The translations under genes and the position numbers were made by a program. From NCBI RefSeq assembly GCF_027484545.1, contig NZ_JAIXST010000318.1, positions 1-39,519 of the forward strand: 39,519 bases of DNA. Reading direction: 5' to 3'. Below the pieces are notes generated by a model. It was not told the origin of the DNA. It worked only from the letters and a program-made list of their open reading frames with translations, and searched no databases. This document shows positions 1-39,519 of the stretch, one piece after another (within the stretch, counting starts at the first letter, position 1; each line of letters starts with the position of its first letter). The stretch comes from Runella sp. GTDB taxonomy: Bacteria; Bacteroidota; Bacteroidia; Cytophagales; Spirosomataceae.

Positions 1-2654
1 CCTCCTTTAATGGTCCAACGCTCGTTAAATCCTTTTGAGAAGGTCAAATCCACGACATTACGAGGCATTTCATACAAATCAGGGTAAGCTTCAAAACCCA
101 CCGCGATAATACGACGACCGATTACATTGTAGAGTAAATTGATTTGCAAATCTTTCTTGGTATCGTTGTAGTTGATACCCACGTTTACGATGTATGGAGA
201 TTGACCCTGCAGCGGGCGATTATTGGACTGACCTAAGCCTTTTGAACCTAAGTTTACGCGGCTATAAATCAAGGCAGTATTGAATAGCAAACTTGTCTTT
301 TCAAAGAAGGCTGAGCCGGTTCTCAAATTTCCGAGCCCTTTCTTAATTTCAATTTCAAGACCTGTACTGTAAGCACTTTCGGCGTTGTTGGTAATAAATG
401 TTTTTGAACCTGCACCCGTTGAACCCAAATCTACCGTTGATTCGATAGGAGTCTTAAAGCTTTTATAGAAGGCAGCTACACTGATTAGCTCTGAAGGAGT
501 GGGATAATGTTCCCAACGTAAATCTACGTTTTGAACAGTTGCAATTTTCAAGTTAGGATTTCCTTCATATACCACATTGAAGTCAAAATCAAAGAACGAG
601 AAGGGAGCCAACTCCCGGAATTCGGGGCGATTGACGGTCATCCCATAAGCCGCTCTCAGCAATGTTTTTTCACTGAAGTTGTACGTGAAGTTTGCCGAAG
701 GCAACACGCTCCTAATTTTATTGTCTACTTTGGCTGCGGCACCTCCCAAAAATGCACTGTTCATTTGTTGGCGGTTATTTTCAATCCGCACGCCCACAAT
801 GGCATTGAATTGTTTGGTAAAAGGAATATTAATCAAACCATAACCCGCAATCAACGTATTTTTGGCAGTGTAGGAGTCGTTGGAGTTCGTTTGCTCATCC
901 AAACGAATACCCCCGTCATTCCGAATGTTTTGGAAAAGGGTATTGATATCACTGCTTAACAAAGAAGCATTAAAGTTGCCCCCGCGCACATATCCTAAGT
1001 TACGGGCTTTGAAGGAACGGTCTTTCAACTCATAAAATCCACCAAATTTCAATTCGATGTCTTTCTCTCCAGCTTTAATTTTTTGAGTCAAATTGGCGGA
1101 ACCTGTGTAGCCATTTTCTTTCATGGTTGAATTAAACCGGCCTAAGAAGTACGCTTGCGCTTGTCCGACAGGAATATAGATTTCTGTTTTTCCCGTTGTA
1201 GCATTCACCACGTCGGAACGATAGCGTTTATAATCAGGTTGGTCACGATACGAATTGTTGTAACCAACTACCCAATCAATGGTTGTTTTGTCATCATTAA
1301 ACTCATGTTTACCTGTGAGTTGGCCTGAATAAATTCCGCGGTATATCTGGTCGAAAGAGTGATTGTTGGGGCGATAGTTTTGTGCAATATCCTGTCCAGT
1401 ACGGAACACATAGCGTCCGTTACTGATTTGATTGAACAGGTTTTTAAATTCGATAGAGTGATTTTCATTAAAGCGAACCGCCCAGTTGTGCAAAATACCT
1501 ACTCGGTTATTACGTGAATATGCTTTGTCATCGTATTCAAATAAGGTTTCGATTTGATTGTTTGCTCCAATATTATAATCATTGCGTTGCGTATCGGTAA
1601 AAAGTCGGGTTTCGCTGAAATTGATGGCTGTAATATTGCCAATACGAATTTTTCCCAGACTCATTTTAAAGTTGCCGGTCAATGATACGCGCTGATCAGG
1701 TGAAGCACTGGACTTGACAGGTATCCACTCGTTACGTAATGAACGACCCGCTAATTCTATCAAGGCAGGATTGTTGCCAATGGCACGAATATCTTTTGGG
1801 AAATCTTTCGGTAAATCCAAATAGCCATTGTTGAAACTTGTCCAATAATTGTCTCCCTGTTTTGATGCCTGAAAGTCCTGGAAGGTTGTTCCCTGACGGA
1901 GACCCAAGCTATAATCCAAGGTAACGGTATTTGCATCAGGGATATTCTTGGTAAAGATTTTAACAATTCCTCCCGCAAATTCTCCTGGTAAGTCAGCCGA
2001 AGGTGTTTTGTAAATCAATAAGCGGTCTATCTGACCACTCGGAATCACATCAAACGAAAACGCCTTTACATCTGTTTCCATCGAAGGGGTAAAGGCATTA
2101 TGCAACATAACGTTGTTGTAGCGTTGGTTCAACCCGCGAATCGTAATGAATCGGTCACCCACGATGGTAATTCCCGGTACACGCTTCACTACCTGAGCCG
2201 CGTCTCGGTCGAGGGTACGGGCAATTTGTTGTGACGAAATTCCGCTGACAATGTTTTGGGCAGCTTTGATTTCGCTGATCACTGATACCTCGGTATTGGT
2301 TTGGCGAGTAGCTACCACTCTAACCTCTGCCAACGTGGCGGCAGCTTCTAAAAGGGAACTGTTTATTTCTGTAACTTTGTCCGCTTCTACTGTAACATTT
2401 TCTACATTTTCCGTTTTATAGGAAACATAGGTTATTTCAATGGTATATTTCCCGGCAGGTACTTTGGCAATGGAGAAAAAGCCGTTTATGTCAGTAGCCG
2501 CGCCCATTTGTGTTCCCGCAAGGCGTACGGTAGCCCCTATGAGCGTTTCTTTGTTTTTTGCATCGGTAATTGTTCCGCGAATGGTTCCTGTTTGGGAAAA
2601 AGAAAAAGCGCTATATAATAGCGCCGCTATGAATACTAAAATTTGTCGTTTCAT
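1..2654 (-). CDS. TonB-dependent outer-membrane receptor, C-terminus beyond the window
   Basis: Reading the complement gives one open frame of about 884 codons that runs off the left edge. It starts MKRQILVFIAALLYSAFSFS, a Sec signal peptide ending near SFSQ. About 80 residues of carboxypeptidase D regulatory-like fold follow (GTIRGTITDAKNKETLIGAT), then a TonB plug domain (RVPGITIVGDRFITIRG) and beta-barrel strands such as YGMTVNRPEFRELAP. The family usually has 900-950 residues, so only a few tens of residues should be missing. Such receptors import bound substrates across the outer membrane with energy from TonB-ExbBD. The ligand cannot be read from sequence, and no SusD partner is visible on the side shown. 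Two in-frame ATG codons lie upstream (at 2672 and 2690); I chose 2654 because it gives the most compact signal peptide. A TAnnTTTG promoter box lies upstream. Confidence 0.9.
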   Translation of the reverse strand, partial: MKRQILVFIAALLYSAFSFSQTGTIRGTITDAKNKETLIGATVRLAGTQMGAATDINGFFSIAKVPAGKYTIEITYVSYKTENVENVTVEADKVTEINSSLLEAAATLAEVRVVATRQTNTEVSVISEIKAAQNIVSGISSQQIARTLDRDAAQVVKRVPGITIVGDRFITIRGLNQRYNNVMLHNAFTPSMETDVKAFSFDVIPSGQIDRLLIYKTPSADLPGEFAGGIVKIFTKNIPDANTVTLDYSLGLRQGTTFQDFQASKQGDNYWTSFNNGYLDLPKDFPKDIRAIGNNPALIELAGRSLRNEWIPVKSSASPDQRVSLTGNFKMSLGKIRIGNITAINFSETRLFTDTQRNDYNIGANNQIETLFEYDDKAYSRNNRVGILHNWAVRFNENHSIEFKNLFNQISNGRYVFRTGQDIAQNYRPNNHSFDQIYRGIYSGQLTGKHEFNDDKTTIDWVVGYNNSYRDQPDYKRYRSDVVNATTGKTEIYIPVGQAQAYFLGRFNSTMKENGYTGSANLTQKIKAGEKDIELKFGGFYELKDRSFKARNLGYVRGGNFNASLLSSDINTLFQNIRNDGGIRLDEQTNSNDSYTAKNTLIAGYGLINIPFTKQFNAIVGVRIENNRQQMNSAFLGGAAAKVDNKIRSVLPSANFTYNFSEKTLLRAAYGMTVNRPEFRELAPFSFFDFDFNVVYEGNPNLKIATVQNVDLRWEHYPTPSELISVAAFYKSFKTPIESTVDLGSTGAGSKTFITNNAESAYSTGLEIEIKKGLGNLRTGSAFFEKTSLLFNTALIYSRVNLGSKGLGQSNNRPLQGQSPYIVNVGINYNDTKKDLQINLLYNVIGRRIIAVGFEAYPDLYEMPRNVVDLTFSKGFNERWTIKG

Positions 2655-2727
2655 ACGATAGACGTTCAACATTTTTTGATTGGGGGTCATGATTATTGGT
2701 GTCATAAAGTTTTTGGCTTTAACACCA

Positions 2728-2735
2728 CAAAAGTA
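2728..2735 (-). promoter_or_regulatory. Bacteroidota -7 promoter box for the TonB receptor gene
   Basis: On the minus strand this reads TACTTTTG, an exact match to the Bacteroidota sigma-ABfr -7 consensus TAnnTTTG. It lies 38 bases upstream of the outermost candidate ATG (2690). No convincing -33 TTG is seen at the usual spacing, so the call rests on the -7 box and its position. Confidence 0.5.
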
Positions 2736-3304
2736 GAAGTTCAATATTGCCTTGATATTATACTAATGTTATTAGAAAATTATATTTGGTTTTTAGTGGT
2801 GTAAACTATAATGAGTGCCTTGTTATCAGTCCCATATAGGGTAAGAGCCTTTTTCTAAATACTCTGTAAACTAAATTGGTATAGTTTTTCTATGTGTTTC
2901 TGAAAAATACAATGCAGAAACATCGTATTAAATTGACCGAATCTACGATGCTCAATACCCCGGTGTGTGTTTCGATGAGGCCCCGCTTGTTTCTTAATTG
3001 GTGATAGTGTTGAGCCTATTGTTATGCAAACAGGCAAAGTCAAAAAGGAACATTATGGCTACGAAAAGAATGGTTCATGTGCCTTATTAGCAGCCATTGA
3101 ACCCTTAACAGGAAAAAAAATGTCCAAAGTATATGCTCAAAGAACAAAGCAAGAGCATGCAATTTTTACGCAGGAATTAGTAAAACAATACCCCAATGAA
3201 ACGAAAATTCGATTAGTGCAAGACAACTTGAATACCCATAATAATAGCTCTTCTTATGAAAATTTACCGGCAGATGAGGCATTTGAATTAGCTCAAAAAT
3301 TTGA

Positions 3305-3320
3305 CGGTGCCGCCCGCGCG
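3305..3320 (+). repeat. 16-bp GC-rich insertion, copy 1
   Basis: CGGTGCCGCCCGCGCG interrupts the transposase pseudogene between GA and G of a Glu codon. Excising it restores FEFYYTPK, the conserved family sequence. It aligns without gaps to copies 2 and 3. The insertion is 94% G+C inside AT-rich host DNA. Confidence 0.75.
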
Positions 3321-3366
3321 GTTTTACTATACACCAAAATCTGCCAGTTGGCTCAAAATAATAGAG

Positions 3367-3382
3367 CGGGGTGGTCCGTGCC
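3367..3382 (+). repeat. 16-bp GC-rich insertion, copy 2
   Basis: CGGGGTGGTCCGTGCC sits immediately after the GAG codon of the predicted third catalytic acidic residue. Excision restores IIE-IEFSAL, the expected family sequence, so the boundaries are well fixed. It has the same length and orientation as the other two copies. Confidence 0.75.
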
Positions 3383-3472
3383 ATAGAATTCTCGGCATTA
3401 GCCAAGCAATGCTTAAATCGCAGAATTCGAACACAGGAGTTATTTCAAAAAGATGTTTTAATAATTGTCAAA

Positions 3473-3488
3473 CAGGGCCGCCCGTGCG
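3473..3488 (+). repeat. 16-bp GC-rich insertion, copy 3
   Basis: CAGGGCCGCCCGTGCG lies between AAA and GAA codons. Excision gives VKERNEK, which fits the IS630 C-terminal region. It shares the 13-mer GCCGCCCGyGCGG (y = C or T) with copy 1, counting one flanking G. Confidence 0.7.
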
Positions 3489-3792
3489 GAACGTAATGAG
3501 AAACAAATAAAAATTGATTGGCAGTTCTCCATTAAAAATAGCAGGAACGAAACTCAATCGGCATTACAATAAAATAAATGAGTCAAATAAATTAAGTAAA
3601 AAGGGAAAATTGCAAATAGAGCAAATAAGCAAAATCCTTTGATTATTAATGAGTTGTGAAAAATTATTTCATATTTAATTTTGCGTATTTGCTTAATTAT
3701 AGAAACTTAGTTTACAATGTAATTAATAGTAAACAATAGTTAACTAACTAATCAAAAATGAGTTTTGTACAATTTTTGTGCTGACGTTTTTG

Positions 3793-3800
3793 TACTTTTG
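3793..3800 (+). promoter_or_regulatory. -7 promoter box for the GH3 fusion gene
   Basis: TACTTTTG is an exact match to TAnnTTTG, 20 bases before the start codon at 3821, which implies a very short leader. TTTG runs occur upstream (3764-3767 and 3775-3778) but neither is at the ideal spacing. Confidence 0.5.
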
Positions 3801-3820
3801 AATCTATTTTAACTACCTAA

Positions 3821-6800
3821 ATGAAGATTCTTTTTGGAAGAGCTGTTGTTGGGCTTTTGGTAAGCGCAGGATTAATTGGTGTGTTTGGAGTATCTAAACC
3901 CGAAAGGAAAATAAAATACAAACGAGAGTCATCCTTACGCAGGGATACTCCGCCTTCTCGTGCCGTATTTGTTGAAAATCAATGGGCTGACAGTGTATTT
4001 AGTAAATTGACTGTAGAACAGAAAATCGGTCAACTGTTTATGATTGCGACGTATTCTGACCGAAACGAGACGTATTATCGGTACGTTGACCAACTCATTC
4101 AGAATTATCATATCGGTGGCCTTATCTTCTTTAAAGGCGGCCCTTCCCGTCAGGCTAAATTGACGAACCGATACCAAACAAAATCAACCGTGCCTTTAAT
4201 GATTGGAATTGATGGCGAATGGGGTTTAGGAATGCGATTGGACAGCGTTGATGATTTTCCAAAACAAATGACGTTGGGAGCTATTCAGGACAATCGGTAT
4301 GTGTATCGTATGGGATTGGAAATAGGGCGTCAATGCCAACGTTTGGGCATTACAGTCAACTTTGCCCCCGTGGCTGATATTAACTCGAATCCGCGAAATC
4401 CTGTTATCGGTTTACGGTCATTTGGAGAAGACCGTGACAACGTTACTGATAAAGCCGCTGCTTATATGAAAGGCTTGCAGCACCAACACGTCATTGCTAC
4501 TGCCAAACATTTTCCGGGTCACGGAGATACCGATACCGACTCACATTATACGTTGCCTGTACTGTCTCACTCATCGGACCGTTTGACCGAAACCGATTTA
4601 TATCCTTTCCGTAAACTCATTGCCGATAGCCTGACGGGTATCATTACGGGACATTTATACGTGCCTGTGTTAGATAACACTCCTTTACTGGCCTCTTCTC
4701 TTTCTGAAAAAGTAGTGACTGATTTGCTCAAAAAACAAATGGGGTTTCAGGGACTGGTTTTTACAGATGCGATGAATATGCAGGGAGTGAGCCGGGGACG
4801 TACGGCGGTGGAAGCCAATGTAAAAGCTCTTTTGGCAGGAAATGACATTTTATTGTATCCCGAAAGTGTGGCCGAATCCATTAAACGCATCAAAGACGGA
4901 CTGTTAAAAGGCACTATTGCCCCCGAAGTGATTGATGAAAAGGTACGCAAGATTTTACGGGCTAAATATTGGTTAGGTTTAAATCGTCTTCAGCAGATTT
5001 TACCCTCAACCCTTAATGCGGACTTGCAAACTTCGACGTTTCGTGCCCTTACCCGCGATTTATGCGAACAGGCAGTTACGCTCGTACACAATGAAAATCA
5101 CTTACTTCCCATTGCAGCCTTGGATACCTGTACCTTTGCTTCGATAGCCATTGGAGGCGGAGGAATTAATTTATTTCAGCAAACCCTCAGTCGATATGCT
5201 CCTTTCAAACATGTTGTCTATGCTGAAAAACCAACTACCAACGATGAAATAGAAAGTTTGTTGGCACAAACAGCCGGCGCTAAAGTAGTGATAGTGAGTC
5301 TGCATGATACACGTCGCAATTTCAACCGGCCTTTTACCATTACTCCCGCTACGATTGATTTGCTGAATCGTTTGCAACAGAAAGCAAGGGTAATTGTGAG
5401 CCTTTTCGGAACGCCTTATGCGCTCAAACAATTGCCAATTACGTCAGCCGTGATTTGCGCCTACGAAAACCTGCCTGATTTGGAAATCGCTGCCGCTCAG
5501 CAGATTTTTGGGGCATTGCCTTTCAAAGGTAAACTTCCAGTTTCGATTGAAGGAATGTATAATATAGGTACAGGATACGAGACAAAGGCATTGCATCGGC
5601 TGTTTTTGGGGTTGCCTGAGCAAGTGGGGATGAGTTCAGCAGGATTGAGCAAAATAGATACGCTTGTTGAGAGATCCATTCAGGCACACATCTTTCCGGG
5701 GTGTCAGGTGTTGGTGTCAAGAAAGGGGCGGGTCGTTTTTCAAAAAAATTACGGAACCTTAAGTTATGACAGTTATAATGAAAAAGTAACCAATGAAACA
5801 CTCTATGACGTAGCTTCCGTTACAAAAGTAGCGGCTACTTTGCAGGCGGTCATGTACTTACAGGAACAAAATGCGATTGACCTAAAACAAAAAGCGGCAC
5901 ACTATTTGCCTGAACTTATTGGAACCAATAAGGCCAATATTACTGTGGAAGACTTGTTACTGCACCGTTCGGGGTTAGTGGCTTTTTATCCCAAACTCTG
6001 GGAACGGACAAAAACAGGCGGCGGCGGACTGATGACCGAATATTACAGTTCACTCAAGGATAGTGTTTATTCCATGCAGATTGCGCCTAAATTGTTTTCT
6101 AAGTCTATGTTAAAAGACTCGGTGTGGAAATGGGTAGTACAATCGCCCATGAGAAAAGAAGTGAACGGAAAATATTCGTTTGTGTACAGTGATTTGGGAA
6201 TTTTAATGGTCCAAAAAGTAATTGAACGCATTACCAATCAACCTTTGGATGAATTTTTAAGCCAAAATTTTTATGAGCCTTTGGGAATGATGGAGACGGG
6301 ATTTAAACCATTGGAACGTTTTCCAGAAAGTCAGATTGCTCCGACTGAAAGCGATTTCTCGTATAGAAATCAATTGCTGAGAGGAACGGTTCATGACCAG
6401 ATGGCGGCGGTATACGGCGGAGTAGCCGGTCATGCTGGATTGTTCAGTTGCGCGTATGATTTGGCAATTTTGATGCAAATGAACTTACAAAAAGGTCTTT
6501 ACGGAGACCGACGTTATTTTCAGGAAGAAACCTTGCCTTTCTTTGCTAAAATGGCTGATAATGCAAATCACCGAGGCTTGGGCTGGGACAAAGCACCTGC
6601 CAATGGTGAAAGTAATTATGTAGCGGCTTCTGCTTCACCCCTATCATTTGGTCATTCGGGTTTTACGGGTACGATGGTGTGGGTGGATCCGAAAGAAGAA
6701 TTGGTTTTTATATTTCTTTCCAACCGCGTTAATCCTAATGCGGAGAATACGGAAATCAACCGGAAAAAGATTCGGCGACGCTTGCACGAACTGGTTTATC

Positions 6801-6826
6801 AGGCGATTTTGAGTAACGAAAAATAA
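3821..6826 (+). CDS. Exported GH3 beta-N-acetylhexosaminidase-like / class C beta-lactamase-like fusion
   Basis: This 1001-residue protein has two enzyme modules. After an N-terminal hydrophobic signal (residues 1-25) comes a glycoside hydrolase 3 domain (about 50-400) with the NagZ-type signature KHFPGHGDTDTDSH (from residue 229) and a candidate nucleophile Asp316 in FTDAMNMQG. Residues about 400-590 resemble the GH3 C-terminal sandwich region. From about 615 the protein is a serine hydrolase of the beta-lactamase/AmpC fold, with SVTK (Ser666, Lys669), the YSD motif (Tyr789) and HSG (945-947). NagZ-like enzymes cleave N-acetylglucosamine from muropeptides and beta-lactamase-fold partners act on peptides or esters, so a role in peptidoglycan turnover in the periplasm is a fair inference. 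This two-module form is known in Bacteroidota. The next gene starts 67 bases downstream on the same strand. Confidence 0.93.
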   Translation: MKILFGRAVVGLLVSAGLIGVFGVSKPERKIKYKRESSLRRDTPPSRAVFVENQWADSVFSKLTVEQKIGQLFMIATYSDRNETYYRYVDQLIQNYHIGGLIFFKGGPSRQAKLTNRYQTKSTVPLMIGIDGEWGLGMRLDSVDDFPKQMTLGAIQDNRYVYRMGLEIGRQCQRLGITVNFAPVADINSNPRNPVIGLRSFGEDRDNVTDKAAAYMKGLQHQHVIATAKHFPGHGDTDTDSHYTLPVLSHSSDRLTETDLYPFRKLIADSLTGIITGHLYVPVLDNTPLLASSLSEKVVTDLLKKQMGFQGLVFTDAMNMQGVSRGRTAVEANVKALLAGNDILLYPESVAESIKRIKDGLLKGTIAPEVIDEKVRKILRAKYWLGLNRLQQILPSTLNADLQTSTFRALTRDLCEQAVTLVHNENHLLPIAALDTCTFASIAIGGGGINLFQQTLSRYAPFKHVVYAEKPTTNDEIESLLAQTAGAKVVIVSLHDTRRNFNRPFTITPATIDLLNRLQQKARVIVSLFGTPYALKQLPITSAVICAYENLPDLEIAAAQQIFGALPFKGKLPVSIEGMYNIGTGYETKALHRLFLGLPEQVGMSSAGLSKIDTLVERSIQAHIFPGCQVLVSRKGRVVFQKNYGTLSYDSYNEKVTNETLYDVASVTKVAATLQAVMYLQEQNAIDLKQKAAHYLPELIGTNKANITVEDLLLHRSGLVAFYPKLWERTKTGGGGLMTEYYSSLKDSVYSMQIAPKLFSKSMLKDSVWKWVVQSPMRKEVNGKYSFVYSDLGILMVQKVIERITNQPLDEFLSQNFYEPLGMMETGFKPLERFPESQIAPTESDFSYRNQLLRGTVHDQMAAVYGGVAGHAGLFSCAYDLAILMQMNLQKGLYGDRRYFQEETLPFFAKMADNANHRGLGWDKAPANGESNYVAASASPLSFGHSGFTGTMVWVDPKEELVFIFLSNRVNPNAENTEINRKKIRRRLHELVYQAILSNEK

Positions 6827-6893
6827 AAGACCCCCTATGAAAAGTACCAATTTTTCAATAAAGGGCTAATTTTAACCGTTTTTATAAAAATCA

Positions 6894-9800
6894 ATGTTCA
6901 ATTCGATTATGTTAAAAAAACTACTTTTTCTTAGCTGCGTTACTTTGCTGTTGTGTGGGGTGATTTCTGAAAGCGCAGCTCAAAGCATCAGTGCGGTACT
7001 GGTTACCAATACTTCGGGGGCGATTCCTGCCGGAGGTTATTGTGCCGGACAACAAATACGAGTCGCTTTTACAGCTACTGGTTTTTCAGGGACTCCTACT
7101 TTTTCAATACAATTTTCGGATGCCGCAGGTATTTTTCCTGCCAGTCCCAATGTAATCGGTACAGGGGCCGGAAGTCCTATAACGGCTACGTTGCCCGTGG
7201 GTGCCGTTGCCGCAGCAGGCTATAAAGTAAGAGTATCATCAGGAGCTACCGTTTCGGCAGCCAGCACTTCCTTTCAGATTAATCCTATTGCGACCGTTAA
7301 CCCGGTAGCTAACATTACACCTTGTAGTGGAGCTGGGGTAGGAGGAATTTCATTTAGCAGCAGCAGTGCAGGAGCTTCTTTTACTTGGACAAGTTCAGCT
7401 AATGTAGGTTTTGGAACCTCCGGCTCCGGTAACATTCCGGGTTTTACAGCAACTAACGCTGGAACAACGGCAACGGTGACAGTCACCCCTTCGGTGAATG
7501 GATGTACGGGTATTCCTATCACTTTTACAGTAGCGGTTCAGTCAGTATCAAATGTCAATGCTATTTCAAATGTAAATCTTTGCAATGGATCGGGGGCTGC
7601 CAGTATCAATTTCAGCAGTCCGACTCCGGGTGCTTCTTTTACGTGGACAAGTACTGCCAACGTAGGTTTTGGAACTACGGGGTCGGGAAACATTCCCGGC
7701 TTTACTGCCGCTAACGGTTCTTCTTCAGCCGTAACCGCCACCGTGACGGTCACCCCTTCCGCAAATGGGTGTACGGGAACACCACGATCATTTTCTATAA
7801 CCGTTTTTCCAACCAATACGACTGTAAATCCAGTAGCCAGTATCGCTTATTGCGACGATGCTTCGGTAGGGGCTATCAATTTTTCAAGTCCTACGGCGGG
7901 AGCTACCTTTGATTGGAGCAGCAACATAGATGTAGGTTTTGGTACGTCAGGTTCGGGGAATATTTCTTCTTTTGTGGCTAACAATAACGGATCTGCCAAC
8001 GCAGTAGCAACCGTAACGGTGACTCCCAAAGCAGGAGGATGTCCTGGTATTCCAACTACCTTTACGGTTACTGTAAGACCGCGGGCTACAGTAAACGGCA
8101 TTGGAAATGCTTCTTATTGCAACGGTGCTCCAGGTGCTGCCATTAACTTTTTAAGCCCTACGTCAGGGGCAACTTTTACTTGGTCAAGTAGTGCTAATGT
8201 AGGTTTCGGTACTTCAGGTACAGGTAATATTCCTGCTTTTACGGCGGCCAATGGAGGTTCTTCTGCACTGTCTGCTACGGTAACGGTCACTCCAAGCTTT
8301 GGAGGCTGTACCGGGACAAGCACTACTTTTACCGTCGTTGTTAACCCTTCCGCAACCGTTAATGTGATTTCCAACGCTTCTTTCTGCGGGGGAATTCCTG
8401 TAGCAGGAACCTCTTTCTCAAGCCCTTCGTCGGGTGCTTCATTCAATTGGACGAGTAGTGCAAACGTAGGTTTTGGTACCTCGGGTTCAGGAAATATCGG
8501 TGGATATACCACTATTAACTCAAGTACAACACAAATCGTGTCTACAGTAACTGTAACCCCTTCGGTAGGTGGTTGTGCAGGTACTTCACGAAGTTTTACC
8601 ATAACGGTTAATCCAACCCCTACCGTTAGCGGTGTTTCCAATGCGGTTTATTGTAATACAAATCCGGGTGCTGCCATTGCGTTTTCAGGACCTGTGGCCG
8701 GAACTACCTTTAGTTGGACAGGTTCCATAAATGTTGGCTTTGGAGTGACAGGTTCGGGTACTATTGGAGCTTATACCGCTACCAATGCAGGTACAAATCC
8801 CTTGGTAACCTCTATATCGGTGACACCTACAACAGGTACCTGTACAGGTCCTGCTACCGGTTTGACTGTAACCGTCAATCCTACTCCGGTCGCAGCAGCC
8901 ATTACAGATGCTGCTTTTTGTGGAAATGCAAGTGCCCCGGCCATTAATTTTTCCAGTGCTACGTCGGGTACTACTTTTGCCTGGACATCCTCTTCCAATG
9001 TAGGTTTTGGAACTTCGGGTTCAGGAACTATTGCGGCTTATACTACAGTGGACGGCGATGCCGCAACAGTAGGTACAGTTACTGTTATCCCTACGGCCAA
9101 TACGTGCGTAGGGGCTTCAAAAACGTTTACCGTCACAGTAAATCCTTCTCCTAAAGTAAATGTAGTAGGGAATGTAGTGTTTTGTAATACAACTGCCGCA
9201 CCCGCCATTGGTTTTTCAAGTCCAACTACGGGTACAACTTATACGTGGAGTGCTTCTTCTAACGTAGGTTTTGGAACTTCAGGCTCGGGGAATATCGCGG
9301 CTTATACAGCGACCAATGGAGGTTCCGGAATTGTAATCAGTACGATAAACGTAACGCCTAAAACCGCTGCCTGTACGGGGCCGGTACGTCCTTTTACGGT
9401 TACTGTCAATCCAACGCCTATTGTGACTCCTATTGGAAATATAACCTATTGCGGTGCTGCTACAGGCGCTCCCATTAATTTCAGCAGCCCTACATCAGGG
9501 ACGACATATACTTGGGCAAGTACCCGTAACGTCGGATTTGGTACAAGTGGCAGCGGCAATATAGCCGCTTATACCGTAATTAACCCAATTACGACTGCAT
9601 CAACGGCCTCCATAACCGTGAATCCTACTGCGAATTCCTGCGCAGGTCCGGCAAGTACATTTACGATTACGGTCAATCCAACCCCTTCGGCCAATGCAGT
9701 TTCTAACGTAACCCTGTGTGCAGGTGCTGCGGGTTCTCCAATAACATTCTCCAGCGATACACCCAATACCAACTTCAATTGGTCCACACCTACCAACGTA

Positions 9801-11771
9801 GGTTTTGGAATAACGGGTTCGGGAAATATCGGAGGCGGATTCAGTGCTTTGAACAACTCTCAAAATGTAGTAACAACCAACGTAAGTGTCATTCCGGCCA
9901 CTGCTACCTGTACGGGCAGTGCGCGGGTATTTACATTTGTAGTGAACCCAACTCCTGGCAATCCCGGGGCACCAACTCCCATTGTTTACTGTGCTACGGC
10001 TGCTTCTCAGCCTTTAACAGCCAGTGGAAGTAATATTAAATGGTATACGGAAGCTACTAATGGCACAGGGTCAGGGGTAGCTCCTACTCCTTCCACCAAC
10101 AATTCTACCGACAATTCTCTGACAACAAGTTATTACGTATCTCAAACGAATCAATACAGCTGCGAAAGTCAGCGCAGTCAGGTACAGGTGAACATCAAGC
10201 CGCTTCCTCCAACTGCATTAGTGACAAAACAGGAATATTTATTGTGTCAGTTTGATCCCGCATTGCAATTAGATGCTAAAGTGCAGGGTACGGGGCAGAG
10301 TTTATTGTGGTTTTTATCTAACAATTCAGAGACTACCCAAACTCCCACCATTACGACGGATACGGGATTTGAAGGCACCTTTGCGGTTTTGCAACTTAGA
10401 GATGGTTGCCGAGGCCCCCGTACTGAAATTAAAGTAAATGTAAGGACTACCTCGCCTCCAACCGTAAGCACTTTCCCATTAGTTATCTGCCAAAATGCAA
10501 CTCCGCAACCTTTGTCAGCAACGGGCAGTAACTTGAAATGGTATAATACAAATAAAACAGGGGGAAAACCTCAAAATACCCCCAATATTCCTCCTACTCA
10601 GACTCCCGGTAATTATCAGTTTTATGTAACTCAAACCGGCACAAACGGATGTGAAAGTCCTCGGGCTGAGATTACGGTTACTATTCAGTCACTCCCAAGT
10701 GCTGAAGTAAGCGGTGGAGCCACGATTACACAGGGACAATCAGCACCGCTTTCTTTGATGTTTACTGGACAGGGACCATGGACGTATACGCTTTCAAACG
10801 GATTGACGCTGACAACGACCCAAAATCCTACGAATATTACAGTAAGTCCTTTGGAAACAACGGTTTATACGGTTACTAAAATTACCAACGGTTGTGGTGA
10901 AGGCAGTCCTGCTGGAAGTGCGACAATCAACGTACGCGTCGCTACCATTGACGTGGGAAATCCCAGCGTGACCAGTGTTTGTGCAGGAAAAACCTTTACA
11001 ATGCCTTATTTTTCGTCTGATTTCTTCTCTTCTAACACGCAGTTTAGGGTTCAAATTTCAAAAACAAACGATGATGCAAGCTTCCAGACGATTACAACGG
11101 ATGGCATCAGCAGTCCGCTCACGGCTACTGTTCCTACCGCGGCAACGGCCGGAAATTACTTTGTAAGAGTGGTTGGGGTAGCTTCTAATTTTACGGTAAA
11201 AGGAAAAGTAAGCCCAGTTCAAATTACTGTACGGGAATTGCCGACCGCTACTTTTTCTGGTCCAACGAGTATCTATGAAAATGAAAGTGCTAAGCTGGCG
11301 ATTGCATTTACGGGCGAAATTCCTTGGAAAATCACGTATCGGGATAGTTTAGCTGTGAAAGATACTACGTTTGAAACATCGGCTACGCCCTATGGATTTA
11401 CCGTCAGACCGGGCAAAACCAATACCTATCGTGTCGTATCAATCAGTAATGGTTGCGGTAATGGCCCTGCTACTTCCCGACTTGTGTTGGTGGTAAATCC
11501 AGTATTGAGTATTGCACCTGTCAACGGTACCGAATGGTTCAAAGTATATCCTATGCCGGTGCAGGCCCGTTGCACGATTGAAATCGAGGGTGGAATGAAC
11601 AAGCCCGTATCGGTAATGATAAGTGATGGATTTGGACGAGTTATGTTGCGTCAGGAAACCTCTTCAAGCAAAGATGAATTGGATTTTAGTGCGTTAGCCC
11701 CGGGCGTTTATTACCTCAATGCCGAGCAAAATGGCCGGATAGCGCGTCGAAAAATCTTGAAAATACAGTAG
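6894..11771 (+). CDS. Giant secreted Ig/PKD-like repeat protein with type IX sorting domain
   Basis: The protein has 1625 residues. A Sec signal peptide (cleavage after SAAQ, about residue 30) is followed by an Ig-like domain, then ten consecutive PKD-like repeats of about 86-90 residues. Each repeat carries a conserved Cys near its start, a core close to NVGFGTSGSGNI and an end close to TVTVTP...GCTG...FTITVNP. Three Ig-like domains of the CHU-associated type follow (xxYC...KWY...YYVSQT), then three more sandwich domains, then a C-terminal type IX secretion sorting domain (about 1545-1625, starting WFKVYPMPVQ and ending in a Lys-rich tail). It is probably exported through the T9SS and anchored or released at the cell surface as an adhesin or structural protein; no catalytic domain is visible. 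A second in-frame ATG at 6909 also gives a good signal peptide (MLKKLLFL) and may be the true start. Confidence 0.92.
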   Translation: MFNSIMLKKLLFLSCVTLLLCGVISESAAQSISAVLVTNTSGAIPAGGYCAGQQIRVAFTATGFSGTPTFSIQFSDAAGIFPASPNVIGTGAGSPITATLPVGAVAAAGYKVRVSSGATVSAASTSFQINPIATVNPVANITPCSGAGVGGISFSSSSAGASFTWTSSANVGFGTSGSGNIPGFTATNAGTTATVTVTPSVNGCTGIPITFTVAVQSVSNVNAISNVNLCNGSGAASINFSSPTPGASFTWTSTANVGFGTTGSGNIPGFTAANGSSSAVTATVTVTPSANGCTGTPRSFSITVFPTNTTVNPVASIAYCDDASVGAINFSSPTAGATFDWSSNIDVGFGTSGSGNISSFVANNNGSANAVATVTVTPKAGGCPGIPTTFTVTVRPRATVNGIGNASYCNGAPGAAINFLSPTSGATFTWSSSANVGFGTSGTGNIPAFTAANGGSSALSATVTVTPSFGGCTGTSTTFTVVVNPSATVNVISNASFCGGIPVAGTSFSSPSSGASFNWTSSANVGFGTSGSGNIGGYTTINSSTTQIVSTVTVTPSVGGCAGTSRSFTITVNPTPTVSGVSNAVYCNTNPGAAIAFSGPVAGTTFSWTGSINVGFGVTGSGTIGAYTATNAGTNPLVTSISVTPTTGTCTGPATGLTVTVNPTPVAAAITDAAFCGNASAPAINFSSATSGTTFAWTSSSNVGFGTSGSGTIAAYTTVDGDAATVGTVTVIPTANTCVGASKTFTVTVNPSPKVNVVGNVVFCNTTAAPAIGFSSPTTGTTYTWSASSNVGFGTSGSGNIAAYTATNGGSGIVISTINVTPKTAACTGPVRPFTVTVNPTPIVTPIGNITYCGAATGAPINFSSPTSGTTYTWASTRNVGFGTSGSGNIAAYTVINPITTASTASITVNPTANSCAGPASTFTITVNPTPSANAVSNVTLCAGAAGSPITFSSDTPNTNFNWSTPTNVGFGITGSGNIGGGFSALNNSQNVVTTNVSVIPATATCTGSARVFTFVVNPTPGNPGAPTPIVYCATAASQPLTASGSNIKWYTEATNGTGSGVAPTPSTNNSTDNSLTTSYYVSQTNQYSCESQRSQVQVNIKPLPPTALVTKQEYLLCQFDPALQLDAKVQGTGQSLLWFLSNNSETTQTPTITTDTGFEGTFAVLQLRDGCRGPRTEIKVNVRTTSPPTVSTFPLVICQNATPQPLSATGSNLKWYNTNKTGGKPQNTPNIPPTQTPGNYQFYVTQTGTNGCESPRAEITVTIQSLPSAEVSGGATITQGQSAPLSLMFTGQGPWTYTLSNGLTLTTTQNPTNITVSPLETTVYTVTKITNGCGEGSPAGSATINVRVATIDVGNPSVTSVCAGKTFTMPYFSSDFFSSNTQFRVQISKTNDDASFQTITTDGISSPLTATVPTAATAGNYFVRVVGVASNFTVKGKVSPVQITVRELPTATFSGPTSIYENESAKLAIAFTGEIPWKITYRDSLAVKDTTFETSATPYGFTVRPGKTNTYRVVSISNGCGNGPATSRLVLVVNPVLSIAPVNGTEWFKVYPMPVQARCTIEIEGGMNKPVSVMISDGFGRVMLRQETSSSKDELDFSALAPGVYYLNAEQNGRIARRKILKIQ
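7290..9956 (+). repeat. Ten tandem PKD-like coding repeats
   Basis: The codons for NVGFG recur at about 7401, 7659, 7929, 8196, 8463, 8730, 8997, 9261, 9528 and 9795, a period of 258-270 bp. DNA similarity within the core (AATGTAGGTTTTGGAAC) is high while the flanking parts diverge, which suggests duplication with some homogenisation. Such arrays are prone to copy-number change and assembly collapse. Confidence 0.9.
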
Positions 11772-11828
11772 AAATCAAAAGCAATAGAGTTTGTATTAAC
11801 AAAACACAAAGCTGAATTTCTTTTGAAT

Positions 11829-13568
11829 ATGAAAATACGCATTGCTTTTCACACCGGCTGTCTGATTTTGGCAGCCGGTTTCATTTTTTCTTTACAAGCC
11901 CAAAATAGTGGCATGACGCAACTCGCCACGAGCGAAGGCGGCCCCTTTCAATTGGCAGGTGCTTGGAAGGGAGCGCAATCAGTAATGATGCATCCTGAAA
12001 AAAGCGGGTTTATCAAAACCACTCCCGTAACCGATAAAAACACGGGCAGCCTTGTTGGAACTTCGGGAGCAAAAGCTGTTACTAACCTTGGCGTGGGTGA
12101 TGTAATCCTCAAGTTGGATTTTATGCTTTCGCCCGCGAGCAGTGCTACACTCAAACTTCCCGGTGGGTACGACATTCGACTCAACGATAGCTGGCAGGCC
12201 GTAAAATCAGATGCCAACCTCTGCGGAAGTATTGGGAATTTAACGCCCCTTCAAAATGCCTGTAAAGCGCCTGGGCTTTGGCAAAGTCTGACCATACAGT
12301 ATAAAAAAGCCACCAAAAACAGTGCTGCTCAAATTGAGAAACTGACTCTAAACGGTGCCATAATTCAGGAAAATGCTTTTCTGAATGCCATCCCTACCCC
12401 CGAAACGTCCCTGTCTTTGGAAGTGAATTCCGGGACGGCGGCTTTTAGAAATGTATTTTATCAGCTTCTCAACGATACCCGCCCGCTTGCTCTTCGCAAC
12501 CTGACTTATACCTTATATAAAGCCGGGAATGATAAGCCAAAGGAACTGTTGACGGAAAATATTCTAAAAAAAGATACAACTTCTGTTCTGACCCGCGAGT
12601 GGGGATTGGGCAACAACAGTTTCTATTTAGTCTATGAGGGGCAAATGGAAGTAGGACAGGAAGCAGATTATCTCCTTCAGTTAGCCTACATGGCCAATGC
12701 AGCTTTAGATATTGACGGAAAAACGCTGCTGCCTTACAGATGGAATGATTTTCTTCAAAATTATGTCCATGTAACGGTTCACCTGACCAAAGGAAGTCAT
12801 CCATTCAAGTTGACCTATCACAAACTGACGTGGCGACGCCCGGCATTAGGAATATTTGTATCTACTCAAGGTGTACGCCCGTATCCATTACACATTCTTT
12901 CATCTGTTCCTGAACCTGACCCAATTCCAACCATTGAAGTGGAAGCCAACGGGAAAGCAGAATTAGTACGTTCGTTTATCCAACACGAAGGAGAAAAAAA
13001 GAAACGAACTCATTGCCTTTCGGTAGGCTCGCCCCAAGGTGCGAATTATACGTTAGACCTCAATCGCGGCTCGCTGCTCCAGTTTTGGAAAGGGCCATTT
13101 GCCGATGTGACCGAAATGTGGCATGATCGGGGTGAACCGCAAATTCTGCATCCAATGGGCGCGGCCAACACCACCAAAGGACAAGTGGATTGGGCAATTC
13201 TTGCCGATGCTAACTCTACCGTATGGCCGGACTCATTGACCAACCTTATTTATAAAGGCTACCGACTCAATACTGCCGGAATTCCAACCGTTACCTATCG
13301 TCATGGAGCTATTGATATTTCTGATGAAATTGCTCCCGCCAATGGAGGACTTACGCGCACCATCAGCGCAAACGTTCCCAATGGTTATGTGAGAGTTGTA
13401 AGCGAAAAGAGCATTTCTCAGGTAGAAAAAGGGCTTTATGAAGTAAACGGACAAAGCTACTACGTGCGTATTGATGCCAAAAGTAAGCCTGTACTACGCA
13501 CTGTAAACAGCCAACAGGAATTGCTGTTGCCGCTCAACGGTACCGTTCAATATTCGTTGCTTTGGTAA
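11829..13568 (+). CDS. Exported DUF1080/PA14-like domain protein
   Basis: This is a 579-residue secreted protein. The signal peptide is MKIRIAFHTGCLILAAGFIF followed by SLQAQ. Residues about 35-205 resemble the DUF1080 (3-keto-disaccharide hydrolase) lectin-like sandwich: GGYDIRLNDSWQ, then a Cys pair in CGSIGNLTPLQNAC, APGLWQSLTIQY and KLTLNGAIIQEN. Residues about 240-345 resemble a PA14 carbohydrate-binding domain (WGLGNNSFYLVYEGQMEV, ALDIDGKTLL, GSHPFKLTYHK). The rest is a beta-rich region of unknown function. A role in binding or processing sugars outside the inner membrane is inferred. An in-frame TTG at 11823 exists, but the ATG at 11829 is preferred. The gene follows the giant repeat gene by 57 bases and may be co-transcribed with it. 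Confidence 0.8.
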   Translation: MKIRIAFHTGCLILAAGFIFSLQAQNSGMTQLATSEGGPFQLAGAWKGAQSVMMHPEKSGFIKTTPVTDKNTGSLVGTSGAKAVTNLGVGDVILKLDFMLSPASSATLKLPGGYDIRLNDSWQAVKSDANLCGSIGNLTPLQNACKAPGLWQSLTIQYKKATKNSAAQIEKLTLNGAIIQENAFLNAIPTPETSLSLEVNSGTAAFRNVFYQLLNDTRPLALRNLTYTLYKAGNDKPKELLTENILKKDTTSVLTREWGLGNNSFYLVYEGQMEVGQEADYLLQLAYMANAALDIDGKTLLPYRWNDFLQNYVHVTVHLTKGSHPFKLTYHKLTWRRPALGIFVSTQGVRPYPLHILSSVPEPDPIPTIEVEANGKAELVRSFIQHEGEKKKRTHCLSVGSPQGANYTLDLNRGSLLQFWKGPFADVTEMWHDRGEPQILHPMGAANTTKGQVDWAILADANSTVWPDSLTNLIYKGYRLNTAGIPTVTYRHGAIDISDEIAPANGGLTRTISANVPNGYVRVVSEKSISQVEKGLYEVNGQSYYVRIDAKSKPVLRTVNSQQELLLPLNGTVQYSLLW

Positions 13569-13652
13569 GTTTTTTGGGTGTCGTAAACCATTTAGCACGA
13601 AATTTGCGTTCTACACACAAATCTAACTTTTAAAACATAACTCTCTAAATCA

Positions 13653-14102
13653 ATGCAACGCTTCCTCTCTGCTTTCGCCTTGGCTGCCGTCATGTTGTCA
13701 GGTATTGCTGCTACTACGCCTAAAGCCAATACAGTTTCTGCCGCAGACACCGGTATTCAATTTGTAGAATTACCGTGGTCAAAAGCACTTCAAAAAGCTA
13801 AAAAAGAGAAAAAACTCATCTTTTTTGATGCTTATACAAGTTGGTGCGGACCTTGTAAAATGCTCCAAAAAACGGTATTCACCCGTAGTGACGTAGGAAC
13901 GTATTTTAATGCCACTTTTATCAATATCAAAAAAGACATGGAAATTGGCGAAGGACCTCAATTGGCCAATATGTACCCCATCGAAGGGTATCCTACACTT
14001 TTCTTTATTAATGGAAATGGAAAAATAGTCACCAGTCATTTAGGAGCATTGGATGGTCCCGAGCTGGTTAAATTGGCGAAGATGGTAGCTTCAAAGAAAT
14101 AA
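13653..14102 (+). CDS. Periplasmic thioredoxin-fold protein
   Basis: This is a 149-residue protein with an N-terminal signal peptide (about residues 1-31) and a thioredoxin fold carrying the active-site motif WCGPCK (Cys65 and Cys68). The cis-proline region reads GYPTLFF. The pattern KKEKKLIFFDAYTSWCGPC is typical of the Thioredoxin_7 / DsbD-gamma-like group in Bacteroidota. It probably acts as a disulphide reductase or isomerase for exported proteins. It is the last gene of the plus-strand block and ends just before a strong hairpin terminator. Confidence 0.9.
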   Translation: MQRFLSAFALAAVMLSGIAATTPKANTVSAADTGIQFVELPWSKALQKAKKEKKLIFFDAYTSWCGPCKMLQKTVFTRSDVGTYFNATFINIKKDMEIGEGPQLANMYPIEGYPTLFFINGNGKIVTSHLGALDGPELVKLAKMVASKK

Positions 14103-14120
14103 TTTATAAGTATATTTCAA

Positions 14121-14153
14121 CAGAAAAAGCCGTGAATCTCACGGCTTTTTCTG
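14121..14153. terminator. Bidirectional hairpin terminator
   Basis: A perfect 15-bp inverted repeat (CAGAAAAAGCCGTGA and its complement) around a 3-nt loop gives a GC-rich stem with T tracts on both strands. It separates the convergent thioredoxin and toxin genes. Confidence 0.85.
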
Positions 14154-14163
14154 TTTTGTCAAT

Positions 14164-14454
14164 TTAGAACTCTTCAGGTTTCTGTCGAGTATTGCGAATT
14201 GTGATAATTTCAATAGTTTCTTCCGATACGCGATAATACAAAACAGTATGTTTATTCATTACACACTCGCGTACATTGAATTGTTTTTGAGAAGCTTTGT
14301 AGAGATAAAGCATTGTGCTGATAAGTTTCATTTGCTCAGTTAACAATATCAAAAACTCTATTTTGGTACGCTCCGACCAATTTTTAGCCAAATAATCAGC
14401 GATTTGTTCTATGTCTCGGCGGGCGCGTTCTGAAAGTTCAACGGTTAATTCCAT
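14164..14454 (-). CDS. RelE/ParE-family toxin of a type II toxin-antitoxin pair
   Basis: This 96-residue basic protein begins MELTVELSERARRDIEQIAD, where helix 1 is the ParE/RelE pattern of a residue run followed by DIEQIADYLAKNW. It ends with the strand IEIITIRNTRQKPEEF typical of the fold. Members either cleave mRNA at the ribosome or inhibit gyrase; the sequence does not settle which. Its start overlaps the end of the upstream antitoxin gene by 17 bases, the usual arrangement for a translationally coupled pair. Confidence 0.82.
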   Translation of the reverse strand: MELTVELSERARRDIEQIADYLAKNWSERTKIEFLILLTEQMKLISTMLYLYKASQKQFNVRECVMNKHTVLYYRVSEETIEIITIRNTRQKPEEF

Positions 14455-14677
14455 ACTGTGTTTTCATAAAATCGAAGAAATCTGTTTTACGACCTTCATC
14501 TAAATCTTGCAGACCTTCTTGAATCGCAGCTTGGGTAGTAGTATCCAGATTGTCCCAAAAATCGGGAGTGCCTTCGGCTTCTCTTGATAACAATACAACA
14601 TACGCCTGTAGAACGGCATCATCATTGATACGTTCTATAAGTGTATGAAGAGTTGATTTTAGTTGTGTTGTGTTCAT
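14438..14677 (-). CDS. Antitoxin partner of the RelE/ParE-like toxin
   Basis: This is a 79-residue acidic protein. Its C-terminal part AIQEGLQDLDEGRKTDF matches a pattern common in Bacteroidota antitoxins that precede RelE/ParE genes (AIQEGLxDxxxGR, followed by a toxin-wrapping tail). The N-terminal half is helical (LKSTLHTLIERINDDAVLQA) with no recognisable DNA-binding motif. The call rests mainly on position, size and this motif. Small palindromes upstream (14690-14699 and 14721-14752) are candidate operator sites. Confidence 0.75.
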   Translation of the reverse strand: MNTTQLKSTLHTLIERINDDAVLQAYVVLLSREAEGTPDFWDNLDTTTQAAIQEGLQDLDEGRKTDFFDFMKTQYGINR

Positions 14678-14689
14678 CTTATATATTGA

Positions 14690-14699
14690 TCCAATTGGA
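14690..14699. promoter_or_regulatory. Small palindrome upstream of the toxin-antitoxin pair
   Basis: TCCAATTGGA is a perfect 10-bp palindrome 12 bases before the antitoxin ATG. Type II modules usually autorepress through such sites, so it is a candidate operator. Its small size makes chance possible. Confidence 0.3.
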
Positions 14700-14720
14700 A
14701 AGTATAATTTAATAAGCTTT

Positions 14721-14752
14721 ACTTCCTGTTGACTGATCAGTCAACAGGAAGT
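14721..14752. terminator. Perfect 32-bp palindrome between ileS and the toxin-antitoxin pair
   Basis: ACTTCCTGTTGACTGA is followed directly by its exact reverse complement. As RNA this folds into a 14-bp stem with a GAUC loop, nine bases after the ileS stop codon. There is no strong T tract after it in the ileS direction (AAAGCTTATT), so it may be a weak terminator, an mRNA 3'-end stabiliser, or an operator for the downstream antitoxin gene. Confidence 0.55.
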
Positions 14753-14761
14753 TGCTTTAAT

Positions 14762-17700
14762 TTATGCCACTTCAATCTTCACTTTCAATAAAAACTCATC
14801 CATTTCGATTTCGGAAGCGGAGCCGTTCAAATCAGTTACCAAATCCAAGGCGATAGCCTGCACTTCCTGACAAATGTAGTTTTTGTTGGTAGCTACGGCA
14901 TCGGCAAGTTCTTCATTGTTATTTTCCAGTGAAATTTTGATTTTGTCCGTTACTTCAAAACCGCTGTCTTTACGGAGGTTTTGGATACGATTAACGAAAT
15001 CGCGGGCAATACCTTCCTGACGAAGCTCGTCCGTAATCGTTACATCAAGCGCTACGGTCAGACTTCCTGCACTTGCTACCAACCAGCCCGGAACATCTTC
15101 AGTTAGAATTTCGATTTCGGAATGCAAAATGTCGAATGTTGACTCTCCGATAGTCAGGGTTACCTGCCCAGTTTTTTCAATTTTACGAATTTGAGACTCG
15201 GTCATGGCAATGATGCTTTCACCAATGCTCTTCATGTTTTTGCCATACTTAGGCCCCAGTGCTTTGAAGTTCGGCTTTATTTTTTTCTTCAAAATACCGG
15301 AATCATCACTCACAAATTCAACGCTTTTCACGTTTACTTCATTCATAATGATAGGAGCAACGTGTTCAATTTGCTGACGGATTTTTTCGCTTAATACAGG
15401 AATCAAAACCTTCGTTAACGGTTGACGAACTTTTATTTTATGACCCTTGCGCAACGAGTGTACTAATGAGCAAATGTCCTGCGCTAATTGCATAGAGGCT
15501 TCTAAATCAGCATCTACCCATTCCGGTCCGTAGGTGTGCCAATCAGTAAAGTGCACTGATTCGTGTTTGAACGGCGTATTGTTTTCAATGGACTCTTCAC
15601 GCACACTATCCGTGAGATTACGATACAGCCAATCGCCAAAGAAAGGGGCAATCGGTGACATCAACTGAGCTACTGCTGCCAAACAATGTTGAAGCGTTTC
15701 GTAAGCAGCCCGTTTGTCGTCGGTTAATTCTCCTTGCCAAAAACGCCGGCGATTCAGACGTACGTACCAATTGGATAAATTATCGCATACAAAATCCTGA
15801 ATCAAGCGGCCTGCTTTGGTTGGATTGTAACCATCGTACTGCTCGCCTACTTCTTTGACCAATGTATACAGTTTTGAGATGATCCAGCGGTCCAACTCGG
15901 TCAAGTGCTCGCGCGGTACGCGATTGAACTGGTCGATTTTATAACCATCCAAATTGGCGTACAGGGCAAAGAAATTGTAGGTATTGAACAGCGTTCCGAA
16001 AAACTTCCGCTGTACTTCTGCAATACCGTCTATGTTAAATTTAAGGTTATCCCAAGGTTCGGCATTGGTAATCATGTACCAACGCGTGGCATCGGGGCCG
16101 TAGGTGTCAATGGTGATAAACGGATCCACCGCGTTGCCGAGGCGTTTCGACATTTTATTGCCGTTTTTATCCAAAACCAATCCGGTAGAAACAACATTTT
16201 TAAACGAAACCGAATCAAATAGCAAACCCGCAATGGCGTGAAGGGTAAAAAACCAACCGCGTGTTTGGTCCACACCTTCGGAAATAAAATCAGCCGGGAA
16301 TAAAGTTTTAGATTCATTCTCAGCGGTTCCACCCATACTTTGGGGGTATTTATCTAAGTTTTCAAACGGAAAATGGAACTGCGCATATGGCATTGCTCCT
16401 GAGTCAAACCACACGTCGATGAGGTCCGTCTCGCGCATCATTACTTTCCTGCCTTCAGAAACCAAATAGACTTCATCTACGTAAGGACGGTGTAAATCAA
16501 ACGATTCAGTGCCTTTGGATTGGAGGAAAGATTCATTTTTCGCGCTTTGCTCCGCACTCAAAGCGCCGCTTTCCAGCGCTTTTTGCAGTTCATTGGTTAG
16601 TTCTTCAACGGAGCCAATGCATTTTTCTGCTCCATCTTCACTTCGCCAAATCGGGAGTGGTGTGCCCCAATAGCGGCTGCGGCTGAGATTCCAATCTACC
16701 AAGTTTTCGAGCCAGTTGCCAAAACGTCCCGTTCCGGTACTTTCCGGGTTCCAGTTAATGGTTTTGTTGAGTTCTACCAATCTGTCTTTTTTCTTGGTGG
16801 TCGCAATGAACCAACTGTCAAGCGGATAGTACAAAATAGGTTTGTCGGTACGCCAGCAGTGCGGGTAGGTGTGTTCGTATTTTTCGACCTTGAACGCTCT
16901 GTTTTCTTCTTTCAGCTTGATGGCAATCAGTACGTCCGTAGGTTTGAAATCAACCTCGCTGCGTTCTTGGTCAGAATAGTATTCTTCTTTTACAAACCGT
17001 CCTCCAAATTCGCCTACTTCTTTTACAAACCGTCCCTGACGGTCAACGATAGGCACTTCTTTTCCGTTTTCGTCGCGCACCATGATAGATGGTACCCCGT
17101 TGGCTTTGGCAACCCGAAAGTCATCCGCTCCGAAAGTAGGAGATGTGTGTACTACGCCCGTACCGTCTTCCGTAGTGACAAAATCGCCTAAAATCACTCG
17201 AAAAGCCTTGTCTTCGTCCTGAAGGGGCTGAACATACGGTAGTAATTGTTCGTATTGAATTCCTTCCAGGTGTTTACCTTTCAAATCCATCAGAACTTTC
17301 CACGGAATTATCTTGTCGCCGTCGTTGTATTTTCCAAAGTCGGCGTCTTTGCCTTTTTCAGAAAAATACTTTCCCACCAAATCCTTTGCCAATACTACGT
17401 TGACGGATTGGTAGGTATATTGATTGAAGGTTTTAATTAATACATAATCAATGTCTTTACCAACGGTCAGGGCCGAGTTCGCTGGAAGCGTCCAAGGCGT
17501 AGTCGTCCATGCTAAGATGTATACTTCGTCGCTGTTGGCAGTATCAAACAAATAGGCTGCTTTTCCCGAAAATTTAACTTTAAACTGCGCTACAATGGTG
17601 GTATCTCTTACGTCTTTGTACGTGCCGGGCATGTTGAGCTCGTGCGAGCTTAGGCCTGTACCGGCTGCGGGCGAATACGGTTGAATCGTATATCCTTTGT

Positions 17701-18217
17701 ACAAAAGTCCTTGGTCGTAAAGTTGCTTTAAAAGCCACCAAAGCGTTTCAATATAGTCGTTTTTGTACGTTACGTACGGGTCATCCATGTCCACCCAATA
17801 CCCCATTTTCTCGGTCATGGTAAGCCATAGGTCCGTAAAACGCATCACCGCTTCGCGGCATTTTTTATTGTAATCTTCGATACTGATTTTGACACCGATA
17901 TCATCTTTCTTAATGCCGAGCTCTTTCTCTACCTGCAACTCAATCGGCAGGCCGTGGGTATCCCAGCCGCCTTTGCGTTTTACCTGATATCCGCGTAAGG
18001 TTTTATACCGGCAAAAAAGGTCCTTGATCGTACGCGCCATTACGTGGTGAATACCGGGAGTTCCGTTGGCCGACGGAGGGCCTTCATAAAAAGTAAACGA
18101 AGGCGCACCTTCGCGCACTTCGACTGATTTTTCGAATATTTGGTTTTCTTTCCAAAACTCAAGGATGTCTTTGCCTACCTGAGCATAGTCCAATCCTTTG
18201 TACTCTTTGTAGTTCAT
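14762..18217 (-). CDS. ileS: Isoleucyl-tRNA synthetase
   Basis: This 1151-residue class I aminoacyl-tRNA synthetase charges tRNA-Ile. The HIGH-type motif is GTPGIHH (ending His57-His58), preceded by FTFYEGPPSANG. The editing domain spans roughly 200-400, the KMSKS loop is KMSKR at 688-692, and the zinc-free C-terminal region includes the anticodon-binding helices (LDRWIISKLYTLVKEVGEQY) and a DUF5915-like tail. Its length and motifs fit the longer, eukaryote-like IleRS type rather than the E. coli type; that type is often insensitive to mupirocin, which is general knowledge and not shown here. The start ATG at 18217 is clear. A long hairpin (18241-18301) lies just upstream, between this gene and the DUF2807 gene. 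Confidence 0.97.
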   Translation of the reverse strand: MNYKEYKGLDYAQVGKDILEFWKENQIFEKSVEVREGAPSFTFYEGPPSANGTPGIHHVMARTIKDLFCRYKTLRGYQVKRKGGWDTHGLPIELQVEKELGIKKDDIGVKISIEDYNKKCREAVMRFTDLWLTMTEKMGYWVDMDDPYVTYKNDYIETLWWLLKQLYDQGLLYKGYTIQPYSPAAGTGLSSHELNMPGTYKDVRDTTIVAQFKVKFSGKAAYLFDTANSDEVYILAWTTTPWTLPANSALTVGKDIDYVLIKTFNQYTYQSVNVVLAKDLVGKYFSEKGKDADFGKYNDGDKIIPWKVLMDLKGKHLEGIQYEQLLPYVQPLQDEDKAFRVILGDFVTTEDGTGVVHTSPTFGADDFRVAKANGVPSIMVRDENGKEVPIVDRQGRFVKEVGEFGGRFVKEEYYSDQERSEVDFKPTDVLIAIKLKEENRAFKVEKYEHTYPHCWRTDKPILYYPLDSWFIATTKKKDRLVELNKTINWNPESTGTGRFGNWLENLVDWNLSRSRYWGTPLPIWRSEDGAEKCIGSVEELTNELQKALESGALSAEQSAKNESFLQSKGTESFDLHRPYVDEVYLVSEGRKVMMRETDLIDVWFDSGAMPYAQFHFPFENLDKYPQSMGGTAENESKTLFPADFISEGVDQTRGWFFTLHAIAGLLFDSVSFKNVVSTGLVLDKNGNKMSKRLGNAVDPFITIDTYGPDATRWYMITNAEPWDNLKFNIDGIAEVQRKFFGTLFNTYNFFALYANLDGYKIDQFNRVPREHLTELDRWIISKLYTLVKEVGEQYDGYNPTKAGRLIQDFVCDNLSNWYVRLNRRRFWQGELTDDKRAAYETLQHCLAAVAQLMSPIAPFFGDWLYRNLTDSVREESIENNTPFKHESVHFTDWHTYGPEWVDADLEASMQLAQDICSLVHSLRKGHKIKVRQPLTKVLIPVLSEKIRQQIEHVAPIIMNEVNVKSVEFVSDDSGILKKKIKPNFKALGPKYGKNMKSIGESIIAMTESQIRKIEKTGQVTLTIGESTFDILHSEIEILTEDVPGWLVASAGSLTVALDVTITDELRQEGIARDFVNRIQNLRKDSGFEVTDKIKISLENNNEELADAVATNKNYICQEVQAIALDLVTDLNGSASEIEMDEFLLKVKIEVA

Positions 18218-18239
18218 CGGGCAATTTTTTTAATTAAAA

Positions 18240-18302
18240 TTGCCGTTATCAGGTATCAGTTAACCGCAAAGAATGCGAATAAACCGATAACCGATAACGG
18301 CT
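18240..18302. repeat. Hairpin-forming heptad repeat upstream of ileS
   Basis: GCCGTTATC (18242-18250) and GATAACGGC (18293-18301) form perfect 9-bp arms. The interior pairs further with a few mismatches and ends in CGC/GCG around a short loop. The same stretch reads in 7-bp units (TATCAGG, TATCAGT, TAACCGC, then AACCGAT twice). It may end transcription from the DUF2807 gene or shape the ileS leader. The T tract is weak. Confidence 0.6.
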
Positions 18303-18337
18303 TCAACTAAGAACTACAAAGTTAGGGATTTTTTGTC

Positions 18338-19057
18338 TTAATCTTTCTTTACCGTGCTTCCTCCTGAAACAGAAGAGCGCACTTCAGGCGTGCCGCGATA
18401 GCGCAAATCACTGGAACCGCTGGCATTCACTTTGAGCGTTTTACCAACCAATACGCGAGCATTACTTGCGCCCGACAAACCCAAATCAACGTTGTCAACG
18501 GGATAATCAAAGGCATCTAAGCGTGAGGCTCCCGATAAATCGCCACCCAAACTTAACCCCTGACCGTGTAAAGTAAGGTTAGAAGCGCCCGAAATATCAA
18601 CGGTAACTCGGTCCCAATCACCATCCATGACTGATTTTGACGCCCCCGATAATTGAACATCCAAATTTCGAATTGTACCGAAACCGCTAATCGTGGAATT
18701 TGTCGCACCTGAAAAATCTACGCCTGTTAATACGGGCATGGTAATGTCTATATCCATGTCGTAGCGACGAATGCGCCAGTTACGATAACGGATGACCAAT
18801 TTCCCCGAATTATTGACAAATACTTCCAAATCCTCAATATCGCGGCGGTCGCCCCGGACAAAAACGCTGAATTGACCCGATTGGCGTACTGTAATATCAA
18901 ACGCGTTTCCCATCTCAAGTTGGTCAAAATCACGTACGCTAAAATTGCGTGAATCGCTGTTTAGGGGATCAAGGCGAGCATCGCCGTCAATAAAAACACA
19001 AGACTGAAAGAATCCAGATAAAAGGACGAAAACAAAAAGATACTGTAACTTTTTCAT
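18338..19057 (-). CDS. DUF2807 (GIN-domain) lipoprotein
   Basis: This is a 239-residue protein. The lipobox FFQSC places the modified Cys at residue 20 after MKKLQYLFVFVLLSG. The mature part is a right-handed beta-solenoid of the putative auto-transporter adhesin head GIN domain, with recurring LSGAS/ISGAS turns (for example VQLSGASKSVMDG and VDISGASNLTLHG). Its function is not established; a surface or periplasmic adhesion or sensing role is inferred. A longer reading frame begins at 19108, but the ATG at 19057 gives the lipoprotein signal. The gene diverges from the sigma-factor gene and shares an upstream motif with it. Confidence 0.85.
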   Translation of the reverse strand: MKKLQYLFVFVLLSGFFQSCVFIDGDARLDPLNSDSRNFSVRDFDQLEMGNAFDITVRQSGQFSVFVRGDRRDIEDLEVFVNNSGKLVIRYRNWRIRRYDMDIDITMPVLTGVDFSGATNSTISGFGTIRNLDVQLSGASKSVMDGDWDRVTVDISGASNLTLHGQGLSLGGDLSGASRLDAFDYPVDNVDLGLSGASNARVLVGKTLKVNASGSSDLRYRGTPEVRSSVSGGSTVKKD

Positions 19058-19092
19058 AGCTGATAGAATGATTTTAATTGACTGTTTTGAAG

Positions 19093-19128
19093 CTATGACA
19101 ACAGACATTTACTTTCCCCCCATTCGAA
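19093..19128 (-). promoter_or_regulatory. Bipartite promoter-like motif upstream of the DUF2807 gene
   Basis: Read on the minus strand, this is TTCGAATGGGGGGAA, an 11-nt gap, then GTTGTCATAG. It lies 36 bases before the ATG at 19057. The same two blocks with the same gap occur on the plus strand at 19246-19281. No TAnnTTTG box is found between here and the gene. The form (GGAA block, then GTC) recalls ECF sigma promoters, though the spacing is shorter than the classical one. Confidence 0.6.
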
Positions 19129-19245
19129 TCCCTATTTTTTTCTTTGATTGTAAAAAAATAGCCTGACTGAAGCCAATCGAAGGGCTGACTTGCTTTAAAA
19201 CTCCCACAGTTAATCCAGAATAAAAAAGTAAATAAAATGTTTTCG

Positions 19246-19281
19246 TTCGGATGGGGGGAACTTCTCCGTGGGTTGTCATAG
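19246..19281 (+). promoter_or_regulatory. Bipartite promoter-like motif upstream of the sigma-factor gene
   Basis: TTCGGATGGGGGGAA, an 11-nt gap, then GTTGTCATAG. It matches the motif at 19093-19128 in 24 of 25 block positions but points the opposite way. It is a candidate autoregulated promoter of the sigma gene, and it would place the transcript start near 19290, downstream of the ATG at 19288. The 330-base gap between the two genes (19058-19389) otherwise holds only the TAnnTTTG box at 19356. Confidence 0.6.
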
Positions 19282-19355
19282 GAACAAATGGAGGTTTCAA
19301 CCATCGTTTTCGACAACTCGTCACAAAAACAATTATTTCGTTGGTCGCAAAGTCG

Positions 19356-19363
19356 TACTTTTG
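19356..19363 (+). promoter_or_regulatory. -7 promoter box close to the sigma-factor gene
   Basis: TACTTTTG is an exact TAnnTTTG match, 26 bases before the GTG at 19390. It suggests a housekeeping promoter in addition to the bipartite motif upstream. Confidence 0.45.
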
Positions 19364-19389
19364 CGATAAAACGAACGGGACTTAATTTC

Positions 19390-19968
19390 GTGCAATTGTC
19401 TGACAAACAACTACTTACGGCCATTGGGCAAGGAGACGAGCGTATTTTCGAACAGGTGTTTCGGAAATACTACGCCGGGCTGTGTACCTACGGGCGTAGT
19501 ATTTTGCACGATGCCGACGAAGCGGAGGAGATTGTCCAAAATGTTTTTGTGAGTATTTGGGAAAAACGGGAAGAAATTGAAATCACGCAGTCGTTGAAGT
19601 CGTATCTGTACCGTGCGGTGCATAATCATTGCCTCAACCGGATAAAGCACCAAAAAGTACGCGACGAACACCAACAATATGCACTTTATTATCAGGAGGT
19701 CTCGTACGAATCAGTGAGTCAGACGGTCTATAAAAATGAATTGGAGCAACAACTTGCGAAAGCGATTGAGAAGTTGCCCGAGCAATGTCGAATCATTTTT
19801 AAATTGAGTCGTTTTGATGAACTTCGATATCAGGAGATTGCGGACCAATTGGGACTTTCGGTCAAAACCATCGAAAATCAAATTGGAAAGGCATTGAAGA
19901 TTTTAAGAACAGAATTGGCTGACTATTTACCGATTTTAGTTTGGTTAGGACTAACCGATTATTTATGA
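19390..19968 (+). CDS. ECF (FecI-type) RNA polymerase sigma factor
   Basis: This is a 192-residue sigma-70 family protein of the Bacteroides-type ECF group. Region 2 reads FEQVFRKYYAGLCTYGRS...EEIVQNVFVSIWEKRE and region 4 reads LPEQCRIIFKLSRFDEL followed by the helix-turn-helix YQEIADQLGLSVKTIENQIG. The frame is open back to an ATG at 19288, but the two predicted promoters lie inside that extension, so the GTG at 19390 is preferred; it gives the usual family length. The FecR-type anti-sigma gene begins 13 bases after the stop, which predicts control by surface signalling. Confidence 0.88.
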   Translation: MQLSDKQLLTAIGQGDERIFEQVFRKYYAGLCTYGRSILHDADEAEEIVQNVFVSIWEKREEIEITQSLKSYLYRAVHNHCLNRIKHQKVRDEHQQYALYYQEVSYESVSQTVYKNELEQQLAKAIEKLPEQCRIIFKLSRFDELRYQEIADQLGLSVKTIENQIGKALKILRTELADYLPILVWLGLTDYL

Positions 19969-19981
19969 TTGACATTTACCA

Positions 19982-21010
19982 ATGATTTCAAACACACATA
20001 TTCCTGACGATTTGCTGGCGCGGTACGTGGCAGGTGAAACCACCGAAGACGAAACTCGCCAAGTGAAAGAATGGTTGGATCAATCGGCAAATCATGAGCA
20101 GGAATTGGTACGTTTTCAGCGAGTTTGGGAAACATACATTGCTCTTAAACCGCAGGCAGGAGTGGACGTTGATGCGGCGTGGAAAAAAGTAAGTAAAAGA
20201 GTTCACAGTCCACAGTCGGCAGCGGACAGCGTTCCACTTTATCACTCTAAGTCCAGCCACAAATCACAAATCACCATTCATACTTCTTTCAATTGGCGGG
20301 CCGCAGCAAGTGTTTTGATGATACTGGGTTTGGGGTGGTTAGGGTATCGGTTTTTACAACCCATTGAAAAACAGGAGTTAGCAAGTGTTATAAAAACTCA
20401 AAAAAATACCCTTGAACAAATGTTGCCGGATGGTACAAAGGTATTTTTAAATCAAAATTCTACCCTTACTTCCGCCGCTGATTTCAATGATGAAACCCGA
20501 ACGGTAACGCTGACCGGAGAAGCCTATTTTGATGTAAAGCGCGATGAAACCCGACCCTTTATTATCAAAGCCAACGGCACAGAAGTGCGGGTTTTGGGTA
20601 CTTCTTTCAACGTAAAAGCGTACGGTAAACGGGTAAGTGTGGCAGTGACAAGCGGGAAAGTGCAGTTTTCGACACCTAAAGCCAAAACCCTTTTAGTTAA
20701 AAATGAATCGGCGGCCGTTCAGGCGGATACGATTATGAAATTACCCGAACTGAATTTCAATGAATTAGCGTATCGAACTCGGGTTTTTGTTTTCGATAAA
20801 ACGAATCTGGGAGATGTAGTAGCTTCCTTGCGAGACGGCTACCACGCAGATATTCAGCTGAGTAGCCGTCATCTGGCCAACTGCCGCCTCACGGCACGCT
20901 TTGAACGGGAAAGTTTGGACGCTACCCTGACCGTTATTGCCGAGACACTTAATCTCAAAGTCGTTCGACGAGGAAACTCCATTTTATTGGACGGAAGCGG
21001 ATGTGAATAG
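19982..21010 (+). CDS. FecR-family anti-sigma factor
   Basis: This is a 342-residue inner-membrane protein. The cytoplasmic N-terminus (MISNTHIPDDLLARYVAGET, residues 1-75) should bind the sigma factor encoded just upstream. A low-complexity linker (75-100) is followed by one transmembrane helix (about 107-127, AAASVLMILGLGWLGYRF). The periplasmic FecR domain comes next (GEAYFDVKRDETRPFIIKAN, VRVLGTSFNVKAY) and then a DUF4974/STN-like end (VFDKTNLGDVVASLRDGY). The linker is longer than usual and is encoded by heptad repeats at 20204-20280. In the standard model, signal binding at the outer membrane is relayed through the C-terminal domain and leads to release of the sigma factor. It is probably in one operon with the next gene. 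Confidence 0.92.
   Translation: MISNTHIPDDLLARYVAGETTEDETRQVKEWLDQSANHEQELVRFQRVWETYIALKPQAGVDVDAAWKKVSKRVHSPQSAADSVPLYHSKSSHKSQITIHTSFNWRAAASVLMILGLGWLGYRFLQPIEKQELASVIKTQKNTLEQMLPDGTKVFLNQNSTLTSAADFNDETRTVTLTGEAYFDVKRDETRPFIIKANGTEVRVLGTSFNVKAYGKRVSVAVTSGKVQFSTPKAKTLLVKNESAAVQADTIMKLPELNFNELAYRTRVFVFDKTNLGDVVASLRDGYHADIQLSSRHLANCRLTARFERESLDATLTVIAETLNLKVVRRGNSILLDGSGCE
20204..20280 (+). repeat. In-phase heptad repeats inside the fecR linker
   Basis: CACAGTC occurs twice, followed by GGCAGCG and GACAGCG; 28 bases later CAAATCA occurs twice, followed by CCATTCA. All units keep one 7-bp phase over 77 bp (11 units). The segment encodes a polar Ser/His-rich stretch between the sigma-binding and membrane parts. 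It resembles the short tandem heptamers usually found between genes. Confidence 0.65.
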
Positions 21011-21052
21011 CCGTGCCAATTCAAAATCAATCATTTATTGACTAAAACAGCC

Positions 21053-22954
21053 ATGAAAATTTTTCTGAAGATTCTCTTATTTGTCAGTATCAGCACATTC
21101 TCGTTTGCCCAAAAAACGGTTCTGGACAAGCCAATTACTCTTAAATTGAGTAATGAACGTTTGGAAGAAGCATTAAAAATCATCGGTGACCGCAACGGCT
21201 TTAGCTTTTCTTACAATCCTGCTGATTTTGATTTGAGCCGTCGGGTAACACTGAACGCTGCCGGCAAGGCTGTGCGGCAAGTCTTGGACGAATTGTTCAG
21301 AGATTCAGCTACTTACAAAGAACGACGTAATCATATTATCCTTCAAAAAGTCGCTGAAAAACCCGAAGAGCCGAAAGATATTATTATTAATGGTTACGTT
21401 TTTGACCAAGAAACGGGAGAGCGAATTGCTCAGGTGAGTATATTTGAAAAACGAACTTTGGTCTCGGCCGTTACCAATCAAATGGGGTATTTTCGTATGC
21501 GGCTGCCCGCAGCTTTACCGAATCCTCGCTTGGAAGTACGAAAAGAACGGTATTTGGGAACAAGTGTGACCGTTAACAATCAGCAGGCCATGGATATTGG
21601 CCTCATTCACACCAAAATCGATGAAAAACCTTTACAAATACTTACTCAAACAAAGCCTTCTTCAGTTCCTGTCACCGATACTTTCAAAGTGCGGGTTCCT
21701 GCGCCCACTCCTGTTTTTGTAGCCTCTGCCGATACTTCTAACGTGCCGAGGCAAAAGCGTAAACTTAATTTAGAAAATGTGGAAAAAACGTTTGTTGATG
21801 CTTTTACCACAGCTCAGCAAGCCGTTCACATCCAAAACGTTAGAGATACTATCTATCGTCCGTTTCAAGTATCACTTTTGCCTTTTGTAGGCACCAATCA
21901 CGTTTTGAGCGGAAACGTAATTAATGGTTTGTCTTTTAATATCATTGCCGGTTATTCCTTAGGCGTAAATGCCCTGGAAGTTGGCGGTTTTGCCAATCTT
22001 GTTCGTTGGGATGTACACGGAGCCCAAATTTCGGGTTTTGCCAATTTGGTAGGACGGAACGTATATGGTTTACAAGCGTCCGGTTTTGCCAATGGGGTTT
22101 TGAAAAATTTTGATGGAATGCAGGCATCAGGCTTTGCCAATCTGACGGCAGGGCATCACAGTGGTTTACAAATCGCAGGGTTTGCCAACCTGACGGGAGG
22201 CAGTTTTACGAATGGCTTTCAAACAGCGGGTTTTGCTAACGTGACATTGGGTAGTATGAAGAGTGGACAGATAAGCGGTTTTGCGAACCTGACATTAGGT
22301 AATGTGAGTGGTTGGCAAATAAGCGGTTTTGGAAATTTGGCGCTCAATAAGCTTCGAGGAATACAAATCAGTTCTTATTTTAATTATGCTACGGTTCATG
22401 AAAAGGGGCTGCAACTGGCTTTATTCAACTATGCCGATTCATCAGGCGCTTTGCCCATCGGTCTTTTCAGTTTTGTCAGAAGAAATGGCTATCGTCGCTA
22501 CGAAATCAGTACCGACGAGCTTAACTACGCGAATGTAACGTTCAAAACAGGAATTCAGAAATTTTACAATATCCTTACCATAGGCAGTAATTTTGGTATG
22601 GCCGATAAACCACTCTATACGTTTGGGTATGGTGTTGGTACCGCTCTTAATCTGGGAAGAGGCTGGATGACGAATGTAGACCTTACTGCAAATAAAATAA
22701 TGCAGGCCACCAATCGTTTCGATTCGTCCAATGGGATATTTTACCGCTTGAGTTTAGGACTCGAAAAGAAGATTACGCGTCATCTGGCATTGTTTGGAGC
22801 GGCTTCCCTGACGGGGCTTACGGCTCAGCCGGGTTATTTAAAATTAGACAACTCGCGACTGTATCAGCCCTTTCCAACAGCCACGCTTCGCAATGGTCTT
22901 GATTTTACCAATTGGGTAGGTTTTCAGGTAGGAATACGGATTTGTAACCGTTAA
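21053..22954 (+). CDS. STN-domain surface protein with GFAN repeats, partner of the sigma/FecR pair
   Basis: This is a 633-residue protein with a signal peptide (MKIFLKILLFVSISTFSFAQ). An STN domain follows (about 25-100, ITLKLSNERLEEALKIIG and FSYNPADFDL), then a carboxypeptidase regulatory-like domain (about 113-190, INGYVFDQETGERIAQVSI) and a Pro-rich linker. Next come eight repeats of 16 residues, GFANLxxxxxxGxQxS (312-440), resembling the LA_2272 surface-repeat family, and then a C-terminal strand-rich part (RYEISTDELNYANVTFKTGI). STN domains normally sit at the front of FecA-like transducers and talk to FecR, but here no TonB plug or 22-strand barrel follows. The in-frame TTG at 21038 is an alternative start; the ATG at 21053 fits the signal peptide. 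The gene starts 42 bases after fecR. Confidence 0.85.
   Translation: MKIFLKILLFVSISTFSFAQKTVLDKPITLKLSNERLEEALKIIGDRNGFSFSYNPADFDLSRRVTLNAAGKAVRQVLDELFRDSATYKERRNHIILQKVAEKPEEPKDIIINGYVFDQETGERIAQVSIFEKRTLVSAVTNQMGYFRMRLPAALPNPRLEVRKERYLGTSVTVNNQQAMDIGLIHTKIDEKPLQILTQTKPSSVPVTDTFKVRVPAPTPVFVASADTSNVPRQKRKLNLENVEKTFVDAFTTAQQAVHIQNVRDTIYRPFQVSLLPFVGTNHVLSGNVINGLSFNIIAGYSLGVNALEVGGFANLVRWDVHGAQISGFANLVGRNVYGLQASGFANGVLKNFDGMQASGFANLTAGHHSGLQIAGFANLTGGSFTNGFQTAGFANVTLGSMKSGQISGFANLTLGNVSGWQISGFGNLALNKLRGIQISSYFNYATVHEKGLQLALFNYADSSGALPIGLFSFVRRNGYRRYEISTDELNYANVTFKTGIQKFYNILTIGSNFGMADKPLYTFGYGVGTALNLGRGWMTNVDLTANKIMQATNRFDSSNGIFYRLSLGLEKKITRHLALFGAASLTGLTAQPGYLKLDNSRLYQPFPTATLRNGLDFTNWVGFQVGIRICNR
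21986..22372 (+). repeat. Eight tandem 48-bp coding repeats (GFAN motif)
   Basis: Each unit encodes GFANL, then about six variable residues, then G-x-Q-I/A-S. Seven units are 16 residues long and the fifth is 17. The pattern suggests a short-turn beta-solenoid. Confidence 0.85.
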
Positions 22955-23050
22955 CAATCATTAACCGAATAGTGGGTTACTCGCCAAAATACCCACGTCT
23001 CAATGACGTTAATGAGAAAAGGTCACAAATTTTAACCATCTTCTTAAGCT

Positions 23051-23749
23051 ATGAAAACAGTACGTATCAGTTTGGCAATCGTTTTAATGGCAGTCGTAAG
23101 CATTGCTGCCAATGCACAGGTTTCAATAGGTGTACGCGGAGGCGCATCGCTGTCCAAAACTACCGGAACTGGTGGTTTTATTGAAAATTTCACGGGCAAC
23201 CTTAACTACATCGTGAGTGGAAACGGTGGCGTATTTTTACAAATTCCAATTGCAGGAGGGCTTTCTTTTCGGCCAGAACTTGCCTACAAGCAAAGCGGCG
23301 CAGGGATCTCTTCCGATAATCTATTAAACTTGATAGGGGTTAATATTCCCTTGGGCGGTTCCATCAAACAGCGGTTGACTTACATTCAGGCTCCTTTGCT
23401 GTTCCAATACGATTTTGGCTACGAAGATAGCCCGGTAAAGCCGTACGTGATTTTAGGTCCCTCTTTCAATTATTTAGCTGACGGAAAAATAGTAAGCCGC
23501 GCTGATTTGATTCTGTTTCGTACCCAACCTACGCGCACAAGTATTGGCTTAGGAATGTTCAATCGTTTTGAAGTTGGCGGTGTTGGCGGAGCAGGATTAA
23601 GCTTTGAAGTGGGCAATGCAAAGTTATTTGTCGAAGGGCGTTACGAACGTGGGTTTACGCGGGTTTATGACACACCGGTAGTGCAGGTGCCCGTTTATAA
23701 TCAAAGTTTCAGCGTACTGGCAGGGTTTTCAATACCGTTGGGAAGATAA
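23051..23749 (+). CDS. Small outer-membrane beta-barrel protein
   Basis: This is a 232-residue protein with a signal peptide (MKTVRISLAIVLMAVVSIAA, cleaved near NAQ). It begins VSIGVRGGASLSK and has alternating strands such as FRPELAYKQSG, YIQAPLLFQYDF, YVILGPSFNYLAD and a final strand SVLAGFSIPLGR. This is the PorT / OMP_b-brl_2 family of 8-10-strand barrels common in Bacteroidota. Its function is unknown. It lies 96 bases after the STN protein gene on the same strand, so it may be part of the same signalling operon or regulon. A terminator follows it. Confidence 0.85.
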   Translation: MKTVRISLAIVLMAVVSIAANAQVSIGVRGGASLSKTTGTGGFIENFTGNLNYIVSGNGGVFLQIPIAGGLSFRPELAYKQSGAGISSDNLLNLIGVNIPLGGSIKQRLTYIQAPLLFQYDFGYEDSPVKPYVILGPSFNYLADGKIVSRADLILFRTQPTRTSIGLGMFNRFEVGGVGGAGLSFEVGNAKLFVEGRYERGFTRVYDTPVVQVPVYNQSFSVLAGFSIPLGR

Positions 23750-23780
23750 TCCATTTTATAAAACCTATCCTACCCTATAT

Positions 23781-23817
23781 AAAAAAAGTGACCGAGTTTG
23801 ACTCGGCCACTTTTTTT
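23781..23817. terminator. Hairpin terminator between convergent genes
   Basis: GTGACCGAG / CTCGGCCAC pair with one mismatch around TTTGA, flanked by a run of seven A and seven T. It can work in both directions, for the barrel gene and for the amino-acid permease gene. Confidence 0.85.
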
Positions 23818-23835
23818 ATGAAATTTAACAGGAGT

Positions 23836-25281
23836 TTATTGCTTATTCAAATTACTCGTTTTGCGACTGTAAAGGAAATAAACAATGATACCCAATGCAC
23901 CCCATGCAAAGAAAGCAATGATGGTGTCTGTACGAAGATTAAACATCAGGTAAAGGTTGGTAAGAATTCCTAAAGTGGCAATGACTGGTAAAGCAGGGGC
24001 TCTGTAAGGGCGTTCAATATTAGGCTCGCGTACGCGTAGCAACCAAACCGCGCCACAAATCATAGCAAATGCCAAAAGAGTGCCTGAGCTGGTTAGTTCT
24101 GACACTTTGTCAATTGGAGTAAAAGCTGCTACGAGCGAAACCACAAAACCAACTAAGATAGTGCTTTTCCAAGGGGTTTTAAAGGTTGGGTGTATGGCAG
24201 CAAAGAAACTCTTTGGCAACAAACCATCTTTGGCCATTCCCAAAAAGATACGTGTTTGTGAATACATCATCACAAGCATAACGGAGGTTAGACCGGCCAA
24301 AGCAGCAATTGTAATAATATATACTGCCCACGTAATTCCGTTATCGGCAAAAGCCTGAGCTACCGGAGCTTTCAAGTCAAGTTTGTCGAACTTAACCATA
24401 CCTGTTAATACCAAAGAGACCAAAATGTACAAAATCGTACAAATAATTAAAGAGGCAATAATCGCGAAAGGTACATCTTTGGTAGGGTTCTTCGCCTCAC
24501 CTGCTGAAGTCGAAACGGCATCAAAACCAATATAAGCGAAGAAAATAATACTGGCGGCAGTTACAACTCCCTGTAATCCGTAATGGCCTTGGCCTGAGGC
24601 ATCAATGACGCGTTCCGGAATGAAAGGTGTCCAGTTAGCAGTGTCTACATAAAATGCGCCAACGATAATTACAAAAATAACGGCAGTGGTCTTAATGGCT
24701 ACAATAATATTATTGGCACCTGAAGCTTCTTTGATTCCTTTTATCAAAACGGAAGTAACTACCCACGCAATCAGGAAGGCAGGTAAATTGCAGGCAAATC
24801 CGCCCTCATATCCTTTCGCAGCGGCAGTAATGGGGTCGTTAACCAACCAAACAGGCAAGTGTACATTAAAAAGGTGTAAAAACTTCTCCAAATACCCCGA
24901 CCAACTTACAGCTACTGTGGTAGCTCCCATCATGTATTCCAAAATAAGATTCCAGCCGATAAACCAGGCAAAAAATTCACCCACTGTACCATAAGAATAA
25001 GCATAAGCCGATCCTTCTACGGGTAAAATGGAGGCAAACTCGGCATAACAAAGGGCTGCAAACGTACAGCCAATGCCTGCAATGACAAATGAAAGTGCTA
25101 AAGCCGGGCCAGCAAATTGATTGGCCGCAATTCCCGTTAATACAAAAATCCCTCCGCCAATAACCGCGCCAATACCAAGCGAGGTGAGCTCCCACCTTCC
25201 CAACACCCGCTTGAGTTGGTTGTTTTTAACGTCTGCCGCATAGGCTGAAAGAGGTTTTTTACGCCAAATAGAGTTATCCAT
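23836..25281 (-). CDS. APC-family amino-acid permease
   Basis: This is a 481-residue membrane protein with about 12 predicted helices. The first helix carries the APC signature GIGAVIGGGIFVLTG, and helix 3 reads YAYSYGTVGEFFAWFIGWNL. The conserved IIFFAYIGFDAVSTSAGEAK segment matches cationic amino-acid transporter (CAT/YfnA-like) members. It should import amino acids by symport; the substrate is not determined by sequence alone. The gene stands alone, with its own promoter and a terminator at its end. Confidence 0.92.
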   Translation of the reverse strand: MDNSIWRKKPLSAYAADVKNNQLKRVLGRWELTSLGIGAVIGGGIFVLTGIAANQFAGPALALSFVIAGIGCTFAALCYAEFASILPVEGSAYAYSYGTVGEFFAWFIGWNLILEYMMGATTVAVSWSGYLEKFLHLFNVHLPVWLVNDPITAAAKGYEGGFACNLPAFLIAWVVTSVLIKGIKEASGANNIIVAIKTTAVIFVIIVGAFYVDTANWTPFIPERVIDASGQGHYGLQGVVTAASIIFFAYIGFDAVSTSAGEAKNPTKDVPFAIIASLIICTILYILVSLVLTGMVKFDKLDLKAPVAQAFADNGITWAVYIITIAALAGLTSVMLVMMYSQTRIFLGMAKDGLLPKSFFAAIHPTFKTPWKSTILVGFVVSLVAAFTPIDKVSELTSSGTLLAFAMICGAVWLLRVREPNIERPYRAPALPVIATLGILTNLYLMFNLRTDTIIAFFAWGALGIIVYFLYSRKTSNLNKQ

Positions 25282-25331
25282 ATAATTTGGGTTTTAGAGA
25301 ATTAGGTTTGGTATGTAATTAAAATGCGGTT

Positions 25332-25363
25332 GAAAAATACGCCCTTATTGACTTGTAACCAAA
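25332..25363 (-). promoter_or_regulatory. Probable promoter of the amino-acid permease
   Basis: On the minus strand this is TTTG, a 20-nt spacer, then TATTTTTC, which matches the Bacteroidota pattern with one mismatch in the last base. It lies 50 bases before the ATG at 25281. Confidence 0.45.
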
Positions 25364-25520
25364 TAAATAAGACGAAAAGTTATTTTTAGACGAAATAAAG
25401 GGGGGTAGAGGAGAGGTGAGAATCAGGAACTTATTGGTGAAAATGCGTATTCAATATGATTTTTGTCAGTTCAACTGATGATGCCTTGCACCTATTTTGT
25501 CGAAATTTTGTTTTTTTACC

Positions 25521-25919
25521 ATGCCGAAATTACTCGAAAACCGCGCTGATGTAGAATTGTTGGTCAATCAATTCTATCAAAAAATTCGTCAGGACTCGGA
25601 GCTGGGTCACATATTTGACGGGGTTGCCCATGTCAACTGGGAGGCTCATTTGCCCAAAATGTATGATTTTTGGGAAGGTATTTTGTTTGGTACGCTTAAT
25701 TATACCGGCCGACCCATGCCGCCGCATTTTCAGTTAACCACAAAACATACTCTTACTCCTGCCCATTTTGACCGTTGGTTAGCCCTGTTTTTTGAGAATG
25801 TAGACGAACTTTTTGAGGGTGAAAAAGCAGCGGATGTGAAGTATCGGGCTTATAGTATTGCAACAATCATGAATAATCGCGTACAACAAATTAATGCACA
25901 ATTACCGATTGAAAACTGA
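25521..25919 (+). CDS. Group III truncated haemoglobin
   Basis: This is a 132-residue globin of the trHb group III type. It has VELLVNQFYQKIRQDSELGH at the start, the LPKMYDFWEGILFG pattern typical of this group, a likely proximal His69 in PPHFQL, and HFDRWLALFFENVDELFEG. Such proteins bind haem and oxygen or nitric oxide; their roles are poorly defined. An in-frame TTG at 25497 would add eight residues, but the ATG at 25521 fits the family better. A near-match -7 box (TATTTTG) lies just upstream. It stands as a single gene. Confidence 0.9.
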   Translation: MPKLLENRADVELLVNQFYQKIRQDSELGHIFDGVAHVNWEAHLPKMYDFWEGILFGTLNYTGRPMPPHFQLTTKHTLTPAHFDRWLALFFENVDELFEGEKAADVKYRAYSIATIMNNRVQQINAQLPIEN

Positions 25920-26024
25920 TTTTGTAAGTAGTATAAAACTGTATTATTTTGGGTATTTTTTGCAACCATGAAGTTTTTTATTGTACTTTTAAGAGAATGT
26001 TAATATATAACTTATTGGTATTCA

Positions 26025-26056
26025 TTGACTTGAATTGTATTTATTTTATATCTTTG
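26025..26056 (+). promoter_or_regulatory. Promoter of the glycogen-binding-fold gene
   Basis: TTG (26025-26027), a 21-nt spacer, and a perfect TATCTTTG box (26049-26056) lie 30 bases before the ATG at 26087. This is one of the cleanest promoters in the window. Confidence 0.6.
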
Positions 26057-26086
26057 TGACGCAAAACCGAATAACCAAAAAACACT

Positions 26087-26398
26087 ATGGCAATTGCAAA
26101 ACAACTATTGAAAAGCAAACCTGTTTGTAAAGTAACTTTTTTACTTTCAGCTGACGTGGTAGCAGATGCGAAAGAGGTCGCAGTATTGGGTGAGTTTAAC
26201 GATTGGGCTTCAGAAGCCGCTACTAAATTGAAGAAACAAAAAGATGGTTCATACAAAGCTACTGTTGAATTGGAAACTGGAAAAGAATATGCTTTCCGTT
26301 ATTTGATCGACGGTACTACTTGGGCCAACGACGAAGCTGCGGATAAGTATATCCCAAGCGGTGTGTCTTACGATGAGAACTCAGTAATCGTTCTGTAA
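26087..26398 (+). CDS. Small isoamylase early-set / AMPK-beta-like (CBM48) protein
   Basis: This is a 103-residue protein made almost entirely of one CBM48-like beta-sandwich: VAVLGEFNDWASEAATKLKK, GSYKATVELETGKEYAFRYL, IDGTTWANDEAADKY. These small proteins are common in Bacteroidota and resemble the glycogen-binding domain of AMPK-beta and branching enzymes. Their function is not known. There is no signal peptide, so it is cytoplasmic. It has its own promoter and a strong terminator, which suggests a well-expressed monocistronic gene. Confidence 0.88.
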   Translation: MAIAKQLLKSKPVCKVTFLLSADVVADAKEVAVLGEFNDWASEAATKLKKQKDGSYKATVELETGKEYAFRYLIDGTTWANDEAADKYIPSGVSYDENSVIVL

Positions 26399-26417
26399 GA
26401 TTTAAAACTGTATTGTT

Positions 26418-26452
26418 AAACCCGTCAGATTGCGAAATCTGACGGGTTTTTA
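26418..26452. terminator. Strong hairpin terminator
   Basis: A perfect 14-bp stem AAACCCGTCAGATT around the loop GCGA is followed by a T tract. It lies between the CBM48-like gene and the convergent thioesterase gene. Confidence 0.9.
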
Positions 26453-26455
26453 TGT

Positions 26456-26884
26456 TTACTCTTCCGAGACCAAAATTATTGCCATTGTCAATCGGCTGAT
26501 GCAGACTAATTTTCCGGCTTCGTTGGTGATCTTAATTTCCCAAACGTGCGTGGAGCGCCCGATATGAATGGGCGTAGCTTTGCCATACACCCAGCCGTTC
26601 TTTACACCGCGAATATGGTTGGCGTTAATGTCAAGCCCGACGGCCTGTTGTTTGGTAGGGTCGGGGAGGGTTAAGTAGGAGGCAAGGCTTCCGATGGTTT
26701 CGGCCAGCACGACCGAAGCACCTCCGTGTAAGAGCCCAAAAGGTTGGTGAGTACGGTGGTCAACGGGCATCCGGGCAATAATATAGTTGTCGCCTACCTC
26801 TATATATTCGATGCCGAGATGGTGGGCAATCGTATTTTTATCCAACTGTGCGATTTGTTCGAGTGCATTATTTTTGTTGAACAT
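26456..26884 (-). CDS. PaaI-like hotdog-fold thioesterase
   Basis: This is a 142-residue hotdog-fold protein with the 4HBT/PaaI signature LLHGGASVVLAETIGS and the strand HIGRSTHVWEIKITNEAGK. It likely hydrolyses acyl- or aryl-CoA thioesters in the cytoplasm. The frame extends to an ATG at 26917, but that codon lies within a TAnnTTTG promoter box (26915-26922), so the ATG at 26884 (MFNKNNALEQ) is chosen. It diverges from the histidine phosphatase gene. Confidence 0.88.
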   Translation of the reverse strand: MFNKNNALEQIAQLDKNTIAHHLGIEYIEVGDNYIIARMPVDHRTHQPFGLLHGGASVVLAETIGSLASYLTLPDPTKQQAVGLDINANHIRGVKNGWVYGKATPIHIGRSTHVWEIKITNEAGKLVCISRLTMAIILVSEE

Positions 26885-26914
26885 CGGGAAAAGGGGTATT
26901 TTTGTAGTTAGCGT

Positions 26915-26922
26915 CAAAAATA
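26915..26922 (-). promoter_or_regulatory. -7 promoter box of the thioesterase gene
   Basis: On the minus strand this reads TATTTTTG, an exact TAnnTTTG match, 30 bases before the chosen ATG at 26884. It decides the start codon. Confidence 0.55.
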
Positions 26923-26974
26923 GGATATTTCCTCTGATTCCAGACGTATTTCAACATCCAAAATTACCCACAAC

Positions 26975-27619
26975 TTGTCTTCTAAAATCATTTACCTCAT
27001 TCGCCACGGTGAAACCGACTACAACCGCCGGGGCGTAGTACAGGGCAGCGGCATTGATGCCGAACTCAACGAACTTGGACATGCACAGGCGCAGGCATTT
27101 TACGAAGCCTATCAACACCTCGTTTTTGATAAAATCTACACGTCAAAGTTGATTCGGACGCATCAAAGTGTTCGCGGTTTTCTGGAAAAAGGGTATCCGC
27201 ACGAAGCCTACGAAGGACTCAACGAAATCAGTTGGGGAGTTAGAGAAGGACGTACACCCAACAGTATGGACAATGACTATTACCGTTGGTTGGTGGAAAG
27301 TTGGCAGGGCGGACACACTGATTTGCAGGCGGAAGGCGGAGAAAGCCCGGAAGAGGTTCAGAAAAGACAATTGCCTGTCATTGAGTTAATTCTCTCACGT
27401 CCTGAAGAAAAAGTGGTACTCGTAGCGATGCATGGGCGGGCAATGCGCGTACTTTTAGCCACTATTTTCAATCGCTCCTTACACGAAATGGACGAGTACA
27501 TACATACGAATCTGGGTCTGTATTTGCTGCATTATGATTACCTATCCAAGACTTTTTCGATTCAAAAACATAACGATATTGCCCATTTAGAACTTTTACC
27601 ACCCATTAGTATACCCTGA
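26975..27619 (+). CDS. Histidine phosphatase (phosphoglycerate mutase-like) family protein
   Basis: This is a 214-residue protein. The phosphohistidine motif is LIRHGETDYN (His11), the second conserved His is in VAMHGRAMRVL, and the substrate-region pattern is LNEISWGVREGR. These match cobC/PhoE-like phosphatases; the substrate is unknown. No ATG is available in frame near the motif, so a TTG at 26975 is the most likely start. The pyrF gene begins 15 bases after its stop, so the two are probably co-transcribed. Confidence 0.88.
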   Translation: MSSKIIYLIRHGETDYNRRGVVQGSGIDAELNELGHAQAQAFYEAYQHLVFDKIYTSKLIRTHQSVRGFLEKGYPHEAYEGLNEISWGVREGRTPNSMDNDYYRWLVESWQGGHTDLQAEGGESPEEVQKRQLPVIELILSRPEEKVVLVAMHGRAMRVLLATIFNRSLHEMDEYIHTNLGLYLLHYDYLSKTFSIQKHNDIAHLELLPPISIP

Positions 27620-27634
27620 ACCGCCTACTGAAAA

Positions 27635-28540
27635 ATGACCCGAGAACAACTTATTGAACAGATAAAGCGTAAGAAATCTTTCCTTTGTGTAGGGCTTGAC
27701 CCTGATTTGAAAAAACTTCCTAAGCATATTCTGCGCGAACCCGATGCCATTTTTGAATTCAACAAGCGCATTATTGATGCTACTGCCCCCTATGCTGTTG
27801 CTTATAAACCCAATATTGCCTTTTACGAAGCCTTGGGGCCTCGGGGTTGGAACAGTTTGCAGCGTACCTTAGGATATATCCCAAAAGAATGTTTCACCAT
27901 TGCCGATGCCAAACGCGGTGATATCGGTAATACTTCCTCGCTATACGCTCAGGCGTTTTTTGATAAAAGTTCATCCGGGATGTCATTTGACAGCATCACG
28001 GTGGCACCTTACATGGGACGCGACTCTGTAACTCCTTTTTTAGAATTTAAAGACAAATGGGTGATTCTTTTGGCGCTTACTTCCAACGAGGGAAGCGCTG
28101 ATTTTCAGACAATAATGGCCAATCCCGGTCTTGTACACAGCGATGATAATGAGTTGGGACTGGCAAATAGTCAACTTGTATTTGACAGTGAAAATGAATT
28201 TTTGTTTGAACGGGTCATTAAGGTGTCGCAACAGTGGGCAGGCGCTGACCGCCTTATGTACGTAGTGGGCGCGACCAAAGCACCGATGTTGAAGCAAATC
28301 AGGAAGTTAGCTCCGGAGCATTTTCTCCTGATTCCGGGGGTTGGTGCTCAGGGAGGAAGTATGGAAGAGGTTTGTAAATACGGAATGAACAAAGACTGCG
28401 GATTGCTCGTCAATGCCGCACGGAGCATCATTTATGCTTCGTCAGGAATCGACTTTGCTCAAAAAGCTGCTGCAGAAGCAAAATCTATGCAACAGGAAAT
28501 GGAAAAGCATCTAATAGAATTTGGGGTGATAACAAAATAG
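27635..28540 (+). CDS. pyrF: Orotidine 5'-phosphate decarboxylase
   Basis: This is a 301-residue enzyme for the last step of UMP synthesis, decarboxylating OMP to UMP. The catalytic motif is [12 protein letters not shown], with Asp91, Lys93 and Asp96. The N-terminal strand [14 protein letters not shown] and the phosphate-binding [10 protein letters not shown] fit the type 2 family (about 270-300 residues). It follows the histidine phosphatase gene closely and converges with the pseudouridine synthase gene, with only six bases between their stops. Confidence 0.96.
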
Positions 28541-28546
28541 ATGTAG

Positions 28547-29137
28547 TTACAATTTCAACTTTTTAAACAACCCTTCTTTCTCCACTTCTACCACCTCGGC
28601 AGGTTGCATAGCCCCCAATTTCACGTCTTCAATGGCCCAGCGCACTAAGCGTAACGTTGGGAATCCCACAACAGCCGTCATGCGGCGGACCTGGCGGTTT
28701 TTTCCTTCGTGCAGCGTAAGTGAAATCCAGCTTGTAGGGATATTTTGCCGAAATCGGATGGGTGGATTGCGTTCTGGTAGCAAAGGTTCATTTACCAATA
28801 CCTGTACTTTAGCAGGCAAGGTTGTGTGCGGTTTTCCATCTATTGAAATCGTGACACCTGTTTGAAGCTTTTGAACTGCTTCGGTTGAAATTTGCCCTTC
28901 TACCTTTACAAAATAGGTTCGTTGGTGTTTGAATTTCGGATTGAGAAGTCGATTATTCAAAAACGAATCATTGGTCAATAAAAGCAGTCCTTCACTGTCC
29001 GCATCCAACCGCCCTACCGGATAAATATCTTTAGGGAATTGAAATGGCAAATTGGCTAATGTCGGCTTGTCGCCTTCTCTCGAAAACTGCGACATCATAC
29101 CGAAAGGCTTGTAAATAAGGAAATAACGGGTTGTCAC
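28547..29137 (-). CDS. RluE/RsuA-family pseudouridine synthase
   Basis: This is a 196-residue RNA pseudouridine synthase with the catalytic motif GRLDADSEGLLLLT (Asp45). The start TTRYFLIYKPFGMMSQFS and the motif GKNRQVRRMTAVVG are typical. It lacks an N-terminal S4 domain, as in RluE, which modifies a uridine in 23S rRNA in E. coli; whether the target is the same here is inference. The gene ends six bases from the pyrF stop, on the opposite strand. Confidence 0.92.
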   Translation of the reverse strand: MTTRYFLIYKPFGMMSQFSREGDKPTLANLPFQFPKDIYPVGRLDADSEGLLLLTNDSFLNNRLLNPKFKHQRTYFVKVEGQISTEAVQKLQTGVTISIDGKPHTTLPAKVQVLVNEPLLPERNPPIRFRQNIPTSWISLTLHEGKNRQVRRMTAVVGFPTLRLVRWAIEDVKLGAMQPAEVVEVEKEGLFKKLKL

Positions 29138-29154
29138 TCAGAAAAGTAGTATAA

Positions 29155-29194
29155 AGGCGCTGAAATAAAGAAAATCACTTTTATTTCAGCGCCT
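29155..29194. terminator. Hairpin downstream of the thiolase gene
   Basis: AGGCGCTGAAATAAA and its exact complement (15 bp) flank a 10-nt loop. In the minus-strand direction it lies 11 bases after the thiolase stop and is followed by TTTAT, so it can end that transcript before the pseudouridine synthase gene. Confidence 0.75.
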
Positions 29195-29205
29195 GAAAAT
29201 CAGAA

Positions 29206-30387
29206 TCAAATCTTTTCAATAATCATCGCCGAAGCACCGCCGCCGCCGTTACAGATAGCCGCAAGGCCATATTTGCCGCCTTTTTGGGCTAAGACATTTT
29301 GAAGTGTTACTACGATACGGGCACCAGAACAGCCCAACGGATGGCCTAATGAAACGGCTCCGCCAAACACATTGGTTTGTTCGTGAGAAATTCCCATTTC
29401 TTTCATAAAAGCCATCACTACGACCGAAAAAGCCTCATTTACTTCAAAATAATCAATATCCCTGATGCTTAAGCCTGCTTTTTTGAGAGCTTTGGGGGCT
29501 GCGATAGTTGGGGCGGTCGTAAACCATTCGGGTTCATGCTCGGCATCGGCAAAAGAAACAACGCGAGCCAAAGGTGTGATTCCCAATTCTTTTACTTTGC
29601 GTTCGCTCATTAAAATCGTGGCAGCTGCACCGTCGTTGATAGTGGAAGCATTTGCCGCGGTCACGGTTCCGTCTTTCGTAAATACCGCCCGAAGTGTGGG
29701 GATTTTATCGAATTTTACGTTTTTGTATTCTTCGTCGCGTGCTACAATGATAGGGTCGCCTTTTTTTGTAGGGACTTCCACCGGCACGACTTCATGGTCG
29801 AAATAGCCGGCTTCCCAAGCGGCAGCACTGCGCTGATAAGAAGCAATGGCAAAAGCGTCTTGTTCCGCTCGGGTAAAACCATATTTGTTGGCCGTAGCGT
29901 CGGCACAGACGCCCATCGCCATATCGCCGTATACATCCGTGAGGCCGTCTTTAGCGAGGCCATCTATCAATGTACCATTGCCATAACCATAACCGCCAAA
30001 ACGGGCTTTATCCAGATAAAACGGAATTTGTGACATATTTTCCATGCCGCCTGCTACTACGATGTCAGCATCTCCGAGCAGAATATCCTGCGTAGCCATC
30101 ATCATGGCTTTCATTCCCGAAGCACATACTTTATTGACGGTAGTACAAGTCGCGTTTTTACTTAATCCACTAAAAATAGCAGCTTGGCGAGCAGGAGCCT
30201 GACCTACATTGGCCGAAACCACATTGCCCATGTAAACCGCCTGCACAAGATTGGGATCAATTTGAATTTTGGAAATAGCACCTCGAATGGCCGCTGCACC
30301 TAATTGCGTAGCCGATACGTCGGCCAAAGAACCGCCAAAACTGCCAAGAGGGGTCCGTACGGCTGAAACTATATACACAGATTGCAT
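29206..30387 (-). CDS. Acetyl-CoA C-acyltransferase (thiolase)
   Basis: This is a 393-residue thiolase with the nucleophile Cys88 in VNKVCASGMKAM, the histidine in EVNEAFSVVV, and the C-terminal GHPLGCSGARIVV / CNGGGGASAM motifs. The length and motifs fit the biosynthetic (acetoacetyl-CoA, AtoB/PhaA-like) type, which joins or splits short acyl-CoAs in the cytoplasm. The degradative FadA type cannot be fully ruled out. It has a clear promoter and stands as a single gene. Confidence 0.94.
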   Translation of the reverse strand: MQSVYIVSAVRTPLGSFGGSLADVSATQLGAAAIRGAISKIQIDPNLVQAVYMGNVVSANVGQAPARQAAIFSGLSKNATCTTVNKVCASGMKAMMMATQDILLGDADIVVAGGMENMSQIPFYLDKARFGGYGYGNGTLIDGLAKDGLTDVYGDMAMGVCADATANKYGFTRAEQDAFAIASYQRSAAAWEAGYFDHEVVPVEVPTKKGDPIIVARDEEYKNVKFDKIPTLRAVFTKDGTVTAANASTINDGAAATILMSERKVKELGITPLARVVSFADAEHEPEWFTTAPTIAAPKALKKAGLSIRDIDYFEVNEAFSVVVMAFMKEMGISHEQTNVFGGAVSLGHPLGCSGARIVVTLQNVLAQKGGKYGLAAICNGGGGASAMIIEKI

Positions 30388-30424
30388 TTTGCTGATGAAA
30401 GAAAATGGTTAAAAAATCACGAAC

Positions 30425-30453
30425 CAAAGGTAAAGGTTTTTCGGTTTAGTCAA
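30425..30453 (-). promoter_or_regulatory. Promoter of the thiolase gene
   Basis: On the minus strand: TTG (30451-30453), an 18-nt spacer, and TACCTTTG (30425-30432), an exact TAnnTTTG. It lies 37 bases before the ATG at 30387 and abuts the start of the divergent transporter gene. Confidence 0.6.
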
Positions 30454-30454
30454 T

Positions 30455-31360
30455 ATGACTCGGACTTATTACTGGCTTGGTGCTTCGTTGGTTTTGTTTT
30501 CTGCTTTCTGTTTTGCCCTGAAAGGTATTTTTATCAAACTCGCTTTCCACTACCACATAGATGCCATTTCGTTGTTGACGCTTCGCTTGGGGATTGCCCT
30601 GCCCATTTATCTTTTATTCGCTGTTCGATTGTCGGTACGTGATCAAAGCAATAACAAAAAGCTGACGCTGCGTCAATGGTTTTGGTTAGGAACGTTAGGA
30701 ATTACGGGGTATTATATTGCCAGTTTTTTGAATTTTGAAGCGTTTAATTATATCTCCGCGGGTTTAGAACGGATTTTGCTTTTTACGTATCCCACTTTCG
30801 TTTTAATTATCAATGCGGTATTCCGAAAAAAGAAGGTGACCAGCCTGCAATTTCTGGCTTTGGGACTGACTTATTCAGGAATCATTCTGGCATTTTTGGA
30901 AAATATAGATTCTGCGCAGCAAAAAGACCTTTGGACAGGAACGTTTTGGGTGATTTTGAGCGGAATTGCGTATTCACTTTTTTTAGTGGGAAGTGATAAG
31001 GTCATTCCGCAGGTAGGGGCAGAAAAATTTACCATTTATGCCATGATTGCTGCCACTGTTCCTACCGTTTTACATTGCCTCGCAGTGAATCACCTGCAAA
31101 TTTGGCACTATCCCGCCGAAGTATATTGGATTGGGCTGACCATGGCTATTCTGGTGACGGTACTGCCTACTTTTGCCATTACTGAAGGCATCAAACGGGT
31201 GGGGTCGAGCAATGCGTCCATTATTGCGAGCATTGGGCCTATTTTTACTATTTTTCTGGCTACTTCTATTCTTGACGAAGTGATTTCGTGGGTACAGATT
31301 TTGGGCACTTTGTTAGTGCTGTTAGGGGTGTTTCTGATTGGCTGGAAAGGAAATAAGTGA
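30455..31360 (+). CDS. EamA-family (DMT) transporter
   Basis: This is a 301-residue inner-membrane protein with about ten predicted helices in two EamA repeats: first WLGASLVLFSAFCFALKGIF, second FWVILSGIAYSLFLVGSDKV. The ends of both repeats carry the usual Pro/Gly-rich pattern, with SIGPIFTIFLATSILDEVIS near the C-terminus. These carriers export or import metabolites; the substrate is unknown. It diverges from the thiolase gene with only 67 bases between the starts. Confidence 0.9.
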   Translation: MTRTYYWLGASLVLFSAFCFALKGIFIKLAFHYHIDAISLLTLRLGIALPIYLLFAVRLSVRDQSNNKKLTLRQWFWLGTLGITGYYIASFLNFEAFNYISAGLERILLFTYPTFVLIINAVFRKKKVTSLQFLALGLTYSGIILAFLENIDSAQQKDLWTGTFWVILSGIAYSLFLVGSDKVIPQVGAEKFTIYAMIAATVPTVLHCLAVNHLQIWHYPAEVYWIGLTMAILVTVLPTFAITEGIKRVGSSNASIIASIGPIFTIFLATSILDEVISWVQILGTLLVLLGVFLIGWKGNK

Positions 31361-31487
31361 AAATAACAAATGCCTTTTTTGGGATGCTCCGTCTGTCAAT
31401 GCCGTTTCTTCTTCAATTGCAGATAATCCAAAAAGTAAATGACTTTGAGGAAAATGTTATTGTTTTGGACGGATTGGAGCGTGTTTT

Positions 31488-31541
31488 GGAATGTGGAGAA
31501 CGGAGTACGGATTTTTTCTCCGAATTCCATTCCCCGTTTTT
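31488..31541. terminator. Possible imperfect hairpin terminator
   Basis: GGAATG...GGAG pairs with CTCC...CATTCC across about 46 bases with a few mismatches, followed by CCGTTTTT. It lies in the 195-base gap between the convergent EamA and permease genes, where no gene is seen. Confidence 0.4.
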
Positions 31542-31555
31542 ATATTCTCCAAATT

Positions 31556-34174
31556 TTACTCCGATTTCAATGAAGTTACCGGATTCATCAAGGCTGCTTT
31601 GATGGCTTGAAACCTGACCGTCAACAATGAAATTCCAATAGCCGAAACGCCCGCCACGGCAAAAATCCACCATTCGATACCGATACGGTATTCAAAATCC
31701 TGCAGCCAGTGATTCAGTCCGTAGTGAGCCAATGGAAACGCAATGCCATTGGCGATCAACACCAGCTTGATAAAATCTTTGGACAGCAAACTGGTGATAT
31801 TTGCAATAGACGCACCCATCACTTTTCGGATGCCGATTTCTTTGATGCGTTGCTCGGCCGTGAAAGTGGCCAACCCAAATAAACCCAAACAGGCAATCAA
31901 AATCGCAAGGATGGAAAAGCTTAAAAGCAGTTGTCCAGTCCGTTGCTCAATGGTGTATTGGCGTTCCAAATCTTGGTTTACAAATCCATAACTGAACGGC
32001 TGATTGCGTTCAAATTTTTTATAAAGTCGGGCAATGTCAGCCAACGCTCGTTGTGTTTGGTCGGGGCGTGTTTTGACCAGCAGGTTGAAATATCTCTCTT
32101 TAGGACGAAAGCGCACAATGAAAGGCTCGATCTTAACATTCATCGGACGGAAATGAAAATCGCTAACTACCCCTACAATGGCTCCGTCCAAGCCCCAAAA
32201 ATTCACTTTTTTGCCAAGCGCCTGTTGAGGTGTCCAACCCATGCGGCGGGCGGCGGTTTCGTTGAGAAGATAGGTGCCGTACTTGTTACTTGTGTCGCTT
32301 GCAATGGCGGTAGAGAAGTTACGTCCCGCGGCCAATGTCATACCAGTTGTTTTCAGGAAATCCGCATCAACGTTCATTTGGGTGATTAAAAATTCATTTT
32401 TTGGGGTCTTTCCGGTCCATTCGATATACGAAGTGTTTTGCATATTGACCAACGTACTTGTAGTAGCTGAAACCGATGCAATACTGCTCCTTTTTGTCAG
32501 TAACTCTTTCAGTGTCATGGCTTTTTGGCTCACATCGCCTTTGAGACGGACATATAGTAACTGCTCTTTATCAAACCCTAAGTTTTTGTTTTGCATGAAT
32601 TGTAATTGTTGGTACAACCCCACTGTGCCGATGATTAAAACGATTGACATCACAAACTGCGTCACGACCAGTGTTTTCCGAAAACCCGCGCCTGATTTCT
32701 TATCGAAAATGCCTTTCAGTACGCTGACCGGACGGAAAGAGGAAAGATAAAAGGCGGGATAAAGGCCGGTCAAAAAGCTGACAAGCAGTAAAATACCAAA
32801 CATAGCTATCCAAAAAACCGGTTGTTGAAAAGGTACCGCCATTACCTTACCCGACAACTCATTGAAAAAAGGCATCAGCAGGTTAAGCAGGAGTAACCCA
32901 ACTCCCAAGGCCAAACTGGTCATCAACAGCGACTCGCCCCAAAACTGCGCAATCAGGCTGGAGCGTAATGCGCCCACGCTTTTGCGAACCCCCACTTCAC
33001 GTGCCCGTTGCGTAGCCCGTGCGGTGGATAAATTGATGAAATTGAATAGGGCAATGAGCAGCACAATCAACCCGACGATAACGAAAATTCGGACGTAGCG
33101 AATGTTTCCGTGGTTGCCCCAATCGGTGCCGAAATCGAAGTCGGAATACAAATGAATGTCATGCAAAGGTTGCAGCAAAAGCGGAGTTTCATTGCCTTTG
33201 TCGTATTTTTTCAGTTGCCCAGCCAACTTCTGGCTGAAAGCGGCTACGTTGGCATCCGGCCTGATTTTGAGGTAAGTATGGTAATTGTTGCTCCCCCAAT
33301 TGTAACTCCATTTATCATTCAATTCAAAGTATTTAAAAGGCAACAACACATCAAACTGAAGGTGCGAACGCGCCGGACTGTTTTCAACAATGCCCGTCAA
33401 ACGAACCGGGAGTTCCTGATTGTAATGAATGGTTTTTCCCAGAACGGATTGAGTTCGCCAGTCTTTTCCAAAAAAACGCTCGGCCACGGCTTCACTGATC
33501 ACAATTTCGTCGGGCGCCGATAAAACCGTTTGCGGATTTCCTTTCAAAAGTTTAAACCCAAAAAAGGACAAAAAAGAAGCATCAACCACCCGCATAGCTT
33601 CGGGTTCAACTGCTGTTTGTTGGTACTGAAGCAATCCGGACCACGCGCCGACGCGGGTCGTCTCGGTGATTTCAGGAAAATCATTTTTAAGCGCGGGAGC
33701 CAGCGGGCCAGGCGTTACGGCAATGTCGTAAAGCCCGGTGGCCTGTTTTTGCCTTTCCGTCAGCCGATACACCTGCTCAAATTGCGGCACGGCGCGGTCG
33801 TATTGGTATTCATCCCACACGTACAGCCCGATGGCCAGACAGCAAACCAGTCCGACGGCCAGTCCGGTGATGTTGATGAGCGAGAAGGTGCGGTTTTTCA
33901 ACAGGTTCCGAACCGCGATTTTAAAATAGTTCTGTAACATATCAGGGTTGTATGAATTGGTTTTAGGATATTTTTGAGGGAGTCGTTTGATGTAACGCAT
34001 CTTCATAAATCCCAACACTTCTCGCCAGTAAAACCACTGCGCCTCCCGTAGGCCGAGGCGCTTGACTTGGAAAGCAAACTCTTCGTGGAGGTCGCCTTGA
34101 ATGTCTTCCAACAAATGGGGAGCGCAAAACCATTTGAGTAGCTTATCGGCTAATATGGGCGGTTGAGTTTTCAT
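31556..34174 (-). CDS. MacB/FtsX-like ABC transporter permease with N-terminal prefix domain
   Basis: This is an 872-residue permease. Residues 1-75 form the permease prefix domain (PPILADKLLKWFCAPHLLED, GDLHEEFAFQVKRLG). The first transmembrane helix follows at about 100 (FSLINITGLAVGLVCCLAIG), then a MacB periplasmic core, a first FtsX module (LFNFINLSTARATQRAREVG), a second periplasmic core and a second FtsX module (LFGLATFTAEQRIKEIGIRK). The duplicated form acts as one polypeptide with a separate ATPase, which is not in the window. The substrate is unknown; such systems often export peptides or respond to envelope stress. The ATG at 34174 lies 14 bases after the padR stop, so the two form an operon. 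The frame is open to 34228, but that start overlaps padR. Confidence 0.93.
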   Translation of the reverse strand: MKTQPPILADKLLKWFCAPHLLEDIQGDLHEEFAFQVKRLGLREAQWFYWREVLGFMKMRYIKRLPQKYPKTNSYNPDMLQNYFKIAVRNLLKNRTFSLINITGLAVGLVCCLAIGLYVWDEYQYDRAVPQFEQVYRLTERQKQATGLYDIAVTPGPLAPALKNDFPEITETTRVGAWSGLLQYQQTAVEPEAMRVVDASFLSFFGFKLLKGNPQTVLSAPDEIVISEAVAERFFGKDWRTQSVLGKTIHYNQELPVRLTGIVENSPARSHLQFDVLLPFKYFELNDKWSYNWGSNNYHTYLKIRPDANVAAFSQKLAGQLKKYDKGNETPLLLQPLHDIHLYSDFDFGTDWGNHGNIRYVRIFVIVGLIVLLIALFNFINLSTARATQRAREVGVRKSVGALRSSLIAQFWGESLLMTSLALGVGLLLLNLLMPFFNELSGKVMAVPFQQPVFWIAMFGILLLVSFLTGLYPAFYLSSFRPVSVLKGIFDKKSGAGFRKTLVVTQFVMSIVLIIGTVGLYQQLQFMQNKNLGFDKEQLLYVRLKGDVSQKAMTLKELLTKRSSIASVSATTSTLVNMQNTSYIEWTGKTPKNEFLITQMNVDADFLKTTGMTLAAGRNFSTAIASDTSNKYGTYLLNETAARRMGWTPQQALGKKVNFWGLDGAIVGVVSDFHFRPMNVKIEPFIVRFRPKERYFNLLVKTRPDQTQRALADIARLYKKFERNQPFSYGFVNQDLERQYTIEQRTGQLLLSFSILAILIACLGLFGLATFTAEQRIKEIGIRKVMGASIANITSLLSKDFIKLVLIANGIAFPLAHYGLNHWLQDFEYRIGIEWWIFAVAGVSAIGISLLTVRFQAIKAALMNPVTSLKSE

Positions 34175-34188
34175 GCGTAAAGGCTGGA

Positions 34189-34521
34189 TTAAACAGATAA
34201 TTTCAAGGGATGTGTTAACCGACTCCAAAAACTGACCCGCACTTCCTGAATTTCCTGCAACGTGCGATGACCGTAGGCTGTAACTGAAAACAGGCGTTTA
34301 CGTCGGCCTCCGCGTTCGTTGGTAGGTTCGCCCATCTCTGATCGAACCATTCCTTTCTCTTCCAGACGTTGCAAGGCCGAATGCACTTGATTCAGACGCA
34401 CGCTACGACCCGTCTGTTCAACGATTTCGTGCATCAGCACCACGCCGTAAGCTTGGCCATCCAGCACGGCAACGGTCAGCAAAACGATTTCTTCAAATTC
34501 TCCCAGATACGTCCGTTTCAT
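34189..34521 (-). CDS. PadR-family transcriptional regulator
   Basis: This is a 110-residue winged-helix protein: YLGEFEEIVLLTVAVLDGQ, AYGVVLMHEIVEQTGRSV, then the recognition helix and wing (VHSALQRLEEKGMVRSEMGE, RRKRLFSVTAYGHRTL). PadR proteins of this kind commonly precede prefix-domain permease genes in Spirosomaceae and probably control them. The gene lies directly upstream of the permease gene on the same strand. An inverted repeat at 34630-34647 is a candidate binding site. Confidence 0.92.
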   Translation of the reverse strand: MKRTYLGEFEEIVLLTVAVLDGQAYGVVLMHEIVEQTGRSVRLNQVHSALQRLEEKGMVRSEMGEPTNERGGRRKRLFSVTAYGHRTLQEIQEVRVSFWSRLTHPLKLSV

Positions 34522-34629
34522 CGGTTTGTATTATTTCTATTTTTGCTGAGCAAATAGTTTGCCATTGAAGTTTTTGGTTGTTAAGCAATTGATTTTTAGG
34601 TTTTTGTGAAAAAGAACAAGTTGTGTTGA

Positions 34630-34647
34630 TTGTCCGATTATGGACAA
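34630..34647. promoter_or_regulatory. Inverted repeat upstream of padR
   Basis: TTGTCC, six bases, GGACAA: perfect 6-bp arms, 109 bases upstream of the padR ATG. It is a candidate operator. The 270-base gap (34522-34791) has no convincing gene and no clear TAnnTTTG box. Confidence 0.35.
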
Positions 34648-34680
34648 CTTTGTACGCTTTAGGACAGCAGGACAAACCTT

Positions 34681-34728
34681 CTTTTCTTTGCGTCCATTGC
34701 GAATCCTTAGCGTTCTTTGCGGTTAAAG
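34681..34728. repeat. Degenerate short-period repeat (TTTGCG units)
   Basis: TTTGCGTCC, ATTGCGAATCC, TTAGCGTTC and TTTGCGG follow each other with a period of about 9-11 bases. Read on the minus strand it gives a peptide of the LTAKNAKDSQ kind, a spurious product familiar from such repeats in other bacteria. Confidence 0.5.
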
Positions 34729-34791
34729 ACATTTCTCAAAGGGTAAAGCTGCTTATGTTCTCCCTTTTATTAGAAACAAATCATTGATTCT

Positions 34792-35646
34792 ATGAAACAC
34801 ATTACTAAATACCTCCTGTGCGGACTCCTGCTGACATTGGGGGCTTTTTCAGTACAGGCACAGAAAACACCCGAAGACAAAGCCGGCTGGAAACTCGGCT
34901 CTCAATCTTACTCGTTTCGCTTATTTACCTTTGCCGAAGCTATCCGCAAAATTGACAGCTGCGGCCTCAAATACGTAGAATCCTTCCCCGGCCAAACCAT
35001 CGGCGGCGGAATTGAAGGAAAAATGGATTTTACCATGGACGCTGCTACGCGTGCGGCGGTGAAGAAATTAGTAAAAGACAAAGGGTTAACGATTGTAGCG
35101 TATGGCGTAGTCAACGCTAAAACCGATGCCGAATGGGCAACTTTGTTTGAGTTTGCCAAAGACATGGGTGTTTTGAACATCAATACTGAGCCTTCGCCGG
35201 CACAAATGCCGATGGTGCGGAAATTGGCCGATCAATACAAGATCAACGTCGCGCTGCACAACCACCCCAAGCCTTCGCGTTACTGGCATCCGGATACCGT
35301 GTTGGCGGCGATTGGCGGCAGCAAATACGTAGGTTCCTGCTCCGACATTGGCCACTGGGTACGCTCCGGTCTTGACCCCGTGGAATGTCTTAAAAAACTG
35401 AACGGACACGTGTTGGGAATGCACTTTAAAGACGTAAAAAAAGACACACCCGAAGGTCGCTACCATGATGTAGTGTGGGGCACCGGTGATTGCAAAGTAG
35501 CAGAGGTCATTGCAGAAATGAAACGCCAAAACTTCAAAGGCCCTATCTCAGTCGAATACGAGTACCACTGGGAAAACAACGGCCCTGAAATCGCCGAAAG
35601 CGTGAAGAATTTCCGCGAAATCTATAGCCGGACGAAAGCACAGTAA
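34792..35646 (+). CDS. Exported sugar phosphate isomerase/epimerase-like protein
   Basis: This is a 284-residue protein with a signal peptide (MKHITKYLLCGLLLTLGAFS, cleaved near VQAQ) and a xylose-isomerase-like TIM barrel (about 35-275): KLGSQSYSFRLFTFAEAIRK, VESFPGQ, VALHNHPKPSRYW, SCSDIGHWVRSG, LGMHFKDVKK, ISVEYEYHWENNG. The His, Asp and Glu residues at the barrel mouth are those expected to bind a divalent metal. Periplasmic relatives act on keto-sugars; some sit beside DUF1080 proteins, but none is adjacent here. The exact reaction is unknown. A palindromic element lies directly after the stop. Confidence 0.88.
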   Translation: MKHITKYLLCGLLLTLGAFSVQAQKTPEDKAGWKLGSQSYSFRLFTFAEAIRKIDSCGLKYVESFPGQTIGGGIEGKMDFTMDAATRAAVKKLVKDKGLTIVAYGVVNAKTDAEWATLFEFAKDMGVLNINTEPSPAQMPMVRKLADQYKINVALHNHPKPSRYWHPDTVLAAIGGSKYVGSCSDIGHWVRSGLDPVECLKKLNGHVLGMHFKDVKKDTPEGRYHDVVWGTGDCKVAEVIAEMKRQNFKGPISVEYEYHWENNGPEIAESVKNFREIYSRTKAQ

Positions 35647-35648
35647 CG

Positions 35649-35764
35649 AGCAATCGCTCGCGTCTCGCGAGTGACAACTATTATTAGGCTTCCAGTCTTA
35701 ACAAATGCACCGAAAGGCTGGAAGCCTTTTGATAAATATCACTCGCGAGACACGAGCGATTGCT
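35649..35764. repeat. Double-hairpin palindromic element
   Basis: The outer arms at 35649-35674 and 35739-35764 are 26-bp inverted repeats with one mismatch, and each arm itself contains the small hairpin CTCGCG-TCT-CGCGAG (mutated to ACA on the right-hand copy). Inside them, AGGCTTCCAG (35686-35695) pairs with CTGGAAGCCT (35718-35727), followed by TTTT, which can serve as a terminator for the isomerase gene. It fits a REP-like dispersed element. Confidence 0.75.
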
Positions 35765-35768
35765 TTAG

Positions 35769-35829
35769 GACTTTCCAAGTTTGTAATAGTATTGATTATC
35801 ATGGGATTAATCCTAAAACTTGGGAAGTC
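35769..35829. repeat. Second inverted repeat abutting the truncated permease
   Basis: GACTTTCCAAGTTT (35769-35782) pairs with AAACTTGGGAAGTC (35816-35829), 13 of 14 bases, around a 33-nt loop. The right arm touches the stop codon of the permease fragment, which suggests that truncation happened at this element. Confidence 0.65.
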
Positions 35830-36477
35830 TTATTTTGCTCTAAAACTTAAGGTTGCGATGGAAATAAACAGTTGAATATCCGTATTGGTTGTTTTGGGAG
35901 GGTCAGCCAGAACGCCTGTTATTTTGGCTTCGGCCACATTGTTTAAATTGATGGTACGACCTATGGAATCTAAACTGCCAAAATATTTTTTTGCCAACGA
36001 CTGCGTAATTACCGCCGTGTTGGGCTCTTGAAGTTCGGTTTTGGGGTTTCCGGCAAGCCAGTTATAATTCAAAATGTCAAACAATTCTCCTTCAACAAGG
36101 GTTGTGGTATTGAGTTCTAAAAAACGCGCTGCTTCCGATTTATTAGGGAGCTGAACACTGACCGTCAACTCACGGTTCATTTTCAAGTACGCCGTCTGCT
36201 CTATTTGCGAATAGTCAGTTCGAAAGGCTTGTGCCATGGGCAAGGGGGCTTCCGGATAATATTCCACAGAGCCATCTTCCAAATGCAAATCAGTAACGAC
36301 GCGGTAGATACGGGCAAATTTGCGATGATGTCGGTCGGTACTCAAGTGGTAACTTATGAACAAAAAGATAAGCAATTCACTCGCCATTCCGACTGACAAA
36401 CCAATGATATTCAGCGCGGTATACACCCGCTTGGCGCGGAGATTTCGCAGGGCGATTTTAAGGTAGTTCTTTAACAT
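35830..36477 (-). pseudogene. N-terminal fragment of an FtsX-like ABC permease
   Basis: This is a 215-codon frame starting MLKNYLKIALRNLRAKRVYT, with the first membrane helix (ALNIIGLSVGMASELLIFLF) and part of the MacB periplasmic core (TAVITQSLAKKYFGSLDSIG, KITGVLADPPKTTNTDI). It stops after SFRAK, where relatives continue for some 550 residues with the FtsX membrane modules. It also lacks the N-terminal prefix domain. It is a remnant of a larger gene; if made, the product would be a single-helix fragment with no transport function. Confidence 0.85.
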
Positions 36478-36593
36478 TTCCGGAAGCTATAACGGATTAT
36501 AGCTACAAGGTACAGAAGAATGAAAAGCGTTTGCCGTTAAAAAATGTTAAAGCAGTCAAGAGACAAATAAGCAAGTTTACAAAAGGCAAATGT

Positions 36594-36629
36594 GCAAGAA
36601 GCAATGTTGTTTACCAATTTGCTTCTTGC
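36594..36629. repeat. Small inverted repeat in permease debris
   Basis: GCAAGAAGCAA and its exact complement TTGCTTCTTGC flank a 14-nt loop. The neighbouring bases (36555-36600) are rich in GCAA units. It separates the two permease fragments, within a 163-base stretch (36478-36640) that holds no gene. Confidence 0.55.
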
Positions 36630-36640
36630 GCTTCACTTAT

Positions 36641-36718
36641 TCACTCAGTCTGCCAACTTTTCACCGGATTGATCAGCGCGACTTTCATCACCTGATAGAT
36701 TACCGTCAGGGTAACCAC
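36641..36718 (-). pseudogene. C-terminal scrap of another FtsX-like permease
   Basis: Read on the minus strand, 25 codons followed by a TGA stop give VIYQVMKVALINPVKSWQTE at the end, matching the C-terminus of FtsX permeases (compare FQAIKAALMNPVTSLKSE in the intact permease at 31556). The scrap begins 11 bases after the stop of the next permease gene. It may be the lost 3' end of the fragment at 35830-36477, with the middle deleted, or a separate copy. Confidence 0.75.
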
Positions 36719-36729
36719 TTACACTTCGT

Positions 36730-39402
36730 TTATTCCGTTTTCAAACTTTCTACTGGGTTTCGTTTGGCAATTTTATAGGTTTGCGGAACAATTGTGATTA
36801 AGCCAAGAAACAATAAAATAAGCGAGCCAAGTACCAGTGTTCCGATGGAGAGATCGGCTCGGACCACCATAAAATTTAACCAAAGGTTATTCGCTAAATA
36901 GGCCGAAGGAGCCGCAATCAAAACAGCAATTGCGAGCATGATTAGGAACTCCTTCGCCAGTTGATAATTTAAACTCCATTCGCTTGCGCCAAGTACTTTT
37001 CTTACGCCAATTTCTTTGGTTCGACGTTCGGTAGTATAAATCGCCATTCCTAATAATCCTAAACAAGCGATTGTAATGGCTAAAAATGCAAGAAGACTTA
37101 TGACGGACACTAAATCAAAAATTCCCTGATTGGTATTGGTCAAGGTATCTTCATAAAATTCGTACTGTATGGGGTGGATAGGGTCAATTGTTTTCCAGGT
37201 ATCAGTCAGCTCTTTGAGTACAGCATTGGTATTTCCCCCTTCAAATTTTACAGTAATATATTTCAGTTCTTCAGGATTTGAGCGTAAAACAATGGGCCCC
37301 GTAGGTCTGCCAGCAAAAAGCAGGTAAAAGGTAATATCTTTGAAAACTCCAGCCACCTGTACCGATTGTCCATTCAATTCATACGTTTGCCCAAGGATTT
37401 CGCTTGGGTTTTTGAAACCGAAATTTCGGGTAGCTTCTTCGTTGACCAGTATTAAATCAGATTTGCCCGTTGTGTTGGGTTTTATGTTTTCACCATACAA
37501 CAGTTTAATATCCAGGGTTTTAATAAAGTTGTCGTCAGTGGTGAGGCTAATGGCATTGAATGTTTTTTCTTTTCCGGGTATTTTCAATTCGAGGTTATCA
37601 TTTCGGCCGGTAGCAGGCAGATACGCACATTCCGATAGTTGTTTGATTCCTTTTACATCTTTCAATCTGTTTTTAACTAACTGAAAATCATTGCTTTGTA
37701 AATTAATGTTGATGATGTTTTTGGGATTGAATCCATAATCAAACTGCCTGTAATGTTTGAATTGGTCATAGATCACAATGGAAGTAATAATGAAAATCAG
37801 TGATATTGTAAACTGGCTTACGGTCAATACACTGCGAAGACTCCATTTTTTGCCAGAACTCAAACTCCATTTTTTCATGGTAGCCATTGGGCTGGTTTTT
37901 GACAATCGGAGGGCGGGAAAAATCCCGGAGATAAAACTGATGAGCAAGCTGAAACCAACGAAAGCCAAATAAACATAGAGGTTGTATTTCAAATCAAAAT
38001 TCAGGTATTTATTGATCCAAAGATTCAAAAAAGCAGTTTTGAGAAACAGTAAAAAGAAATTGGCCAGTACCAATGAAAATAAAACGGTGATGGAAGTCTC
38101 GCTCAAAAATTGGAGTACTAAATCCTTGCTTTATGCACCAATAACCTTTCGTAAACCGATCTCACCCGAGCGGGTAATTGAGCGGGCAATCGATAAACTC
38201 GTGTAGTTTAAGCAGGCGGCAAACATGATAACCAGCACCAAGCCGCCAAGTATGTAATAAACAAACAGTGGCAACGAGTTGGTAGGGGTATTGTTCACGA
38301 CCGGACCGGGGTTGAGCTTGGTCAATGACTGAAAGGCCAATTTTGATTTTTGTATGGCCGGGTATTTACTTAGTTTTAAATTTTCAGAAACCTGAGCAAG
38401 GGCATCGTTAAGATTCTTTTCGTTGGCAGTTTTGCTTAAAAGTACATACGTATAGGCCTGATGGTCGGTTGTCCAATCTTCGGCGAGGTCTTCTATTTTA
38501 TTTTCTTTATACAAGTGCTCCAGTGTAGAGGCAGAAACGATGGCGTCAAAACTAAGATGTGACTTGTAGTCATGGTCGGCAAAAACCCCGGTAACGGTAA
38601 ATAAGCCCCAATCGACGGGTGAATGGCTTTCTTCACTCCAAGTTTCCAGACCTCTTTGTGAAAAATGAATTGTTTTGCCAATGGGGTCCCGTTTGCCGAA
38701 TAATTTCTTCGCCACTTTATGGGTAATCACTAAGCTATTGGGTTTTTCAAGGGCAGTGGCTTGATTGCCCGCTTCAAGCTCGTAACTGAAGATTTTGAAA
38801 AAAGAGGAGGTGGTAAAAAAGCCTCTCATTTCAGAATAATTGAGGTTATGGACGGCATCTCCCCCAAAACCGCGTCTCAGAAGCGCAACTTCTTCAATGA
38901 AAGGATATGCCTTCAATTTACCCGCCACGGGGAAGGGAATCGTCGCTCTTAAATTGCCGTTGCTCATAGAGTTGGTATTGATACGATACACTCTTTCTTT
39001 ATTCTTATGAAACTGATCATAAGAAAGCTGATCGGCGTACATGAGTATCATCAGCATACAAACCGACATTGCAACTGCCAGTCCGAATATATTGATCAAC
39101 GAAAACGCCTTATACTTGATAAGGTTTCTAAAACCGATTTTAAAATAGTTGCGTATCATGGTTGAATTCAATAAATAGATTGTTGGATATTTCGTTGGTT
39201 TCCGTTTAAAGTTAGAAATGCGGATGTAGGCCAGCACATCGCGCCAATAGCGTTGTCGAGCTTTAGTTGTACCCAACCGCTTGGCTCGCAAAGCATAGCG
39301 TTCGTATAAATCACCCAACACTTCTTCGCGGAGGTGGGGAGCAATGAGCCAGTTGAGTAGCTTATCAATCCATGTGGGAGGAATTGATTTTTTTGATTCA
39401 TT
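36730..39402 (-). pseudogene. FtsX-like permease with prefix domain, split by an ochre codon
   Basis: The two open stretches (39402-38134 and 38130-36733) lie in the same frame and form one complete prefix-domain permease of about 890 codons. It runs from the prefix domain (PPTWIDKLLNWLIAPHLREE) through the first helix (FSLINIFGLAVAMSVCMLMI), the core and first FtsX signature (SGEIGLRKVIGA). A TAA at 38131-38133 follows, and then SKDLVLQFLSETSITVLFSL and the second module, ending NPVESLKTE. Only that one codon breaks the frame. No ATG start remains in frame, because the 5' end abuts an IS30-type transposase end at 39416. I judge it inactivated; a sequencing error at the stop, or two separate half-products, are the alternatives. 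Confidence 0.85.
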
Positions 39403-39415
39403 ATAGATCGTGAAT

Positions 39416-39519
39416 TCAATTTTGAAATGCAATTTTTTGTTTTTGAATAAACTCAATGGGGGATAAGAACTTGAGTGCTTTTCTGGGCCTGTTGTTTAGT
39501 TTATTTTGAATGTTTTCAA
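39416..39519 (-). CDS. IS30-family transposase, C-terminal end (5' partial)
   Basis: From the right edge, the minus strand reads ENIQNKLNNRPRKALKFLSP and then IEFIQKQKIAFQN before a TGA at 39416-39418. The KLNNRPRK pattern followed by a short tail is the characteristic C-terminus of IS30-family DDE transposases (rve domain end). The rest lies beyond the window. Its stop is 13 bases from the first recognisable codon of the permease pseudogene, so the insertion sequence probably entered at the permease start codon. Confidence 0.8.
   Translation of the reverse strand, partial: ENIQNKLNNRPRKALKFLSPIEFIQKQKIAFQN

What the first reader, a model, noticed from the sequence alone, without database searches (positions are those of the whole stretch)
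3305..3488. Three related 16-bp GC-rich insertions in one transposase pseudogene
Three 16-bp segments interrupt the IS630 pseudogene at 3305-3320, 3367-3382 and 3473-3488. They align gap-free to the consensus C[GA]G[TG]G[CT][CG]G[CT]CCG[CT]GC[GC], all in the same orientation. Removing exactly 16 bp at each site restores conserved family sequence (FEFYYTPK, IIEIEFSAL, VKERNEK). Each insertion shifts the frame by +1. No target duplication is evident, although all three have a purine on each side. I know of no described mobile element this small. It could be a new type of mini-insertion, an excision footprint, or a repair or recombination scar tied to GC-rich repeats.
Basis: partly seen in the sequence, partly recalled or inferred. 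Interest (0 to 1): 0.8.

Follow-up and report, generated by a model that had tools for sequence, protein, structure and literature searches.

The report
A 16-bp mobile hairpin in Runella
A 16-letter DNA hairpin has been pasted at many places in Runella and related bacteria, and one letter inside it matches the first DNA letter next to the place where it sits, so it looks like one of the smallest mobile DNA elements seen, moved by an enzyme not yet known.

Summary
The window consensus has 100 exact matches in the window's genome (a Runella relative, 7.1 Mb) against 1 for the reversed control. An 18-mer occurs in 72 of 150 family genomes (2 control matches), but outside the family near control level. 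Intact IS630 copies in a sister genome lack exactly 16 bp at all three sites. Of 43 sites whose two flanks were placed separately on an unfilled homologue, 36 show exactly 16 bp gained with no duplication or loss. In 284 unique sites the insert follows a purine (250) and precedes a purine (273), usually then T (231). Base 6 of the insert pairs with the flanking target base: C-G 199, T-A 57, T-G 12, other 16; 0 of 2000 shuffles reach this. Near-identical IS copies in two genera carry different inserts, so movement is recent. Y1/RAYT transposases are the closest known mechanism, but their genes are not flanked by the insert, one genome has 46 copies and no detectable Y1 gene, and no replication-strand bias was seen. 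Best reading: a non-autonomous 16-bp mobile hairpin with base-pairing target choice and unknown enzyme.

The parts
3305..3320 (+). 16-bp element copy 1, CGGTGCCGCCCGCGCG, target ttga|gttt; base 6 C pairs with flanking G (3321)
3367..3382 (+). 16-bp element copy 2, CGGGGTGGTCCGTGCC, target agag|atag; base 6 T pairs with flanking A (3383), 7-16 is G-C, 9-14 is T-G
3473..3488 (+). 16-bp element copy 3, CAGGGCCGCCCGTGCG, target caaa|gaac; base 6 C pairs with flanking G (3489)
2979..3572 (+). IS630-type transposase pseudogene (Pfam DDE_3) holding the three copies; homologous sequence continues upstream in another frame

Best explanation
The three 16-mers are copies of a non-autonomous mobile DNA element of 16 bp that has spread in the bacterial family holding Runella. 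SHOWN: it is dispersed in many genomes, on both strands, in broken transposase genes and between genes; where homologues allow a test it is mostly added as exactly 16 bp without target duplication or loss; it sits between a purine and purine-T; its bases 6-9 can pair with 14-17, where 17 is the target's own first base; bases 6/17 and 7/16 change together; it moved recently. INFERRED: the element is handled as a hairpin by an enzyme supplied in trans. The foot of the hairpin (G5-Y6) recognises the target dinucleotide (R-T) just 3' of the joining point by base pairing, so that C6 elements go mostly to GT while T6 elements also take AT. Natural selection removes copies in genes, so survivors lie in decayed IS and intergenic DNA. 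UNKNOWN: the enzyme, and whether the intermediate is single-stranded DNA, double-stranded DNA or RNA.
For: Genome-wide copies: 100 against 1 control in the own genome, 138 against 1 in G018; 72 of 150 family genomes, 2 control matches. Exact 16 bp: left and right flanks of 262 sites were placed separately; 43 sites had an unfilled homologue and 36 gave offset 0. IS630 with all three sites empty. Recent movement: IS copies 92-98.5% identical in G000 (L002/L054) and G018 (L236/L350), each filled where the other is empty. Covariation 6-17: own genome C-G 81, T-A 13, T-G 3, C-A 1 of 98, Fisher p 1.4e-12; 284 sites: C-G 199, T-A 57, T-G 12, C-C 9, C-A 4, T-C 2, G-A 1, highest mutual information of all column pairs, 0 of 2000 shuffles. 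7-16: C-G 264, G-C 17, C-C 3. Target: RT follows in 76 of 101 own-genome rows (a few rows may not be the element) against 12.9% of dinucleotides. Empty homologues: base +1 is G 44, A 11 for C6 elements and G 7, A 7 for T6 elements, Fisher p 0.038. Avoidance of genes: after removal of the element, frames over 150 aa span 30 of 100 sites against 86% of 500 random points.
Against: 7 of 43 sites do not give offset 0: two are off by 1 base and five homologues hold 9 to 32 more bases. The link between base 6 and the empty target's +1 base is only modest (p 0.038; p 0.58 counts alone, 0.0098 after adding seven sites). The +1 base differs between filled and empty site more than any other position (23 of 76; mean of the other 27 positions about 12.8, next highest 22), so part of the 6-17 match may arise because the +1 base is rewritten at insertion rather than chosen. 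The predicted hairpin is not more stable than shuffles of the same composition (z -1.22 to +0.17), and both T6 sequences tested are predicted to fold otherwise, so the structure rests on covariation. No enzyme was identified.
Confidence: 0.72

Rival explanations
1. A minimal REP: the 16-mer is mobilised by a Y1 (HUH) transposase, either a RAYT or an IS200/IS605 TnpA, through a single-stranded hairpin with guide bases at its foot.
For: Hairpin, no target duplication, and guide-like pairing with the cleavage-side base resemble the IS200/IS605 and REP logic described in PMC6006769 (passages read). Y1_Tnp genes are in 130 of 150 family genomes, and the element is in 68 of those 130 against 4 of the 20 without Y1; 10 of the 20 belong to one genus, so this is confounded.
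Against: Of 75 stretches around Y1 matches (about 69 of the 139 matches; 1.5 or 5 kb flanks), 2 hold an exact 16-mer: one abuts the cut end of a Y1 match, the other lies over 1 kb away. Four RAYT-like genes of the own genome have other, longer palindromes beside them, and none of their flanking 14-mers recurs 5 times in 1.15 Mb. G142 has 46 copies and no Y1 match at E 0.001. No fork-strand bias: 29 against 29, where targeting of the lagging-strand template is expected (start of the PMC6006769 abstract).
Confidence: 0.25
2. The 16-mer spreads through an RNA copy that a reverse transcriptase inserts at nicked targets.
For: The top-strand hairpin allows a G-U pair at the foot (G5 with T18; T18 in 231 of 284 sites). 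RNA-mediated spread has been proposed for yeast mitochondrial GC clusters (PMC4478555, passages).
Against: No orientation bias relative to 20 interrupted frames picked by eye (10 sense, 10 antisense). No reverse transcriptase was searched for.
Confidence: 0.12
3. Repair scar or excision footprint: the 16 bp is what remains after a longer element left, or a by-product of recombination at GC-rich repeats.
For: GC-rich and present in repeat-rich intergenic DNA; tandem arrays and palindromic pairs exist.
Against: Constant sequence and length in 20 of 36 genera; no left-half-only excess (8 against 8); the target rule and covariation are not expected of scars.
Confidence: 0.04
4. Sequencing or assembly artefact (adapter or amplification residue).
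For: Several copies lie at contig edges.
Against: Found in 72 of 150 genomes of one family, including single-contig assemblies such as G016 and G132 (contig numbers), and near control level in 245 genomes of other families of the order; the common variants differ between genera.
Confidence: 0.01

Closest known systems
Cyanobacterial small dispersed repeats (SDRs; Elhai and others 2008, recalled; seen only as mentions in search listings and passages)
   Same: About 20-bp dispersed repeats thought to be mobile, with no gene of their own.
   Different: Here 16 bp, in Bacteroidota, with a purine-RT target and a base inside the element that covaries with the target. Sizes and targets of SDRs are recalled, not checked.
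REP/REPIN elements with RAYT transposases (PMC6006769: two short sections and passages; PMC3733652 and PMC3116915: abstract starts and passages)
   Same: Hairpin-forming, high copy, mostly intergenic, no coding capacity.
   Different: 16 bp against 21-65 nt (PMC6006769); no GTAG tag; not seen beside RAYT genes; single copies insert on their own, whereas in P. fluorescens no REP singlet excision was found (PMC3116915).
IS200/IS605 insertion sequences (PMC6006769, passages)
   Same: Target chosen by base interactions between a guide near a hairpin foot and the cleavage site.
   Different: No tnpA inside, one hairpin only, a two-base target, no fork-strand bias seen.
Yeast mitochondrial GC clusters, GC42 (PMC4478555, passages)
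   Same: Short GC-rich hairpin elements in AT-richer DNA, mobile by unknown means.
   Different: GC42 bears a putative AG target duplication; here none.
MITEs (features recalled)
   Same: Non-autonomous dispersed elements.
   Different: No terminal inverted repeats of a transposon and no target duplication.

Membership tests
REP/RAYT | short palindrome present in high copy, mainly outside genes | tested here: met
REP/RAYT | copies flank a RAYT (TnpA-REP) gene in the genome | tested here: not met
   2 of 75 stretches around Y1 matches hold an exact copy, neither as a flanking pair; about half of the matches were examined
REP/RAYT | GTAG or CGTC tetranucleotide at one end, length 20 nt or more | tested here: not met
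   the element starts CGGG/CGGT/CAGG and is 16 bp
IS200/IS605 | base interaction between an element guide and the target | tested here: inconclusive
   6-17 covariation strong in filled sites, modest in empty sites (p 0.038)
IS200/IS605 | lagging-strand orientation bias | tested here: not met
   29 against 29 on six chromosomes or large contigs, partial site lists, terminus assumed opposite dnaA
IS200/IS605 | encodes or shares ends with a tnpA element | tested here: inconclusive
   no left-half partner excess in 1.15 Mb of the own genome; the rest was not scanned
Cyanobacterial SDR | very small mobile dispersed repeat without gene | tested here: met
Cyanobacterial SDR | sequence homology to SDR families | not tested
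   no SDR sequence was fetched
MITE | terminal inverted repeats and target duplication | tested here: not met

The most novel reading that the evidence does not exclude
A 16-bp element, close to the lower limit for any mobile DNA, is moved in trans by an undescribed enzyme and picks its target by pairing its own sixth base with the first target base, so that one base change (C to T) shifts it from GT towards AT; lineages of both kinds have spread in the family.
Probability: 0.35. Interest if true: 0.88.

Novelty: new variant of a known kind. Interest (0 to 1): 0.72.

Why it matters
It gives a very small, countable model for how gene-less DNA spreads in bacteria: the whole element plus target is 18 bases, and natural variants already show which bases matter. 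If target choice by base pairing is right, the element is a minimal self-addressed insertion unit, and its enzyme would be worth finding. It also explains frameshifts in IS and intergenic DNA of this family that annotators would take for errors.

Tried and rejected
Rejected: artefact, repair scar, footprint (see rivals). Tried without result: RAYT/Y1 flank tests; half-element search for a longer partner; shared genes around elements in genomes with one or two listed copies (20 loci from 19 genomes: seven protein clusters recur in 3 or 4 loci; those put to Pfam are IS transposases, the others were not named); replication-strand test (the pattern by my slip required T at +3 instead of +2, so its lists are partial but strand-neutral); Rfam on window 2000-5000 (none at gathering score); exact 16-mer in viral contigs (16 hits, 14 of them in DNA of 56-74% G+C), not taken as evidence. 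Literature, all seen as search listings: no paper in the held library holds the 16-mer; searches listed no report of it in Runella or its family. That covers open-licence PMC only.

Rows dropped: viral loci were left out of all site counts. One search dropped sites with less than 30 nt flank and duplicates with the same 20-nt flanks. Searches kept only gap-free alignments at the junction, so they cannot by themselves exclude duplications: one search gives 79 of 251 sites gap-free (some are tandem-array self-matches), 32 with other alignments only, 140 with none; one search keeps 45 (2 in arrays). One search was run for this reason without that filter; it skipped sites with another copy within 40 bases on the same strand and homologues that are filled. 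One search dropped homologues whose aligned stretch itself held an element; this removed L002_1501, which differs from its empty homologue near the site only at +1 and returns. The 76 empty homologues include a few tandem-array and tRNA-repeat rows, and positions -1, +1 and +2 were left out of its identity filter (mismatches there 12, 23 and 8 of 76). One search used G016 places, left out one G145 match that did not look like the element, the G145 matches on small contigs, and the G090, G128 and G148 matches. The seven sites added were chosen by eye, as were the 20 frames (from 37 listed).

Full report
OBSERVATION. The interrupted gene is an IS630-type transposase (Pfam DDE_3). Same-genus genome G012 holds IS630 copies at about 65% DNA identity. 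The aligned stretch is 443 bases there against 491 in the window, and the 48-base difference is three gaps of 16 at the three places. So the 16-mers are insertions, not normal coding sequence.

NOT CHANCE, NOT LOCAL. The consensus built from these three copies was searched in the whole genome: 100 exact matches (51 +, 49 -) against 1 for the pattern read backwards. The commonest form is CGGGGCCGCCCGTGCG. Each of the 13 genomes of the genus, own included, has 1 to 100 matches (G009 has 37); one or two matches in a genome are no more than a control can give. An 18-mer that includes the two target bases is found in 72 of 150 genomes of the family and 20 of 36 genera, with 2 control matches. Among 245 genomes of other families of the order, 8 have one match each, while 5 have control matches. 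G018 (4.6 Mb) holds 138 copies (control 1).

ANATOMY AND TARGET. I took stretches around the 100 own-genome copies (1.15 Mb with the window) and a selection from other genomes. In 284 unique sites the base before the insert is A or G in 250, the base after is G 211, A 62, C 11 (several C are inside tandem arrays), and the second base after is T in 231. In the own genome, RT follows in 76 of 101 rows against 12.9% of dinucleotides. Bases 6-9 can pair with 14-17, where 17 is the flanking base, with a CCGY loop. Over all column pairs, flanks included, 6 with 17 has the highest mutual information (0.48; 0 of 2000 shuffles reach it) and 7 with 16 the second. Pair 6-17 is C-G 199, T-A 57, T-G 12, C-C 9, C-A 4, T-C 2, G-A 1. 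Pair 7-16 is C-G 264, G-C 17, C-C 3. Within the own genome alone 6-17 gives p 1.4e-12 (98 sites). Predicted folding agrees for 5 of 7 sequences tested; the two that do not agree are the two with T6, and stability is no better than shuffles. Pairing therefore rests on covariation.

EMPTY SITES. The left and right flanks of 262 sites were placed separately on all fetched DNA. For 43 sites both fell together on a homologue without the insert: the offset was 0 in 36, 1 base in 2, and 9 to 32 bases in 5. So exactly 16 bp were added in most, without duplication or loss of target bases. The clearest cases are IS copies shared by G018 and G000. One site filled in G018 is empty in G000 at 98.5% identity, and two filled in G000 are empty in G018 at 92-98%. 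These genomes belong to different genera of the family, so the inserts are young.

WHAT BASE +1 TELLS. In empty homologues the +1 base is G 44, A 11 for C6 elements and G 7, A 7 for T6 elements (p 0.038), which supports choice of target by pairing. For example the T6 insert in L321 has homologues with A at that place (five alignments). But +1 also differs between filled and empty more often than any other position (23 of 76, mean of the others about 12.8, next highest 22). L002_1501 differs near the site only there, G filled against A empty. Choice, rewriting of the base, or both remain open.

WHERE IT SITS. After removal of the insert only 30 of 100 sites lie in a frame of more than 150 aa, against 86% of 500 random points. 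Of 20 interrupted frames that I picked by eye for Pfam, 15 match transposase or integrase-core families, 2 match only helix-turn-helix models or DUF6444 (a domain that accompanies the IS66 domains in two other proteins here), and 3 match nothing. Orientation to these frames is 10 sense, 10 antisense. At least four own-genome copies share the same flanks on both sides, in what looks by eye like the end of an IS transposase gene, so the element can also ride on an IS.

WHAT MOVES IT. Y1/HUH transposases were the first candidate because their IS and REP substrates are hairpins with guide bases (PMC6006769, passages and two short sections). The tests do not support them: 2 of 75 stretches around Y1 matches contain an exact copy, neither as a flank (about 69 of 139 matches examined); four RAYT-like genes of the own genome have other palindromes; G142 has 46 copies and no Y1 match; elements lie 29 with and 29 against the fork. 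For them: the element is in 68 of 130 genomes with Y1 and 4 of 20 without, although 10 of those 20 belong to one genus. No excess of left-half-only places was seen in 1.15 Mb (8 against 8 control), while right-half-only places were 27 against 8 with varied neighbours. The enzyme is unknown.

COMPARISON. The kind is known: very small mobile repeats without genes (cyanobacterial SDRs, recalled; REPs; yeast mitochondrial GC clusters, PMC4478555 passages). This one differs in size, host family, the lack of target duplication and the element-target base match. I therefore call it a new variant of a known kind. No paper in the held library contains the 16-mer, and six further searches listed no description (listings only).

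Noticed in passing
L271, L272, L273, L276, L278 (G018): Head-to-tail tandem arrays of three to five 16-mers (some with a mismatch) at copies of one dispersed repeat; the inner junctions break the target rule, so they probably arose by slippage or multimer insertion.
   Followed up: partly
L251-L255, L287 (G098, G106, G124, G142): Inverted pairs of the element 52-97 bp apart, symmetric within long palindromes, as if an insertion in one arm had been copied to the other.
   Followed up: partly
L262, L298, L307, L343, L345: Copies in fragments that look like 3' ends of tRNA or tmRNA genes. L262: repeats downstream of an intact tRNA-Thr; L298: a repeat of the end of a tmRNA gene; L307, L343 and L345 by eye only, no gene called. 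Four lie at G|GTTYGA, L345 at A|GTCC.
   Followed up: partly
window 2979-2989: The IS630 pseudogene has two extra bases against intact copies here, in a stretch containing GGCCCCG, which also ends the element's complementary strand; perhaps a remnant.
   Followed up: no
L171-L174 (G000): Four RAYT-like genes with YIHxNP motifs (as in subclass 2.6 of PMC6006769), each with its own flanking palindrome. Relatives of the palindrome beside the L174 gene are themselves hit by the 16-mer in L067, L072 and L115.
   Followed up: partly
L081, L089, L090, L128 (G000): Multi-copy sequence, by eye the end of an IS transposase gene, that carries the 16-mer in at least four places, so the IS still multiplied with the insert or was helped in trans.
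   Followed up: partly
L134/L346 (G009): A Y1 transposase match ends where the 16-mer begins, as if the gene had been cut by it.
   Followed up: no
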